A stretch of DNA of 46,987 nt, taken from IMG/VR virus record IMGVR_UViG_3300044568_004272, positions 1-46,987 of that record; one strand, given 5' to 3'. Origin of the DNA: a virus. Every line of letters starts with the position of its first letter. Positions within the stretch are counted from its first letter, which is position 1. Shown here piece by piece: positions 1 to 46,987 of the stretch. The position numbers were made by a program, and so were the translations under genes. The notes under the pieces were generated by a model. That model did not search any database, was not told where the DNA came from, and worked only from the letters and a program-made list of their open reading frames with translations.

Positions 1-426
1 ACCAAGCTCTTGCAACAAACGATCCGTTGGATCAATTGCTAATGCATTCTCAGTTGTACCAGGTGCTGGGCGTGATGGTGCTACGGGTTCAGACGCTGGT
101 TCAACTGCAGCTGCAGCACGGCGAAGATTAGAAAGATCTTGTTGAACAACACCTTGGTTTGCACTACGACTAGGTGCTTTGGGTAATTCAGTTTTACCAC
201 GTAAAAAGCGGCGACCTGCAAGGCCAGCACCAATGGCAGCACCTGCAGCTAAGGCGGTTGTACCAAGGATTTGCAGAGCGTTGGGGCTTTGCTCTGGAGC
301 TTTGAGTTGATTACGGCGAAATTCCAGAACTTCCGGCGCCATTTCCGCCCGTTCTTCCGGATCTTCAGGGACTTGGACCCCAGTAGCGCGGCTATAAGCG
401 TAAAAATCAGCCGGAGAAAGGGCCAT
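1..426 (-). CDS. Virion-associated protein, 5' part only (runs off left edge)
   Basis: The reading frame is open from an ATG at 426 to the window edge (142 codons, no stop), so this is the N-terminal part of a longer protein. It begins MALSPADFYAYSRATG, followed by an acidic EDPEER stretch. Around residues 50-75 there is an Ala/Gly-rich hydrophobic segment that could span a membrane, and then a Pro/Ala-rich linker. I recall similar N-termini in cyanophage virion or internal proteins, but the exact role is unknown. It is transcribed divergently from the gene at 513. Confidence 0.7.
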   Translation of the reverse strand, partial: MALSPADFYAYSRATGVQVPEDPEERAEMAPEVLEFRRNQLKAPEQSPNALQILGTTALAAGAAIGAGLAGRRFLRGKTELPKAPSRSANQGVVQQDLSNLRRAAAAVEPASEPVAPSRPAPGTTENALAIDPTDRLLQELG

Positions 427-512
427 TGGAAAATATCTAACGTTTTTAAGGCTTATTTACATTGTATAAGGGGAAAATCTCGAATAAATAGGGTTTATAG
501 TTAGGAAATACA
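427..512. promoter_or_regulatory. Divergent intergenic region
   Basis: This short AT-rich gap separates two divergent genes and must hold both start regions. TATAAG at 465-470 and TATAGT at 496-501 on the plus strand are possible -10 boxes, but no convincing -35 partner was seen. AGGA at 503-506 is a likely ribosome-binding site for the plus gene. Confidence 0.35.
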
Positions 513-740
513 GTGTTGATGCAACAAATGGACGCCGGAACACGTCAAAAACGTGTAGAAGCTCTTGAAGCTATCAAAAACAAAGCTATGGATATGGCTG
601 TGAAGGGCCATGATTCTCTTGAAGTGCGTGACTTTGTAAAAGACGCCAAGATGAGTTTGGCTTATGAGCTTCCAGACGAAGAAGCGTTCGGTAAAGCAGC
701 CAAAGCAACGCTCGCATACAAACGCAAAAAGGGTCAATAG
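513..740 (+). CDS. Small conserved-looking protein of unknown function
   Basis: A 75-residue, Lys/Ala-rich, probably helical protein with alternating charges and no membrane segment or motif I recognise. The start is uncertain. GTG at 513 lies 6 nt after AGGA, whereas ATG at 519 lies 12 nt after it and would give 73 residues. It forms a single-gene transcription unit, because a strong terminator follows at 767-791. Confidence 0.6.
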   Translation: MLMQQMDAGTRQKRVEALEAIKNKAMDMAVKGHDSLEVRDFVKDAKMSLAYELPDEEAFGKAAKATLAYKRKKGQ

Positions 741-766
741 ATAATATTTGCAAATGTAAACATAAG

Positions 767-791
767 GCCGGGGATAGACCCCGGCTTTTTT
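767..791 (+). terminator. Rho-independent terminator
   Basis: A perfect 7-bp stem, GCCGGGG/CCCCGGC, with a 5-nt loop is followed directly by six T residues. It lies 26 nt after the stop codon of the 513-740 gene. Confidence 0.9.
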
Positions 792-1383
792 GTTGGAATT
801 TTGGGGCTAATTAGGGAATTTACTAACAAAAACCAATTATAATTCCTGGTTTTAATGACATAACAGCCCTATATATGGCAATTAGGGATCAAAATTACCT
901 GACGCTTCTCCCACCCATTGGCCGAATGTAAATGTGGGAAGAAAAAAAAAGAATGCGCGACGGTATGAAATTGTGAGTGTGAAGTTAACGCCCCTGACTA
1001 CGTTGATGAGGAGTGTGTTGTAAGCACCAAGGAATTATCAAGGTTGGAAGTTTAGTGAGTTAAGTGTAAGAGGCGGAGGGGGCAGCGCCCCTGACGACGT
1101 TAAGAACAATTGAAGTTTATTGTTGCGTCAATTTATTTTTTGTTTTGACCGCGACGCATCCATTCGGACAATATTGATACAATTCTTAACATGATTTGGG
1201 CATTATATAGCGCCCGAATCTAGGAATCCTTTCCGTTTTGGCGACGGTTCAAATAAGACTGTTGCGTAAATTTTGTTGATATTAATGTGTTTATTTACTG
1301 ACATATCGGGGGCTGCGCATCCGTATCACGCAGACATTTCACCTTGCTTCAACATTATTTACACAGTTTGATTTGTACTTGCC
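792..1383. other. Non-coding gap of about 590 bp
   Basis: No convincing gene was found on either strand. It contains AT-rich stretches, an imperfect inverted repeat (CTTCTCCCAC near 905 with GTGGGAAG near 935, followed by a run of A), and two copies of a 16-bp sequence at 989 and 1086. It could hold promoters for the following gene array or a small RNA. No strong sigma70 box pair could be assigned. Confidence 0.5.
989..1101 (+). repeat. Two copies of CGCCCCTGAC(T/G)ACGTT
   Basis: CGCCCCTGACTACGTT at 989-1004 recurs with one change at 1086-1101, 97 nt further on. A third copy differing at its second base (GACCCCTGACTACGTT) lies at 1446-1461 inside the next gene. The 1086 copy continues TTAAGAAC and loosely resembles the CGTC-loop-GACGTTAA element found six times downstream. 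Confidence 0.6.
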
Positions 1384-1551
1384 ATGATTCGTTCCAGGTT
1401 ATCTCAGCTTCTTGCCGTAGCTGCGGTCAAGGTTGCTGAGAACAAGACCCCTGACTACGTTCGTGCTCAACTTAAGCAGCGTCGTCAAGCATTGGTCGTT
1501 GAGATCAATGGCTATCGCGCTGCTCTCTCCAACATCATTGCACCTAACTAA
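1384..1551 (+). CDS. Small basic helical protein (55 aa)
   Basis: ATG at 1384 opens a 55-residue frame ending in TAA at 1549-1551, two bases before the next ATG at 1554. The product is Ala/Val/Arg/Gln-rich with an Arg-rich middle (KQRRQ) and is probably a helical hairpin. The start is preceded by a TTTGTACTTGCC leader with no Shine-Dalgarno. Tight coupling to the next gene and clean codon use support it. Function unknown. Confidence 0.6.
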   Translation: MIRSRLSQLLAVAAVKVAENKTPDYVRAQLKQRRQALVVEINGYRAALSNIIAPN

Positions 1552-1553
1552 CC

Positions 1554-1781
1554 ATGTTCATTTATCAACCCAACATCTACTCATCTGATCGTGTCGTTTG
1601 GTACGGCGGTGAATCAACCAAGCTTCACTATGAGCAGGAAGCCGTAGACGCCAACGGTTGCCCCGAGTGGTTGGACGTTGCTGTCCAAACACTAGGCGGT
1701 GGCATACCAGCTGGTGTATCTGAGCTTCATGCTGCACTGGTTGATTACTACAACTATTGCCAAACCACAGATCACATCTGA
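1554..1781 (+). CDS. Hypothetical protein (75 aa)
   Basis: The ATG lies 2 nt after the stop of the previous small gene (CTAACTAACCATG), so the two probably share a transcript. The product is aromatic and acidic, begins MFIYQPNIYSSD, and has two Cys and several Tyr. No known motif was recognised. The leader is CA-rich without a Shine-Dalgarno, like most genes in this array. Confidence 0.6.
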   Translation: MFIYQPNIYSSDRVVWYGGESTKLHYEQEAVDANGCPEWLDVAVQTLGGGIPAGVSELHAALVDYYNYCQTTDHI

Positions 1782-1837
1782 TTTCTGCACTTAACCCTTC
1801 CGTAGTGGTATGCATGTACTACTGCGGTGGGTTTACT

Positions 1838-1857
1838 GCAGGATTCATTTATCCTGC
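1838..1857 (+). other. Intergenic hairpin upstream of SSB-like gene
   Basis: GCAGGAT-TCATTT-ATCCTGC forms a 7-bp stem with a 6-nt loop, followed by CTTCGTTCT rather than a clean T tract. It lies 24 nt before the start codon at 1882. It could be a weak terminator or an mRNA-end stabiliser. Confidence 0.5.
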
Positions 1858-1881
1858 TTCGTTCTACACCATTCAATTCCA

Positions 1882-2286
1882 ATGTCTGACACCATCGCTA
1901 AGAAGCTGCCTGACTTCCAGCAAGTTACGTTGCATGGCCGTATTGCACACATGGAGCTTGTCGACTACCAGGATCAGCAGTTCCTTTCTGTTGTCCTGGC
2001 TCACACCATTTCCGAGAATACGGATGTGCGTGTGCGTTTCACCAACTCCAATGGGTTGCTTACGGCTTTTGGCAACGGCAATCTTGTTGTTGGTCAAGAG
2101 CTCACCGTCAGTGGATCCATCAAAGGCATCCGTGCTTTCTACATGAAAGAGGATGCGTTGATGCCACTGAAGTATCCTGAGCTGCAGCTTCGTTGCACCA
2201 GTTACATCTTTGGTTCTAAGCCCCAGGCTAAAGCTGAGGTTGAAACACCGAAAGCTGAGCCTACCCTTGAGGCAATTCCGTTCTGA
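1882..2286 (+). CDS. SSB-like single OB-fold protein
   Basis: The ATG at 1882 follows a CA-rich leader (CATTCAATTCC) and gives 134 residues; the upstream extension of the frame reads through a hairpin and is ignored. Residues about 15-105 show the alternating strand pattern of an OB fold: VTLHGRIAHMEL, an F-LSVV strand, VRFTNSNG and LTVSGSIKGIRAF. The last residues, LEAIPF, resemble the acidic-hydrophobic -DIPF tail by which SSB proteins recruit partners. A likely role is coating single-stranded DNA. A second, tandem-OB SSB is encoded at 15164. Family assignment is by pattern only. Confidence 0.6.
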   Translation: MSDTIAKKLPDFQQVTLHGRIAHMELVDYQDQQFLSVVLAHTISENTDVRVRFTNSNGLLTAFGNGNLVVGQELTVSGSIKGIRAFYMKEDALMPLKYPELQLRCTSYIFGSKPQAKAEVETPKAEPTLEAIPF

Positions 2287-2310
2287 CCCTTGGGCTGACG
2301 GTTGCACATT

Positions 2311-2331
2311 CCCCTGGTTTGCCAGGGGTTT
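2311..2331 (+). terminator. Hairpin with short T run
   Basis: CCCCTGG-TTTG-CCAGGGG, a perfect 7-bp stem with a 4-nt loop, is followed by TTT. It lies 24 nt after the SSB-like stop codon and about 50 nt before the next start. It is a probable weak terminator or attenuating hairpin. Confidence 0.6.
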
Positions 2332-2379
2332 CTGCAGCCCTCACCAGAGAGCTGCCTCCATTACCCAACATCTCAACCC

Positions 2380-2574
2380 ATGAAACACATCATCAAACTA
2401 GGAGTCAATCGTTACTTACACCTTGACTCATATAAGACACATGAGACGCCGCTAGCCAACACTTCCGTTGGAGTGCTCGCAGTCTTGATTGCTGCACTCA
2501 CCATGGGTGCCCTCGTTGGCGTCGATGTCACAAACCCTACTCAACCTACCAATGTACATAGCATTAGTCGCTGA
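2380..2574 (+). CDS. Small membrane protein (64 aa)
   Basis: The ATG at 2380 follows the leader ACATCTCAACCC. The N-terminal half is basic (KHIIKLGVNRYLH). Residues about 31-52 form one strongly hydrophobic segment (VGVLAVLIAALTMGALVG), so the product is probably a single-pass membrane protein. Its 3' end overlaps the next gene by 23 nt. Function unknown. Confidence 0.55.
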   Translation: MKHIIKLGVNRYLHLDSYKTHETPLANTSVGVLAVLIAALTMGALVGVDVTNPTQPTNVHSISR

Positions 2575-2773
2575 TCGCACTGGGCGCTACACCCATGTAT
2601 GGGGTGAAGCCAAGACCTGGGGTCTGTTCCACGATCAACTCGAAGACGTTGGCTGCGAGGTGATCGAGAATCAGACCTACGAATGGTATGGCTGTACCAA
2701 GGAGGAAGTCGCTGAGGACTGCTTGTCAGTGCATCAGCTTCTCACCCATTCCGACTTTGTACCCCATCCGTAG
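2552..2773 (+). CDS. Hypothetical acidic protein (73 aa)
   Basis: The chosen start is the ATG at 2552 (CTACCAATGTAC). The frame extends upstream inside the previous gene, but no better start is seen there. The product begins MYIALVADRTGRYTHVWG, is rich in Trp and acidic residues, and could be a compact alpha/beta fold. No family recognised. Confidence 0.55.
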   Translation: MYIALVADRTGRYTHVWGEAKTWGLFHDQLEDVGCEVIENQTYEWYGCTKEEVAEDCLSVHQLLTHSDFVPHP

Positions 2774-2797
2774 CGTCCTGCATCATTTCAACACCAC

Positions 2798-2829
2798 AGC
2801 TGGGACTTGCGTCTCTGCGGGTTCCAGCT
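2798..2829 (+). other. Leader hairpin
   Basis: AGCTGGGAC pairs with GTTCCAGCT (9 bp with one G-T) around a 14-nt loop. It lies about 40 nt before the start codon at 2871 and is followed by no T tract. It may be an mRNA stability or regulatory hairpin. Confidence 0.5.
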
Positions 2830-2870
2830 ATCCTCTACTTGCATTCACTGCACAACACACCATCTAACCC

Positions 2871-3311
2871 ATGGAAGCACTCTCTCAACTCGACATTCAA
2901 AACCCTGATCACATCTCTGTGATTACCAGGGAAGGCAAGCTGACTGTATCCGTCGTCAAAGACGGCGTTTCTGTCACGCTTGGTTTCCCAATTAACACAA
3001 CGTTCAATACGACCCCCAGGCCCCCGCTGCAACAGCCGGCATCACAGATGATGGCTGTTAAGAACCAGGTTTCTACTGGTGTTCGTTCGCAGCAAAAGCC
3101 TGGGAAGCAACGGTCTTCACCCGTTGGTAACGCAAAGCTTAACAATGATCTGGTCCGTGAAATTAAACTGATGCTGGCTGATACTGAAACCATGATTCGT
3201 TTTGGTTCCAGGCAGCAAGCATACGAAGAAATTGCACGGGCCTATAAAGTGAGTCATCACACAATCTCTAACATCCACAAAGGTCTGGCTTGGCGTCAAG
3301 TCAAGCTTTGA
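2871..3311 (+). CDS. Putative HTH DNA-binding protein
   Basis: A 146-residue protein. Residues 1-45 look like a small beta domain, 46-85 a Pro/Gln/Ser-rich linker, and 86-146 a basic helical domain. The C-terminal domain (LNNDLVREIKLML then YEEIARAYKVSHHTISNIHKG) has the pattern of the helix-turn-helix modules common at the C-terminus of phage homing endonucleases and regulators, but no nuclease motif is present. It could regulate transcription, perhaps through the twin palindromes just downstream at 3382-3419. The start follows a CA-rich leader (CACCATCTAACCC). Confidence 0.6.
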   Translation: MEALSQLDIQNPDHISVITREGKLTVSVVKDGVSVTLGFPINTTFNTTPRPPLQQPASQMMAVKNQVSTGVRSQQKPGKQRSSPVGNAKLNNDLVREIKLMLADTETMIRFGSRQQAYEEIARAYKVSHHTISNIHKGLAWRQVKL

Positions 3312-3333
3312 TCTTTGTACTTCTATTGTTTTT

Positions 3334-3376
3334 GCCTGGGCAGTACCGATGTCAGTTCGGTGCGTAAGTCCCAGGC
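3334..3376 (+). other. Two-tier hairpin after HTH gene
   Basis: The outer stem GCCTGGG/CCCAGGC encloses an inner stem ACCG/CGGT. It starts 22 nt after the HTH gene stop. There is no trailing T tract, so it is a structured RNA element or processing site rather than a classical terminator. Confidence 0.5.
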
Positions 3377-3381
3377 CTTAC

Positions 3382-3419
3382 TACTCACACTTTGAGTAAT
3401 ACCACTCACACTCTGAGTA
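3382..3419. promoter_or_regulatory. Two operator-like palindromes, 21 bp apart
   Basis: TACTCACACTTTGAGTA (3382-3398) and CACTCACACTCTGAGTA (3403-3419) are each an inverted repeat, (T/C)ACTCA-N5-TGAGTA. Their 21-bp period equals two helical turns, so both would face the same side of DNA. They lie just before the gene at 3438 and after the HTH gene at 2871-3311. This is typical operator architecture; the binding protein is unknown. Confidence 0.6.
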
Positions 3420-3437
3420 TTTACACCAATTCAAACC

Positions 3438-3581
3438 ATGGACACCAATCAATTCGAAAACGACATTCCGTCTGATGCTCTTGATGCCATGGCTGACATG
3501 GCAGAAGAACAATACCAAGCAATGACGGAATCTAACCAAGATGAATGGGAGGGCGTCATCTATGACGACGAAGATAGTTGA
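3438..3581 (+). CDS. Small acidic protein (47 aa)
   Basis: ATG at 3438 (TTCAAACCATGG) gives 47 residues ending in TGA at 3579-3581. It is strongly acidic (about 15 Asp/Glu) with three Met-Ala repeats and no basic stretch. Such peptides in lytic phages often inhibit host enzymes, but that is only a general possibility here. It lies directly after the twin palindromes and would be the first gene they control. Confidence 0.5.
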   Translation: MDTNQFENDIPSDALDAMADMAEEQYQAMTESNQDEWEGVIYDDEDS

Positions 3582-4014
3582 GAGTAATTCTCAACAACAA
3601 GACAATGACATTATCATTCATGTCATTGCACTCATCTTAATTCTCATCACAGTACTAATCTCATGCTTCACCCCGCGAAGCGGAGATAACACAACAACAC
3701 CACACCAATCTCCAACGAAAGAACAATGCTTCACCCCGTCACCCAAGAAATTGCCGAGTCCTTCGGCTACATCCCCTTCTCAGAAGAAGATTGGGACGAA
3801 CAGTACCAAGCCGAAGTCAACTACGACGGCGAGAAAGGCGAACGTCCAAGCAACGGCAGTGTCTATCGCAACAAGCGAGGCATCCTTCGTTGCTACTGGA
3901 TCCCAAAGTATGCCGACAAAGAACTCCAAGGCTGGTACGACATACCAACCAACGAGGAAATCGAAGAGTGGGCGTTCGACTCAGTCGCGTTCACACCGGA
4001 CGACGACGAAGTAG
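3562..4014 (+). CDS. Possible overlapping membrane-protein ORF (doubtful)
   Basis: An ATG at 3562 inside the previous gene opens a 150-residue frame. About 17 polar residues lead into a hydrophobic run (IIIHVIALILILITVLISC), followed by a Ser/Thr/Lys/Pro-rich tail that lies out of frame over the gene at 3726. The hydrophobic part covers the otherwise non-coding gap 3582-3725, which is why I list it. The tail may simply be a shadow of the 3726 gene. It has not been shown to be expressed. Confidence 0.3.
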   Translation: MTTKIVESNSQQQDNDIIIHVIALILILITVLISCFTPRSGDNTTTPHQSPTKEQCFTPSPKKLPSPSATSPSQKKIGTNSTKPKSTTTARKANVQATAVSIATSEASFVATGSQSMPTKNSKAGTTYQPTRKSKSGRSTQSRSHRTTTK

Positions 4015-4061
4015 AACCGGACCATCCTGATAGCTGGCTTTCAATTCTTGGACTTATTTAA
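3726..4061 (+). CDS. Hypothetical acidic protein (111 aa)
   Basis: Starts ATGCTTCACCCC after a CA-rich leader (CCAACGAAAGAACA). It is acidic and aromatic (SEEDWDEQY, then a DDDEVEPDHPDSW tail) and looks like a soluble folded protein. No family recognised. The longer plus-strand frame overlapping it in another phase is treated as doubtful. Confidence 0.6.
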   Translation: MLHPVTQEIAESFGYIPFSEEDWDEQYQAEVNYDGEKGERPSNGSVYRNKRGILRCYWIPKYADKELQGWYDIPTNEEIEEWAFDSVAFTPDDDEVEPDHPDSWLSILGLI

Positions 4062-4138
4062 AGTATTGTCCAAGATTGCAAATCAGCCAATACTACGAAT
4101 GTATCGGCTGTTTATCCAATACAACACTGATTGTGCCA

Positions 4139-4381
4139 ATGCAAATCGACAACTCAGCACCACTCAGCCTGAGTATTAACCAACGGAATCTCTATCTGTA
4201 TTACTTAAATCACAGGAGGAAACATGCGAACACTCCATGTTTCGTGCCAAAGATTCCGGTCCAAGGAAATCGAATGGCTGATTACATGCATACTATCGAA
4301 AGCCTTGAAGAGAAACGCTTGATTCGTGTGGATCGCACCAGCGATAACTACACGGGCTGGATCATCCTAGATCCTAGGTGA
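4139..4381 (+). CDS. Putative winged-helix protein (80 aa)
   Basis: The ATG at 4139 (TTGTGCCAATGC) is preferred; the frame extends to 4076. Residues 10-80 (INQRNLYLYYLNHRR, VQGNRMADYMHTIESLEEKRLIRVDR, YTGWIIL) fit a winged-helix layout: helix, helix, recognition helix with a Leu-rich end, then a beta hairpin. It may be a small transcription regulator. An ACTCA-gcc-TGAGT palindrome lies near its own 5' end (4162-4174). Confidence 0.5.
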   Translation: MQIDNSAPLSLSINQRNLYLYYLNHRRKHANTPCFVPKIPVQGNRMADYMHTIESLEEKRLIRVDRTSDNYTGWIILDPR

Positions 4382-4406
4382 CATATAAGTTTATCTTATG
4401 TGTACG

Positions 4407-4440
4407 TAGCTTATTCCTTCATAACTAGAAGGCTAAGCTA
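4407..4440 (+). other. Intergenic hairpin
   Basis: TAGCTTA/TAAGCTA plus an inner CCTTC/GAAGG stem form a 12-bp interrupted hairpin with a 7-nt loop, ending 21 nt before the start codon at 4462. It is preceded by a smaller ACATA/TATGT inverted repeat. There is no T tract. It could be a regulatory or mRNA-stabilising structure. Confidence 0.5.
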
Positions 4441-4461
4441 TCAATCACTCCACACGACACC

Positions 4462-4788
4462 ATGTCAAAAACTGAACTTCACTTTGAACCAACCATTTAT
4501 CATCGCTCTGATGGCACACAGGTTGTCTTTCAGATGAACGATTGCAAACGCATCGAACTCATCCTCAAAGAACTAAGTGCCATCTACAGACGTGAAGATA
4601 ACCGTCCGTTGGATTGTCTTCAACTTCCATATCAAGCTCAAGAGCTGATCTTGAAAGCCATCGGTCTGCTCGAAAGAGCAACTGAGTGGGACGAACCAAC
4701 GGACAATGAACTTACTGGTGAACCGCCTATTACTGCAGATGAAATCCATACTGCAGCATGGAAAGAACACCAAGAAGCACATCGTTAA
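4462..4788 (+). CDS. Hypothetical helical protein (108 aa)
   Basis: The start follows a CA-rich leader (CACTCCACACGACACC). The protein is mostly helical and acidic, with an N-terminal beta segment (LHFEPTIYHRSDGTQVVFQ). No motif is recognised. It converges with the minus-strand gene at 4785 with a 4-bp tail overlap. Confidence 0.6.
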   Translation: MSKTELHFEPTIYHRSDGTQVVFQMNDCKRIELILKELSAIYRREDNRPLDCLQLPYQAQELILKAIGLLERATEWDEPTDNELTGEPPITADEIHTAAWKEHQEAHR

Positions 4789-5012
4789 ATTTTTGACCTG
4801 TCTCCATTTAAGAATCCATTTAAAATGTTTACTGCTTGAGTTTTGTTTCCATCGCTAATTAATGGATTTGCCAAAACAGCTAAAGCGTGATCAACTTTTG
4901 ATCCCGGAGAAGGTACAGGCAATTCTCTTGTATTGATTTTATTTTCTATAAATGCAACAACATTTGCATATCTACCAGCTAATTCCATGGGTTTACATTC
5001 ACATATAAACAT
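4785..5012 (-). CDS. Hypothetical protein on the opposite strand (75 aa)
   Basis: A 75-residue frame on the minus strand inside an otherwise plus-strand array. The product has ordinary composition (ALAVLANPLI, VNILNGFLNGD) and no obvious motif. Its start faces the divergent gap 5013-5154. Isolated counter-oriented genes like this one are often late-acquired morons; here that is inference. Confidence 0.55.
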   Translation of the reverse strand: MFICECKPMELAGRYANVVAFIENKINTRELPVPSPGSKVDHALAVLANPLISDGNKTQAVNILNGFLNGDRSKI

Positions 5013-5154
5013 TTTACTTTATGAACTAATAATGGTTTGTACCCCTACAACCCCGCAGGGAGTACCAGGGGGGAACCTTTATTTCTATTAGATAAACTAA
5101 TGTTTACTCCCTTTATTCCCTGCTACACTTCACTGTCTACTCCATTCAATCCCA
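5013..5154. promoter_or_regulatory. Divergent intergenic region
   Basis: The gap lies between a minus-strand start (5012) and a plus-strand start (5155). It contains GC-rich potential hairpins around 5040-5070 and GGGAGTA...TACTCCC inverted copies about 45 nt apart. TTTACT followed by TACACT at about 15-nt spacing is a weak plus-strand promoter candidate. Confidence 0.35.
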
Positions 5155-5361
5155 ATGACTGACAACACTCCCCGCATTCCAGACTCCATTGACCTTGAAC
5201 GTTTATCCGCTATGCAACTTGTAGCAAAGATGAAGGAATCAGCTGACAAGTTTGGCATCGGCTTCGTTGGTGGATTCATTGCACCCAACGGAGAGAAGTT
5301 TATGATGTCCAACATGTCTGATGAAGACACCAACGCATTACTTCCAGAGGACTTGAAATAA
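5155..5361 (+). CDS. Hypothetical protein (68 aa)
   Basis: The start follows CTCCATTCAATCCCA, a CA-rich leader. The protein has an acidic N-terminus, a helix (LSAMQLVAKMKESADKFG), a Gly-rich hairpin (GFVGGFIAPNGEKF) and an acidic tail. Its stop TAA shares one base with the next ATG (TAATG), so the genes are coupled. Confidence 0.55.
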   Translation: MTDNTPRIPDSIDLERLSAMQLVAKMKESADKFGIGFVGGFIAPNGEKFMMSNMSDEDTNALLPEDLK

Positions 5362-5717
5362 TGGCACAAACAATTCAGCAAGAATTTATTGAAATAGACG
5401 GAGTTCGTTATTTAAAAACAATAGTAACTACAACTGCTATTCATAACACTTTTATTTATAAAGAAACATATTTTACTTACAAAGAACTTATTAAAGAACT
5501 TTCTAAATTAAAGGAGGACAAAGGTCTTTGTTTTGTAAAAGCAAGTTTTGATCGTCATCTTAAACGAAAACTTAACTGTATTAAAAACCAAGCACTTGTT
5601 TTGCCCGTACCTTTGTATTCAAACAATGTAGGCAATGTAGATTTAACTAATTTTTATATTGTTCAAGCTGACAAAAGGCGAAGCCTATTGCTATTTAAAA
5701 GGATTGATCATGACTGA
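5361..5717 (+). CDS. Hypothetical protein (118 aa), AT-rich gene
   Basis: Coupled to the previous gene by TAATG. It is basic and Lys/Leu-rich, with an N-terminal beta-rich part (FIEIDGVRYLKTIVTTT) and a helical middle. Base composition is visibly more AT-rich than the flanking genes, like the HNH gene at 5904. The two may have arrived together or been acquired recently. Confidence 0.55.
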   Translation: MAQTIQQEFIEIDGVRYLKTIVTTTAIHNTFIYKETYFTYKELIKELSKLKEDKGLCFVKASFDRHLKRKLNCIKNQALVLPVPLYSNNVGNVDLTNFYIVQADKRRSLLLFKRIDHD

Positions 5718-5907
5718 ACGCTCAGCCTTCAACTTCGACAAGACCATTGCCGGAGTCAACATCACAGAACGTGGTGTTAAATCGTTTACCAAATCGTTTA
5801 AGCTTGGCCCGTTTCAACTAACACTTAACGCCAGAGAATCTGGTGTGCGTGGATCTATCAGCTTGCCGGGCACAGGCTTATCAAAACGTAACATTCGAAT
5901 TTTATGA
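5710..5907 (+). CDS. DUF4236-like small protein
   Basis: The ATG at 5710 (TTGATCATGACTG) overlaps the previous stop by 8 nt and gives 65 residues. The segment KSFKLGPFQLTLNARESGV...SISLPGTGLS resembles the short beta repeat of DUF4236 proteins (KS.KLGPG.RLN.SKSG...LPGTGLS). That domain is common in bacteria and phages and has no known function. Its stop overlaps the HNH start as ATGA. Confidence 0.5.
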   Translation: MTERSAFNFDKTIAGVNITERGVKSFTKSFKLGPFQLTLNARESGVRGSISLPGTGLSKRNIRIL

Positions 5908-6392
5908 AACCAATTAAACTTCCTAAGCAAGATTATTTAAATTCTTTGTTTAAATATGATTTTGATCAAGGAACTATTTATTGGTTGCCTCAATCTGGTA
6001 AACGTTGCAACAATGCAAAACAACAAGCCGGTTGTTATACAACTAAGGGCTATCGAGTTGTCCGTATTGATGGACGTTTATATAAAGAACATCGAATTAT
6101 TTGGGTAATGAACCATGGTTCAATTACGGACAATTACGATGTTGATCACATTGATCGTAATACGTCAAACAATAAACTTGACAACTTAAGACTTGTTAGT
6201 CATTCTTTGAATCATATTAATAAGAATAGTAAAGGAGTTACTTATTGTAATACAAGAAATAAGTGGGTAGCACAATTAACTTTTCAAGGTAAAAGCATTT
6301 TAAATAAACGATTTAATTCTTACGAAGAAGCTTTAAATGTTTATCAATCAACCAAGGATAAATTATTCGCTGACAACATTAAATTATTCTGA
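5904..6392 (+). CDS. HNH homing endonuclease with AP2-like C-terminus
   Basis: 162 residues. The central HNH module is clear: KEHRIIWVMNHG, then DVDHIDRNTSNNKLDNLRLVSHSLNH. The C-terminal part (GVTYCNTRNKWVAQLTFQGK...FNSYEEALNVY) matches AP2-type DNA-binding domains often joined to HNH nucleases. Such genes cut intron- or insertless target sites and spread by repair. It overlaps the previous gene by 4 nt and is AT-rich relative to its neighbours, as expected for a mobile gene. No interrupted host gene or intron is visible around it, so it is free-standing. Confidence 0.85.
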   Translation: MKPIKLPKQDYLNSLFKYDFDQGTIYWLPQSGKRCNNAKQQAGCYTTKGYRVVRIDGRLYKEHRIIWVMNHGSITDNYDVDHIDRNTSNNKLDNLRLVSHSLNHINKNSKGVTYCNTRNKWVAQLTFQGKSILNKRFNSYEEALNVYQSTKDKLFADNIKLF

Positions 6393-6397
6393 AGATT

Positions 6398-6423
6398 CGT
6401 CCTGGGTATGACGTTAAACTGCC
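6398..6423 (+). promoter_or_regulatory. CGTC-loop-GACG-TTAAACTG element, copy 1
   Basis: CGTC, loop CTGGGTAT, GACG, then TTAAACTGCC. The inverted repeat CGTC/GACG is followed by the invariant TTAAA. It ends 23 nt before the ATG at 6447. This is one of six copies in the window (others at 6911, 11860, 15116, 15976, 19414). It is a probable phage promoter, operator or leader RNA hairpin. Confidence 0.75.
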
Positions 6424-6446
6424 TGCATTCCACTGCAATTCAACCC

Positions 6447-6644
6447 ATGAATTCAGCTCAGCTCACTGCCATGATCTGTCTTATGCAGTCCCATGGTGGT
6501 TCGTTTGTTAACAGCATTGCACAAGCATTGCGTGTTGCAGATCCGGTGAATCGTCAACGTTTGCTTGATGCATTTCCGGATCTTGTAAAGAAGTACGGAC
6601 CAACGTCTGACTTCATGCAACCCAAACAACTTACTGAGGTCTGA
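6447..6644 (+). CDS. Hypothetical cyanophage protein (65 aa)
   Basis: The start is ATG at 6447 after GCAATTCAACCC. An in-frame ATG inside the upstream element (6408) would add 13 residues and is not preferred, because other copies of the element are out of frame or lack the ATG. The product is helical (MNSAQLTAMICLMQSHGG...). I recall similar small proteins in cyanophages; function unknown. Confidence 0.6.
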   Translation: MNSAQLTAMICLMQSHGGSFVNSIAQALRVADPVNRQRLLDAFPDLVKKYGPTSDFMQPKQLTEV

Positions 6645-6647
6645 CTT

Positions 6648-6905
6648 ATGTCTGTCCTTTTGGTTGAAGACACATTCATTGATGGTACCAATGTCACAGT
6701 TACAGCAGTGGTGGAGGACATGCGCCTCCTTTATCGTGCATCACGCTACGAACCTGAAGAGTGGTGTCCTGCACTGTGCCAGACAACTTTCTCAGTGGAT
6801 CCAGATGAACAAATCCCTACTGATGAAGATGGGTTCTGTTCTTATCTTGATGCACTCGATCTTGACTGGCAACTCGTCGACACCTCTGACTACGCTGTAG
6901 ATTGA
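6648..6905 (+). CDS. Hypothetical acidic protein (85 aa)
   Basis: Starts 3 nt after the preceding stop (GACTTATGTC), so it belongs to the same unit. It is acidic, with a beta-rich N-terminal half and three Cys. No family recognised. The next copy of the CGTC/GACG element lies 5 nt after its stop. Confidence 0.6.
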   Translation: MSVLLVEDTFIDGTNVTVTAVVEDMRLLYRASRYEPEEWCPALCQTTFSVDPDEQIPTDEDGFCSYLDALDLDWQLVDTSDYAVD

Positions 6906-6910
6906 CCATC

Positions 6911-6936
6911 CGTCCTGGGCATGACGTTAAACTGCC
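6911..6936 (+). promoter_or_regulatory. CGTC-loop-GACG-TTAAACTG element, copy 2
   Basis: CGTC, loop CTGGGCAT, GACG, then TTAAACTGCC, ending 30 nt before the ATG at 6967. The loop differs from copy 1 at one base, while the stem and TTAAACTG are identical. Confidence 0.75.
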
Positions 6937-6966
6937 CACTACTTTGAACTCAACTCCGAACTAACC

Positions 6967-8676
6967 ATGCAATTTCAATTACCATCCAACTTGCAAACAG
7001 AACTGCTGGCGTATGACCCCAAGCTCAAAGCTTTGGCTCGTCAACAGAAGCAAGCTAATCCCTCTAAGAAAGCCAAGTATCCGCTTGGTAATATTCCACA
7101 CCTTATTCCATATTCCGTCGTAAGAGAATCGTTGCAGCAACCTGCAATCGACAGCATCAATGCTTCGTTAGCCGCAGATCGTCATCATTCATTTACAACG
7201 CCTGTGGATGTGGCAACTTCGCAGGCACGCATGATGACCAAGGCTATCCTTTATCACTTCGAGCAGTGCTGGTATGCCGCATGGCTACCACCCAAGGGAG
7301 AAGAAGATCAGTATGTGTACGGCTATGCCTATGCATTCCGCGACACAGCTGGAACTCGTAAAGTTATTCAAAGAGATATCCTAGCCAACATTGAAAAGTA
7401 TGACCGCATTGAAGTCGGTCGTTCAGTGTTTTATGTTTATCGCAAACATGTAACACGCCAAGACATTGCCAATGGAAGCAACGATACCTACTGGCGTGCA
7501 CGTTATCTTGCCAGCTATAGCGAAAAGGGTCGTCATATTGCAAAAGCTGCTGACGAATTTCGCAAGAGCTTGGAAGAAACAATTCCCATGTGGGAAGATT
7601 CTCGTAATATCTTTGCACGTTTGCAGTGTGACAACATTGCTAAAGCACTGGAAATACCATTCGCATTTGTATCTGTTGAACAACAATCAACATGGGAGCT
7701 AACAGTTGACAATGTACTTAACCTTGTAACAAATTCAACTAGTTCGTATTCAAGTTGGCGTGCAATACTAGACACTAAACATATTCTTAATACTCCATTT
7801 TTCCGTAAGTGGATTCAACAAAAGGTTGATGAATCCATCAATGCATACAACGATCTTGACAATCGTCTTCAACGTAATATCAAAGCGCCATTTGCACAGA
7901 TCATAAGACTTGCTGAGAACATCAGCTATGTCGACAAGATCTGGCCTGATTGCCCCATTGATCATTACCAGAATCATGCCAATGAACTCCTTGGTACTTA
8001 TATCCGTTTATATACTGTGTCCGCTTTAGTAACTTACTGGTTGCGTAAGTACATGCCCGTTGCTTCGTTCTTTGGTTTACTTGCTAAACATTACACAGGA
8101 GAAGCTGAACGTCTTCGTACCAATGGCTGCAACGTAACCAAGGACTATGACCTTGGTATCAACATTTATCGTTTCTATGAATGGAACGACACGATGTCAA
8201 TGTTGAATCGTGTGCTTGAGGACAAGGAAGATCTTGCACCGCCTAAGCGTTGGCGCATTGTTGATTTCCATGACTATGTCCAGGCAGAATCATGGAAGGT
8301 TCAGAATGCAAACGAGAAGTTGCCCCAAGATTTATTCCCTGAGCCACTCAGGGTTCAAATCAACAGCGAGTCTTGGTCATTCTTTCAACCGAATGACACA
8401 CATCAGTTGGCTATGTGGGGCCAGGCTGTACGCAATTGCGTCGGCTCTGCCTCTGGCTACGCTGAAGGCGTGCGTAAGAAGAAACACTTCATCGTGCTTT
8501 GCATGATCGAAGGCAAGCCTCAGTTCACCATCCAACTCAAAGTGGAAGGTGGCATGATGTCCGTTGATCAAATCAAAGGTTTATCTAATCAAAACCTAAC
8601 GATTGATCAGCGAGATCAATACACGGAGGCGTTCCAGCAGGCCTTGCAACTTCGTAACCAACAGCTAAGCTCTTGA
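6967..8676 (+). CDS. PcfJ-domain protein
   Basis: 569 residues. The C-terminal part (from about residue 470) carries the PcfJ-like signature: L..WGQAVRNCVGS...YAEGV, then an FIVL-I...P-FTIQL strand and a QIKGLSNQN turn. PcfJ proteins are known from conjugative plasmids and phages, and their biochemical role is unclear. The N-terminal 450 residues are mostly helical with many aromatic residues and no nuclease or ATPase motif that I can see. The start is ATG at 6967 after CTCCGAACTAACC, 30 nt behind an element copy. It seems to be transcribed alone up to the hairpin at 8695. Confidence 0.7.
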   Translation: MQFQLPSNLQTELLAYDPKLKALARQQKQANPSKKAKYPLGNIPHLIPYSVVRESLQQPAIDSINASLAADRHHSFTTPVDVATSQARMMTKAILYHFEQCWYAAWLPPKGEEDQYVYGYAYAFRDTAGTRKVIQRDILANIEKYDRIEVGRSVFYVYRKHVTRQDIANGSNDTYWRARYLASYSEKGRHIAKAADEFRKSLEETIPMWEDSRNIFARLQCDNIAKALEIPFAFVSVEQQSTWELTVDNVLNLVTNSTSSYSSWRAILDTKHILNTPFFRKWIQQKVDESINAYNDLDNRLQRNIKAPFAQIIRLAENISYVDKIWPDCPIDHYQNHANELLGTYIRLYTVSALVTYWLRKYMPVASFFGLLAKHYTGEAERLRTNGCNVTKDYDLGINIYRFYEWNDTMSMLNRVLEDKEDLAPPKRWRIVDFHDYVQAESWKVQNANEKLPQDLFPEPLRVQINSESWSFFQPNDTHQLAMWGQAVRNCVGSASGYAEGVRKKKHFIVLCMIEGKPQFTIQLKVEGGMMSVDQIKGLSNQNLTIDQRDQYTEAFQQALQLRNQQLSS

Positions 8677-8694
8677 TGGTCGAAGCCAGATGCA

Positions 8695-8727
8695 CCAGCC
8701 TTAGCCTCGATACTAGGGCTGGTTTTT
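8695..8727 (+). terminator. Rho-independent terminator just before a start codon
   Basis: CCAGCCTTAG/CTAGGGCTGG (10 pairs with a central mismatch) encloses an 8-nt loop, followed by TTTTT. The next gene starts only 3 nt after the T tract (TTTTTACCATGG at 8731), so terminator and translation start are juxtaposed. Confidence 0.8.
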
Positions 8728-8730
8728 ACC

Positions 8731-8961
8731 ATGGAAAACAACTATACCGATGATCAATTACTTGCCATGGCCATGGCTAACATCGGAGAATTTATTCACG
8801 ACAACTCACCTCATTACGTTTTAATTGAAGACGATCCTCGTAATGAGGATGACTACGATACGTGGGCTTACGGGACAGAACCGTTGCCTCACGATCACAC
8901 TTGGCGTTCAGCTTCTATTGAAGTTGATGTAAGTCCAAGTGAAGGGGACGTGACGGAATAG
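8731..8961 (+). CDS. Hypothetical acidic protein (76 aa) ending inside a tRNA
   Basis: ATG at 8731 follows the T tract of a terminator. The product is very acidic (Asp/Glu/Tyr-rich) and possibly DNA-mimic-like in composition, with no motif. Its last six codons, including the TAG stop, form the 5' end and D-arm of the tRNA-Leu gene at 8944-9029. Confidence 0.6.
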   Translation: MENNYTDDQLLAMAMANIGEFIHDNSPHYVLIEDDPRNEDDYDTWAYGTEPLPHDHTWRSASIEVDVSPSEGDVTE

Positions 8962-9029
8962 GTATACGTAACGCACTTAAAATGCGTCGGCCTTTGGCCT
9001 TGCGGGTTCAAGTCCCGCCGTCCCTACCA
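8944..9029 (+). tRNA. tRNA-Leu (anticodon TAA)
   Basis: The acceptor GGGGACG pairs with CGTCCCT (one G-T at the end). The anticodon arm is ACGCA-CTTAAAA-TGCGT with anticodon TAA. A long variable arm (CGGCC TTT GGCC) marks a class II tRNA. The T arm is GCGGG-TTCAAGT-CCCGC, followed by an encoded ACCA. It reads UUA. The 5' 18 nt overlap the end of the upstream coding gene. Confidence 0.93.
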
Positions 9030-9049
9030 ACATCTACTAACTCAACACA

Positions 9050-9412
9050 ATGTCAATTTTTTCTGCATTCAAATCTCTCATCCCTGAGTTCCATGCATTC
9101 AGTGATGATGAACAACGTTACAACCTTGGTGCCACATGGACAGCAGGTGATGGTTTAAGGGACTATCACAATCTTGAGCTGCGGTACGTTCATAACTCTG
9201 AGCGGCTTGCGCTCCAGGGTCAGCCACAACCAGATGGCAGTTGGCGTTATGAAGAACCAGGTGGCCGTGTTCATACCATCACGGCTGAACGCGCCAAGCA
9301 ATTCATGGAGCAAACCCAAATGCACGCAAATATTATGTGTGCCATGTTGGACAAGCTTCAGGAAGAAGGTGTTAACAGTCCACTGGTGGACGCCACAACA
9401 AACCCTGCTTAA
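9050..9412 (+). CDS. Hypothetical protein (120 aa)
   Basis: Starts 20 nt after the tRNA (CTAACTCAACACAATG). It has a beta-rich middle (LELRYVHNSERLALQGQ, DGSWRYEEPGGRVHTI) and a C-terminal helix with several Met. No family recognised. Probably followed by termination at 9432. Confidence 0.6.
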   Translation: MSIFSAFKSLIPEFHAFSDDEQRYNLGATWTAGDGLRDYHNLELRYVHNSERLALQGQPQPDGSWRYEEPGGRVHTITAERAKQFMEQTQMHANIMCAMLDKLQEEGVNSPLVDATTNPA

Positions 9413-9431
9413 ACTAAGTCGCAGACCTTGG

Positions 9432-9457
9432 GCCCCAGGCAACTGGGGCTTTTCTTT
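9432..9457 (+). terminator. Rho-independent terminator just before a start codon
   Basis: A perfect GCCCCAG-GCAA-CTGGGGC stem (7 bp, tetraloop) is followed by TTTTCTTT. The next ATG (9461) begins 3 nt after the T-rich tract, the same layout as at 8695-8731. Confidence 0.88.
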
Positions 9458-9460
9458 CCA

Positions 9461-9811
9461 ATGAATTCAACTAACAATGAAATGATTGACCTTGATTTGG
9501 TTGATCAAGTTGTCGCTAACATTCCCCAGCAAACATGGGAAATGGTTAAAGAAGCAATCATTGTTAACTTAGTTGACAACATGCCAGCTGACATCTTGGT
9601 TAAATTGACTGATGATCCGGTTGGCTTTGAAAAAGCTGAGGCAATTCTTGATGAGTACTATGAATTACCTGAAAGACAATCTGATTTAATCATTGATGCT
9701 TTTAAAATTCTTGGCCTTGAGCACACTGTTCATTTGCTGGATTCCATGCAGTTGAACAAAGTGGTAGAGGCCAATGTAGATACCACGCCTTGTTTGATTG
9801 AACCCCAATGA
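9461..9811 (+). CDS. Hypothetical acidic protein (116 aa)
   Basis: The ATG at 9461 is chosen because the upstream in-frame ATG at 9428 lies 5' of the terminator stem. The product is acidic and helical (DLDLVDQVVANIPQQ, VKLTDDPVGFEKAEAILDEYY). No motif. Its stop overlaps the start of the next gene by 4 nt (ATGA). Confidence 0.6.
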   Translation: MNSTNNEMIDLDLVDQVVANIPQQTWEMVKEAIIVNLVDNMPADILVKLTDDPVGFEKAEAILDEYYELPERQSDLIIDAFKILGLEHTVHLLDSMQLNKVVEANVDTTPCLIEPQ

Positions 9812-10152
9812 AATGTCCTGTTTGTGCCAGTAAGTACACCCGTGTAACCTGCACAAATCACTTCAAAACATTTACCAAACGGTACTGTCGTTGCCTTTTG
9901 TGCAATGCTAAGTATCGTACTGTTGAGAAGTATGAACTTGCAAAGCCTGGTCCTGCAAAAGGAACACCGAGGCCTGGTAACATTGCTCGCGGTAGTGAGC
10001 ATGGATCTGCTGTACTAACTGAAAAGAATGTTTTGCACATTCGACGGATGCATGCCTGGGGGTTTACCCTTCAAGCAATATCCGATAGGTACGGCATGAG
10101 TACTTCTTACATTTCACGCATTGTCAACCGTAAAGTCTGGACTCACATTTAA
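9808..10152 (+). CDS. Zinc-ribbon plus HTH protein
   Basis: 114 residues. The N-terminal CPVC...CRCLLCNAKYRTVEK has the spacing of the NrdR-type zinc ribbon (CPxC, about 24 residues, CxxC followed by a T-E). The C-terminal 55 residues (GSEHGSAVLTEKNVLHIRRMHAWGF..., IS-RYGMSTSYISRIVNRKVW) form a helix-turn-helix of the kind attached to phage nucleases and regulators. The NrdR ATP-cone is absent, so it is not a true NrdR. It is probably a small transcription regulator or a nuclease remnant. Overlaps both neighbours (ATGA; TAATG). Confidence 0.65.
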   Translation: MKCPVCASKYTRVTCTNHFKTFTKRYCRCLLCNAKYRTVEKYELAKPGPAKGTPRPGNIARGSEHGSAVLTEKNVLHIRRMHAWGFTLQAISDRYGMSTSYISRIVNRKVWTHI

Positions 10153-10448
10153 TGTCATCCAAGAAACCACACGCCTATTCCATTGGTGAACGTGTTGCTG
10201 AACGTCCTAAAACCCATGGCATCATGGCTGTTCGCAAGGAGGTTCAACAACGCATTGCCCAATACCGTAGCCAGCGGTATGGCACAGTCCTTGGCATTGT
10301 TGAAAAACCAAAGGCCAATGGCAAACAAAAGTTTTTAGTAATTCAATGGGACCATTTACAATCACCAACAGAACATGCACAGATGCGCATCTGTCCTATT
10401 CATGAATTAGAAACTTTAACTAAACAAACATTAGTTCCTGGAGAATAA
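10152..10448 (+). CDS. Hypothetical basic protein (98 aa)
   Basis: Starts within the preceding stop (TTTAATG). The N-terminal part is basic (SSKKPHAYSIGERVAERPK). The central strands YGTVLGIVEKP and KFLVIQWDH suggest an SH3-like or KOW-like barrel; this is a pattern guess only. Co-transcribed with thyX. Confidence 0.6.
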   Translation: MSSKKPHAYSIGERVAERPKTHGIMAVRKEVQQRIAQYRSQRYGTVLGIVEKPKANGKQKFLVIQWDHLQSPTEHAQMRICPIHELETLTKQTLVPGE

Positions 10449-10449
10449 C

Positions 10450-10716
10450 ATGACCAAAGAAGTAAGGCCCCTATGGGTTGACATCAAACACATCGATGAG
10501 TCTTGGCATTCAAATCCAGGACAAAAGTATGGAAAGTTTTTTCGACTGATTGCAGAACGTATTCCAACTGAATTAAAGCAAGGTCTGCATTCTGAAGATC
10601 GAATCAAACGATTGCATACCGCAGATGATGTCGTTGCCTGGTTGCTTGAGCAAGCAGTCAAAGGTGAAAACGATGTTCGATACAACTATGATTGGCAACT
10701 AACGGACACACACTGA
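10450..10716 (+). CDS. Hypothetical protein (88 aa)
   Basis: Preceded by GGAGAATAAC, a usable Shine-Dalgarno 6 nt from the ATG. Trp/Asp-rich N-terminus, then a helical domain (IKRLHTADDVVAWLLEQAV). No family recognised. The stop overlaps thyX as TGATG. Confidence 0.6.
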   Translation: MTKEVRPLWVDIKHIDESWHSNPGQKYGKFFRLIAERIPTELKQGLHSEDRIKRLHTADDVVAWLLEQAVKGENDVRYNYDWQLTDTH

Positions 10717-11363
10717 TGAATGTAAATCTTGTCTGGGCTACACCCAGTGCGGAAGAAATGATTGTCAAGATGGCAAGAGTCTCGGCTCCTGCAAATCAAG
10801 ACAACATGGATACAGCTCCACGGTTGTTGCGTTATTTGATTAAACACAAACACTGGAGTCCATTTGAAATGGCAAACATGACTGTAGAAATTGAAACAAC
10901 ACGTTCAATTTCTGCTCAGATTATTCGCCATCGTTCGTTTAGCTTTCAAGAATTTAGTCAACGTTATGCAGATGTCAATGAACTTGGCTCTGCAGTAATT
11001 CCCCATTTGCGTAGGCAAGACTATTCAAATAGGCAAAATAGTATTGATGATTTGTCATCAGAAGATGTAGCGAATTATTATCGTCGTGTTAGTCAGCTCT
11101 TTGAAGATGCTGAACATTTATATAAAGAAATGGTTAGTCAGGGAATAGCCAAAGAGTGCGCCAGGAACATCCTTCCGCTTGGCACACAGACTAGGCTTTA
11201 TATGAACGGAACTATCAGGTCATGGATCCATTACCTTCAACTCCGCTGTGAACCAGGAACACAATTCGAACACAGACAAATTGCCGAATGGATCAAACAA
11301 ATCTTCTGTAGAGAGTTCCCTGTTATCGGGGAAGCTGTCTTCCAAGAAGAAACCCTTGGTTAA
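10716..11363 (+). CDS. thyX: Flavin-dependent thymidylate synthase
   Basis: 215 residues from ATG at 10716, which shares a base with the preceding TGA. The earlier in-frame start at 10692 is inside the previous gene. The ThyX motif RHRSFSFQEFSQRY lies at residues about 71-84 and matches the family RHRxxSxxExSxRY. The C-terminal IRSWIHYLQLRCEPGTQFEHR supplies the other conserved FAD/dUMP-binding residues. It methylates dUMP to dTMP with methylene-THF and FADH2, supplying thymidine for phage DNA. ThyX is widespread in cyanophages. A hairpin (CCCTTGGT/ACCAGGGG) straddles the stop codon. Confidence 0.95.
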   Translation: MNVNLVWATPSAEEMIVKMARVSAPANQDNMDTAPRLLRYLIKHKHWSPFEMANMTVEIETTRSISAQIIRHRSFSFQEFSQRYADVNELGSAVIPHLRRQDYSNRQNSIDDLSSEDVANYYRRVSQLFEDAEHLYKEMVSQGIAKECARNILPLGTQTRLYMNGTIRSWIHYLQLRCEPGTQFEHRQIAEWIKQIFCREFPVIGEAVFQEETLG

Positions 11364-11385
11364 ACCAGGGGTTGATGAGTGGCGC

Positions 11386-11502
11386 TCAGAAGGTCACGGT
11401 CGGTTGTTTTTTTAATTCCCTGATGGCATGCTTGGACTCTGTGTCCTTGCGTGCCGTCTTTTTCTTTTGGGCTGTTAAGTAAACAATCAGTGCTTTGTTC
11501 AT
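11386..11502 (-). CDS. Small basic protein (38 aa), minus strand
   Basis: ATG at 11502 overlaps the preceding minus-strand stop as ATGA and runs 38 codons to TGA at 11388-11386. It begins MNKALIVYLTAQKKK and is Lys-rich. The ATGA overlap supports it, and no competing plus-strand gene is convincing here. Confidence 0.5.
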   Translation of the reverse strand: MNKALIVYLTAQKKKTARKDTESKHAIRELKKQPTVTF

Positions 11503-11651
11503 TTGATTTGGCCTCCGATCAAGTAAGGGAGGTATCCAATATTACGGTATGTCAGGCGCAGCCAGGGGCGATGGGCCAGATTCCACCAGTCCCGATCTTC
11601 CTTGGCTTGTTGTTCTTTGTTGTATTTGCAGCCGCGATACATTAGTTCCAT
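11499..11651 (-). CDS. DUF4278-like small protein (50 aa), minus strand
   Basis: ATG at 11651 to TGA at 11501-11499. The N-terminus MELMYRGCKYN resembles the cyanobacterial DUF4278 start (M-L-YRG..Y); the body is Trp/Arg/Tyr-rich. DUF4278 proteins are typical of cyanobacteria and their phages and have no known function. With the 38-aa gene it forms a two-gene counter-oriented cassette between thyX and the gene at 11730. Confidence 0.5.
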   Translation of the reverse strand: MELMYRGCKYNKEQQAKEDRDWWNLAHRPWLRLTYRNIGYLPYLIGGQIK

Positions 11652-11729
11652 AAGATTCTGTATCTATTGATACGGAAAGTATATGACAATTAATGTATAT
11701 GATGTCGTTCATCCTGTAACACAACAACA
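11652..11729. promoter_or_regulatory. Divergent region with palindrome
   Basis: The gap lies between a minus-strand start (11651) and a plus-strand start (11730). It contains GTATC-TATT-GATAC (11660-11673), a perfect operator-like palindrome, and ATAT-rich boxes. TTGATA at about 11668 with TATATGAT downstream is a weak plus-strand promoter. Confidence 0.4.
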
Positions 11730-11843
11730 ATGAGGGTGCAACCTCACGGTGATCAAGCCGCAAGGTTGTTCACTTACCAGCCAGGAGAAGCAGCAGAAAT
11801 CCTGACTCCCTCGGGGTTGACGCTGCTCTTCTACACCCTATAA
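11730..11843 (+). CDS. Small protein (37 aa)
   Basis: ATG at 11730 follows the CA-rich leader TGTAACACAACAACA, as for other genes here, and ends at TAA 11841-11843. The product is soluble with a hydrophobic C-terminus (LTLLFYTL). No homologue recognised. An element copy lies 17 nt downstream. Confidence 0.45.
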   Translation: MRVQPHGDQAARLFTYQPGEAAEILTPSGLTLLFYTL

Positions 11844-11859
11844 CACTGTAAACTCTCTA

Positions 11860-11885
11860 CGTCCTAAACAAGACGTTAAACTGTT
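11860..11885 (+). promoter_or_regulatory. CGTC-loop-GACG-TTAAACTG element, copy 3
   Basis: CGTC, loop CTAAACAA, GACG, then TTAAACTGTT. It ends 28 nt before the ATG at 11914. The loop is largely different from the other copies, while the stem and TTAAACTG are unchanged. This is the only copy lacking ATG before ACG. Confidence 0.72.
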
Positions 11886-11913
11886 TGCATTTAATTTCAC
11901 ACCACACCACATC

Positions 11914-12675
11914 ATGAAACTCCTTAAGTTTTCTACCGGTAACGGTAAGCTCAAGAATCGTTTGATCTTCTCACTTCCAGCGGGTTATTCCTGTCCGCAC
12001 GCTGGTGTTTGCAAAACATTTGCTGACCGTGCCACAGGTGCTATTACTGATCTGCCCCAGACAACTGGTACAACAGCAGATGAGTTCCGTTGCTTTGCAG
12101 CCATGTCAGAAGTGCGACCCAATGTCAGGGAAGCACGCTGGCACAACTGGGATCTGTTGCGTGAAACAATGCATTCCAATGGCAACCAAGCCACATTGCT
12201 GCGTGACCTCATTGATTTATCCTTGACCATGATGCCGCCTAAGCAATTGGTGCGGGTCCATGAGTCCGGTGATTTCTGGACAGAGAATTATATGAAGGCT
12301 TGGTTCATGGCTGCAACTGAGCGGCCCAACCAAACCTTCTATGCCTATACCAAGTCGTTAGGCATGTGGCTTAACCTTGCCGATATCATTCCATCAAACT
12401 TCTATCTCACTGCGTCCCATGGTGGTACGCTTGATTACTTAATTCCCAAACACCCCAAGGTATTCAAGCGCATTGCCTATGTGGTCTACACAGAACAACA
12501 GGCAACTGAGCTGGGATTGGAAATCGATCATGACGACAGCCATTGCTTAGGTGATAAGCCGTTTGCACTGCTGGTTCATGGCAGCCAACGCGCTGGTACA
12601 GAAGCCAGCAAAGCATTGTCTCAACGTAAGAAAGATGGTGGCTTTGTGGGATACAGCAAAGCAAATAGAAAGTAA
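11914..12675 (+). CDS. GP88-like phage protein
   Basis: 253 residues. The sequence shows a Cys pair near the N-terminus (GYSCPHAGVC), VRVHESGDFWTENYMKAW in the middle, TFYAYTKSLGMWL, and an LTASHGG segment. These match my memory of the phage Gene product 88 family (RxHxSGDF..., FYxYTKS), known from mycobacteriophages and cyanophages and of unknown function. Cys and His could bind a metal. Start ATG at 11914 after CACACCACACCACATC, with no Shine-Dalgarno. Confidence 0.7.
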   Translation: MKLLKFSTGNGKLKNRLIFSLPAGYSCPHAGVCKTFADRATGAITDLPQTTGTTADEFRCFAAMSEVRPNVREARWHNWDLLRETMHSNGNQATLLRDLIDLSLTMMPPKQLVRVHESGDFWTENYMKAWFMAATERPNQTFYAYTKSLGMWLNLADIIPSNFYLTASHGGTLDYLIPKHPKVFKRIAYVVYTEQQATELGLEIDHDDSHCLGDKPFALLVHGSQRAGTEASKALSQRKKDGGFVGYSKANRK

Positions 12676-12686
12676 TTATTAAACGC

Positions 12687-12714
12687 TTGCATTATTTTTT
12701 AAATCCGATATCAT
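12687..12714 (+). promoter_or_regulatory. Sigma70-like promoter upstream of the polymerase operon
   Basis: TTGCAT (12687-12692) and TATCAT (12709-12714) are separated by 16 bp, about 23 nt before the start codon at 12737. The region is AT-rich. This transcription unit has no CGTC/GACG element, so it may depend on the host polymerase. Confidence 0.55.
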
Positions 12715-12736
12715 CTGTTCGTTCTTAAACAACCAG

Positions 12737-12970
12737 ATGACCTACGTCATTGCTACTTGGAAAAACGGTTTGCCACACGCCATTCGTGCATGCAGCCAAA
12801 CAAATAAATTTCACTTAGTTCCGTTAGACTCTGACGTAGCTTTAAACAAGATCTTGTCTCATCCGTACCGTGCGGGTGCGCAACATATCTTGTCATGGAT
12901 TAACAAGAACGACAATGAGCTTGCCAGTGAAGACCTCTCAATTCAAGATGAAGCCCGTTTCCGCAAATGA
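12737..12970 (+). CDS. Hypothetical protein (77 aa) preceding DNA polymerase
   Basis: Starts ATGACCTACGTC after ACAACCAG. The protein has an N-terminal beta hairpin (TYVIATWKNGLPHAI) and a helical, charged C-terminus. The end overlaps the DNA polymerase start by 23 nt, so it is probably translated together with the polymerase. Confidence 0.6.
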   Translation: MTYVIATWKNGLPHAIRACSQTNKFHLVPLDSDVALNKILSHPYRAGAQHILSWINKNDNELASEDLSIQDEARFRK

Positions 12971-14771
12971 AACATTTCTTGTCTTTGACTTAGAGACAAA
13001 TGGTCTTTATGATCAGGTCGATGTTGTCTACTGTGTCGTCATTTATGACATCAACAAGCGACAGACTTTTACTTATGGGCCTGATTCTATTGTTGATGCT
13101 ATTGATCATCTGGCAACCGCTGATGTACTCATTGGTCACAACATAATTTTTTATGACCTTCCAGTTCTACAAAAACTACATTCATTTGATACCAAATCAC
13201 GCATCATCGATACTCTTGTTTGTACCAGATTGATTTGGCCAAAGGAAAGACTTTATGAGCTTGACCTTGAACAATATCCGCAGGTTCCAGAGAAGAACCG
13301 AGGATCCGCATCACTTAAGGCCTGGGGATGGCGCTTGGCCGATCATAAGATCGACTTCAAGGACTTCTCCGAGTATTCGCAAGAAATGCTGGAGTATTGC
13401 ATCCAGGATGTCAACGTCACAACAAAACTTTGGGAACACATTATTTCTCAAAATTATCCAGAGCCAGCTCTCAAATTGGAGCACGACTTTGCTTTGGCAA
13501 TTAACAAACAAATTAGAGCAGGCATTCCTTTTGATGTGGATGCAGCTCTTGATTTGGTGGATGATCTCCGAGCAAAGGAAAAACAACTTGAAGACCATCT
13601 AAAACAAATCTTTCCTGCAGTTCAACACAGTGAATGGTTTACGCCCAAAGTCAACAACGCCAAACGCGGTTATGTCAAAGGTGTACCGTTTGAGAAAATT
13701 AGATCAGAGGAATTCAATCCTGGATCTCGTCAGCAAATTGTTGATCGACTTAAGGCAAAGTACGGATGGCAGCCAGAGAAAAAAACTGAGAAAGGAAATC
13801 CAATTCTTGATGATGAAGTATTAGAAAAACTTCCATTCCCTGAAGCCAAGCCTTTGGCTGAATACATGTTAATTAAAAAACGTCTTGGACAAATTGCCGA
13901 TGGACGAAATGCTTGGCTTAAGTTGGTTAATAATCACACTGGCCGTATGCACGGTGATGTTATCACTAATGGTTGCATCACTGGTCGTTGTGCTCATCGC
14001 AATCCCAACATGGGCCAAGTTCCAGCGGGATACTCGCCCTATGGAAAAGAATGCCGAGCATTGTTCCAGCCGCCACAAGGATGGGATCTAATTGGTATTG
14101 ATGCCAAGGCTTTGGAGTTGCGTTGCCTTGCTGGTTACTTGGCTTTGTATGATAACGGTGAGTATGCCAAGGTTGTAACAAATCCTGAAATTGATATTCA
14201 TGTTTATAATCAAAAACAATTTGGCGTTGAAACTAGAGACATAGCAAAACGCCTTTTGTATGGATTACTGTACGGTGCTGGTGCATTAAAAGCAGGTACT
14301 ATTATTAATCCGAATGAAAAAGATGAAATAGTTCTGCGTCGATTGGGTAGTACAGCTATTAATTCATTCATGCAAGGTGTGCCAGCATTAAAAACGTTAA
14401 AGCAAAAAATCGATGACAACATTGGATCCCGGAATCATTTGTTTGGTCTTGATCGTCGCATTCTGTATTGTCGCTCTGCGTTTAAAGGATTGAATGTCCT
14501 GCTGCAATCAGCAGGTGCAATCTTAATGAAACAAGTTGTTATCTTCATTCATCGCAACATTGAACAGAACCTTGGCTTGGTGCAAGGCCAGGACTGGGAA
14601 CAATTGTTAATGGTTCATGACGAAGTCCAACTGGCTTGCAAACCGCAGTACACTACTGCTATCCAGGAGCAGGCCATGCTTGCATTCCCTCAGGCACAGG
14701 AGTTCTTTGGCTTCCGTTGTTTGATTGAAGGGGATTCAAGGGTTGGCTATAGCTGGGCAGAAACTCACTAA
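12948..14771 (+). CDS. T7-type family A DNA polymerase with 3'-5' exonuclease
   Basis: 607 residues from ATG at 12948; upstream in-frame starts lie inside the preceding gene. The exonuclease domain shows FDLETNGL (Exo I, about residue 13), HNIIFYDLPVL (Exo II) and YCIQDV (Exo III). The polymerase domain shows motif A (GIDAKALELRCLAGYLA, about 382-398) followed by YDNGEY and DIHVYNQ, motif B (RDIAKRLLYGLLYGAG, about 429-444), and motif C (VHDEV, about 555-559). Order and wording closely follow T7 gp5 rather than bacterial PolI, and there is no 5'-3' exonuclease domain. It is the phage replicase, working with the primase-helicase at 32705 and the SSBs. Confidence 0.96.
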   Translation: MKPVSANETFLVFDLETNGLYDQVDVVYCVVIYDINKRQTFTYGPDSIVDAIDHLATADVLIGHNIIFYDLPVLQKLHSFDTKSRIIDTLVCTRLIWPKERLYELDLEQYPQVPEKNRGSASLKAWGWRLADHKIDFKDFSEYSQEMLEYCIQDVNVTTKLWEHIISQNYPEPALKLEHDFALAINKQIRAGIPFDVDAALDLVDDLRAKEKQLEDHLKQIFPAVQHSEWFTPKVNNAKRGYVKGVPFEKIRSEEFNPGSRQQIVDRLKAKYGWQPEKKTEKGNPILDDEVLEKLPFPEAKPLAEYMLIKKRLGQIADGRNAWLKLVNNHTGRMHGDVITNGCITGRCAHRNPNMGQVPAGYSPYGKECRALFQPPQGWDLIGIDAKALELRCLAGYLALYDNGEYAKVVTNPEIDIHVYNQKQFGVETRDIAKRLLYGLLYGAGALKAGTIINPNEKDEIVLRRLGSTAINSFMQGVPALKTLKQKIDDNIGSRNHLFGLDRRILYCRSAFKGLNVLLQSAGAILMKQVVIFIHRNIEQNLGLVQGQDWEQLLMVHDEVQLACKPQYTTAIQEQAMLAFPQAQEFFGFRCLIEGDSRVGYSWAETH

Positions 14772-14803
14772 ACCTACTCTCTACTCACCTACCCAGCACC
14801 ACC

Positions 14804-14995
14804 ATGACCCAACAAGAATACAAGCATCCGATAACCCCGCCGCCCGAACTGGTTCAGCAGTGGTGCCATGACCGCAATCGGTGGACAGATTTTGAGAATG
14901 TCCTTGCAATTCGTGCTGCTGACTGGGGTTACCAGCAGCGTTGCTTAGAAGAACATGGATATCCGTTAAAGCTTGGCGAGTTCTACGCCTCCTAG
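14804..14995 (+). CDS. Small conserved cyanophage protein (63 aa)
   Basis: Start ATG after CCCAGCACCACC. The sequence PITPPPELVQQWCHD followed by WTDFENVLAIRAADWGYQQ is a pattern I recall as frequent in cyanophage genomes. It is soluble and aromatic; role unknown. Confidence 0.6.
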   Translation: MTQQEYKHPITPPPELVQQWCHDRNRWTDFENVLAIRAADWGYQQRCLEEHGYPLKLGEFYAS

Positions 14996-15009
14996 CCATT
15001 CCCATTTCA

Positions 15010-15090
15010 ATGCCTGAACCAATAATCTTTGCTATCTGCTTCGTCTTCGCCTGGATTCTCACGGACATGCTTCGCGGGTCCAAGCGTTAA
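15010..15090 (+). CDS. Single-pass membrane microprotein (26 aa)
   Basis: ATG at 15010 (CCATTTCAATGCC) to TAA at 15088. Residues 4-18 are hydrophobic (PIIFAICFVFAWIL), followed by TDMLRGSKR, a positive C-terminus. It is one of several very short predicted membrane peptides in this genome. Its small size limits certainty. Confidence 0.42.
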   Translation: MPEPIIFAICFVFAWILTDMLRGSKR

Positions 15091-15115
15091 GAAGTAGTAG
15101 TCACCTTCACTTGCA

Positions 15116-15141
15116 CGTCCCAGGTATGACGTTAAACTGCC
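15116..15141 (+). promoter_or_regulatory. CGTC-loop-GACG-TTAAACTG element, copy 4
   Basis: CGTC, loop CCAGGTAT, GACG, then TTAAACTGCC. It ends 22 nt before the SSB start at 15164. Confidence 0.75.
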
Positions 15142-15163
15142 TTACCACCATCTTTTAGAATCA

Positions 15164-15970
15164 ATGAACTTGTCGTTTGTTTGCGCTCAACTTTCCGAAG
15201 ATCCTCGGGAAGCTTTTGTCAGCGCCACATCATCAGCCATTCGTTGCAATGTAACGTTGCCGCCTGTTGGTAACAAAGCACCAACACAACTTGAATACAA
15301 TGCATACGGCAAAGCAGCAGAGCGATTCCGTAGCGCACGTAAAGGAAACTTGGTGTACATTCACGGCGCCAAGCTGCGGTACGATCTTGACTCCAAGTCG
15401 CATTCACTCCATGGAGGGATTGTTACTCAAGTTACGGAAGCATTCCCCATCTTTAATACCATCATCCTTAGCGGACGTTGTGTTAAAGACATCCACCAGG
15501 ACGATGCCCGTGCCTTTAAAACAACCGCCGATGGTTTGATGATTTGTAACCAGACGCTTTCAGTGAGCACTGGTCGTAATCAAGCAGATCTCTTTAATTT
15601 CTTTGCTATTAATTCCAGCAAAGATGCATTGAATAATGCTGAATTGTTGGTGAACTTTACTCGTAAAGGTACTGGTTTAACAATCAATGGACGTCTGGTA
15701 ACAGATGCCTGGCAAGATAAAGAGACAAAAGAACGTCGTAGCAATACCAAGATTCAATTGGTATCCATGACATTGGCCCCCAAGCCTTCTGCAACAGAAC
15801 CAAAGCCAGTATCAACGCAAACAACGGTGGCCTCTGAAGGCAACGTAACATCTCTCTGGGGTGGGCGAACCGCCGATGAGGCAAGCGATCCGTGGAATCA
15901 ATCGGGTGGTTTGCCTGATCTGCCGGGCCAATATGGGTCCGCCCCTGAATTAGAAGAAGCTCCGTTCTAA
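15164..15970 (+). CDS. ssb: Tandem OB-fold single-stranded DNA-binding protein
   Basis: 268 residues. Two OB-like units follow one another: residues about 1-105 (NLSFVCAQLSEDP..., a NLVYIHGAKLRYD strand, GGIVTQVTEA) and about 108-205 (IILSGRCVKDI..., KGTGLTINGRLVTDAWQDKETKERRS then IQLVSMTLA), the second with the typical SSB lysine/arginine loop. A flexible Pro/Thr/Gly-rich linker leads to an acidic tail ending LEEAPF. It protects ssDNA and probably recruits partners through the tail. The promoter element and a CA-rich leader precede it, and the DUF5895-like gene follows. Confidence 0.75.
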   Translation: MNLSFVCAQLSEDPREAFVSATSSAIRCNVTLPPVGNKAPTQLEYNAYGKAAERFRSARKGNLVYIHGAKLRYDLDSKSHSLHGGIVTQVTEAFPIFNTIILSGRCVKDIHQDDARAFKTTADGLMICNQTLSVSTGRNQADLFNFFAINSSKDALNNAELLVNFTRKGTGLTINGRLVTDAWQDKETKERRSNTKIQLVSMTLAPKPSATEPKPVSTQTTVASEGNVTSLWGGRTADEASDPWNQSGGLPDLPGQYGSAPELEEAPF

Positions 15971-15975
15971 GTGTC

Positions 15976-15999
15976 CGTCCTGGGATGACGTTAAAAGCA
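15976..15999 (+). promoter_or_regulatory. CGTC-loop-GACG-TTAAA element, copy 5
   Basis: CGTC, loop CTGGGAT (7 nt instead of 8), GACG, then TTAAAAGC. It starts 6 nt after the SSB stop and ends about 25 nt before the ATG at 16025. It is the most divergent copy at its 3' end. Confidence 0.7.
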
Positions 16000-16024
16000 T
16001 CCATTGTCCCACTACGACCTAACC

Positions 16025-17125
16025 ATGACAGCCACTCCGACTGACATGATGAGCGACACTTGGATGGAAGAAATTCAATCCAAGACCAATCCTGAAACTT
16101 CTACGAAACTGACCAACACCATGACCATGAAGAAAACTTCTGCTCTTGCCACCCGTGGCCTGGATTCCTTCAAGCTTTTCCAAGATAAAAAGTTTGTGTC
16201 CGGATACCAGAATCTCGTCACCATTCAACCTCTCAACAAGTCCAAGACACGAGGTTGGTTCGTGCGGAAGTCAGACCTTGACACTTGTGGATGGAACGCC
16301 ACTGAAGATCAATTTGCTAAAGGTTCAGTTATCTGGAACTACAAGCAAACTTTTGGTATGGCTCCCAATACTTCAGTGGAAGAAGGACTCAATTTTACTG
16401 AGCCTCGACTTCAAGTCCTTCTACGTTCTCCCCTTATGGTTGAGGAAACGACTGGGATGAGGCAAACGATTGGAACCTTTGAGGATCCAGAGGTTAAAGA
16501 ATTGTTTGAAGCCGATAAGATTGCATCTGATCTTGCTAATAGCAAGGGTGAAATGTACAAGCGTAAGTACAGCGTGCGTACCAAGTACCTTGTTTACATC
16601 CTGACGGAAGACAACAAGCGTGCCCATAAGATCCCCATGGTCTTGACCTTGAAGGGTCTTAATGGCACTGACGTGTCTGAAAAGATCAAGATGTATGAAA
16701 GGGAAATGTCCAAGTGCCTGAGCAAAGCCCTGGACTCTGAAGTTCCTCTTGCATTTAATGAAAAGTTTTATGCCACTACCGTATTTGCTCCGGTACTTGC
16801 CAATGAAATGCGTGGCGCCAACAACGTTGAGATCTGCGCAATTGAATCTTTTGAGATTCCTGATTACTCCAGTCAAGATGAAGCAATCGCATCACTGAAT
16901 CGTCTTTCGATTCCTGATGAGGATCGTGAATCTACTTGGAAGTTCCAGGAAATGTTCAGCGATTACATCAACCAACATGCTCGGCAAGATGCTGAACGTC
17001 TTGGTGGTTCCTATGGAATCAAAGAAGGCATTGAAATCCTTCCTGTTTCTAGGGTTACTGAAGCCACTGATGTAAAAGCCCTGCCTGCTCGTAATGAGTT
17101 GACGGGGGAGGATGAGTCTCTTTGA
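16025..17125 (+). CDS. DUF5895-like protein
   Basis: 366 residues from ATG at 16025 (CTACGACCTAACCATG). The layout resembles DUF5895 proteins of cyanobacteria and their plasmids: an N-terminal segment with QPLNKSKTRGWFVRKSDLDTCGW, a strand with EEGLNFTEPRLQVLLRSPLMV, a Lys/Arg/Tyr segment (YKRKYSVRTKYLVYIL), then KIPMVLTLKGLNG. The function of that family is unknown. Its position behind ssb suggests a DNA-transaction role; this is inference from context. The family name is given from memory and is uncertain. Confidence 0.6.
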   Translation: MTATPTDMMSDTWMEEIQSKTNPETSTKLTNTMTMKKTSALATRGLDSFKLFQDKKFVSGYQNLVTIQPLNKSKTRGWFVRKSDLDTCGWNATEDQFAKGSVIWNYKQTFGMAPNTSVEEGLNFTEPRLQVLLRSPLMVEETTGMRQTIGTFEDPEVKELFEADKIASDLANSKGEMYKRKYSVRTKYLVYILTEDNKRAHKIPMVLTLKGLNGTDVSEKIKMYEREMSKCLSKALDSEVPLAFNEKFYATTVFAPVLANEMRGANNVEICAIESFEIPDYSSQDEAIASLNRLSIPDEDRESTWKFQEMFSDYINQHARQDAERLGGSYGIKEGIEILPVSRVTEATDVKALPARNELTGEDESL

Positions 17126-17128
17126 TTC

Positions 17129-17392
17129 TTATTCCTTGGTCTTGATTGGGGGATTGGCCAAGTCATCTTGATCAATAGCAACATTGTTAAAGATGAACAT
17201 ATCTTGAACCAATCCTCTAATTACACCTTGTCTTTGAGTGGCGATCCTCGCTAAAAGGGTCGCCATTTCTTTTAATACACTTACGGAGTCACACTCTTGA
17301 ATCGAACGTTTAACTTTCTCTTCCCAAAATTTATCGTCTAGCGTTGGTTCAATTTGAAACGTAGCCAATGGTACGTATTTAATTTCATCCAT
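17129..17392 (-). CDS. Hypothetical protein on the opposite strand (87 aa)
   Basis: A second isolated minus-strand gene in the plus array. Residues about 1-40 are charged, 41-62 form a helix (LKEMATLLARIATQRQGVIRG), and the tail is acidic then Lys-rich. It ends 3 nt from the stop of the preceding plus gene (convergent). The gap to 17473 would hold divergent promoters. Confidence 0.55.
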   Translation of the reverse strand: MDEIKYVPLATFQIEPTLDDKFWEEKVKRSIQECDSVSVLKEMATLLARIATQRQGVIRGLVQDMFIFNNVAIDQDDLANPPIKTKE

Positions 17393-17472
17393 GAATCTGT
17401 ATTCAATGGTTACAAAAAGTCTACTTGGATAATTAATAAATGTAATTTATTTGTCATCCTGCTAAATCAAAC

Positions 17473-17676
17473 ATGAAACCAGAAGAAGAAGCTGCCCTCA
17501 AGACGGGTGGCACAACTGCAGTCCTTGCTGGTGCGGTTGCTTTTTGCATTGGTAATCCAGTATGCTGGGCTGCCGTTGCATACGGGGCATACCGCATGGG
17601 CAAGCTTGCCTACCGGCATGTCAAGTCACAACAAGATCTGGGTTCTTCCCAGGGGGATCGTGACCTTTTCATCTAA
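17473..17676 (+). CDS. Small membrane protein (67 aa)
   Basis: Residues about 13-38 form an Ala/Gly/Val-rich hydrophobic segment (TTAVLAGAVAFCIGNPVCWAA) with a Cys pair, followed by a basic stretch (RMGKLAYRHVKS). It is probably a membrane hairpin or single span. Holin-like activity is possible but there is no specific evidence; the endolysin is 22 kb away. Confidence 0.5.
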   Translation: MKPEEEAALKTGGTTAVLAGAVAFCIGNPVCWAAVAYGAYRMGKLAYRHVKSQQDLGSSQGDRDLFI

Positions 17677-17694
17677 CTACACTCAACACAAATC

Positions 17695-18636
17695 ATGCAA
17701 AACCAAACACAAACACAACTCAACACGGCGCAAGCTCTTATTTATTCTCGGTCTAACATCCGCCGCGCCTTCCCGGACTTTGATGACACTCAAGTCGCCG
17801 GTATTTATTTGCGAGATGATTCTTGCATCGTGGTGCGCACTGATGGTAGTGAGCAGGCTTACAAACGGGAACTAATCAAGGCGGCGTTCCAGCGTTACAC
17901 TTATCGTTTAAAAGATTTCTTTTCGTATCTTGGTCCCCATTATCGTGGCCCTAGTGTATGGCATAACAATGCTTACATTATTTTTAAGGGCTGGCATTAC
18001 ACACACGCCTTAGGTCACCTGACTCCCAATGCCAAACTTCAACAACACTGGGCAGATCGTTTCATCCACCTCAACAACCCAGACAAAGTTACAACCCTTC
18101 TTCAATCTGACCAAACCGATCTTGGCCATTTGGTTGCGCCGGACGGGATGCGGCTTTCAACTGGGCCGGTTAATTTGGATGGTGACTTGGTGGAAGACGA
18201 AAGCGTCGCTCCAGCATCTGAACCTTGGTGTTCATGCGGGTCCTTTCAGCGTCAGCTCAACAATCTGGATTTGTTCCAACAAGAAATTGAAGGATTAAAA
18301 CCTTGGTGCATTCACTTAACTTGGTTTAATAAGTATCGTGAGCTACTTTGCAAACGCACAGAAGCACGCAATGCGTGTCCCAGCAGTGCACCAAGTAAGT
18401 GCGTTGCTTGGTGGTATGCACCGCCTAAGGATGCCACCAGTGATGGACGCTTCATGTTGCTCCATACCAAATCAGGGGCGCAAGCTCCATTGACCCATTG
18501 GCGTAACTACAAACCAAAGGAAGTCTTTACTCAAGACCATGCCTGGGATTTGTTCTTTAACATGATGGACGCCGGTTACGTTCCGTTTCCCGGTGTGTCA
18601 TTGCCTCAACTCAAACCTGCCACCAAACAACCATGA
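17695..18636 (+). CDS. SWIM zinc-finger-like protein (313 aa)
   Basis: The middle of the protein has CSCG...(about 30 residues)...WCIHL, which fits the SWIM pattern CxC-x(n)-CxH. SWIM fingers bind DNA or proteins and occur in transposases, helicases and recombination factors; no catalytic domain is apparent here. The N-terminal 100 residues are rich in aromatic residues and Arg/Lys, and the C-terminal third ends in a Pro-rich tail. Start ATG after CTACACTCAACACAAATC. The stop overlaps the next gene as ATGA. Confidence 0.6.
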   Translation: MQNQTQTQLNTAQALIYSRSNIRRAFPDFDDTQVAGIYLRDDSCIVVRTDGSEQAYKRELIKAAFQRYTYRLKDFFSYLGPHYRGPSVWHNNAYIIFKGWHYTHALGHLTPNAKLQQHWADRFIHLNNPDKVTTLLQSDQTDLGHLVAPDGMRLSTGPVNLDGDLVEDESVAPASEPWCSCGSFQRQLNNLDLFQQEIEGLKPWCIHLTWFNKYRELLCKRTEARNACPSSAPSKCVAWWYAPPKDATSDGRFMLLHTKSGAQAPLTHWRNYKPKEVFTQDHAWDLFFNMMDAGYVPFPGVSLPQLKPATKQP

Positions 18637-18833
18637 CTTCAATGAAACCTAACGTTGTAATTGATTCCGAAAAAAAACTTCGATACGAAGTTTATCTTGA
18701 TCCAGACACCCATTGGGCACTTGTTGCTCTTGGTGCACGTAATAGAATGCACGGTGAAGACTACGCTGAACTAGTCCTTACTGAATATGTCCAAACAGTT
18801 TTGGATCGAGAAGCTGAATCTGGAGGTAGTTGA
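18633..18833 (+). CDS. Small protein, possibly ribbon-helix-helix (66 aa)
   Basis: Overlaps the previous stop as ATGA. A beta segment (LRYEVYLDPDTHWALVALG) followed by a helix (DYAELVLTEYVQTVLDRE) is the arrangement of short ribbon-helix-helix regulators. The match is weak, so function is left open. The 3' end overlaps the next gene by 47 nt. Confidence 0.5.
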   Translation: MTSMKPNVVIDSEKKLRYEVYLDPDTHWALVALGARNRMHGEDYAELVLTEYVQTVLDREAESGGS

Positions 18834-18987
18834 CCAGGAAGATGGTGGTTGTTTAATCACCATTGAATGGGATGAAACAGATCCAGATTTAGCTGAGTGG
18901 ACCAGCTGGGGAGAGGATAAACAAAAAACGTTTATCCTTGATTCTCTTTTCAACGCCCTTGAATGTTTTATTGATCATGACCATTGA
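18787..18987 (+). CDS. Hypothetical acidic protein (66 aa)
   Basis: ATG at 18787 lies inside the previous gene. The protein is strongly acidic (EWDETDPDLAEWTSWGEDK). The unusually long overlap leaves the start uncertain. It overlaps the next gene by 11 nt. Confidence 0.5.
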   Translation: MSKQFWIEKLNLEVVDQEDGGCLITIEWDETDPDLAEWTSWGEDKQKTFILDSLFNALECFIDHDH

Positions 18988-19393
18988 CACCTACGGCATT
19001 TCTTCTGATCGTTATCGGGAGCTTTTTGTACACCAGTACCCATTTCTTTTAGAACTCTATCAACTTTTTGAAAACAATCTAAGAGCAAAGTATCCATCGT
19101 GCATTCCGCCGCACAAAACCAGGTGGGAATTGTTTAATGTAGCTTTGTATGCAACAAACGATGAAGCAAGGAAAGTGCAGAAGCGTGAAAATCCAAAAGC
19201 TTTAAAAGAAGAAGAAGATTGGGGATTTATTTCACCAAGTCGGGAAGAACTCTTAGATGAAATAAAATCTTTGCATGCAAAAGTTGAAGCGCTTATAGAT
19301 TACCTTGATAATCTTGTTGGCACAATTAAAGAGGGTATGACGGAAATACTGGATACCGTTGAGGAAGGGGGCTTGACAGGTCCGGTAGACTAA
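18977..19393 (+). CDS. Hypothetical helical protein (138 aa)
   Basis: The ATG at 18977 (TTGATCATGACC) is preferred over the upstream in-frame ATG at 18938, which lies deep inside the previous gene. The first half is aromatic and basic; the second half (EELLDEIKSLHAKVEALIDYLDNLVGTI) is a likely coiled coil. No family recognised. Confidence 0.55.
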   Translation: MTIDTYGISSDRYRELFVHQYPFLLELYQLFENNLRAKYPSCIPPHKTRWELFNVALYATNDEARKVQKRENPKALKEEEDWGFISPSREELLDEIKSLHAKVEALIDYLDNLVGTIKEGMTEILDTVEEGGLTGPVD

Positions 19394-19413
19394 CTCTGCT
19401 CATTGGAGTGGGC

Positions 19414-19439
19414 CGTCCTGGTCATGACGTTAAACTGAC
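19414..19439 (+). promoter_or_regulatory. CGTC-loop-GACG-TTAAACTG element, copy 6
   Basis: CGTC, loop CTGGTCAT, GACG, then TTAAACTGAC. It ends 27 nt before the ATG at 19467 and is followed by the CA-rich leader CAACACAACTCAACTC. Confidence 0.75.
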
Positions 19440-19466
19440 CGCAACTTTACCAACACAACTCAACTC

Positions 19467-19586
19467 ATGTTCGAAGCACTTACTTCTTTTGTTCTTCCTG
19501 TTCTTAAAGATATTCTTTGGACAGCAGCCGCAGCGCTGCTGGCCTACACACTCAACAAAATTCAATCCCACTTTCAACACATCTAA
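19467..19586 (+). CDS. Small single-pass membrane protein (39 aa)
   Basis: ATG at 19467 to TAA at 19584-19586, three bases before the next start. The sequence is MFEALTSFVLPVLKDILW followed by an Ala/Leu-rich segment, with a basic/aromatic tail (NKIQSHFQHI); one membrane helix is likely. Its place directly behind the element and a clean leader make it a convincing small gene. Confidence 0.55.
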   Translation: MFEALTSFVLPVLKDILWTAAAALLAYTLNKIQSHFQHI

Positions 19587-19589
19587 GCC

Positions 19590-20291
19590 ATGTCCCAAAT
19601 CACGGCGACTAAACTCAAAGAACTTAATGTCATCAAACTCTACGAGCACTATGGTGCCCTGGAGCGCTCTCTTCCTCTTCTCACTCCTGAGTCCCAGGAG
19701 CTGGCAAAAGCCGAGCTGGAGGCTTGCGTTGCCTTACGGTCTGAGAAAATTGATCGTATCTATTACGCCATGGCGTCTCATGAGGATGCCATTGAGCGTA
19801 TTAAAAAAGAAAAGGTATTAATCCTGACGGCCCAAAAGCATCACGAGTCCCAACTCAAATCGCTTAAGGGATTGTTAAATTATCTACGGCGTTTGTTGCC
19901 GTTGGATTCCAATAAAATTACAGGGCGTGATTATCAATTCACATTGTCACGCAAGAAAGAATTGACTGTAGAAGTCAACAGTGACCCACAGTTTTGGTCA
20001 TCTGAAGAACGCCAGCAATTCTGTATAGAAGAAGAAATCACCACAACAAAAAAAATTGTGGTACGTTCTATGACAGGAGAAATCCTTAGCGAAAGGATTG
20101 AACCTACCGATAAAACAACCGTCCTCCCGAACTTAGATGCAATCCGTGATGCATACCAAGCAGGCAAGCCTTTACCGTCTGGAGTCAAAGTCTACCAAGA
20201 ATACAGCATCCGCTCCAAACGAATCTATGGAAAGCCGTCAATGGACATTGAAGCATCCGAGTATCCAGGAAACCTTCTTCCAGAAGATTGA
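19590..20291 (+). CDS. Siphovirus Gp157-like protein
   Basis: 233 residues with the Gp157 family layout. There is an N-terminal helical part with KLYEHYGALER. A long coiled coil follows (EKIDRIYYAMASHEDAIER..., KHHESQLKSLKGLLNYLRRLLP), then a beta segment (RDYQFTLSRKKELTVEV). Near the C-terminus is a NLDAIRDAYQAGKPLPSGVKV segment. Gp157-like proteins are known from Streptococcus phages and many others, often near recombination genes; function is poorly defined. Starts 3 nt after a membrane microprotein. Confidence 0.7.
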   Translation: MSQITATKLKELNVIKLYEHYGALERSLPLLTPESQELAKAELEACVALRSEKIDRIYYAMASHEDAIERIKKEKVLILTAQKHHESQLKSLKGLLNYLRRLLPLDSNKITGRDYQFTLSRKKELTVEVNSDPQFWSSEERQQFCIEEEITTTKKIVVRSMTGEILSERIEPTDKTTVLPNLDAIRDAYQAGKPLPSGVKVYQEYSIRSKRIYGKPSMDIEASEYPGNLLPED

Positions 20292-20304
20292 GGCTCCCTT
20301 TGAT

Positions 20305-20544
20305 ATGGAAGATGCATCCATTAAGATGCAATGCCATCAACACGCAGTAAAAGATTTTGATCTTCAAATTGAAATGAATGATTTGGAAATCAATTTGCTC
20401 AAAGACGATGGCGAAGTGCTTCCTTATAACGAAACACGTATGGATGATTTAGAGCAAAAGAAATTAAAACTTCTGCTCGGCAAACGATTCCATCAAAACG
20501 CAATGAATGCTTATTGGTATTTTTTAGAAAAGGCTTCTAAATAA
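20305..20544 (+). CDS. Hypothetical helical protein (79 aa)
   Basis: The chosen start is ATG at 20305, 13 nt after the previous stop with GAGG upstream. Longer in-frame starts (20227, 20137) would lie inside the Gp157-like gene. The product is charged and helical, probably a coiled coil (LQIEMNDLEINLLKDDG...LEQKKLKLLLGKRF). Confidence 0.5.
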   Translation: MEDASIKMQCHQHAVKDFDLQIEMNDLEINLLKDDGEVLPYNETRMDDLEQKKLKLLLGKRFHQNAMNAYWYFLEKASK

Positions 20545-20580
20545 AAAGCCGTACAATAAGAATACTACGCAAGGAGTTCC

Positions 20581-20835
20581 ATGGCTGACGAGAACCTGAC
20601 CAAATTACTGGCTGGGTTCACCAGCGATGGGACTCCTCTTCCAGCCATCATTGGTTCTAAGTTAGAGTGGGGCGTTACCGTTTTGGTAGCTTCCATGCTT
20701 GCTAATGAAAACTTGGCATCCAGTATGGAAGCAGAAGAAATGGTTGATGCAGCTATCAACTATTACAACTTGATTCAAGAACGTCTTGGTTACTACCAAA
20801 AGCACCAGGCACATTCACTAGAACGCCTTCTTTGA
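20581..20835 (+). CDS. Hypothetical protein (84 aa)
   Basis: It has a strong Shine-Dalgarno (AAGGAG, 5 nt from ATG), unlike most genes in this array. The product is helical (GVTVLVASMLANENLASSMEAEEMVDAAINYY). No family recognised. Confidence 0.6.
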   Translation: MADENLTKLLAGFTSDGTPLPAIIGSKLEWGVTVLVASMLANENLASSMEAEEMVDAAINYYNLIQERLGYYQKHQAHSLERLL

Positions 20836-20859
20836 TTACAGTTTTTAATCATTAATAGT

Positions 20860-20889
20860 TTTACTTGCCAATAAAAATCCTGGTATAGT
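20860..20889 (+). promoter_or_regulatory. Extended -10 promoter candidate
   Basis: TTTACT (20860-20865), an 18-bp spacer, then TGGTATAGT, an extended -10 with TATAGT at 20884-20889. It lies 22 nt before the start codon at 20912. Confidence 0.5.
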
Positions 20890-20911
20890 ATTTGAGTCTT
20901 TATTCTCACAG

Positions 20912-21109
20912 ATGGAACCAATTGTTGTGCCTAAGTTAACCGTGTCTTTTGCGGTTGACTTGGAAGTGGAATACGATTCGTTCAGCGGCAAAACTGCTGA
21001 TGAAATCGCAGAAGCCCTTCAAGATGAATTGGATGATTTACTTTTTGAAGTAAGCCCCAACGTCAAAGGTATCTTTACATCTATCACAGCAATTGATTTC
21101 AATGACTGA
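20912..21109 (+). CDS. Hypothetical acidic protein (65 aa)
   Basis: An alternating beta strand (PKLTVSFAVDLEVEYDSF), then an acidic helix (KTADEIAEALQDELDDLLFEV) and a second strand (IFTSITAIDFND). It could be a compact two-layer fold. Overlaps the next gene by 8 nt. Confidence 0.55.
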   Translation: MEPIVVPKLTVSFAVDLEVEYDSFSGKTADEIAEALQDELDDLLFEVSPNVKGIFTSITAIDFND

Positions 21110-21422
21110 AGATCTCGCTAAAAAACTAAATACAGCTGGTGCTTTTGATTCGCCCTGGCTCCAGGAGCAGCTCCACAGCTGGAATGTTATTGCTGAACAA
21201 AAGAAAGCAGACTTTACAGAGCGCATGTATCAGTGTTCTGGTCGGCAAGATCCAAGTCATCCCATGCATGGTCTGTACACCGGTCTTTGGGAAAACTTCT
21301 GCATTAAAGAAGCTGGGCCTATTATGCGAGAACGGTTCTTTGAAATGCAAGAAGCCGTTCGGCTGTATGAGCAAGGGTTGTTGCAACCAGCTCATCCAAA
21401 TGAATTCATGATTACAGCTTGA
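21102..21422 (+). CDS. Hypothetical protein (106 aa)
   Basis: ATG at 21102 (TTTCAATGACTGAAG) overlaps the previous stop. The product is helical with aromatic residues (WLQEQLHSWNVIAEQKKADFTERM) and a His/Met-rich middle. No family recognised. A terminator follows 27 nt later. Confidence 0.55.
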   Translation: MTEDLAKKLNTAGAFDSPWLQEQLHSWNVIAEQKKADFTERMYQCSGRQDPSHPMHGLYTGLWENFCIKEAGPIMRERFFEMQEAVRLYEQGLLQPAHPNEFMITA

Positions 21423-21448
21423 TCCGTTGTAAAAACTAACTACACTTT

Positions 21449-21485
21449 GGGGGAGCCACAACGTGGCGCACCCCTTTTTATTTTT
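21449..21485 (+). terminator. Rho-independent terminator just before a start codon
   Basis: GGGG + GCCAC paired with GTGGC + CCCC (3-nt loop AAC and a small internal loop) is followed by TTTTTATTTTT. The next ATG is at 21489, 3 nt after the T-rich tract, a layout also seen at 8695 and 9432. Confidence 0.82.
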
Positions 21486-21488
21486 CTT

Positions 21489-21896
21489 ATGTCTGACTCA
21501 ACTGATCCTCTTGATACAATTAAAAATTGGCAAGACTGGTATAAAGGTAATAAGGTTGTGGCTGAATTGGATGAGCCAATGGTTTCTAAAGATTCTCGGG
21601 AAAACCTACATGACACCAGCAAAGCTATTGATTCAATGCCGGACTGGCGTGAGTACTGTGCTGAACTTATTGGAATTGATCTCCCCATTGATGATGACAA
21701 TTCCGTTTATAAACAAAAAGCAACAGCGCATTTTGCTGACACTATTGCTGAATTCTTCAATGAGATGAGCGGTCAAGAACTATTTGATTGCTTTGCTGCA
21801 GCAGCTAAAGAAAACCTGGAATATCATACAAAGTCTTATGACCGGGCCAAAGATTTAATGGATCTTCTTCAACAAAAAAACCATGGAAAAAAATAA
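21489..21896 (+). CDS. Hypothetical acidic protein (135 aa)
   Basis: The ATG at 21489 is preferred; the in-frame ATG at 21447 would put the terminator hairpin inside the coding region. The protein is acidic and helical (SDSTDPLDTIKNWQDWYKGN..., FADTIAEFFNEMSGQELFDCFAAAAK). No family recognised. Overlaps the next gene by 14 nt. Confidence 0.55.
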   Translation: MSDSTDPLDTIKNWQDWYKGNKVVAELDEPMVSKDSRENLHDTSKAIDSMPDWREYCAELIGIDLPIDDDNSVYKQKATAHFADTIAEFFNEMSGQELFDCFAAAAKENLEYHTKSYDRAKDLMDLLQQKNHGKK

Positions 21897-22101
21897 TTCC
21901 AAATTAAAAAAACCTTATGTGGCCTGGGTTTGTCACACTTGTGGTGTTAAGTACGGCAAGTGGTACCAAAGTGGCGAATACTATGGACCAAAACACCACA
22001 CTGCTACCTACCACTACAACAGCTGTGATGTTTGCGGCGCCAATGATGTTCCTGTAACGGAACCAAGGGACTATGGTTATTTGCGTACGACTAAACCGTA
22101 G
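21883..22101 (+). CDS. Small zinc-ribbon protein (72 aa)
   Basis: Two knuckles, CHTC at about residues 17-20 and CDVC at about 48-51, separated by a Tyr/His-rich segment, indicate a zinc ribbon. It may bind nucleic acid or protein. It converges with the minus-strand structural gene (11-bp overlap at the 3' ends). Confidence 0.65.
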   Translation: MEKNNSKLKKPYVAWVCHTCGVKYGKWYQSGEYYGPKHHTATYHYNSCDVCGANDVPVTEPRDYGYLRTTKP

Positions 22102-22438
22102 CTGAAATCCCAAACGTTACAGTAGCTGCTGTACCGCCAGACTCTGATACAAACACAGGTTGAATATACTTCACTGGCATATTGGTCACACTGTAAAAAC
22201 TTGTGCCGTTGGCAGTGATTGTTTGACCGCTGACAATGGGTGCATAGTTAGTTCCATCCAAGGAGCCATCTAAACGCACCACAACGTTTGTATTAATGCT
22301 GGCAACAGTTGCCGCAAATAAAAATGTCTTGGGTGCAGAGCGGTTTGGAAAATCAATTTGATAGGCTTCTCCACTTGCGGGTGCAGTAAAGCCGCTAGTA
22401 ATTAAATATAAATTCTCTTGTTCGTGTCGGTAGGCCAC
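22091..22438 (-). CDS. Putative virion structural protein (115 aa)
   Basis: All-beta composition rich in Thr/Ser/Ala/Val (TFLFAATVASINTNVVVRLDGSLDG, then SFYSVTNMPVKYIQPVFVSES). This pattern is common in small tail- or capsid-decorating phage proteins. It is divergent from the structural gene at 22504, which supports the assignment. Confidence 0.55.
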   Translation of the reverse strand: MAYRHEQENLYLITSGFTAPASGEAYQIDFPNRSAPKTFLFAATVASINTNVVVRLDGSLDGTNYAPIVSGQTITANGTSFYSVTNMPVKYIQPVFVSESGGTAATVTFGISATV

Positions 22439-22503
22439 TGACGTATTGCTTGTATTTAATTATTTTAACAGGAGTAAAATAAAATATACAACGATAAAAG
22501 ACA

Positions 22504-23826
22504 ATGCCTCTTTATAGGGATCCAGATGATACTCAACTATATGAGGTTATTAAAGTTCAAACGTGCAGCGGTCAACCTTTAGAGGTTACTTCAGCAGCCA
22601 ATGCAAGCCCTGTGGTTGTTACTACGGCAGGTACTCCGGGCAGCGATGCATTCGGTCGTGCCCGCATGTCTCAACCACTGACCCTGTTTGATTCCAGTCA
22701 TCGTTATAGCGATAACGGGCTGTGGGCAACTGCAACTGGAGTCGGGTCTGATGCAACGTTTAATGCCAATGCAGGCCTTGTAGAACTTAATGTACCAACA
22801 ACGTCTGGCGGTTACGTTAAGAGAGAAACTAAAAAGGTGTTTGCTTACCAGCCGGGGAAATCCCTTTTGGTTCTTTCTACATTTGTTATGGCGCCTGCTA
22901 AAACCAACTTGCGTCAGAGGATTGGTTATTTTGGTGTAAATAATGGACTTTATTTGCAACTGCAAAATTCAACGCTTAGTTTTGTTAAACGCAGTTCTAT
23001 AACCGGAACAGTTGCTGAAACAGCGGTTGATCAAGCTGATTGGAATGTTGACAAGTTAGATGGCACTGGCCCGTCTGGTCTAACGCTTAATATCACTAAA
23101 GCACAAATCTTTTGGATGGATGTTGAATGGTTAGGGCTTGGGACCGTACGCCTTGGTTTTGTTATCAATGGTCTTTTTATTCATTGCCATTCTTTCCACC
23201 ACGCCAACTTAATTGAGAGTACTTATATCACTACAGCATCACTTCCATTGCGTTATGAAATTGAAAACCTTGGTACAACCGCCAGTAGCAGTACGTTAAA
23301 ACAGGTTTGTTCAACTGTTATTTCAGAAGGCGGCTATGAGCTGCGCGGCAGGCAGGGCGCTGTTGGCACTCCCCTTGCTGCAATGCGAGAGCTTACAGCA
23401 ACTGGTGTTTTGTATCCAATTGTTTCTTTGCGTTTAAAAGCTAGTCCTGATCGCCTTGATGCAATTGTTATCCCAACTGCTGTAAGTATTCTTGGTGATG
23501 GCAATAACGCTTTCTTTGAATGGCGTCTGCAAAGTAATTCAACAACATCAGGTGGTACTTGGACGAGTGCCGGTACTGACTCTTCTGTTGAATATAACTT
23601 GAGCGGTGTTAGTTCCAGTGGTGGCCGTACTCTTGCTAAAGGTTACATTTCATCTACTACGCAAAGCAATAATGCAATTGACATCTTAAAAGAAGCCCTG
23701 TTTCAGTTTCAGTTGCAAAGAAATAGTTTTACAAGTACACCAGAAGAATTTAGCCTTCTTGTTCAAACAAAAGTTGCAGGTGATGATGTATATGCATCAA
23801 TTGACTGGGAGGAAATTTCTCTTTGA
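22504..23826 (+). CDS. Large virion structural protein (440 aa)
   Basis: Residues about 48-75 contain DAFGRARMSQPLTLFDSSHRY, a signature I recall from virion structural proteins of many large phages (DAFGRLRVS-P-TLFDS). The rest is beta-rich with LRQRIGYFGVNNGLYLQ and a GTVRLGFVINGLFIHCH segment, typical of receptor-binding or baseplate-associated proteins. It probably acts in the virion (tail/baseplate). An AT-rich divergent region with TATACA lies upstream. Confidence 0.7.
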   Translation: MPLYRDPDDTQLYEVIKVQTCSGQPLEVTSAANASPVVVTTAGTPGSDAFGRARMSQPLTLFDSSHRYSDNGLWATATGVGSDATFNANAGLVELNVPTTSGGYVKRETKKVFAYQPGKSLLVLSTFVMAPAKTNLRQRIGYFGVNNGLYLQLQNSTLSFVKRSSITGTVAETAVDQADWNVDKLDGTGPSGLTLNITKAQIFWMDVEWLGLGTVRLGFVINGLFIHCHSFHHANLIESTYITTASLPLRYEIENLGTTASSSTLKQVCSTVISEGGYELRGRQGAVGTPLAAMRELTATGVLYPIVSLRLKASPDRLDAIVIPTAVSILGDGNNAFFEWRLQSNSTTSGGTWTSAGTDSSVEYNLSGVSSSGGRTLAKGYISSTTQSNNAIDILKEALFQFQLQRNSFTSTPEEFSLLVQTKVAGDDVYASIDWEEISL

Positions 23827-23852
23827 TAGACTGTTACTACTGATAAAAAGCC

Positions 23853-24404
23853 ATGTATACCCCTGGTCCTCAAACGGCTCAACAGCTTCCTGTCCCCCAG
23901 GTGCAAGAGGTTCCTGAACCGCAGGATAAACCCAAGGCTCCCGCTAAGTCAAAGAATGGTGATGTCGGGGCCTTCATCCAGCAGTGCATCTCCCTTGCTT
24001 CCTACGTCAAGGAACTTCAAACACAATCCCATCTCATTCACCTGAACTACGAGGGGTCGAACTTCCTCGGGGTGCATCGGTTCCTTGGTAAGCAATACGA
24101 GGCTCATCTTGAACAGTTTGATAAGTTGGGTGAATTTATTCGCAGCATGGACTACTTGATGCCCATGTGTGCCAAGGGATTGGCAGATGCTGGCCCTGGT
24201 ATTCAGCATGTTACCAGCTACAAAGGCACAGAAATGCTCGCTGTGTACTACAAAAACCTAGAAGAGCTGGGCATGAAGACCAAGAAGTTGGAGCCTATTG
24301 CTGCCAAGGTTGGTGCCATCGACATCCAGAACTACATGGCTGAGTTATGTGGGGAAGCATTTAAAGCCGCCTGGCAAATAAAAGCCACACTGAGAAATGG
24401 CTAA
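23853..24404 (+). CDS. Dps-like ferritin (phage-encoded)
   Basis: 183 residues. A Pro-rich N-terminal tail (about residues 1-33) precedes a four-helix Dps-like domain. HLNYEGSNFLGVH...YEAHLEQFDKLGEFI aligns with the Dps signature HWN-xGxNFxxxH...D-xxE. The four ferroxidase residues fall at H63, H75, D90 and E94, with the same spacing (12, 15, 4) as E. coli Dps H51, H63, D78, E82. Dps oxidises and stores iron and can coat DNA. It could protect phage DNA from oxidative damage in a photosynthetic host or act in the virion. It lies next to structural genes and overlaps a Lys-rich peptide gene. Confidence 0.75.
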   Translation: MYTPGPQTAQQLPVPQVQEVPEPQDKPKAPAKSKNGDVGAFIQQCISLASYVKELQTQSHLIHLNYEGSNFLGVHRFLGKQYEAHLEQFDKLGEFIRSMDYLMPMCAKGLADAGPGIQHVTSYKGTEMLAVYYKNLEELGMKTKKLEPIAAKVGAIDIQNYMAELCGEAFKAAWQIKATLRNG

Positions 24405-24510
24405 ATCTAAAAACAAAAAGAAAAAGACGGCTACTGCAAAGCAAAACGCTAAGCAGAATTCTGGTAACGCAACTGCACGTAAAGCAAAGAATGGTGGGAA
24501 GAAAAAATAA
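24397..24510 (+). CDS. Lys-rich histone-like microprotein (37 aa)
   Basis: ATG at 24397 overlaps the Dps stop by 8 nt and runs to TAA at 24508. It is made almost entirely of Lys, Ala, Asn, Thr and Gly (MAKSKNKKKKTATAKQ...), about 15 Lys of 37, and resembles the tails of histone H1 or bacterial HU-like extensions. It would bind DNA nonspecifically. Overlap with the Dps gene implies coupled expression. Confidence 0.6.
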   Translation: MAKSKNKKKKTATAKQNAKQNSGNATARKAKNGGKKK

Positions 24511-24768
24511 TTAATCCACCCAATGTTCAAGCCGGTGGCAGTTACAGCAAAGCGGAATACACTTCTTGATTTCTTCTTCTATCCGTTCCCAGCTGTAGCC
24601 GTGGTTCACCATGTTTGAAATGTTATGGTCTTTGTCTCCAATATGGTGGAACTCCAAGACTCGGTGATCATCGTTTCCGCAACTGTCGCAGGACAAAGTC
24701 TTTTTGTACTCCAAGAACTTGTTTCGATTCTCTTGAAGCTTTGGCTTGGAAGTTGGCACTAAAGCCAA
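24511..24768 (-). CDS. Small HNH endonuclease (85 aa)
   Basis: CDSCG, then EFHHIGDKDHNISNMVNHGYSW, then a Cys-rich IPLCCNCHRLEHW: the two Cys knuckles and the HH...N...H core of a compact HNH nuclease. It is a candidate free-standing homing endonuclease, placed beside the tRNA-Thr and a GIY-YIG-like gene. Convergent with the Lys-rich gene with no gap. Confidence 0.82.
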   Translation of the reverse strand: MALVPTSKPKLQENRNKFLEYKKTLSCDSCGNDDHRVLEFHHIGDKDHNISNMVNHGYSWERIEEEIKKCIPLCCNCHRLEHWVD

Positions 24769-24803
24769 TACGTTGCTGCGATAAGTATAACTAAATTTCT
24801 ATA

Positions 24804-24876
24804 AGCTGGATATCGGATTTGAACCGATGACCTGAGACTTACAAAATCCCTGCTGCTACCACTGAGCTAATCCAGC
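24804..24876 (-). tRNA. tRNA-Thr (anticodon TGT)
   Basis: On the minus strand the acceptor GCTGGAT pairs with ATCCAGC. The anticodon arm is GGGAT-TTTGTAA-GTCTC (two wobble pairs), anticodon TGT. The T arm is ATCGG-TTCGAAT-CCGAT. CCA is not encoded. It reads ACA. Its 5' 21 nt overlap the 3' end of the GIY-YIG-like gene, whose TAG stop lies in the D-loop. Confidence 0.9.
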
Positions 24877-25575
24877 GAGTAGGGCGAGAGTATCCGCCGA
24901 CGATAATCTACGATGCGGCTTAGGGGACTCTTCGTTTAATACAACGTTCCTTGTTGTACCCTCTTGGTCTCCTATTTTAATTCTAGCTGCTGGATCCCAT
25001 CCGTTTGCTTTGTTGTGCTTTGCAACATTTCCTGGTGTGCTTATAAAACCATCAGCAGTGGACATCCATCGCTGAGAATTAGTTGACGCCGCACCCTTTT
25101 GTGAATCAGATTTTTTTTCTTCGTTTTTTCTTGCAAAAATACCTAATCCATTGTTTTTACACTTTAAACCACCGGGTCTTTTATTTGCCTTATTGGAGTC
25201 AATAGTCATTTGTTCAGGAGTTCGTCCATGTATTCCCCTTTTTTCTTTATAAATTTTTTCTCCACCAAGTTTGCATGCTTTTTCCCGGATGGCCCAAGAG
25301 CGAATAGCTCCGACTCGTTCATTAAGGCAAAACGGTTTATTAAGATCCGGAACAATTAAACGACGTTCTACATTTACAGCTTCTATCCAACCCTTTTCTG
25401 TGTAGGGAAATATCTCAAGAATTTGAATTTTAGGTGTATAAAAATTCCACATCCATTTGTGCGTTACAGGTGATCCCATGTAACCATCATTATATTTCTT
25501 CTCTTTATGAACACCCCAATACCAATGGGGCACTTCCTCAAACGTAATCTTATATGTATAAATACGTGAGCACAT
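24856..25575 (-). CDS. GIY-YIG-like homing endonuclease
   Basis: 239 residues. The N-terminal YTYKITF...YWGVHK, followed by YMGSPVTHKW and ILEIFPYTEKGWIEAVNVERRLIVPDLN, fits the GIY-YIG pattern of phage Seg-type enzymes in divergent form: the first strand, a Y-G motif, a His/Lys and a catalytic Glu. The C-terminal region (GIHGRTPEQM..., GGLKCKNNGLGIFARKNEEKKS, and a segment with NVAKHNKANGWDP) is a Lys/Asn-rich NUMOD-like DNA-binding tail. Its last codons lie inside the tRNA-Thr gene, so the tRNA locus may be its target or shelter. Confidence 0.7.
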   Translation of the reverse strand: MCSRIYTYKITFEEVPHWYWGVHKEKKYNDGYMGSPVTHKWMWNFYTPKIQILEIFPYTEKGWIEAVNVERRLIVPDLNKPFCLNERVGAIRSWAIREKACKLGGEKIYKEKRGIHGRTPEQMTIDSNKANKRPGGLKCKNNGLGIFARKNEEKKSDSQKGAASTNSQRWMSTADGFISTPGNVAKHNKANGWDPAARIKIGDQEGTTRNVVLNEESPKPHRRLSSADTLALLAGLAQW

Positions 25576-25628
25576 AATACTTTAAGCAATCCGATGACAG
25601 TTATCTGCCTGGCGAGTACCCTGATAAA

Positions 25629-26300
25629 TTATACAGTTTCATTTGGCGTTTTCCAGAAGTAATCGTCCTGTTCACCAAGCCTTCCCCATTTAGGTGCGCT
25701 TTCGACATCGAAGTACCGTGTAGACACTTTGAAGTCTGGTGTCTTGAGGTTGTGGTTGGTTAACGATGGATCGCACATGCGACAACGATTGTTGGGATAA
25801 GCGCCAATTTGGCCGTTATCCAAAACCACAATGTTATGAGATTTATGTTCATCAGGGAATTCAGCAAAGTAAAAATCTGGTTCATTCCTATGTGGATGAT
25901 AATTGTCAATTGTAAATAAATATGTGCCTTTCATTACACCTGCGCTACGCGTCATCACTTGAAACTCCATATTGAAGATCAAGTTCTTTTCAATGACCGT
26001 AAGACCATGATCGAATCCGTTCCAGAACTGCAGGTCGGTCAGGTCTAAATCGGGGGTGGGTGGTTGTGGTTTGTCTGGATGATCTGAGTCCCAAGCTAAG
26101 AATGCACTGATGGGCAGCTTGTCGTATAGGGCGCCGTATTCAGTTAAATACGTTTCAAAATACAGGGCGCGACCGGTGAGGGACTTGCAAGTCACCCAAT
26201 AGCCGGGAGTGTATTCCCCATGGCCGTCGTGTAGGTCACGCAAGTATTCCCGTCTGACCCAAACCCTTACGGGCGGTACGTTAGCAACAAGTGTTGTCAC
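25629..26300 (-). CDS. Conserved cyanophage protein of unknown function (223 aa)
   Basis: Begins MTTLVANVPPVRVWVRREYLRDLHDG; contains FTIDNYHPHRNEPDFYFAE, then FPDEHKSHN and LDNGQIGAYPNNRCR. I recall similar wording (IDNYHP..., EHKS-N-I-LDNGQ-A-PNNR) in many cyanophage hypothetical proteins. It looks beta-rich and soluble. A minus-strand terminator precedes it, so it has its own promoter or relies on read-through. Confidence 0.65.
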   Translation of the reverse strand: MTTLVANVPPVRVWVRREYLRDLHDGHGEYTPGYWVTCKSLTGRALYFETYLTEYGALYDKLPISAFLAWDSDHPDKPQPPTPDLDLTDLQFWNGFDHGLTVIEKNLIFNMEFQVMTRSAGVMKGTYLFTIDNYHPHRNEPDFYFAEFPDEHKSHNIVVLDNGQIGAYPNNRCRMCDPSLTNHNLKTPDFKVSTRYFDVESAPKWGRLGEQDDYFWKTPNETV

Positions 26301-26327
26301 AAAAAATCCCGGCGTTTATACCGGGAT
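26301..26327 (-). terminator. Rho-independent terminator (minus strand)
   Basis: Read on the minus strand, ATCCCGG-TATAAACG-CCGGGAT is followed by TTTTTT. It closes the transcription unit of the basic-protein genes (27661 down to 26425) just before the 25629-26300 gene begins. Confidence 0.85.
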
Positions 26328-26424
26328 CATAGCTTCCTTCCTTGCCCTTTTGAGCTCTACGTTTGTAACGTGGAGGGACTTTCGACTATTAGTCCCAGAG
26401 CGGTATTGCTCCAGGGTTAAGATA
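26328..26424 (-). ncRNA. Possible structured RNA in intergenic gap
   Basis: Within about 97 nt three small inverted repeats are packed in series: GAGC/GCTC, GGGACT/AGTCCC and ACGTT/AACGT. They do not make a tRNA (no GTTCGA T arm). This may be an unrecognised small RNA or 3' UTR structure upstream of the terminator. Evidence is base-pairing only. Confidence 0.3.
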
Positions 26425-26790
26425 TCACTTTTTCTTTGGTGCGGGTTTAGGAGTTGGTTTTGCTGGCGGCCTGGCGGGGGGTTTGGCCGGAGGTTTGGGA
26501 GCAGGTTTAGTAGGAGGTTTGGCCGGAGGCTTAGGTGCCGGTTTACTTGGCGGTTTGGCGGGAGGCCTCGGTTCTGGCTTGCTGGGGAACCCGGGTGTAG
26601 TAATTTCTTTTTTGGGGGTTACTCCCCGGCGAACCGCGTCTACAGACCCTTTGCCATATCTACCTTCTGCTTCGTTTAAAAAAGTTTCGAAACTTTTGCC
26701 TGGGTTGCTGCGTTCATAATCGCGACGCATGCGATCAGGTGTGTAATAGTCTTGGTTATTTGAAGATTGGCCGCCAGGGAAGAATACCAT
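26425..26790 (-). CDS. Protein with PAKPP repeat tail (121 aa)
   Basis: Residues 1-65 are soluble (SNNQDYYTPDRMRRDYERSNPGKSFETFLNEAEGRYG). From about residue 66 to the end is a Pro/Lys/Ala tail of repeated PxxKPPxKPxPKPP units ending PAPKKK. Such tails are extended and basic and may interact with nucleic acid or membrane surfaces. It belongs to a run of Lys-rich small genes and is possibly a virion component. Confidence 0.6.
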   Translation of the reverse strand: MVFFPGGQSSNNQDYYTPDRMRRDYERSNPGKSFETFLNEAEGRYGKGSVDAVRRGVTPKKEITTPGFPSKPEPRPPAKPPSKPAPKPPAKPPTKPAPKPPAKPPARPPAKPTPKPAPKKK

Positions 26791-26829
26791 AATTAAACCA
26801 GTTGGCTTGTTTTATTATAATGCGATTGT

Positions 26830-27036
26830 TTATTTATTTTTGTAACGTTTGGCTGCTCGCGCTGCACGTCCTGCTTTCTCTGCTGCCTTGGTATTTTTTA
26901 CAAACTGTTTTCCTTCTCGACTAGCAGCGCGTTTCTTTTGGTCGGTCTCTTGACGTTCTTCTTTTGACAGTGAGGCCCAGGCGGATTCCGGCAGGTAACG
27001 CTTTGTATATCCTTTTTGAATTGCTTTATCTGCCAT
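26830..27036 (-). CDS. Small basic protein (68 aa), partner of DUF5872-like protein
   Basis: The sequence TKRYLPESAWASLSKEERQETDQKKRAASREGKQFV, then NTKAAEKAGRAA, is a pattern I recall next to or fused with DUF5872 proteins of phages and large viruses. It is highly basic. The ATG overlaps the stop of the upstream DUF5872-like gene (one base). Confidence 0.55.
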   Translation of the reverse strand: MADKAIQKGYTKRYLPESAWASLSKEERQETDQKKRAASREGKQFVKNTKAAEKAGRAARAAKRYKNK

Positions 27037-27320
27037 TACTTTGAGTCCTTGTATTTCTTGGCGGCAGCTTTAGCTTTACTGCGTTTTTCGTATTCTTCTC
27101 GAGTGCTCCAATTTTCTTTCCCCCACTTCTCCAGGGACTTTTGCTTTTCTCCTTTTCCTCCCTTATATCCACCACCTGCTTTTTCATATTCTTGTGCTAC
27201 AAGCTGGGCCTTACGTGCACTCCATTGACCCGCTTTACCGCCACGGGTTCCGGCCATCACGCGATCTTTAATACGTTCGCGTAACTCCGGCTTGGAATAT
27301 TTGCTATCGTCCTGGGCCAT
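27036..27320 (-). CDS. DUF5872-like basic protein (94 aa)
   Basis: KYSKPELRERIKDRVMAGTRGGKAGQWSARKAQLVAQEY, then KAGGGYKGGKGEKQKSLEKW: this matches my memory of DUF5872 (PELRE-IK--IMAG-KGGKPGQWSARKAQL---Y). The family has unknown function. It is Lys/Gly-rich and probably DNA- or virion-associated. Overlaps its neighbours on both sides. Confidence 0.7.
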   Translation of the reverse strand: MAQDDSKYSKPELRERIKDRVMAGTRGGKAGQWSARKAQLVAQEYEKAGGGYKGGKGEKQKSLEKWGKENWSTREEYEKRSKAKAAAKKYKDSK

Positions 27321-27477
27321 CAGGATTATTTTTCTTTTCTTCCAACATTTTAGCCCACCTACATGGACGAGCTAACTTTTCCCAGTCTTTGGGTGGCTCA
27401 GGAATTAAACGATACAACTCACAAAAGTAATTTTCTAATCTTTCTTCTTCAGTAGGAATGTGTATCTTCTTTGTCAC
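27304..27477 (-). CDS. Small protein with GTG start (57 aa)
   Basis: GTG at 27477 lies 5 nt after AAGG and opens a frame of 57 residues ending at TAG 27306-27304, overlapping both neighbouring genes. It reads MTKKIHIPTEEERLENYFCELYRLIPEPP..., an acidic-aromatic helix then KDWEKLARPCRWAKMLEEKK. It fills an otherwise empty 130-bp gap. Confidence 0.5.
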   Translation of the reverse strand: MTKKIHIPTEEERLENYFCELYRLIPEPPKDWEKLARPCRWAKMLEEKKNNPDGPGR

Positions 27478-27661
27478 CTTTGGCCTTACTAAAACGATTC
27501 ATAATTTCATCCATGCATTCCAAAGAATCTAACCGCTGCAGTAAATCTGCAATCATGTTAATGGTCATGGGATGTTCGGAGCGTGCTGCAAATGCCAATG
27601 CATCGCGCAGATGTTTGCCAGCTTCGTTGACTGATTCCTTGACTTGCGTGGATAAAGACAT
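27449..27661 (-). CDS. Hypothetical helical protein (70 aa)
   Basis: The ATG at 27661 has a good Shine-Dalgarno (AAGGA, 7 nt). The upstream in-frame ATG at 27700 is an alternative giving 83 residues. The sequence (STQVKESVNEAGKHLRDALAFAARSEHPMTINMIADLLQRLDSL) is helical and soluble. It is the first gene of the basic-protein operon. Function unknown. Confidence 0.55.
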   Translation of the reverse strand: MSLSTQVKESVNEAGKHLRDALAFAARSEHPMTINMIADLLQRLDSLECMDEIMNRFSKAKGDKEDTHSY

Positions 27662-27765
27662 TTCGGATTCCTTTGGTTCGCGAACAATAATTACATTCAT
27701 ATTAAACTGCGACTAGGTATATTGTGTCATTATTTTTATCTTAGCTCTAGTACGGTTAGCTCTCC

Positions 27766-29031
27766 TTAATTCACAAGAAACCGTACAGAGTAACCGTCTG
27801 CACCAATGGGTGTTTTTAATGCAAAAGAATTGATTTGACTTTTGATGTACACCAGATCTTTGGGTGTAATGCAGGGGGCCGTACCCAAGAAGAAAACACG
27901 CTTCAATACATCATATGCATTAGGGAAATCTTTAGCGTTGCCCAAATGTTTGTACGCAGGGTGTAGCAGCAAGTTGCCTGCAAAATAATTACGGGTCTGC
28001 ACTCCGTTGGTTTCCAGGTGTTGTTGTAAAGCTGTTTTTAATTTGGTGTTGTCACATACAATGGGCACACCAAACCATGACGTTTCTGCTTTAGGTTTTT
28101 CTTTAATGATACGAATGTCCGTTGTGTAAAAACGATCTTCGATGTGACTGCTGATCTGTTTGTAATTACTCCTTCTAATGCGATGAATTTCATCAAATTT
28201 TTTTAGCTGAACTTGACCAATTGCCCCTTGTAAATCCAAGGGCTTGAGGTTGTAACCAATTTGACTGAACACATATTTATGATCAACCAAAGCATCGTAA
28301 TTCTCTAGCCAATAATCAAATCGTTTACCGCACATCCCATTGGCAAGAGTGTTGCAAGCACCAACGCAATAACAGTCACGTCCCCACCAGGCAAACTGAC
28401 GCGCAAGCTGGATAACCTCTGGAATGTTGGATGACACCATCCCACCTTCTAAGGTTGTGATGTGGTGGGCTGGATAAAAAGAAGTGGAGGCTGCAACGGC
28501 TTCTTTGGTTAAATAATTGCCGTCCCATTTAGAGCCAAGAGAATCACAGTTATCTGCAATGTATTTCAGGGAGTGTTTGGAACAGATGTCGAGTAAACGA
28601 TCCAGGTCATAACAATTACCCAAAACAGGACTACTAAATACAGCGACTGTTTTATCCGTGATGGCTGCTTCGACATGATCTAAGTTCCAGTTAAGGTCAT
28701 CCCAAGTGATATCAACAAACTTGGGGACGAGATTATTTTGCAGGATTGGGTTGATTGTGGTTGGAAAACCAACGACACAAACAATAATCTCGGCTCCGTC
28801 TGGCCATTCGAAATATTTTTTTAACGCAGCAAGCATCACAAGGTTGGCAGAGCTGCCGCTATTCACCATCAACGATGAACCAAAACCAAAGACTTTGGAA
28901 AACTGGCGCTCAAACTTATCTACCTCTTTGCCCGCTGGATACCAGGCCCCTTCTTTCAAGCAGGCAATTGCTGCTTCAATCTCTGTTCCATCAAAGTAGG
29001 GTCCGGAGTACAAAACTTTTGATGTAGACAT
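27766..29031 (-). CDS. RfbH/E1-type CDP-6-deoxyhexulose 3-dehydrase (DegT family)
   Basis: 421 residues from ATG at 29031 (Shine-Dalgarno AAGGA upstream); the longer frame to 29157 lies inside the previous gene. DegT/DnrJ fold: VNSGSSANL, then SSPVLGNCYDL. At the site where sugar aminotransferases have the PLP lysine this protein has SFYPAHHITT, so H189 replaces Lys, as in E1/RfbH dehydrases. Cysteines C162, C220 and C222 keep the C-x57-C-x-C spacing of the E1 [2Fe-2S] site, and C234 follows with four extra residues. These enzymes remove the 3-OH of CDP-4-keto-6-deoxyglucose on the way to 3,6-dideoxyhexoses. Last gene of the sugar operon. Confidence 0.88.
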   Translation of the reverse strand: MSTSKVLYSGPYFDGTEIEAAIACLKEGAWYPAGKEVDKFERQFSKVFGFGSSLMVNSGSSANLVMLAALKKYFEWPDGAEIIVCVVGFPTTINPILQNNLVPKFVDITWDDLNWNLDHVEAAITDKTVAVFSSPVLGNCYDLDRLLDICSKHSLKYIADNCDSLGSKWDGNYLTKEAVAASTSFYPAHHITTLEGGMVSSNIPEVIQLARQFAWWGRDCYCVGACNTLANGMCGKRFDYWLENYDALVDHKYVFSQIGYNLKPLDLQGAIGQVQLKKFDEIHRIRRSNYKQISSHIEDRFYTTDIRIIKEKPKAETSWFGVPIVCDNTKLKTALQQHLETNGVQTRNYFAGNLLLHPAYKHLGNAKDFPNAYDVLKRVFFLGTAPCITPKDLVYIKSQINSFALKTPIGADGYSVRFLVN

Positions 29032-29822
29032 AGGTCGCGCAATCCTTCTTTCAGGGGAATTAAATGTTGAAAGCCGTGAGACTTTAGTTTGCCACAATCT
29101 AATGCAAAGTGTACGGCTTGGTTGTAATTGGCGGGTACATTGCTTCGCAAAACACATCCCTTTGAATTCAATAAAAGTTTGGCATTATCCAGGGCATCGC
29201 CTAAACGGGTTGAAATTCCTGTACCTATGTTGTAAATTTCATGGTTGCTCCCTTTGCTACAAAGGAGATTTAAAGCGCGGCATACATCCAGGATGTGAAT
29301 GAAATCTCGGGAGATATTGATATGAACGGTAATGTCATTATGATTGCGCAGGTGATTGATAAGGTAATGTAATGCATTGCGTTTGTTGGAGCCGCTGTCG
29401 GGTCCGCCGTATACATTGCCAAGACGCAAGATACGATAATTAATCCCAAAGGTTGAGCAGTATTCTTTAACTAATTTTTCCGCTGCATACTTTGTGATGG
29501 AATAAAAACCGTTCGGGTTGCAAATGGCCGATTCATTGGGAAACGAATGGTCAGGTCCATAGACAAACCAACTGCTCACAAAATTGAATGTATCAATGTT
29601 TGCCAAACGGCATGCCTCAAGCCGTTTAAGGAGTTGCACCAAATTGGTGTCAATATCGATGTGAGGGTTTTCTTTGTAGGTGGCGTTATCTGTTGTACTG
29701 ATTAGGTATAGAACATCTTTTGTTTCGGGATGGTACTGATCCCTGGGTATGCAATGGACCGGAAATAAGGCACGGTAATAGGAACCAATAATTCCCGTGG
29801 CACCATATAAACTTAAATCCAT
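28956..29822 (-). CDS. Extended SDR sugar epimerase/reductase
   Basis: 288 residues. The Rossmann motif GATGIIG is at residues 7-13, FVSSWFVYGPD carries the catalytic Ser region (83-84), and Y107xxxK111 (YSITK) supplies the catalytic pair. RLGNVYGGPDSGSN and RDFIHILDVCRAL are typical of NDP-sugar epimerases/dehydratases and of RfbJ-like abequose/paratose synthases. In context it could reduce or epimerise the product of the RfbH-like enzyme to a CDP-dideoxysugar; the exact reaction is inferred. Overlaps both neighbours (GT2 by 10 nt, RfbH-like by 76 nt). Confidence 0.82.
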   Translation of the reverse strand: MDLSLYGATGIIGSYYRALFPVHCIPRDQYHPETKDVLYLISTTDNATYKENPHIDIDTNLVQLLKRLEACRLANIDTFNFVSSWFVYGPDHSFPNESAICNPNGFYSITKYAAEKLVKEYCSTFGINYRILRLGNVYGGPDSGSNKRNALHYLINHLRNHNDITVHINISRDFIHILDVCRALNLLCSKGSNHEIYNIGTGISTRLGDALDNAKLLLNSKGCVLRSNVPANYNQAVHFALDCGKLKSHGFQHLIPLKEGLRDLCLHQKFCTPDPTLMEQRLKQQLPA

Positions 29823-30559
29823 CGTTGTCTCTGGCTACGCACTGGGTCGTATAACCAGTAGTCCAGGGGGAGGTCCATGTCAAAAGGGGTGAGATACTTC
29901 TCCTGGCCTGGCATGCCTCCCCATTTTTCAACGTAATACCGTGCGTTTTCTTTAAAAGTTTTTTGGTTTTTTGTCGCAAATTCAGGGTCCCTTTTGAGGG
30001 TTGCACTCACAATGTGGTCGTAATCCAGGGGGAAATATTCCCATTTCAGCCCCGCCAACTTCATGCGATAGCGGTGGTCGTTGTCTTCGTAATACGCAGG
30101 GAAGAAATTTTCATCCAGATAACCAACTTCGTACAGTAATTCGGGTTTAAATACCAGGGACGAATACCCATTTTGGCTTTTATCGCAAAGAATGCCAACG
30201 AACGGATCCTGTAGGCGTTTAGCCAGGCGCTTAAGTTCTCCTGGTTTAACGTGCCAATCAACCGAAAAGATGCACCAGTAGGGGGAATCGGTATTTTGTT
30301 TGATGATTTGGTTGACACTCCCAGAGAAGCCGACGTTTAAACGGTTGAAAACAACGGCAACTTCATCCACGTATTGTGAGCTTTCGCTGACAATTGTCTC
30401 AATTGCGTCTCGAACTGCGGGGTCTTTCCCCATGGAGTTGTCAACGATGAAATATCGTTTGACTGGAAAGTCAATCGAATTGAAGTGTTTGTATAGATCA
30501 TCGGCGCCATTGACGATCATGGTGCCGATAAGTTCGATGGGCGCAGGATCGTTACTCAC
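29813..30559 (-). CDS. GT2-family glycosyltransferase
   Basis: 248 residues from a GTG start that overlaps the previous TGA (GTGA). It has a GT-A fold: ELIGTMIVNG...YFIVDNS, then VVFNRLNVGFSGSVNQII (nucleotide-sugar strand), FSVDWHVKPGEL in DxD position (SVDW variant), and YEDNDHRYRMKLAG (the ED-D/R acceptor motif). No membrane segment, so it is probably cytoplasmic. It could transfer the sugar made by the downstream enzymes onto a phage or host acceptor. Part of the overlapping operon 31071-27766. Confidence 0.82.
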   Translation of the reverse strand: MSNDPAPIELIGTMIVNGADDLYKHFNSIDFPVKRYFIVDNSMGKDPAVRDAIETIVSESSQYVDEVAVVFNRLNVGFSGSVNQIIKQNTDSPYWCIFSVDWHVKPGELKRLAKRLQDPFVGILCDKSQNGYSSLVFKPELLYEVGYLDENFFPAYYEDNDHRYRMKLAGLKWEYFPLDYDHIVSATLKRDPEFATKNQKTFKENARYYVEKWGGMPGQEKYLTPFDMDLPLDYWLYDPVRSQRQRWI

Positions 30560-30735
30560 AAATCAACCCGAATGTACTCTTGGTTTTCTTCAATTAATTT
30601 AGCTTCAAATCTGTCGGCGTCGACGGTTTCTACGTCTTCGAATGCCACACCGTTTTTGGTGTAGTAATCACGTTTTAAGAATTCTTTTAGACCAAGGCAA
30701 GGTTCGCAGTAGTAAAAGCGGGTTAAGTTACACAA
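30556..30735 (-). CDS. Short CxxC (glutaredoxin-like) protein, TTG start
   Basis: TTG at 30735 overlaps the HLIP stop by 8 nt; 59 codons run to TGA at 30558-30556, which overlaps the GT2 start. The sequence TRFYYCEPCLGLKEFLKRDYY, then GVAFEDVETVDAD, has the strand-CxxC-helix-strand order of glutaredoxins but is only about two thirds of the usual length and lacks the cis-Pro and GG segments. It could be a trimmed redox protein or a metal-binding peptide. Confidence 0.5.
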   Translation of the reverse strand: MCNLTRFYYCEPCLGLKEFLKRDYYTKNGVAFEDVETVDADRFEAKLIEENQEYIRVDL

Positions 30736-30970
30736 AACCTAAAAACTGCCAGATACTTATTTTGTATATTAATTCCAGTTGCAAAATGATCACCACAGCA
30801 AGCATGGCGAACCTGCCGTTCCAGCGTTCGGCAAAGGCGATGTAGTCATCCCGGTGCCAGGGGAGATTATTCAAGTGGAGATCAACGAGATACTCCTTCC
30901 AAATTGTTTGGAAAAACCAAGCGAGGCTGCTGATCCAGCCACGTAACCATAAGACAAACTTATGAATCAT
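30728..30970 (-). CDS. hli: High-light-inducible protein
   Basis: 80 residues. The C-terminal half has the chlorophyll-binding HLIP motif: AERWNGRFAMLAVVIILQLE (E48, N51, R53, M56), then LIYKISIWQFLG. One membrane helix. The N-terminal 45 residues are longer than in the shortest phage HLIPs and contain a second hydrophobic/aromatic stretch (FVLWLRGWISSLAWFFQTIW). HLIPs protect photosystems and bind chlorophyll under light stress; they are a hallmark of cyanophages. First recognisable gene of the operon with the CxxC and sugar genes. Confidence 0.93.
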   Translation of the reverse strand: MIHKFVLWLRGWISSLAWFFQTIWKEYLVDLHLNNLPWHRDDYIAFAERWNGRFAMLAVVIILQLELIYKISIWQFLGFV

Positions 30971-31071
30971 TGGAAGGTATCCAATTCGTGATAGAGGAAA
31001 TAGCCATCAATGGCTGTGGTTATAAGAATAGCAAGCAATAAAACCAAAATAACGTTCCTGAATTCTTCCAC
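30967..31071 (-). CDS. Small membrane peptide upstream of hli (34 aa)
   Basis: GTG at 31071, 34 codons; the stop overlaps the hli start as ATGA. It reads MEEFRNVILVLLLAILITT followed by AIDGYFLYHELDTFQ: one membrane helix with a short polar tail. The ATGA overlap with hli supports it. It may accompany HLIP in the membrane. Confidence 0.5.
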   Translation of the reverse strand: MEEFRNVILVLLLAILITTAIDGYFLYHELDTFQ

Positions 31072-31120
31072 AGTTTCTGATAAATACGTTATTGTTTAAT
31101 TAATATACTAAAGACCAGGA
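31072..31120. promoter_or_regulatory. Divergent promoter region between hli operon and nuclease
   Basis: Only 49 bp of very AT-rich DNA separate the two start codons. TATACT (plus, about 31105) and TATTAATT/ATTGTT on both strands offer -10 candidates. The short distance means both promoters must overlap. Confidence 0.45.
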
Positions 31121-31975
31121 ATGGTTGCTAAACTAAATACAGCAGATCCTTGGATTGAAGCTGAGGATAAGCAACCAGATCTAATGCGGAACCTGAATAG
31201 GACCGCAGCCAGAATTACGCTTAACGGTAGAAGGCACTATACAACTCCGTTACCCACTGGACCTGCGCCCTCCGTAACTACAATTATTAGCGAAACAGCT
31301 TCCGAAGCAAACAAACGGAAGCTTGAAATGTGGTCCAAGAACAATCCAGGTGTTAAAGAACAAGCTGCCGAAAGGGGAACTGCCATTCACTATGGGATGG
31401 AACAATACCTCAAAGGGAACAAAAATCCGGATATTCCTGAAGAGTATGGGGATTTTTGGGCGGGAATGCCATCGATATTGGACCAGTTCCAGGAGGTCCT
31501 TTGGGCGGAATCACCGGTACTTGACAAGTTTAATTTTACTATTGGTGCCGATGACGTGGCTCGCGTGTGGGGTTGCGATTCTGAAGGGCGATCTTTTGCT
31601 GGTGCTCCTGACATTATTGGGGTGGTGGGTAATAAGCTTACTCTTGCTGACTTGAAAACTAGCGTCAAACCTTATAGCCGTAAGTGGCCCAAGGACTTAG
31701 AAAAGGGTTCGCCTGAATGGCGAGATCTCCTGGGTGGTCACATGAAATTTAAAAAGACTTGCAAGCAGCTCGCTGCATACGACATCGCTATTGAACAAAC
31801 CTTGGGGATGAAGGTCCAGCAGGCTGCAATCTTAGTTTCAACGCCGGTGCGAACTCAGGTTTTTAAAATCTCTAGGAATTTTTTAAACCTTTTGCGCGAA
31901 GATTGGTACAAAATTCTTAAAGAATACTATACGCAAATCGAGGAGGTTGGTGAGCATGATGCGGACCTTGTTTAA
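31121..31975 (+). CDS. PD-(D/E)XK exonuclease, RecB/Cas4-like
   Basis: 284 residues. Catalytic elements in order: RGTAIHYGMEQYL (H90), E130 region, GAPDIIGVVG (D164), LADLKTS (D177-L-K179, the D-x-K pair), and KQLAAYDIA (Q216...Y220), the RecB-family QxxxY motif. It should be a Mg-dependent single-strand exonuclease acting in recombination or DNA processing. It precedes the primase-helicase and small genes in one unit. No Fe-S cysteines of Cas4 are seen, so it is closer to phage RecB-like nucleases. Confidence 0.87.
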   Translation: MVAKLNTADPWIEAEDKQPDLMRNLNRTAARITLNGRRHYTTPLPTGPAPSVTTIISETASEANKRKLEMWSKNNPGVKEQAAERGTAIHYGMEQYLKGNKNPDIPEEYGDFWAGMPSILDQFQEVLWAESPVLDKFNFTIGADDVARVWGCDSEGRSFAGAPDIIGVVGNKLTLADLKTSVKPYSRKWPKDLEKGSPEWRDLLGGHMKFKKTCKQLAAYDIAIEQTLGMKVQQAAILVSTPVRTQVFKISRNFLNLLREDWYKILKEYYTQIEEVGEHDADLV

Positions 31976-32252
31976 AGACATCCTCCAAGAAATAATCAAG
32001 TGGTGGAAACGCGTTTGGTTTGAGGCTAAGCTCACGGCTCGTCTCAAGATGATAGAACTTGAGAATCAAATTGAGTCTGAGTTAGAACGCGAAGAGCAGA
32101 ATAAACCTATTTATATTGAACATGAAGTTGATCCTGTGCTCCAGACGGGGGAATCCCTGAAGCTTGGTGGCGCAATGGAATTAAGGGCACCTTGGTATCA
32201 AGATGACACAGTGGACGCCGGACAATCAAAAGACTCCGTGGAATCCAAATGA
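31956..32252 (+). CDS. Hypothetical charged protein (98 aa)
   Basis: The ATG at 31956 has a perfect Shine-Dalgarno AGGAGG 9 nt upstream, inside the nuclease gene. N-terminal amphipathic/aromatic helix (MMRTLFKDILQEIIKWWKRVWFEAK), then an acidic coiled-coil-like part. Possibly membrane-surface associated. No family recognised. Confidence 0.6.
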   Translation: MMRTLFKDILQEIIKWWKRVWFEAKLTARLKMIELENQIESELEREEQNKPIYIEHEVDPVLQTGESLKLGGAMELRAPWYQDDTVDAGQSKDSVESK

Positions 32253-32415
32253 TCCGGAAGAGTTGCGTAGACGTACAGCCTGGTCTGTCGCAACGTCGTG
32301 CGCAATTGAGACGGGTGAGCAACCAATTGATATTTACAACAGAATGCTTGAACAATTCAAGGCTGTTGATATGTATGGACACATGGCTTTAGATGAGTCT
32401 AATGAGACCAAGTAA
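32203..32415 (+). CDS. Hypothetical protein (70 aa)
   Basis: ATG at 32203 (GATGACACAG) overlaps the previous gene by 50 nt. NPNDPEELRRRTAWSVATSCAIETGEQPIDIYNRMLEQF is a soluble helical protein. No family recognised. Start uncertain because of the long overlap. Confidence 0.5.
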   Translation: MTQWTPDNQKTPWNPNDPEELRRRTAWSVATSCAIETGEQPIDIYNRMLEQFKAVDMYGHMALDESNETK

Positions 32416-32483
32416 CTTCAGAAAGTTGTAATGGACCCCTCGGATTGGTGGCCGTAGGATAAGAAGACACCCAAAAACACCCC

Positions 32484-32708
32484 ATGGAAATCCAAGTTTC
32501 TGTGGGTGAGTGGATGAATAGTCTCATGAATCGCATGGATAATGCGGTGGATGGGGACTGTTTTTGTCTGCCCACCGCCATGCATCTTCACGCTTTCATG
32601 CTGTTGAAAGAGCAATATTTTGAAACTAAAAACTTTGGCGTGTCCGTCCAGGGGTTGGCTACAACTTCAAATCCAGAAGTTAAACTAGATATCTTGGGAA
32701 TTAAATGA
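32484..32708 (+). CDS. Hypothetical protein (74 aa)
   Basis: ATG at 32484 (ACACCCCATGG). It has a VGEWMNSLMNRMDNAVDGDCFCLPTAMHLHAF segment (Cys/His-containing) and a GVSVQGL strand. It overlaps the primase-helicase start by 4 nt (AATGATG). Unknown function. Confidence 0.55.
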   Translation: MEIQVSVGEWMNSLMNRMDNAVDGDCFCLPTAMHLHAFMLLKEQYFETKNFGVSVQGLATTSNPEVKLDILGIK

Positions 32709-35344
32709 TGAGTGGAAGTTCAAAATTTGCTTTACGTCCTGGTGAAATTCGCCTGGATCTTCTGCCCATCGACTGGCCGCTGACGCCACTGGGCGCCAAC
32801 AAGGATCCGTATGTGCGTGGTTGGCAAGATAAACCGTTTAGCAAAACGGAAATTGAAGAAGAAATTACGACTGGTGATTGTAAGGCCGTTGGCTTGATCG
32901 GGGGTCCCGCTTACAACAATCCGTATGGTTTTGTATGGGTTGATGTGGATGGCCCAACGGTTTATGAGCTTATCAAGGAAATCTCAAATGAGACTGACTT
33001 TAATAGTGCTCTGCCTCCAACGCTGACCATTTGTAGCGGTAAGCCTGGTCGTGAACGGAAGCTTTATCGTCTGCATCGCGATAAGCAAAAGCATTTCGTT
33101 CGTAATAAATACACCTGGCATGCATCTGGCAATCGGGAGAAATTAGAAATCTTGTGGTCTCGGCACCAGGGGGTGCTGATGGGTTTGCATCCTGAAACGG
33201 AAGGATACTACACCGCCGAGGGCATGGGGTTTGAGTGGATTGATCGTCTGCCTGAATTTCCGGAATGGCTGTTAAATCTCATCATTAATAAGAATGTCAA
33301 GCAGGGTGTTCCTGCTAAAGAGACAACGCGTTTTGTTGGTCCAGGCTTTGCGATTAACGCTGAGGTTTCGTTGGATCGAGACATTCAGCTCGCCAGGGAG
33401 GCAATGTGGTCCTTGCCTGCAGAAGCCGCTGATGATTACGACATCTGGATCACGGTTGGTCAGTCGCTTCATTCATTGGATGAATCGCTACTTGATGAAT
33501 GGGATAACTGGTCCAAACAGTCGGAAAAGTTTCGAGATGGTGAGTGTCACCGTCGTTGGCTTTCCTTTAGTAAGGGCGGTGGTCGCAGGCTTGGTTCGTT
33601 AATTCATATCGCCCAGGAAAATGGCTGGAAGCCTTCCGAGGACTATAAGGCCATGCCCGTGGATGACGCCATGATTGATCATGTGTCAAAACTACTGGCC
33701 GAATTAGAAGAAGACTTAGGTATTAATGCAGCTCCCGACATGCCCGTAACAACTGAAATCCGTGCAACAACTTGGTCCGCGCCAAAGGTAAAGACTGCTT
33801 CCAAGTCTGGTAAAGATCAAAAGCCTCGCAATCCTTCTGCCGACATTGTTGCAGATGTATTGCTGCAAATGTACAAAGGGAATTTGCATTACAGCCCTCA
33901 GCACGGCAGCTTTTTCATGTATGAATACCACAGCAATGGACTTTGGTCTCTGCTGTCGGACCACGAAATCAAGGGGGATATCAAAAATAAATTTGAAATG
34001 ATTAAGGAGAGTCTGTTGCCGAATGGCTACAGCATGAACCTTATTAATGATGTGCTGGAGCAATTAAGAATTAGTGTCATCTTTGATGATTGGTATGAAG
34101 GCAAAGATCTTTTGCTCTTCACGAACGGTATTTTGAACGTTCATTCAAAAGAACTGATGCCGTTCAACCGTGATCTGTACATCACCCAACAACTTCCTTA
34201 TGAGTACGATCCGGCTGCTACATGTGAACCCATCATTAAATGGTTGAAAAATACACAGGAAAATAATTGGGGTCGCACCCAGGTGTTAAGGGCTTGGCTT
34301 CGTGCAGTGCTTCTTGGGTACTCTGATATTCAAAAGTTTGTGGAGATTGTCGGCCCAGGTAAATCGGGTAAGTCCACTTACTCCAACTTGGCTCATGCTT
34401 TGGTTGGTGATGACAACGCCATGATCTCTTCCCTTGAGCACCTGGAGAAGAACCGATTTGAAACCGCAAACCTCTATAAGAAAAAACTGCTGCTCTTCAA
34501 TGATGTGGAGCGGTACGGCGGTTCAGTTTCCGTGTTAAAGGCGATTACCGGACGTGACCTCATCCGTAATGAACGGAAGTTTCAGACGGGTAGCCAGAAG
34601 CCTTTCAAGTTCAATGGCCTCGTGATGATTACGGCCAACGAACCGATCCAAACCACTGACCCGACTTCTGGTTTAGCGCGGCGTCGCCTCACAATTCCAT
34701 TTGATAAACCGTTTGTTGGTTCTTCGGCAGAGCAAAAAACACTCATTGACATGGATGATCGCGGTCGTCCGTTCGGAGAATTTGCTTCCTTGCTGCCAGG
34801 GTTGGTCAACTGGGTCCTGGATTTGAGTGAGGCTGAGATGCGGGAATACCTGATGGAAACCAACAAGAAGGTACCGTTCTTTGCAAAGCATCATCAAGAA
34901 CAAATCCTGAAGTCCAATCAGATCATGGATTGGATGAGTCACTGCATCATCTTTGATCCAGGTATTTCGTCTGCGGTGGGTGTTGCCAAGATGGCTGTCA
35001 ACAATCCATCTCGCATCTATGAGCACAGTTCGGAGCACCTGTATCCAAATTACTGTGAATTTTGTCGTGGAAGCAATGGAAACATCTTGGGCCGCAGTCG
35101 TTTTGAATCGTTGGTCTTAGACGTTTGTATCCACCAGCTGGGCCTTAATGTTTACAAAATGAAGACTAATCGTGGCCTGAGAATCAACAATATTGCTACG
35201 CGGACAAGCAATGCCACCAAATATCAAGACTATCCGTCAATCGTTGAGGCTGGATTGAATAAAGAAGAATGGTCTCAATTTTATGGTGATGTTTTAAGTG
35301 GGAAGACTGATGTCAAAATGGAGGAAGTGGCCGAAGAATTTTGA
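32705..35344 (+). CDS. Prim-pol/SF3 primase-helicase
   Basis: 879 residues. The N-terminal prim-pol domain is about 15-190 (DWPLTPLGANKDPYVRGW, GFVWVDVDGP, TICSGKPGRERKLY), followed by a PriCT-like module about 225-310 (LAREAMWSLPAEAADDYDIWITVGQ...WLSF, LIHIAQENGW). The C-terminal half is a D5-type SF3 helicase: Walker A GPGKSGKST about 550-558, Walker B KLLLFNDVE about 594-602, sensor MITANEPIQ about 640, then RRRLTIPF. It makes primers and unwinds DNA at the fork with the T7-like polymerase. Start ATG or the next ATG 3 nt on; the 3' end overlaps speD. Confidence 0.94.
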   Translation: MMSGSSKFALRPGEIRLDLLPIDWPLTPLGANKDPYVRGWQDKPFSKTEIEEEITTGDCKAVGLIGGPAYNNPYGFVWVDVDGPTVYELIKEISNETDFNSALPPTLTICSGKPGRERKLYRLHRDKQKHFVRNKYTWHASGNREKLEILWSRHQGVLMGLHPETEGYYTAEGMGFEWIDRLPEFPEWLLNLIINKNVKQGVPAKETTRFVGPGFAINAEVSLDRDIQLAREAMWSLPAEAADDYDIWITVGQSLHSLDESLLDEWDNWSKQSEKFRDGECHRRWLSFSKGGGRRLGSLIHIAQENGWKPSEDYKAMPVDDAMIDHVSKLLAELEEDLGINAAPDMPVTTEIRATTWSAPKVKTASKSGKDQKPRNPSADIVADVLLQMYKGNLHYSPQHGSFFMYEYHSNGLWSLLSDHEIKGDIKNKFEMIKESLLPNGYSMNLINDVLEQLRISVIFDDWYEGKDLLLFTNGILNVHSKELMPFNRDLYITQQLPYEYDPAATCEPIIKWLKNTQENNWGRTQVLRAWLRAVLLGYSDIQKFVEIVGPGKSGKSTYSNLAHALVGDDNAMISSLEHLEKNRFETANLYKKKLLLFNDVERYGGSVSVLKAITGRDLIRNERKFQTGSQKPFKFNGLVMITANEPIQTTDPTSGLARRRLTIPFDKPFVGSSAEQKTLIDMDDRGRPFGEFASLLPGLVNWVLDLSEAEMREYLMETNKKVPFFAKHHQEQILKSNQIMDWMSHCIIFDPGISSAVGVAKMAVNNPSRIYEHSSEHLYPNYCEFCRGSNGNILGRSRFESLVLDVCIHQLGLNVYKMKTNRGLRINNIATRTSNATKYQDYPSIVEAGLNKEEWSQFYGDVLSGKTDVKMEEVAEEF

Positions 35345-35694
35345 GTAAAGGGCGCCATTTAATTCTGGATCTTTACGGTTGCGACCAGCAGCTGTTGGAT
35401 GATTACGACCGTTTGCAGCAGATGCTAGAAACTGCGCTGCAAATGTCGAACGCCACAATTCTTCGGATTATTGGCGAAAAGTTTAAACCCCAGGGCGTCA
35501 CGCTACTTGCTTTGTTGGCTGAGTCCCATGCCTCTATCCACTCGTGGCCCGAGTTGGGTTATGTGGCAATCGATTTATACACTTGTGGTGATAAGACGAA
35601 TACGGATAAGGCTGCTCAGTTTTTAAAACATAAATTAAAGGCAGAAATTGCCGAACAAAAAGAACTTATTCGCTCTTCAACTCTAGAAAAATAA
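35341..35694 (+). CDS. speD: S-adenosylmethionine decarboxylase proenzyme
   Basis: TTG at 35341 overlaps the helicase stop (TTGA); 117 residues. LLALLAESHASIHSWPELGYVAIDLYTCGD is the bacterial class I AdoMetDC signature. Self-cleavage should occur between E61 and S62 to make the pyruvoyl cofactor, and C82 matches the proton-donor Cys. It supplies decarboxylated SAM for spermidine synthesis. Phage speD copies are known from marine cyanophages. It is coupled to the replication genes rather than to photosynthesis genes. Confidence 0.92.
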   Translation: MSKGRHLILDLYGCDQQLLDDYDRLQQMLETALQMSNATILRIIGEKFKPQGVTLLALLAESHASIHSWPELGYVAIDLYTCGDKTNTDKAAQFLKHKLKAEIAEQKELIRSSTLEK

Positions 35695-35723
35695 GTATAG
35701 TAAATTCAGTCAACTTGCAAGTA

Positions 35724-36968
35724 ATGACTGAAAACAAACCTAAACTTCTTTGGATTGGCGATATCGTCGCCATGACTGGCTTTGCACGAGTCACAGAAAA
35801 TGTACTGAGCCGCCTGAAGGATCGATATGAAATTCATGTGCTTGGTTGTAACTGGCACGGTGACTACACGCCGTTGCAAGATGAGTACCGCATGTATCCA
35901 GCCTCCAATCGGTTCCAGCAGGCGCCCTTTGGAGAAGATCGAATTCGCGAAATTGTTGAGTTGGTTAAGCCAGATGTTGTCTTTACGATTAACGACAGCT
36001 GGATCATTAACGAACAATGGAAGCGCATTGCTGATTTAAGGGAATCGCTCAACTTCAAGTTCGTGGGCTACTACCCCATGGATTCGTATGAGTGGTATGC
36101 AGCTCTCCTGGATACACTCAATGATTGGGATGCTGCAATCTGTTACACGGAATTTGGTGCAAACGAAACAATTCGTGCAGGTGCCAAGGTGCCGATTACT
36201 GTTATTCCCCATGGCATGACGCCTAAACAGTTTTATCCCGTTGATAAGAAAAAAGCGCGGAAAGAACTGGGGCTGGAAGAAGACGATTTCATTGTGTTCA
36301 ATGGCAATCGAAATCAATTCCGTAAACGGCAAGACATTACAATCAGCGCCTTTGCCAAGTTTGCGGTCGGTCGCCCGAACGCCAAGCTTTACATGCACAT
36401 GGGGATGAAGGACCAGGGATGGGACATCATGCCGCTGTTTGCACGGGAGATGGCACGTCAAGGGTTGGATCCCAACAACCGCATCATCATGACTTCGCCG
36501 CACCCGCATCCCCCCTCGGTGCCGGTGGAGCTGCTCAATACCATCTATAACGTTGCCGACGTAGGTGTTAATACCTGCAAAGGTGAGGGCTGGGGGCTTG
36601 TGAATTTTGAACATGCCGCCTGTCGTGTGGCCCAGGTGGTGCCTGATCACACGTCTTGTAAGGAAATTTTTGAAGGCGCTGGCCTCTTGATTCGTTCTCT
36701 CCATGCTGATGTGGATACAAACTTTGGTCGTATCATGCCGTGCCCCGATGACAACCATCTGGCTGAGCTGCTTGCACAGCTGTATGAAGACCGTCAACTG
36801 CTCGATGAGACCGCACAGGCTTGTTATGAGCGTGTGACGGATCCCTGCTTCGATTGGGATACGGTTGCCGATCAATTTGACGACGTTTTCCAGGAGGTCA
36901 TTGCTAAGCGGGAGGAGGAGAAGCCGCAGATTGTCAAGCCAAAAGCTAGGAAAAAAGCAAAGAAGTAA
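35724..36968 (+). CDS. GT4-type glycosyltransferase (GT-B)
   Basis: 414 residues from ATG at 35724 (GCAAGTAATGACTG). The N-terminal domain has GDIVAMTGFARVTENVLSRL; the C-terminal domain has VIPHGMTPKQFYPVDK, FNGNRNQFRKRQDI, KLYMHMGMKDQGWD, and the donor-binding EGWGLVNFEHAACRVAQVVPD (E-x7-E variant). The C-terminus is a Lys-rich tail. Retaining glycosyltransferases of this type can modify DNA, virion or host glycans; the target is unknown. A strong terminator closes the unit (exonuclease, primase-helicase, speD, GT4). Confidence 0.88.
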   Translation: MTENKPKLLWIGDIVAMTGFARVTENVLSRLKDRYEIHVLGCNWHGDYTPLQDEYRMYPASNRFQQAPFGEDRIREIVELVKPDVVFTINDSWIINEQWKRIADLRESLNFKFVGYYPMDSYEWYAALLDTLNDWDAAICYTEFGANETIRAGAKVPITVIPHGMTPKQFYPVDKKKARKELGLEEDDFIVFNGNRNQFRKRQDITISAFAKFAVGRPNAKLYMHMGMKDQGWDIMPLFAREMARQGLDPNNRIIMTSPHPHPPSVPVELLNTIYNVADVGVNTCKGEGWGLVNFEHAACRVAQVVPDHTSCKEIFEGAGLLIRSLHADVDTNFGRIMPCPDDNHLAELLAQLYEDRQLLDETAQACYERVTDPCFDWDTVADQFDDVFQEVIAKREEEKPQIVKPKARKKAKK

Positions 36969-36982
36969 TTAAGTGTTACAAG

Positions 36983-37005
36983 GGCCCCAGAGATGGGGCT
37001 TTTTT
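36983..37005 (+). terminator. Rho-independent terminator
   Basis: GCCCC/GGGGC stem (extended by flanking bases) with a 6-nt loop, followed by TTTTTT, 15 nt after the GT4 stop codon. Confidence 0.9.
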
Positions 37006-37055
37006 GTGGCTGAGAAGTCTTGGTGTGAGACGCATCTGAGTTGATGGGATTACAC

Positions 37056-37231
37056 GAAAACAGGGAATAGCGTCCGTTTATTACTACCGTGAGCTAAATG
37101 ACATTGTTGGTAAGGGGTGTAATTGTTTCTAGGAATAAAGAGAAATATTAATTCCTGGAAAGCATGACACTTTTGATCAACAATGTCATTTACGTCTAAC
37201 TAAAGAAAAAATACCCCTATTCCCTGTTTTC
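37056..37231. repeat. Nested inverted repeat of 176 bp
   Basis: Three nested arms. 37056-37070 (GAAAACAGGGAATAG) pairs perfectly with 37217-37231 (15 bp). 37095-37109 (TAAATGACATTGTTG) pairs perfectly with 37178-37192 (15 bp). 37126-37136 (TTTCTAGGAAT) pairs with 37151-37161 (one G-T). It is non-coding and lies between the GT4 terminator and the HNH-like gene. Candidates are a cruciform (replication or resolution site), a long RNA hairpin, or a small mobile/intron-related element. Confidence 0.75.
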
Positions 37232-37270
37232 CTGCACGCTTGCTACCCTATACCTGGTTTCAATGACACA

Positions 37271-37606
37271 ATGGGCCGTCATCGCATGCCTCTGCCTTCC
37301 CTTTGGAGGCTTAACGAACTCTTTTGTTTGTCTGATCGCTATCCCAGTGGGCTGGAGTGGAAGATTGCTAAGGCTGGTTACAAGCCGGGAGATCAGGCTG
37401 GACGGAAGAACAAAGTCACTGGGTTCTATGTGGTGAGCGTCGATAACGCCACCTATCTGGCCCACCGCATTGTCCAGTACATGCGTACTGAAAAGGACTT
37501 AACGCACTGCACGGTTTCCCACGGTCCAGACAACTTGGAGCGGGATAACCGCAAAGAACTGCTCATCACCAAATCTCATTCTGCGTCTCGTTATTCCAAT
37601 GGCTAA
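37271..37606 (+). CDS. HNH-like protein, degenerate (111 aa)
   Basis: The arrangement SLWRLNELFCLSDRYPSGLEWK..., KNKVTGFYVVSVDNATYLAHRIVQYMRT, HCTVSHGPDNLERDNRKELLI matches phage HNH endonucleases of the type Y--HRI---L...vdH-dgn--dNr--NL. But the usual DH is replaced by SHGPDN and the NLRL stretch by RKELL. It is probably a decayed homing endonuclease or a repurposed DNA-binding protein. The end overlaps the next gene by 8 nt. Confidence 0.55.
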   Translation: MGRHRMPLPSLWRLNELFCLSDRYPSGLEWKIAKAGYKPGDQAGRKNKVTGFYVVSVDNATYLAHRIVQYMRTEKDLTHCTVSHGPDNLERDNRKELLITKSHSASRYSNG

Positions 37607-38261
37607 TCGTTATCGTTCCGTCAAGGATCCTGAGGTTGTTCGCGGTTTCCGCCACGTCAACGACATTGAAACGCTTTCCGCCCAAGAGCTGGAAGAACAT
37701 GGGTACTACATTGGTTTTCCTTGCCCTCACAACCATTTCATCCGTGATTCACAGAATCATTGGTGTTATTTCTGCGTCAAGAAAATTCTTTCCAACGTAT
37801 GTGGCTTTGATATCAACTACTTACACACCGACTACAAAATTAAGTACAAGCGTCTATGGTCCCAGCTTCAAATCGGTGATCGCGATGATTGCTGGGAGGT
37901 GAAGTCTGAGAGCATCTACACGCCAAAACGTGTATGCATGCCGTCTTACCGTTCGCTTTACAGCAAACAAAAATCAGAAGGTATTACGTTTCAAAAAGCG
38001 ATTTATCAATGTGCGTGGGGCGATATTGGAACGTCTGTCGTTACTCGGATCTGCGGCAATCCAAGGTGCGGCAATCCCTTGCACTTGGTTTCCAGCTGGA
38101 ATCGCCTCTACCCTCCATCATTCATCCATCCGTTTGAAATGGATTTTGTTCCTGAAAAGCTGATGCACTACAGCAGACGTAAAGGCGACCCGGACCTTGC
38201 TCATTCTTTGTTTAAAAACACAATTTCAAATCCTCTGGAGCACTTAGAAAACGACGAGTAG
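37599..38261 (+). CDS. HNH-type nuclease, Zn-binding (220 aa)
   Basis: The C-terminal CGNPRCGNPLHLVSS is the C-NP-C-NP-HL motif of a cyanophage/cyanobacterial HNH subgroup; a CPHNHFIRD...HWCYFCVKK knuckle (two Cys pairs with His) lies earlier and probably binds zinc. Regions LWSQLQIGDRDDCWE and CMPSYRSLY complete the fold. It is likely a free-standing endonuclease. The overlapping small HNH-like gene upstream may be its partner. Confidence 0.65.
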   Translation: MANRYRSVKDPEVVRGFRHVNDIETLSAQELEEHGYYIGFPCPHNHFIRDSQNHWCYFCVKKILSNVCGFDINYLHTDYKIKYKRLWSQLQIGDRDDCWEVKSESIYTPKRVCMPSYRSLYSKQKSEGITFQKAIYQCAWGDIGTSVVTRICGNPRCGNPLHLVSSWNRLYPPSFIHPFEMDFVPEKLMHYSRRKGDPDLAHSLFKNTISNPLEHLENDE

Positions 38262-38287
38262 AATGTAAGAAAAAGATTGCGATTATA

Positions 38288-39031
38288 ATGCGTACTTCGC
38301 AACAACAAAGACAAAGAACAAAGAATGATCCTCTTTTGCTTGGGTCATTTAGTCAGTTGTCGGTGCGAAAGTTAACTGGAACTTTGGGTCCAAAGAACCA
38401 GGTCATTGGGCGTGCTGATACAAACTTTATTTCTAACGGTGGTTTTGGCGGCGGCACTTACAATCACTGGTTTCAAATTGACTTAGTTTCTCCCGCTTGG
38501 ATCATCATTGCTAAAGGTGGTCCAAGGCCTCAATATATCAATGTTTCAACATACGATTTAAACCATAACCCAATAGAGGGGCGTTCTATTTTTGATCGCG
38601 ATAGCGTTTCAGAACAAGTTAACGGGGATATTTATTATCCCTATGTCGGGCACGTGATGAACAAACAGTCCGACTTGTACAACACATTTGATCCAGCGCG
38701 ACTAGACCGAGGCGACGATCGGTATTATCCTCTTGATGCCGGTTCGTATCTGATGTGTGTATCAACAACTCGAAACGAACCTTTGGCTTATGAAGTGGCA
38801 TTTGTTGTTGAATTCCCAACAACAATGTTTGAAATCCTCCTAGAGGATTATGCCTACTTATTATATGAAGACACGGAGGAAAGCTATGTAATTGCTGACA
38901 CGGTTAGTGATTATGTTGAGAACGATCTTCATACTCATTCATTATCAGATTGGGATGAAGCATGGCAGCGCGAACATCAACAAGGCGTTCCGTTCCCGGC
39001 AGTTCTTGTTCCCTTAGCAACCCAACCATGA
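38288..39031 (+). CDS. Virion/tail-associated protein (247 aa)
   Basis: The N-terminal half is beta-rich (GFGGGTYNHWFQIDLVSPAWIIIAKGGPRPQY). The C-terminal LLYEDTEESYVIADTVSDYVENDLHTHSLSDWDEAWQREHQQGVPFPA is a pattern I recall from cyanophage structural proteins that end with YLLLEDGS/HTHSLSEWQEAWQREH-like motifs. It was presumably acquired with the following set of small genes (39028-39790). Confidence 0.65.
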   Translation: MRTSQQQRQRTKNDPLLLGSFSQLSVRKLTGTLGPKNQVIGRADTNFISNGGFGGGTYNHWFQIDLVSPAWIIIAKGGPRPQYINVSTYDLNHNPIEGRSIFDRDSVSEQVNGDIYYPYVGHVMNKQSDLYNTFDPARLDRGDDRYYPLDAGSYLMCVSTTRNEPLAYEVAFVVEFPTTMFEILLEDYAYLLYEDTEESYVIADTVSDYVENDLHTHSLSDWDEAWQREHQQGVPFPAVLVPLATQP

Positions 39032-39153
39032 TTTCGCTCCTTCGGTTTTTGCGCTGTAAATTACAAAGAAAAAATAAAACAACACAAGAGCTTTTTCTTT
39101 TGTACTGCCAGGAAAATCCATGGGCGCCTGAATGTCGTTTATATGATCTTTGA
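39028..39153 (+). CDS. Small conserved cyanophage protein (41 aa)
   Basis: Start ATG at 39028 (CCCAACCATGA) overlaps the previous stop. MISLLRFLRCKLQRKNKTTQELFLLYCQENPWAPECRLYDL: the NPWAPECRLYD ending is a motif I recall from very small proteins next to structural genes in cyanophages. N-terminal hydrophobic-basic segment. Function unknown. Confidence 0.6.
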   Translation: MISLLRFLRCKLQRKNKTTQELFLLYCQENPWAPECRLYDL

Positions 39154-39158
39154 TTGAA

Positions 39159-39386
39159 ATGAGCACAGATGGGATTTCGTACGAGACGACGGAAGAGGAC
39201 TGGGAAGATTTTTTTGCCGACTGGGATTTACGTCAAGGTACGACTTATCCCGTGGATCATGACAACGAATGGTTGTGTGTGGCTAGCCAGCATGGCCGCA
39301 TCCAAATCGAACCGTCAAATCAACGATTGGATGAAACGCCGCAAAAACGGCAGAGCCCGCCGCCTGGATATGAATTTGACCGGTAA
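39159..39386 (+). CDS. Hypothetical acidic protein (75 aa)
   Basis: ATG at 39159 (TTGAAATGAGC) is preferred over the upstream TTG. Acidic N-terminal half (ETTEEDWEDFFADWDL) and a Pro-rich tail. It overlaps the next gene by about 50 nt; one of the two starts may be wrong. Confidence 0.5.
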   Translation: MSTDGISYETTEEDWEDFFADWDLRQGTTYPVDHDNEWLCVASQHGRIQIEPSNQRLDETPQKRQSPPPGYEFDR

Positions 39387-39606
39387 GACGGGAAATTTAA
39401 CGCAAGCCATTGCGATTCGTTTTACACGTCAAATGCAAACATGGATTCCTCCAGGAGATTCAGTTGCTTTTCGTTGTGAATCAGCAAAGGCAGATAAACA
39501 GTTTCGGGTGTGGAAACGCTGGTTTTTAAAACATGAGCCAGGACATTGGGTAATCGATGAAGAACATAAAGCATTTTTCTTTTATAGGGATAAAGATTTA
39601 AAATAA
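39331..39606 (+). CDS. Small basic protein (91 aa)
   Basis: Start uncertain: ATG 39331 (MKRRKNGRARRLDMNLTG) is chosen, with 39292 and 39370 as alternatives. The Arg/Lys-rich N-terminus is followed by RFTRQMQTWIPPGDSVAFRCESAKADKQFRVWKRWF and an aromatic C-terminus. Possibly a DNA- or RNA-binding protein. Confidence 0.5.
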   Translation: MKRRKNGRARRLDMNLTGKTGNLTQAIAIRFTRQMQTWIPPGDSVAFRCESAKADKQFRVWKRWFLKHEPGHWVIDEEHKAFFFYRDKDLK

Positions 39607-39625
39607 AAGAAACGGCATTATTATC

Positions 39626-39790
39626 ATGCACAAACTTAATGAGTACTTGGAAGTGGCCCTTGCCATTCACGCTGCTGCTTCTGCCATTACCGCATTAACG
39701 CCGACGCCGAAAGACGATACTCTTGTGCGGAAATTTTATCGGTTGATTGAAATTGCCGCCCTCGTCGTTGGCCGCGCCAAGCAACGCTAA
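39626..39790 (+). CDS. Small helical protein (54 aa), possible holin-like
   Basis: ATG at 39626 to TAA at 39788. Two helical segments: LEVALAIHAAASAITALTPTP and FYRLIEIAALVVGRAKQR. I recall similar proteins (a hydrophobic helix, TPTPKDD, then a second helix ending in basic residues) in cyanophages next to structural or lysis genes. The two-helix layout is holin-like, but no direct evidence is available. Confidence 0.5.
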   Translation: MHKLNEYLEVALAIHAAASAITALTPTPKDDTLVRKFYRLIEIAALVVGRAKQR

Positions 39791-39952
39791 TCAGTTGGGA
39801 AGAGCTTGGAACCAATAAACACATCCACCTTGTTCTTCCACCCAATCTCTAGTTGCATAAGCGTCATTCTTGTTGAGAGTGACGCATTTTTTTTCATCGC
39901 CTAATTCCCAACAAACATTGACCAGTATGTGGGGTTCTTTATATTTTTTCAC
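39791..39952 (-). CDS. Small protein coupled to endolysin (53 aa)
   Basis: GTG at 39952 overlaps the endolysin stop as GTGA, so the gene is probably translated by coupling. Sequence MKKYKEPHILVNVCWELGDEKK..., then AYATRDWVEEQGGCVYWFQALPN, contains three Cys and a Trp-rich C-terminus. It could be a lysis accessory or anti-holin; no signal peptide is apparent. Confidence 0.55.
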   Translation of the reverse strand: MKKYKEPHILVNVCWELGDEKKCVTLNKNDAYATRDWVEEQGGCVYWFQALPN

Positions 39953-41061
39953 TTTGCGACAAGAAGAGCCCACCCTGTGTTTTTGCCGTCGCATTCCCAA
40001 CGACGTAACCAATTTTTACGGCTGTATTGTACGCTTTTTCCGCGTTGAGCTTGATTGCTGACATATCCGCCATTAACCATGTCAGCTTCTCCGTTTGGAT
40101 CATTGAAAACAAACGTGGTTGGCGTGTAACCAATACAACAGCTCCAATGGCCGCCACCTGTGGGATAACCAATACTTCCTTTGTGTAACCAACCGACAGC
40201 AACGGGTCTGCCTGCGTTAATTTCATTTTCCAAAAGTGTTGCGTTTCCGTTGGTAATAAACTTGGCTTTAAGGCCCAGGGATGTTAATGCAGCAAGCTGT
40301 GCATTTTTGGCGGTTGTGTCTCCATATCGGCTGCGGATTTTGTTATATTCGTCATCGTTTTTTACTTTTCCGTAATATTTGGCAATCATTGCACATGTGG
40401 AGGAGAAACATTCCCGGTACCCTGTTTGCGATTGATTATCAAGTTGGTATTCATACGGGACGGTTAAGATTTTATTTTGTGTTGGCTCCGGCTTAATGGG
40501 CTCACTTGTCTTGGTTTCTCGGTCCATGATTTGAATGAGCTTTTTGCTGTAGTCGGGATCCGTTGCATACCCTTCTTTTACCAATAGCTCAGCGCATTCA
40601 TTTCTGCTTGTGGCACGATTAACGCCTTTGTATTTACCAAAGTCTTTGTACCAACGATCAACTAAATAACAAACACAGGAATAAAGATCAGGAAAATCAA
40701 TGAAACCGTCTTTGATGGTGATCCATTTTCCGTTTATGAATTCTTGGGTGTTGACGCTGGTTCCAGACCCTTTTAAACCAAAGAAATTATTTACTCCTGA
40801 GGTGTGTTTGCCCCAGCTGCTTTCTAGTGCCCACTGGGCCGCAACACATTCTGGGTATTTGGCCCCGGCTTCTTTGGCGGCACTGATCAAACCTTCCCAT
40901 GTGTTGGGATACGGTTGCGTAGTGGCTTGTTCGTTTCTGTATTGTTTGGCGAACTCGGCCAGTGTGTTTGGCGGTGTGTTTTGCTCAAGCCAATCCCAGG
41001 CTTTTAATTGATGTGGTAGTTCGTTATAGTATCTTGCCGCATCTTTTAAACGTATTGTCAT
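39949..41061 (-). CDS. Two-domain endolysin: glucosaminidase + C39-like peptidase
   Basis: 370 residues. Residues 50-180 form a glucosaminidase domain (ISAAKEAGAKYPECVAAQWALESSWGKH with catalytic E80, then NFFGLKG and NRATSRNECAELLVKEGYATDPDY). Residues 200-370 form a C39-like cysteine peptidase: ECFSST with C218, GGHWSC with H305, and NDPNG with D321. N-terminal residues 1-45 (RLKDAARYYNELPHQLKAWDWLE) may bind the cell wall or target the enzyme. It should cut both glycan and peptide bonds of host peptidoglycan. Confidence 0.85.
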   Translation of the reverse strand: MTIRLKDAARYYNELPHQLKAWDWLEQNTPPNTLAEFAKQYRNEQATTQPYPNTWEGLISAAKEAGAKYPECVAAQWALESSWGKHTSGVNNFFGLKGSGTSVNTQEFINGKWITIKDGFIDFPDLYSCVCYLVDRWYKDFGKYKGVNRATSRNECAELLVKEGYATDPDYSKKLIQIMDRETKTSEPIKPEPTQNKILTVPYEYQLDNQSQTGYRECFSSTCAMIAKYYGKVKNDDEYNKIRSRYGDTTAKNAQLAALTSLGLKAKFITNGNATLLENEINAGRPVAVGWLHKGSIGYPTGGGHWSCCIGYTPTTFVFNDPNGEADMVNGGYVSNQAQRGKSVQYSRKNWLRRWECDGKNTGWALLVAK

Positions 41062-41078
41062 TTTAGATGCCTCGTTGT

Positions 41079-43571
41079 TTACGTTAGATAATATTGATAA
41101 ACAGCTGGGACAACAGTTGCAGAAGAAGTACTATCAACAATGTATAAAATACTGCCGTAATATCCAACGCAGACTCCAGCAGAACTGGTTGTTTGCAAAA
41201 GAACGCTCAATGACTTACTTTCGTATGCTGCAGTACTTATATCCCATGCAGTAGAACATGAGTATTGATAAACGGTATCGTTTATATTTCCAACAATATA
41301 AAACTTGGTGCCGTCATCTTTAAAAAATAATCCTAATGGAGTAGTTTCTTGTGTTGCAACACTAAATGATTTACTGTCATACGATGCTGTACTTACATCC
41401 CATGCAGTGGAACATGAGTATTGATATATGGTATCGTTTGCAACGCCAACAATATAAAACTTAGTGCCGTCATCTTTGAAAAATAATCCACTTGGATTAG
41501 TTTCTTGCGTTGTAACACTGAATGATTTATTGTCATATGATGCCGTACTTACATCCCATGCCGTAGAACAAGAGTATTGATATACAGTATCGGTTGCGTT
41601 GCCGACTATATAAAATTTAGTGCCATCGTCTTTAAAAAATGCTCCATTTGGAGTAGTGTCTTGCAAGCCAACCCGTGCCCTAGCAAAAGCGCCACTAGCT
41701 GTTTTATTAAAGAAAGCTGTGGTTACATCCCAGGGATTGCTGCAGTCGTATTGAAAAACTGAATCATTTGCGTTACCAGTAACATAAAAACGCGTGCCAT
41801 CTGGTTTAAATGTAATATCTTGTGGAGATGTGTCTTGCAACGCCGCATTCATATTTTTAGCAGTAAAGCCAGCGTTTACGATATCCCAGGCTAGGGGAAG
41901 GTCATACTGCCAAACGGTATCGTTTGTTTGACCAACAATATATAACCTTGTGCCATCAGATTTAAACGCCAATCCATGCCCAGTAACTTCTTGTGCACTA
42001 ACACTAAATGACTTGCTGTCATACGATGCAGTACTTACATCCCATGCTGTAGAACATGAGTATTGATAAATGGCGTCCGATGTAAAACCTAACATGTAAA
42101 ATGTAGTGCCATCATTTTTGAAAACTACTGAACTTGAACTTCCATCTTGTCCACCAACACTAAATGACTTGCTGTCATACGATGCAGTACTTACATCCCA
42201 TGCGGTAGAACATGAGTATTGATAAATGGCATCAGTTGTGTTGCCAATTACATAAAACTTAGTGCCGTCAGGTTTAAAGAATAATCCTGTTGGAGTACTT
42301 TCTTGCGTATTAACACTGAATGATTTATTGTCATACGATGCAGTACTGATATCCCATGCAGTAGAACATGCGTACTGAAAAACCGAATCACTTGTAGTTC
42401 CAACAATATAAAACTTAGTGCCATCATCTTTGAAAAATAATGCTTGCGGATTTGTTTCTTGTGTTTGGACACTAAATGATTTACTGTCATACGATGCAGT
42501 ACTGACATCCCACGCAGTAGAACATGAGTATTGATAGACGGTATCGTTTGTTTGTCCAACAATATAAAACTTGGTCCCATCATCCTTAAAATGCACATCG
42601 GTTGAAAGACCTTCTTGTCCACCAATATAAAACCCACTTCCCGCTTGGTTGTTTGTGCTTACATCCCAAGCTGTAGATAAAGTGAATTCATAGACCCTGT
42701 TATTGGTAGTACCAATTACATATAACTTGGTGCCATCAGATTTAAAACAAAGGCCTGTTGGTGTGCCTTCAAATAAAACCCTGCAGAGTTTACTATCGTA
42801 AGACCCAGTGCTTACATCCCATGCTGTAGAACATGAGTATTGATAGACGGTATCGGTTGCACTGCCTATAATATAAAACTTAGTGCCATCATCCTTAAAA
42901 AATAATCCCTGTGGACTAGTTTCTTGCGTTGCAACACTAAACGATTTACTGTCATACGATGCAGTACTCACATCCCATGCAGTGGAACAGGAGTATTGAT
43001 ATACGGTATCGTTTGTAGTGCCGACAATATAAAACTTAGTACCGTCATCTTTGAAAAATAATCCATTTGGCCCAGTCTCTTGCGCATTAATACTAAATGA
43101 TTTACTGTCATAAGATGCTGTACTTACATCCCATGCTGTATAACAAGAATATTGATAGACGGTATCGTTGGTACTGCCAATAATATAAAACTTAGTACCG
43201 TCATCTTTGAAAAATAATCCATTTGGATTACTTTCTTGCGTATTAACACTGAATGACTTGCTATCATACGATGCAGTACTTACATCCCATGCAGTAGAAC
43301 AAGAGTATTGATAGATGGTATCGTTTGTAGTGCCAACAGTATAAAACTTAGTTCCATCAGTACTGAATTGAACGTCTTGAAAAGCAGTTTCTGATAATCC
43401 AAGCGGCCATTGCTTATTCGTGTAATACCCCTTGTCCACTTCCCAGGGTAGTCCAGTCCACTCGCCATCCCGGGTGAATTGCCCTTGGTCATAAATCTCC
43501 CACATCCCAGGTTTACCCGAGGAGATTTGGCCGTAACCAACAGGTTTTTTACCGATGTAATTACCTTTCAT
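41079..43571 (-). CDS. Tail fibre with about 15 beta-propeller-like repeats
   Basis: 830 residues. The N-terminal segment (GKKPVGYGQISSGKPGMWEIYDQGQFTRDGEWTGLPWEV) resembles the attachment domain of phage fibres. Then 14 regular and one degenerate copy of a 52-residue unit follow: FFKDDGTKFYIVG-TNDTVYQYSCSTAWDVSTASYD then SKSFSVQTQE. The DGTKFY turn and Trp-Asp motif suggest beta-propeller blades (two 7-bladed propellers would use 14). It probably binds host surface polysaccharide. It is paralogous to the upstream gene at 43587-44960, and the repeats are conserved at DNA level. Confidence 0.8.
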   Translation of the reverse strand: MKGNYIGKKPVGYGQISSGKPGMWEIYDQGQFTRDGEWTGLPWEVDKGYYTNKQWPLGLSETAFQDVQFSTDGTKFYTVGTTNDTIYQYSCSTAWDVSTASYDSKSFSVNTQESNPNGLFFKDDGTKFYIIGSTNDTVYQYSCYTAWDVSTASYDSKSFSINAQETGPNGLFFKDDGTKFYIVGTTNDTVYQYSCSTAWDVSTASYDSKSFSVATQETSPQGLFFKDDGTKFYIIGSATDTVYQYSCSTAWDVSTGSYDSKLCRVLFEGTPTGLCFKSDGTKLYVIGTTNNRVYEFTLSTAWDVSTNNQAGSGFYIGGQEGLSTDVHFKDDGTKFYIVGQTNDTVYQYSCSTAWDVSTASYDSKSFSVQTQETNPQALFFKDDGTKFYIVGTTSDSVFQYACSTAWDISTASYDNKSFSVNTQESTPTGLFFKPDGTKFYVIGNTTDAIYQYSCSTAWDVSTASYDSKSFSVGGQDGSSSSVVFKNDGTTFYMLGFTSDAIYQYSCSTAWDVSTASYDSKSFSVSAQEVTGHGLAFKSDGTRLYIVGQTNDTVWQYDLPLAWDIVNAGFTAKNMNAALQDTSPQDITFKPDGTRFYVTGNANDSVFQYDCSNPWDVTTAFFNKTASGAFARARVGLQDTTPNGAFFKDDGTKFYIVGNATDTVYQYSCSTAWDVSTASYDNKSFSVTTQETNPSGLFFKDDGTKFYIVGVANDTIYQYSCSTAWDVSTASYDSKSFSVATQETTPLGLFFKDDGTKFYIVGNINDTVYQYSCSTAWDISTAAYESKSLSVLLQTTSSAGVCVGYYGSILYIVDSTSSATVVPAVYQYYLT

Positions 43572-43586
43572 CTTTTTATTTTTTCC

Positions 43587-44960
43587 TTATTCTAATAGAA
43601 GAGAGTATTGATAAACCGTATCAAATCCTGTGCCTACAATATAAAACTTGGTGCCGTCAGATTTAAAAAATAAAGTTTGTGGAGCATTTTCTTGCGTATT
43701 AACACTGAATGACTTGCTATCATATGATGCAGTACTTACATCCCATGCGGTAGAACAAGAGTATTGATAAACGGTATCGTTTGTAATACCAACAATATAA
43801 AATTTAGTGCCGTCATCTTTAAAAAATATACCAGTTGGGGCATTGTCCTGTGTTACAACACTGAATGACTTACTGTCATACGATGCAGTACTTATGTCCC
43901 ATGCCGTAGAACAAGAGTATTGATAGACTGTATCGTTTGTATTACCAACAATATAAAATTTAGTCCCGTCATCTTTAAAAAATATACCAGTTGGGGCATT
44001 GTCCTGTGTTACAACACTGAATGACTTACTGTCATACGATGCAGTACTTATGTCCCATGCCGTAGAACAAGAGTATTGATATACGGTATCGTTTGTATTA
44101 CCAATGATATAGAACTTAGTGCCATCAGATTTAAAAAACAATCCTGTTGGATTAGTTTCTTGCGTTGTAACACTGAATGATTTACTGTCATACGATGCTG
44201 TGCTTACATCCCATGCTGTAGAACATGAGTATTGATATACTGTATCGTTTGTGGCTCCAACAATATAAAATTTGGTGCCATCAGTTTTAAAAGTAAGATC
44301 TTGAGGAGAACCATCTTGTCCACCCACATAGAAATAAGCGGCATAAGCCGTACTAACATCCCAGGGAGTTAATAGAGAGTATTCAAGTACGGTATCGTTT
44401 GTATTACCAATGATATAGAACTTAGTGCCATCTGATTTAAAAAACAGTCCTCCAGGACTAGTTTCCTGTGTTCCAACACTAAATGATTTACTGTCATACG
44501 ATGCAGTACTTACATCCCATGCGGTAGAACAAGAGTATTGATAGACGGTATCGTTTGTAATACCGACAATATAAAACTTAGTGCCGTCAGGTTTAAAACC
44601 TATTGCGCGTGGGCTAGTCTCTTCGGCATTAACACTAAATGACTTGTTGTCATATGAAGCAGTATTTACGTCCCATGGAATAAAACATGAGTATTGATAA
44701 ACAGTTCTATTTGTTTGACCAACAATATAAAATTGGGTGCCATCGGATTTAAAATATAGGTCAACAAAACCGGTATCTTGCGCAGTAACACTAACCATTG
44801 GAAAATCAGGCCGCGCCCCGGCCAATCCCCATGCTTCCGGCCATGTCGTATCGATAATACGATCCACCTGTTGAGACAGCTTCCACATTCCAGACCACTG
44901 AATGCCAGTGCGGGGTGGACGAGCACCTGCGTAACCAGCCTCAAAAGTTTCAAGTGACAT
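43587..44960 (-). CDS. Tail fibre with about 8 propeller-like repeats
   Basis: 457 residues. A 60-residue N-terminal domain (FEAGYAGARPPRTGIQWSGMWKLSQQVDRI...WPEAWGLAGARPD) is followed by eight 52-residue units like those of the 41079-43571 protein. The two proteins are tandem paralogues separated by 15 bp. Two adjacent units share an identical 116-bp DNA block (43810-43925 and 43966-44081), a sign of recent unit duplication. Probable receptor-binding fibre. Confidence 0.78.
   Translation of the reverse strand: MSLETFEAGYAGARPPRTGIQWSGMWKLSQQVDRIIDTTWPEAWGLAGARPDFPMVSVTAQDTGFVDLYFKSDGTQFYIVGQTNRTVYQYSCFIPWDVNTASYDNKSFSVNAEETSPRAIGFKPDGTKFYIVGITNDTVYQYSCSTAWDVSTASYDSKSFSVGTQETSPGGLFFKSDGTKFYIIGNTNDTVLEYSLLTPWDVSTAYAAYFYVGGQDGSPQDLTFKTDGTKFYIVGATNDTVYQYSCSTAWDVSTASYDSKSFSVTTQETNPTGLFFKSDGTKFYIIGNTNDTVYQYSCSTAWDISTASYDSKSFSVVTQDNAPTGIFFKDDGTKFYIVGNTNDTVYQYSCSTAWDISTASYDSKSFSVVTQDNAPTGIFFKDDGTKFYIVGITNDTVYQYSCSTAWDVSTASYDSKSFSVNTQENAPQTLFFKSDGTKFYIVGTGFDTVYQYSLLLE
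43810..44081 (-). repeat. Tandem duplication inside tail fibre gene
   Basis: The 116-bp block 43810-43925 recurs exactly at 43966-44081, a 156-bp offset equal to one 52-residue blade. Other blades differ by many substitutions, so this copy is the youngest. Confidence 0.85.
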
Positions 44961-44967
44961 TTGCTGA

Positions 44968-45303
44968 TCAGGTAATTTCCAGGACCGAGGTCACTACGTG
45001 AATGCCACTTGCTGCACCTGCCGTAGCACGTAGTTTTTGGCCAGATGTCAGTACAACTTTATTAGGAATTAATTCCAGTGTTGCGCCAGCGGGGATAGTG
45101 ATTTGTTTAGCAATAGTAGCTACCAAAGTATTGGCACTGTTGGTAAGGTCAAGATTATAAGTAACAGCAACAGTACCTGTCGCGTTTGCCGCCAAGGAAG
45201 ACAGTACAACAGTACGTGCGCCAGATGAAGTTGGCACTTGATAGACATCTGTAATGCCGGTTGTGGTTAACTGTACACCACTGTTTGTAAACGTTTCAGG
45301 CAT
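44968..45303 (-). CDS. Virion beta protein (111 aa)
   Basis: ETFTNSGVQLTTTGITDVYQVPTSSGARTVVLSSLAANATG...: Thr/Ala/Val-rich with alternating strands, typical of tail-tip or head-decoration proteins. Lies between fibre genes, in the same transcription direction. No enzyme motif. Confidence 0.6.
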   Translation of the reverse strand: MPETFTNSGVQLTTTGITDVYQVPTSSGARTVVLSSLAANATGTVAVTYNLDLTNSANTLVATIAKQITIPAGATLELIPNKVVLTSGQKLRATAGAASGIHVVTSVLEIT

Positions 45304-45327
45304 TTTAAATTCTACTTTTCTCTTATA

Positions 45328-45675
45328 TTAGCACTTACCTAATGCAATCGAAAGGGCAGTATCTGTGAGGGTTTGCCAAACAGTTTCTGCACCACTCACA
45401 TAAGTAATTGATTCTCTATATTGCGGGGCACCGGAAGCAAGATTGTACAACCCATAAGGACTGATTGTTCCTGCATCACTAATAACAGTGACATTGCCAC
45501 TTGTTTTAAAAACAATGCCAGAGATTATTCCAGTGGTAGAAATATTGTTTGTAGTTGGATCAATTAAACCCGTTGCTGTAGCATAAGTACCGCTACTGGC
45601 AATCCCAGAAAGCTCAAGAGTAACATCAGAAGATGCGCCTTGAAACGTAATAAAGTCAACCTTAAGGGTCGTCAT
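45328..45675 (-). CDS. Tail fibre-associated protein with TGVISG repeat (115 aa)
   Basis: The segment NNISTTGIISGIVFKTSGNVTVISDAGTISPYGLYN is shared with the next upstream gene (45678-46016), so the two are paralogues. Beta-helix-like composition. Probably part of the fibre or its attachment. A 2-bp gap separates it from that gene. Confidence 0.65.
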   Translation of the reverse strand: MTTLKVDFITFQGASSDVTLELSGIASSGTYATATGLIDPTTNNISTTGIISGIVFKTSGNVTVISDAGTISPYGLYNLASGAPQYRESITYVSGAETVWQTLTDTALSIALGKC

Positions 45676-45677
45676 TT

Positions 45678-46016
45678 TTAATTAAGAGCAATCGTACGCG
45701 CCACTGTTAAACCATCCGTCCAGCTGATCGTACCATCTGCGTTGGTCCGAAGCACTTGACCAGAGGTTCCTGTCGATGTAGGAAACGAGTAAAGACCATA
45801 TGGGCGAATATTACCCGAACCGCTAATAACGGTAACATTACCGCTGGTCTTGTAAACACTTCCAGAAATAACTCCAGTCGTGGAAATGTTTTTTGTTACA
45901 GGATCAAAAACACTAACCGTACTGGCAACGTTGTAAATACCAGAAACAGATGTCGTTGCTTCACCTGTAATTGTTGTGTAAGCCAGTGCGTCGGCTTTAA
46001 CTGTTCCGTATGGCAT
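45678..46016 (-). CDS. Tail fibre-associated protein with TGVISG repeat (112 aa)
   Basis: KNISTTGVISGSVYKTSGNVTVISGSGNIRPYGLYSFPT, then GQVLRTNADGTISWTDGL. The QVL-TN-DGT-SW ending is typical of phage tail-fibre modules that precede a receptor-binding tip. Paralogue of the 45328 gene. Confidence 0.65.
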   Translation of the reverse strand: MPYGTVKADALAYTTITGEATTSVSGIYNVASTVSVFDPVTKNISTTGVISGSVYKTSGNVTVISGSGNIRPYGLYSFPTSTGTSGQVLRTNADGTISWTDGLTVARTIALN

Positions 46017-46039
46017 GGTATTTTTATTTTTATTCTAAC

Positions 46040-46987
46040 TTAAACAATACGCCAATAAGAGCCACTGGGGACTGTAATAGTTATACCAGAATCAATCGTT
46101 ACTGGACCAGCGGATAATCCGTTATATCCTTGGCCTATAACCCATCCACTACTTAGAGTTGCTCTGTTTTCAAGAATAAGAGCTTTAACAGATCCACCAA
46201 ACGAACCCGAACCACTAATTGCAAGACTTCCTGTTGTTGTTTGAGTAAAGTTTACAGTTGTAAAGTTACCTGTTGCAGCATTAACAGTGACTGCTTCAAA
46301 TGTGGTACCTGTGATGTAATCACCAGAAACCCTGGCGGTAAACGTACCAGAAACCCCTGTTAAGTTTGCAAATCTACCAATGTTTCCGGTTACAACGGCA
46401 CCAGAAACGGTCCCGCCTTCAACGTTGGTTGTTCCAGTGATGAAGTTAAAAGTTGCTCCACCGCCAACAACGTTTTGTCCGGATAATGTTCCTGTAAAAG
46501 TTCCGTTAACTCCAGTTAATTGCGTAAAGGTACCGGTAACGCCAGTTAGGTTTGCAAATCTTCCAACATCGCCTGTGACTGTTGCCCCAGAGACAGTGCC
46601 GCCTTCTACACGTGTGCTGCCTGTGATGTAATTGATTGTTGCATAATCGCCAATAATATTTTCGCTTGAAACATAATCAATAAAAACGCCGGTAACGCCA
46701 GTAATTCGCGTAAAATTACCAGTTGTTGCAACAACGTTTGCACCAGAAATTTGTGTAGTAAAGACACCCGAAACACTTGTTAAATTTGTAAATAAACCCG
46801 TGGCGCCTGTGACTGTTAAGCCGGATACTTGAGATGTAAATACACCGTTAACACCAGTAAGATTGGCAAAACGTCCAGCATCGCCTGTAATAACTGCACC
46901 AGACAGGGACGTTGTGAACGTACCGCTAATACCATTGAGCTGACTAAAAGCGCCTGTTACGCCTGTTACTGTTTGGCCAGAAACACG
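46040..46987 (-). CDS. Tail fibre protein, C-terminal part (runs off right edge)
   Basis: The frame is open from the right edge to TAA at 46042-46040 (315 codons, no start in the window). It is built from short repeats such as GRFANLTGV(S/N)GxFT and VSGxxVTG, a beta-solenoid-like pattern of phage fibres, and ends in a cap domain (LENRATLSSGWVIGQ...ITVPSGSYWRIV). The N-terminus lies beyond the window. Confidence 0.75.
   Translation of the reverse strand, partial: RVSGQTVTGVTGAFSQLNGISGTFTTSLSGAVITGDAGRFANLTGVNGVFTSQVSGLTVTGATGLFTNLTSVSGVFTTQISGANVVATTGNFTRITGVTGVFIDYVSSENIIGDYATINYITGSTRVEGGTVSGATVTGDVGRFANLTGVTGTFTQLTGVNGTFTGTLSGQNVVGGGATFNFITGTTNVEGGTVSGAVVTGNIGRFANLTGVSGTFTARVSGDYITGTTFEAVTVNAATGNFTTVNFTQTTTGSLAISGSGSFGGSVKALILENRATLSSGWVIGQGYNGLSAGPVTIDSGITITVPSGSYWRIV

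Follow-up and report, generated by a model that had tools for sequence, protein, structure and literature searches.

Dps-like proteins of phages have been described before. As far as the accessible parts of the sources go, they are known in Lactobacillus phages (PMC6669764) and in the 'Gratiaviridae' phages of the gut (PMC8008677), and phage S-SRM01 carries such a protein according to the annotation of its record. The reference genome of cyanophage S-EIV1 (KJ410740.1) already holds the gene studied here, annotated as 'DNA-binding ferritin-like'; the S-EIV1 record places thymidylate synthase, a family A DNA polymerase, an ssDNA-binding protein, a primase, a SAM decarboxylase and a glycosyltransferase around it. 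The literature on cyanophage Dps and ferritins was searched with a coverage that excluded the S-EIV1 genome paper, and no description of this protein was found. The stretch of DNA analysed here (the window) is a virus record of 46,987 bases, the gene order of which is similar to that of S-EIV1, the genes of the two having been paired by reading the list of open reading frames and not by a gene-by-gene search. The window phage, which infects freshwater cyanobacteria, is a member of the S-EIV1 cyanophage lineage. Coordinates of the features discussed are collated in Table 1.

Table 1. Features of the dps locus in the window, with strand and supporting evidence.
Feature	Position	Strand	Evidence or remark
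Virion structural protein gene	22504..23826	+	phrog_1645, E 1.2e-139; upstream neighbour of dps
Dps-family miniferritin gene (predicted), 183 aa	23853..24404	+	PF00210, phrog_3636, AlphaFold2 model, Dps as best solved matches
Basic stretch KPKAPAKSKN in flexible N-terminal tail	23928..23957	+	conserved; possible DNA contact
Codons spanning ligands H63, H75, D90, E94	24039..24134	+	invariant in 82/82; aligned with E. coli Dps, SU10, LP65
Lys-rich peptide gene, 37 aa	24397..24510	+	ATG overlaps dps stop by 8 nt; synonymous excess; family members
Small HNH endonuclease gene	24511..24768	-	phrog_2255, E 4e-21; closes the plus-strand slot
Basic protein, 121 aa, PKPAPK-rich	26425-26790	-	small basic neighbour
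Basic protein, 68 aa	26830-27036	-	phrog_14910; cluster in 27/82 loci
Basic protein, 94 aa	27036-27320	-	DUF5872-like (below cut-off) / phrog_17747; cluster in 34/82 loci

The dps reading frame runs from an ATG to a TAA codon. Its product was matched to the Pfam family Ferritin (E 2.7e-10; the score of 40.8 bits exceeds the cut-off of 24.5) and to phrog_3636 (E 9.7e-27), which carries the PHROG label 'DNA binding protein'; the NCBIfam Dps models gave weak matches, far under their cut-offs. A phmmer search against solved structures returned 3kwo (E 4.6e-6), neutrophil-activating protein (NAP) and TpF1. The AlphaFold2 monomer model, calculated with 62 sequences (pLDDT 81.1, 97 residues at 90 or above), contains helices at residues 38-65, 71-98, 106-113, 125-152 and 156-182, four of them long and one (106-113) a short BC helix, and thus presents a Dps-like helical bundle and not an unrelated fold. 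With Foldseek, 136 PDB chains were matched at E ≤ 0.001; among the matches listed, 50 of 50 were Dps-type proteins, with TM scores on the target of 0.73-0.91. Alignment with VIA-align gave Z values of about 19-21 to solved Dps-type miniferritins (for MrgA 21.0, with 1.6 Å over 145 residues; for T. elongatus Dps 20.5), above the warning level of about 13 that applies to helical bundles. The initial annotation had called a Dps-like ferritin of 183 residues, and both the family matches and the model bear this out: the gene is predicted to encode a Dps-family miniferritin with a variant site, one more example of an established type of protein. As a separate observation, matches in BFVD included uncultured phage proteins named 'Prohead protease' (333, 432 and 763 aa) and other long proteins with a Dps-like domain in them, a hint that such domains may be fused to head proteins.

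Relatives were collected from viral contigs, in which 214 of 219 stretches encoded one. The best 80 of the 214 were retained and yielded 63 distinct sequences in this first scan; after S-EIV1-like relatives had been joined the set comprised 82, the fragments L192 and L193 (<150 aa) being dropped and the 162-aa fragment L189 retained. Dps ferroxidase sites lie between subunits. Four ferroxidase residues, H63, H75, D90 and E94, had been reported for the window protein at the spacing of E. coli Dps; alignment with the protein of E. coli MG1655 confirmed both the positions and the spacing (12, 15 and 4 residues). All four are invariant in the 63 sequences of the first scan and in all 82 of the final set, none being absent from any close homologue at core identities between members down to 52%. 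Two further elements had gone unmentioned, the fifth ligand and the neighbouring Trp (presumably D67 and W52 in E. coli numbering), and these are not conserved in the phage clade. Position 64, directly after the first His, is L in 68 and F in 14 of the 82 sequences, and position 79, four after the second His, is K in 51, G in 30 and R in one. At this +4 position E. coli, SU10 and LP65 carry D, and 3kwo, NAP and TpF1 carry E. At +5, D or E is found in 67 of the 82; the window has K there. A canonical five-ligand Dps centre, which defines a subset of the family and was not required for membership here, was therefore found in none of the 82 sequences, since all of them lack both the Trp and the acid at +4, and because of these replacements the protein is best regarded as a Dps family member with a variant, non-canonical site, the ferroxidase activity of which may be weaker or different. 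For Dps enzymology, this clade-wide change is a clean variant supplied by nature.

The same replacements in all 82 sequences, taken with the 'DNA binding protein' label and with other residues that never vary in the lineage (H60, H85, D100 and C106 among them), would also suit a Dps fold that has been repurposed for a DNA-binding or structural role and performs hardly any iron chemistry or none, the remaining ligands being kept for the subunit interface or for a metal such as Zn. This explanation is considered improbable: the four ligands never vary, and in an alignment of the window protein and two relatives with E. coli, SU10 and LP65 Dps, no columns were invariant except M1, F71 and these four. 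The behaviour of the N-terminal tail points the same way. This tail comprises 37 residues, is rich in Pro and Gln, has a net charge of about -0.5 and carries a KPK.P.KSK stretch immediately before helix A; in the model, the pLDDT falls below 50 at residues 29-35. Among the 82 sequences K26 is kept in 79, K28 in 80 and K34 in 81, and position 32 is K in 72 and R in 10. The basic patch is missing from the divergent members L318 and L319, which keep the ligands (the ligand pattern was found by a pattern-search script in 11 of the 11 loci of this comparison), so the iron site is the more conserved feature. DNA binding through the basic tail is possible, and it may not be general, because divergent members lack the Lys tail.

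The primase was used as an independent marker of the lineage. At least 80 primase loci were found, and 18 records were searched for Dps, namely two with a 100% identical primase and 16 whose contigs measure 45 kb or more. Dps was present in 13 of the 18, and in seven of the eight primase-selected records of at least 70 kb; an 84.5-kb lineage record (G035) gave zero ferritin matches. Records L229 and L230, the primases of which are 100% identical to that of the window, gave no dps match within their 37-38 kb, and other Dps-negative primase records may be fragments. Dps is near-universal in the S-EIV1 cyanophage lineage. In this widespread group of cyanophages it counts as near-core and not as a gene picked up sporadically, and this status makes iron and oxidant control in cyanophage infection open to direct testing. 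Recent capture of a Dps from a cyanobacterial host was considered and found no support: solved cyanobacterial Dps proteins are about 13-16% identical in structural alignments, the best sequence match of the window protein is the Dps-like 3kwo, which we take to be from Campylobacter, and not a cyanobacterial protein, and no relative turned up when contigs from the genomes of bacteria and archaea were scanned with strict patterns.

The position of dps is conserved as well. The adjacent gene that the initial annotation had taken for virion structural does match PHROG 1645, and this structural gene (cluster 1) is present in 66 of the 82 dps loci; the HNH gene (cluster 2) is present in 64, on the minus strand every time. 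These counts include loci that end at contig ends, and the crude gene caller used recovered dps in 81 of the 82. What lies between dps and the HNH gene is highly variable, and in many loci this slot holds a long plus-strand gene that starts inside the dps stop. The long slot genes (for example those of L005, L033, L044 and L072) fall into several families, and cluster 19 also occurs on the minus strand nearby. Six slot genes were tested, with zero Pfam matches and no convincing match among PHROGs. The slot gene of S-EIV1 (L082, 15474-16943, 489 aa) is annotated as a sulfate adenylyltransferase; it too had no Pfam match, and the label looks wrong.

Beyond the HNH gene of the window lies a tRNA-Thr (tgt) on the minus strand (24804-24876), followed on the same strand by a conserved gene of 223 aa (25629-26300) that matches PHROG 3704 'ferredoxin' (E 5.2e-97) and had no Pfam match. 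The three small basic proteins further on (Table 1) are neighbours of dps and candidate members of a module at most; the 94-aa protein has relatives in HMO-2011, HTVC033P and Roseobacter phages. Elsewhere in the window, two long minus-strand proteins (41079-44960), in which a unit of about 40 aa (DGTKFYIVG...YQYSCSTAWDVSTASYDSKSFSV) recurs, were noted in the list of open reading frames.

The 37-aa peptide encoded behind dps contains 13 Lys (35%; 14 basic residues when its Arg is counted), fewer than the figure of about 40 percent given in the initial annotation, which was right about the overlap of its start with the dps stop. No family was matched in Pfam, PHROGs or NCBIfam, so no known DNA-binding family was matched, and another member of the peptide family likewise gave none in Pfam and PHROGs. 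A short, low-complexity reading frame that has no family match could be a chance Lys-rich sequence and no gene at all, and this possibility is judged extremely remote on two grounds. A scan of viral contigs with the middle motif returned the peptide family in 21 further contigs, as homologues of 35-39 aa that keep start and stop in differing gene contexts (one runs off a contig end). Secondly, 12 substitutions separate the window and L030 peptide genes, of which 11 are synonymous (P 1.1e-6) and 11 fall on third codon positions; P values for other pairs ranged from 2.8e-6 to 0.0055. This substitution pattern rules out a non-coding sequence, and because of it the peptide is read as a real gene, evidently under purifying selection. 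A tblastn search of the peptide against phage records returned nothing, a result robbed of weight by the low-complexity filter. The family shares the core AKQNAKQNxGNA (window 24397-24510; L200-L216), and a protein with an LPGGG motif comes next after many of the peptide genes. The AKQNAKQN peptides form a small, conserved and unannotated phage gene family of a kind that a gene caller with a minimum length would miss.

The placement of this family bears on the proposal, made in the initial annotation, of a module for DNA compaction or iron/oxidant protection. With the window counted, the family occurs 22 times. In 11 cases the peptide comes after the structural gene and dps does not intervene (a 66-aa reading frame separates structural gene and peptide in three of these), in three it lies directly after dps, in three it lies farther downstream of dps and in five neither gene was recognised upstream. 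The phrog_1645 structural gene is the commonest upstream neighbour. Direct adjacency to dps was found in three of the 82 dps loci (window, L030 and L031), and the distances downstream of dps are 1.1 kb in L072, 3.2 kb in L073 and about 0.5 kb in G021. Among the 21 further peptide contigs, five carry an S-EIV1-type Dps, six carry a distant Dps elsewhere and ten gave none. The motif is present in two of 11 long records with an S-EIV1-type Dps and absent from nine, S-EIV1 among them; this count leaves out G013, where peptide and distant Dps are 24.6 kb apart.

Joint compaction of the phage DNA by Dps and the Lys-rich peptide, with one or both packaged in the virion, would agree with the overlap of the two genes, with the structural gene upstream and with the peptides found beside that gene in 11 of the 22 cases. 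It would also agree with the six peptides of the SU10 Dps-domain protein detected by mass spectrometry in PEG-precipitated phage, as stated in the part of the source available (PMC4281155). According to the same text, this SU10 material had undergone no CsCl purification, and DNA polymerase and further proteins foreign to the virion were present in it as well; for this reason the detection is no proof of a virion location. Given the rarity of the pairing among dps loci, the absence of the motif from most long dps-bearing records and the separation of the two genes in G013, joint compaction is thought unlikely. A dedicated coupling of dps and peptide is rejected, since the two abut in only three of 82 loci and half of the peptide genes follow the structural gene without dps. 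The peptide gene probably belongs to the virion-structural cassette as a small gene in its own right, and happens to adjoin dps in this branch. Of the proposed module, then, the Dps ferritin, the real basic peptide and the adjacent structural gene stand, and the dedicated pair of Dps and polycation does not.

The distant Dps of the six further peptide-bearing phage records (for example L222, 1303-2054, minus strand) differs at the site: the Trp after the first His is kept, and Q and E stand at +4 and +5. The beginning of its gene overlaps the end of the gene for a basic protein of 95 aa (phrog_7595). The placing of Dps beside a small basic protein thus recurs, which is a correlation only. NblA, an idea formed by eye for a 78-aa gene near the Dps of this sister lineage, was dropped, as the gene had no Pfam or PHROG match.

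The phage Dps is probably a miniferritin that acts in the infected cell, where it would oxidise iron, store it and protect DNA, the Lys-rich peptide being a separate gene of the cassette. Its subunits would assemble into a Dps-type shell in which Fe(II) would be bound at sites formed by H63 and H75 of one subunit and D90 and E94 of its neighbour. The bound Fe(II) would be oxidised, preferably by H2O2 and possibly by O2, and stored as a ferric mineral. Iron and peroxide that could damage replicating phage DNA and proteins would in this way be removed from a light-driven, oxidant-rich cyanobacterial cell, and the basic stretch of the tail may let the shell sit on DNA. The latent period of S-EIV1, described as long (>7 days) in the accessible part of the source (PMC8790148), fits a Dps that handles iron and peroxide in the infected cell. 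Little credence is given to a broader arrangement in which the late virion cassette of S-EIV1-type phages encodes a basic, nucleoid-like set that coats the phage DNA in the late phase of infection and is partly carried in the particle. If true, this set would combine a Dps shell whose iron site is a variant, the hitherto unnamed AKQNAKQN polycation of 35-39 aa tied to the structural gene and up to three other small Lys-rich proteins.

Compared with known systems, the window protein shares PHROG 3636 and the same four ligands with CDS67 of Kuravirus SU10 and orf120 of LP65, which differ in keeping the Trp and the Asp at +4, are 12-14% identical to it and lie in different neighbourhoods. With bacterial Dps (E. 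coli, 3kwo, H. pylori NAP and TpF1) it has in common the predicted fold and the four ligands at the same spacing, whereas identities are about 8-22% and the phage clade is set apart by the changed +4 residue, the replaced Trp and the Pro/Gln-rich tail of about 37 aa. Among these known systems, the S-EIV1 protein AHV82153.1 belongs to the same lineage as the window phage. There the dps gene is followed by the 489-aa gene, the start of which overlaps the dps stop, and the peptide motif is absent from the genome; the protein itself is an ortholog with 74.1% identity across 86% of the query, encoded in a syntenic genome and carrying the same four ligands.

Follow-up and report, generated by a model that had tools for sequence, protein, structure and literature searches.

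The locus and its phage carrier

The window, by which we mean the whole stretch of 46,987 bases analysed here, comes from an IMG/VR virus record and carries on its minus strand three overlapping genes in the order glycosyltransferase (29813-30559), SDR (28956-29822) and 3-dehydratase (27766-29031). The last of them encodes 421 residues, predicted to form a [2Fe-2S]/PMP NDP-4-keto-6-deoxyhexose 3-dehydratase of what is called here the x11 type, a sister clade of E1/RfbH. The original prediction had the coordinates of this reading frame exactly right and gave no strand; the strand is minus, and a plus-strand reading of the same interval was rejected because of its many stops. With M1 at 29031, the earlier residue numbering was reproduced (F185-Y-P-A-H189-H190-ITT, C162, C220, C222 and C234). 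A read-through start at 29157 was also discarded, since alignments with relatives begin at residues 1-4 and a ribosome-binding-like stretch, AAGAAGG, precedes the ATG at 29031.

The dehydratase matches DegT_DnrJ_EryC1 in Pfam (6e-69) and finds its best NCBIfam model in RfbH (2.6e-105). Among solved structures, the best phmmer matches were the Yersinia E1 entries 3bcx and 3bb8 (E=3.8e-69 for 3bcx), and the alignment with E1 spans residues 9-403. Comparison with four relatives gave dN/dS values of 0.05-0.11, which indicate purifying selection; the gene is thus intact and strongly constrained.

The carrier is a freshwater cyanobacterial virus of the S-EIV1-like kind; its primase aligns over 98% with the counterpart from Synechococcus phage S-EIV1 (entered as S-EIVl), at 62% identity. 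Gene order is conserved relative to this phage through the AdoMet decarboxylase and the group 1 glycosyltransferase, and the syntenic backbone (31121-36968, plus strand) comprises exonuclease-like, primase/helicase, AdoMet decarboxylase and group 1 glycosyltransferase genes. The cassette itself lies between two minus-strand genes common to S-EIV1, one downstream at 27449-27700 (69% identity) and one upstream at 30728-30970 (42% identity). Between the same flanks S-EIV1 has a single 196-aa gene with weak similarity to Methyltransf_24, so that the three-gene cassette represents variable cargo at a fixed site. A megablast search of the right half of the window against phages returned one 85-bp match only.

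Such a location, where another phage keeps a different gene, would also fit passenger cargo, that is, a host glycan gene picked up with no role in infection, as would the sporadic occurrence of cellular relatives. We nevertheless regard it as the least likely of the explanations weighed here: the low dN/dS values argue against it, as do the retention of all ligands and of the catalytic histidine across 80 viral loci and the presence of the same SDR partner in very different viruses.

Catalytic histidine and predicted cluster cysteines

The active site was studied in a motif alignment of 106 sequences, 105 of them E1-like. His189 (codon at 28465-28467, minus strand, as are the codons below) aligns with His220 of E1, the residue changed to lysine in PDB entry 3bb8. 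This column holds His in all E1-like and ColD-like rows and Lys in 22 ordinary aminotransferases, which bears out the proposal that a histidine has replaced the PLP lysine. The cysteines expected as cluster ligands are Cys162 (28546-28548), Cys220 (28372-28374), Cys222 (28366-28368) and Cys234 (28330-28332), which align with E1 Cys193, Cys251, Cys253 and Cys261, respectively. All four, together with His189, are present in 105 of 105 E1-like sequences. The order C162-x57-C220-x-C222 reproduces C193-x57-C251-x-C253 of E1, a numbering that, like H220, we take to be that of the E1 ligands and catalytic residue and that agrees with our alignment.

The possibility that the four cysteines would fail to align with the E1 ligands was examined and did not materialize. 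The fourth, as had been predicted, lies four residues beyond its E1 position; between C222 and C234 there is a loop of 11 residues (28333-28365) that marks the x11 clade, against 7 in E1/RfbH. C226, which is near C234, was considered as a fourth ligand and set aside, as it is conserved in only 48 of the 106 sequences, leaving Cys234 as the predicted one. Cys220 and Cys222 are absent from ColD, whereas the Cys162 column is also Cys there, so that Cys162 alone is not diagnostic. With a phmmer E-value of 3.8e-69 to 3bcx, the E1-like match goes far beyond chance.

An AlphaFold2 model built from the window and relative sequences (mean pLDDT 86, pTM 0.86) has a DegT-type aminotransferase fold, with E1 as the nearest structure to the model. 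The first three Foldseek matches were E1 (TM 0.82, E 2e-34), followed by a sugar aminotransferase and ColD. The model is weak at residues ~211-260, where three of the cysteines lie, with a pLDDT of ~60 in the Cys220-Cys234 region.

A clade sister to E1/RfbH

In a tree that included 22 Lys-bearing aminotransferases, the query grouped with the E1-like and ColD-like proteins across a branch with SH-aLRT support of 100, and not among the ordinary enzymes. This grouping and the alignment of all four cysteines support the predicted E1-type [2Fe-2S]/PMP 3-dehydrase chemistry. The motif reads C-x57-C-x-C-x11-C and departs from the x7 spacing of RfbH/E1. A spacing of 11 between the third and fourth cysteines was found in the 80 IMG/VR loci examined, in near cellular relatives and in S-H68-type phages, and a spacing of 7 in E1, in Salmonella RfbH and in all ordinary cyanobacterial RfbH proteins tested. 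Both groups remain separate (100/100) in a tree calculated without the loop columns. The query falls in a virus-only clade of 15 rows (100/100) amid mixed viral and cellular x11 lineages, a mixture that implies several transfers.

Scores with the RfbH equivalog model NF011936 point in the same direction. The query reaches 352.7 bits, below the cut-off of 423, in comparison with 672-762 bits for four E1-like x7 proteins; six x11 proteins were scored, and all except the basal one from Nitrospirae (446.8 bits) stay below the cut-off. Hence the label "RfbH/E1-type" given in the original prediction holds for the E1-type chemistry and fails for membership in RfbH. By sequence, the query belongs to an x11 clade sister to E1/RfbH, frequent among viruses and of sporadic occurrence in bacteria. 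We know of no biochemistry for any of its members.

Distribution in viruses and cells

A search of IMG/VR found relatives of the query on 555 stretches, and the best 80 of these, which were examined, are all of the x11 type. Relatives also occur in the isolates S-H68, S-B05, S-B43, RN05-S and RB11-B, with the S-H68 gene already annotated as CDP-4-dehydro-6-deoxyglucose 3-dehydratase. Moreover, in sargassum viruses rfbH has been counted among the abundant genes for O-antigen (PMC11295528). Viral rfbH was therefore known before, and the view that a viral copy is unusual cannot be maintained. A Salmonella "phage" record with an RfbH match was excluded, being an unannotated contig of 2.6 kb that looks like host contamination.

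In cells, on the other hand, x11 genes are rare: they were found in 1 of 292 sampled cyanobacterial genomes, and in 2 of 296 and 5 of 291 genomes sampled from the phyla of two other cellular relatives (G010 and G009, respectively).

The partner genes of the cassette

The SDR gene, named "epi", codes for 288 aa. Its product shows SSWFVYG at the place where RmlB has STDEVYG, lacking the Asp-Glu pair of 4,6-dehydratases and keeping YxxxK, which suggests a reductase or epimerase; a role as 4,6-dehydratase was dismissed because of the missing pair, and a dedicated 4-ketoreductase is predicted. The same SDR lies near the x11 gene in 74 of 83 viral and 18 of 22 cellular loci, directly adjoining it in 62 and 18 of them, and was found at none of 15 x7 loci.

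The first gene of the cassette encodes a putative GT-A/GT2-like glycosyltransferase of 248 aa, with a weak match to PF00535 and a PHROGs match to phrog_29879, galactosyl transferase (1e-26); it is conserved in an alignment with relatives. Its AlphaFold2 model was poor (pLDDT 59) with no significant PDB match by fold, and a fold-based identification was rejected for this reason; a sequence search of the PDB gave no match either.

Neighbouring genes and the nucleotide of the substrate

The gene neighbourhoods of the two groups differ. RfbF and RfbG were found at 0 of 105 x11 loci, in contrast with 15 of 15 (RfbF) and 11 of 15 (RfbG) x7 loci, although these 15 had been partly picked among RfbG-positive genomes and the genome-wide RfbG figures are a fairer measure. 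Genome-wide, RfbG was over cut-off in 43 of 58 x7 genomes, mostly adjoining RfbH, against 1 of 20 x11 cellular genomes, there ~18 kb from the x11 gene (Fisher p=4e-8), and in 0 of 42 virus records.

What accompanies the x11 genes is the SDR and, where a pathway is encoded, the dTDP genes RmlA, RmlB or RmlC. In two close viral relatives of the query (L010 and L019), RmlC and RmlB lie next downstream of the dehydratase gene, each scoring above its curated cut-off. Phages S-H68 and RN05-S carry a phage-borne x11 gene with RmlB, RmlC and SDR, the last three being consecutive in S-H68. Three cellular cases, each with RmlA and/or RmlB over cut-off, are similar. RmlA and RmlB lie divergently beside the SDR-x11 pair of Bdellovibrionota; in the Nostocales genome HT-58-2 one x11 copy is immediately preceded by RmlB, and the other shares a region with RmlB, RmlA and SDR; and in Prochlorococcus AG-347-J21 a single contig holds RmlA, RmlB, RmlC and the SDR-x11 pair. 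The computed association is thus with Rml rather than RfbF/RfbG genes, and is circumstantial in so far as most x11 loci, the window included, hold no nucleotidyl-sugar pathway gene besides the SDR, and RmlB often serves rhamnose synthesis. With this weight, the neighbours suggest that the x11 enzyme acts on dTDP-sugars and not on the textbook CDP-sugars.

The CDP route of the original prediction does not agree with these relatives, which carry dTDP-sugar and not CDP-glucose genes. A classical E1/RfbH activity, by which CDP-4-keto-6-deoxyglucose from the RfbF/RfbG of the host would be converted into a CDP-3,6-dideoxyhexose of the abequose, tyvelose or ascarylose type, would agree with E1 being the closest characterised enzyme. 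The host could also supply the CDP substrate, given that the 43 RfbG-positive cyanobacterial x7 genomes include many of ~2 Mb, and a small cytidylyltransferase-like gene occurs in twelve viral loci, several times just before RmlB. The score below the RfbH cut-off, the separate clade and the absence of RfbF/RfbG from the x11 loci and of RfbG from the virus records speak against this option, which we consider rather unlikely.

Electron donor

E1 needs a flavin/Fe-S reductase, E3 (RfbI/AscD), and SpnQ uses ferredoxin or flavodoxin systems (PMC8987622). A Fer2 protein was found neither in the window nor in most virus records, while S-H68 and RN05-S carry their own, of ferredoxin size. E3-sized Fer2 fusions were not detected in the x11 genomes of Prochlorococcus or Nostocales, by a search of doubtful sensitivity: it gave no Fer2 match in several picocyanobacterial genomes expected to have ferredoxin, and is imperfect for E3 as well. 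No E3 was seen near the x7 genes of cyanobacteria, so that its absence was dropped as a trait proper to x11. Since no E3-sized Fer2 protein was found, host ferredoxin would be the likely donor.

SpnQ, the dTDP-4-keto-2,6-dideoxyglucose 3-dehydrase, offers a parallel by its description, on which the comparison is based: the [2Fe-2S] cluster, the ferredoxin supply and the dTDP substrate, predicted for the query, are shared (PMC8987622), while its substrate is a 2,6-dideoxy sugar and the one predicted here is 6-deoxy. Genes of the dTDP pathway, a SpnQ-type feature, are absent from the window itself but accompany x11 genes in several lineages. A SpnQ-like activity on another dTDP-keto-deoxysugar (e.g., 2,6-dideoxy), or mainly a PMP/PLP transaminase activity in the absence of reductase, would be consistent with SpnQ being a dTDP-specific, ferredoxin-fed 3-dehydratase with the same cluster motif that behaves as a transaminase when no reductase is present (PMC8987622). 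No 2,3-dehydratase was noticed in the neighbourhoods examined, by inspection and not by a dedicated search; besides, no variation occurs at His189 and a role as 4-ketoreductase suits the SDR partner, which makes either version quite improbable.

Proposed mechanism and comparison with known systems

Altogether, the best explanation is probably that of a PMP/[2Fe-2S] 3-dehydratase acting most likely on dTDP-4-keto-6-deoxyglucose with electrons from host ferredoxin, within a cassette completed by SDR and glycosyltransferase. For the bound cofactors (cluster and PMP), the nucleotide, the electron donor, the stereochemistry of the sugar, its acceptor and the benefit to the phage, we infer a scheme that follows the E1-type mechanism as reviewed in PMC8987622. 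PMP would form a Schiff base with the C4 ketone of the NDP-4-keto-6-deoxyhexose, and His189 would abstract the C4' proton from the cofactor, with departure of the C3 hydroxyl. The glucoseen intermediate would then be reduced by electrons arriving from host ferredoxin through the Cys162/220/222/234 cluster, which would yield a 4-keto-3,6-dideoxy sugar. The most likely substrate, dTDP-4-keto-6-deoxyglucose, would be provided by host RmlA/RmlB in the present case and by phage RmlB in some relatives. The SDR may reduce C4, with RmlC, where present, as C5-epimerase, and the glycosyltransferase of the cassette would transfer the dTDP-3,6-dideoxyhexose, most likely to a host surface glycan. Modification of this glycan is proposed by analogy with precedent, namely the LPS genes of cyanophages (PMC9602691) and the authors' proposal that, by changing the sites at which hosts are recognised, viruses might keep out other phages (PMC11295528).

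Enzymes of the E1/AscC/DdhC/RfbH group (PDB 3bb8, 3bcx; NF011936) share with the query the fold, the histidine in place of lysine and the four cluster cysteines. They differ in having C-x7-C instead of C-x11-C, in scoring above the RfbH cut-off, in their clade, in RfbF/RfbG neighbours that x11 loci lack, and in the SDR, which is a different one in x11. ColD, the GDP-4-keto-6-deoxymannose 3-dehydratase (PDB 2gms, 3b8x), is alike in fold, catalytic histidine, PMP chemistry and the Cys162 column, whereas it has neither the other cluster cysteines nor an Fe-S cluster (PMC8987622). As for the LPS/O-antigen clusters of cyanophages S-H68, S-B43 and RN05-S, the first and the last share a phage-borne x11 gene, there with RmlB, RmlC and the SDR; the window, from a phage resembling S-EIV1, holds a minimal form with three genes.

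The review cited above (PMC8987622) describes the synthesis of 3,6-dideoxyhexoses as CDP or GDP sugars only. The x11 genes could then represent an undescribed, largely virus-borne module (3-dehydratase and dedicated SDR, joined by RmlB/RmlC in some phages) for dTDP-3,6-dideoxyhexoses fed with photosynthetic-ferredoxin electrons, a third nucleotide route found mainly in cyanobacterial phages; we hold the case for and against this proposal to be evenly balanced. Neither the x11/x7 split nor the association with dTDP genes was found in the literature searched. If the dTDP assignment were true, the substrate given in public annotations of viral and bacterial x11 proteins as CDP-4-dehydro-6-deoxyglucose 3-dehydratase would be incorrect, and a dTDP-3,6-dideoxyhexose route would be carried chiefly by phages. 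The split predicts dTDP versus CDP substrate directly. In bacterial O-antigens, 3,6-dideoxy sugars are a strongly antigenic type, and one installed by a phage could change the host surface in infection and affect adsorption by competing phages.

Other features of the window and of related sequences

The minus-strand gene at 25629-26300 was considered as a phage ferredoxin beside the cassette and rejected, as its product has only three cysteines, lacks Fer2 and matches no family of Pfam or NCBIfam. It is conserved, matches the PHROGs ferredoxin phrog_3704 (5e-97) and has an S-EIV1 homologue named PurM; both names look wrong. At 24804-25575 (minus strand), a homing-endonuclease-like ORF (phrog_314), present in three fetched loci only, has its end overlapped by a tRNA-Thr(tgt) gene. 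The AdoMet decarboxylase gene, speD (35341-35694, plus strand), is intact, and the S-EIV1 counterpart region is split over two reading frames. At 41079-44960 (minus strand), two adjoining genes of 830 and 457 aa share the same repeat (GLFFKDDGTKFYIVG..NDTVYQYSCSTAWDVSTASYDSKSFSV) and have beta-propeller-like Pfam matches; their products are possibly tail or receptor-binding proteins. A connection with the hypermodified DNA of S-B43 was discarded, as the S-B43 paper deals with carboxymethylcytosine and mentions no sugar pathway.

Regarding related sequences, a sister phage (L001) is 98-100% identical to the window over most of the region compared (27750-28600), except for a patch of ~88-92% identity inside the dehydratase gene that looks like a homologous recombination tract. 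The contig JAURGV010000174.1 (L084), binned as a Rhodothermales bacterium, has phage genes 72-89% identical to those of the window and is probably of phage origin, misplaced among bacterial contigs by the binning. Finally, in an archaeal RfbH-like gene from Woesearchaeota KatS3mg002 (L101:5902-8658), an intein containing a LAGLIDADG domain is inserted close to the His motif of the active site (Intein_splicing, 6e-17).
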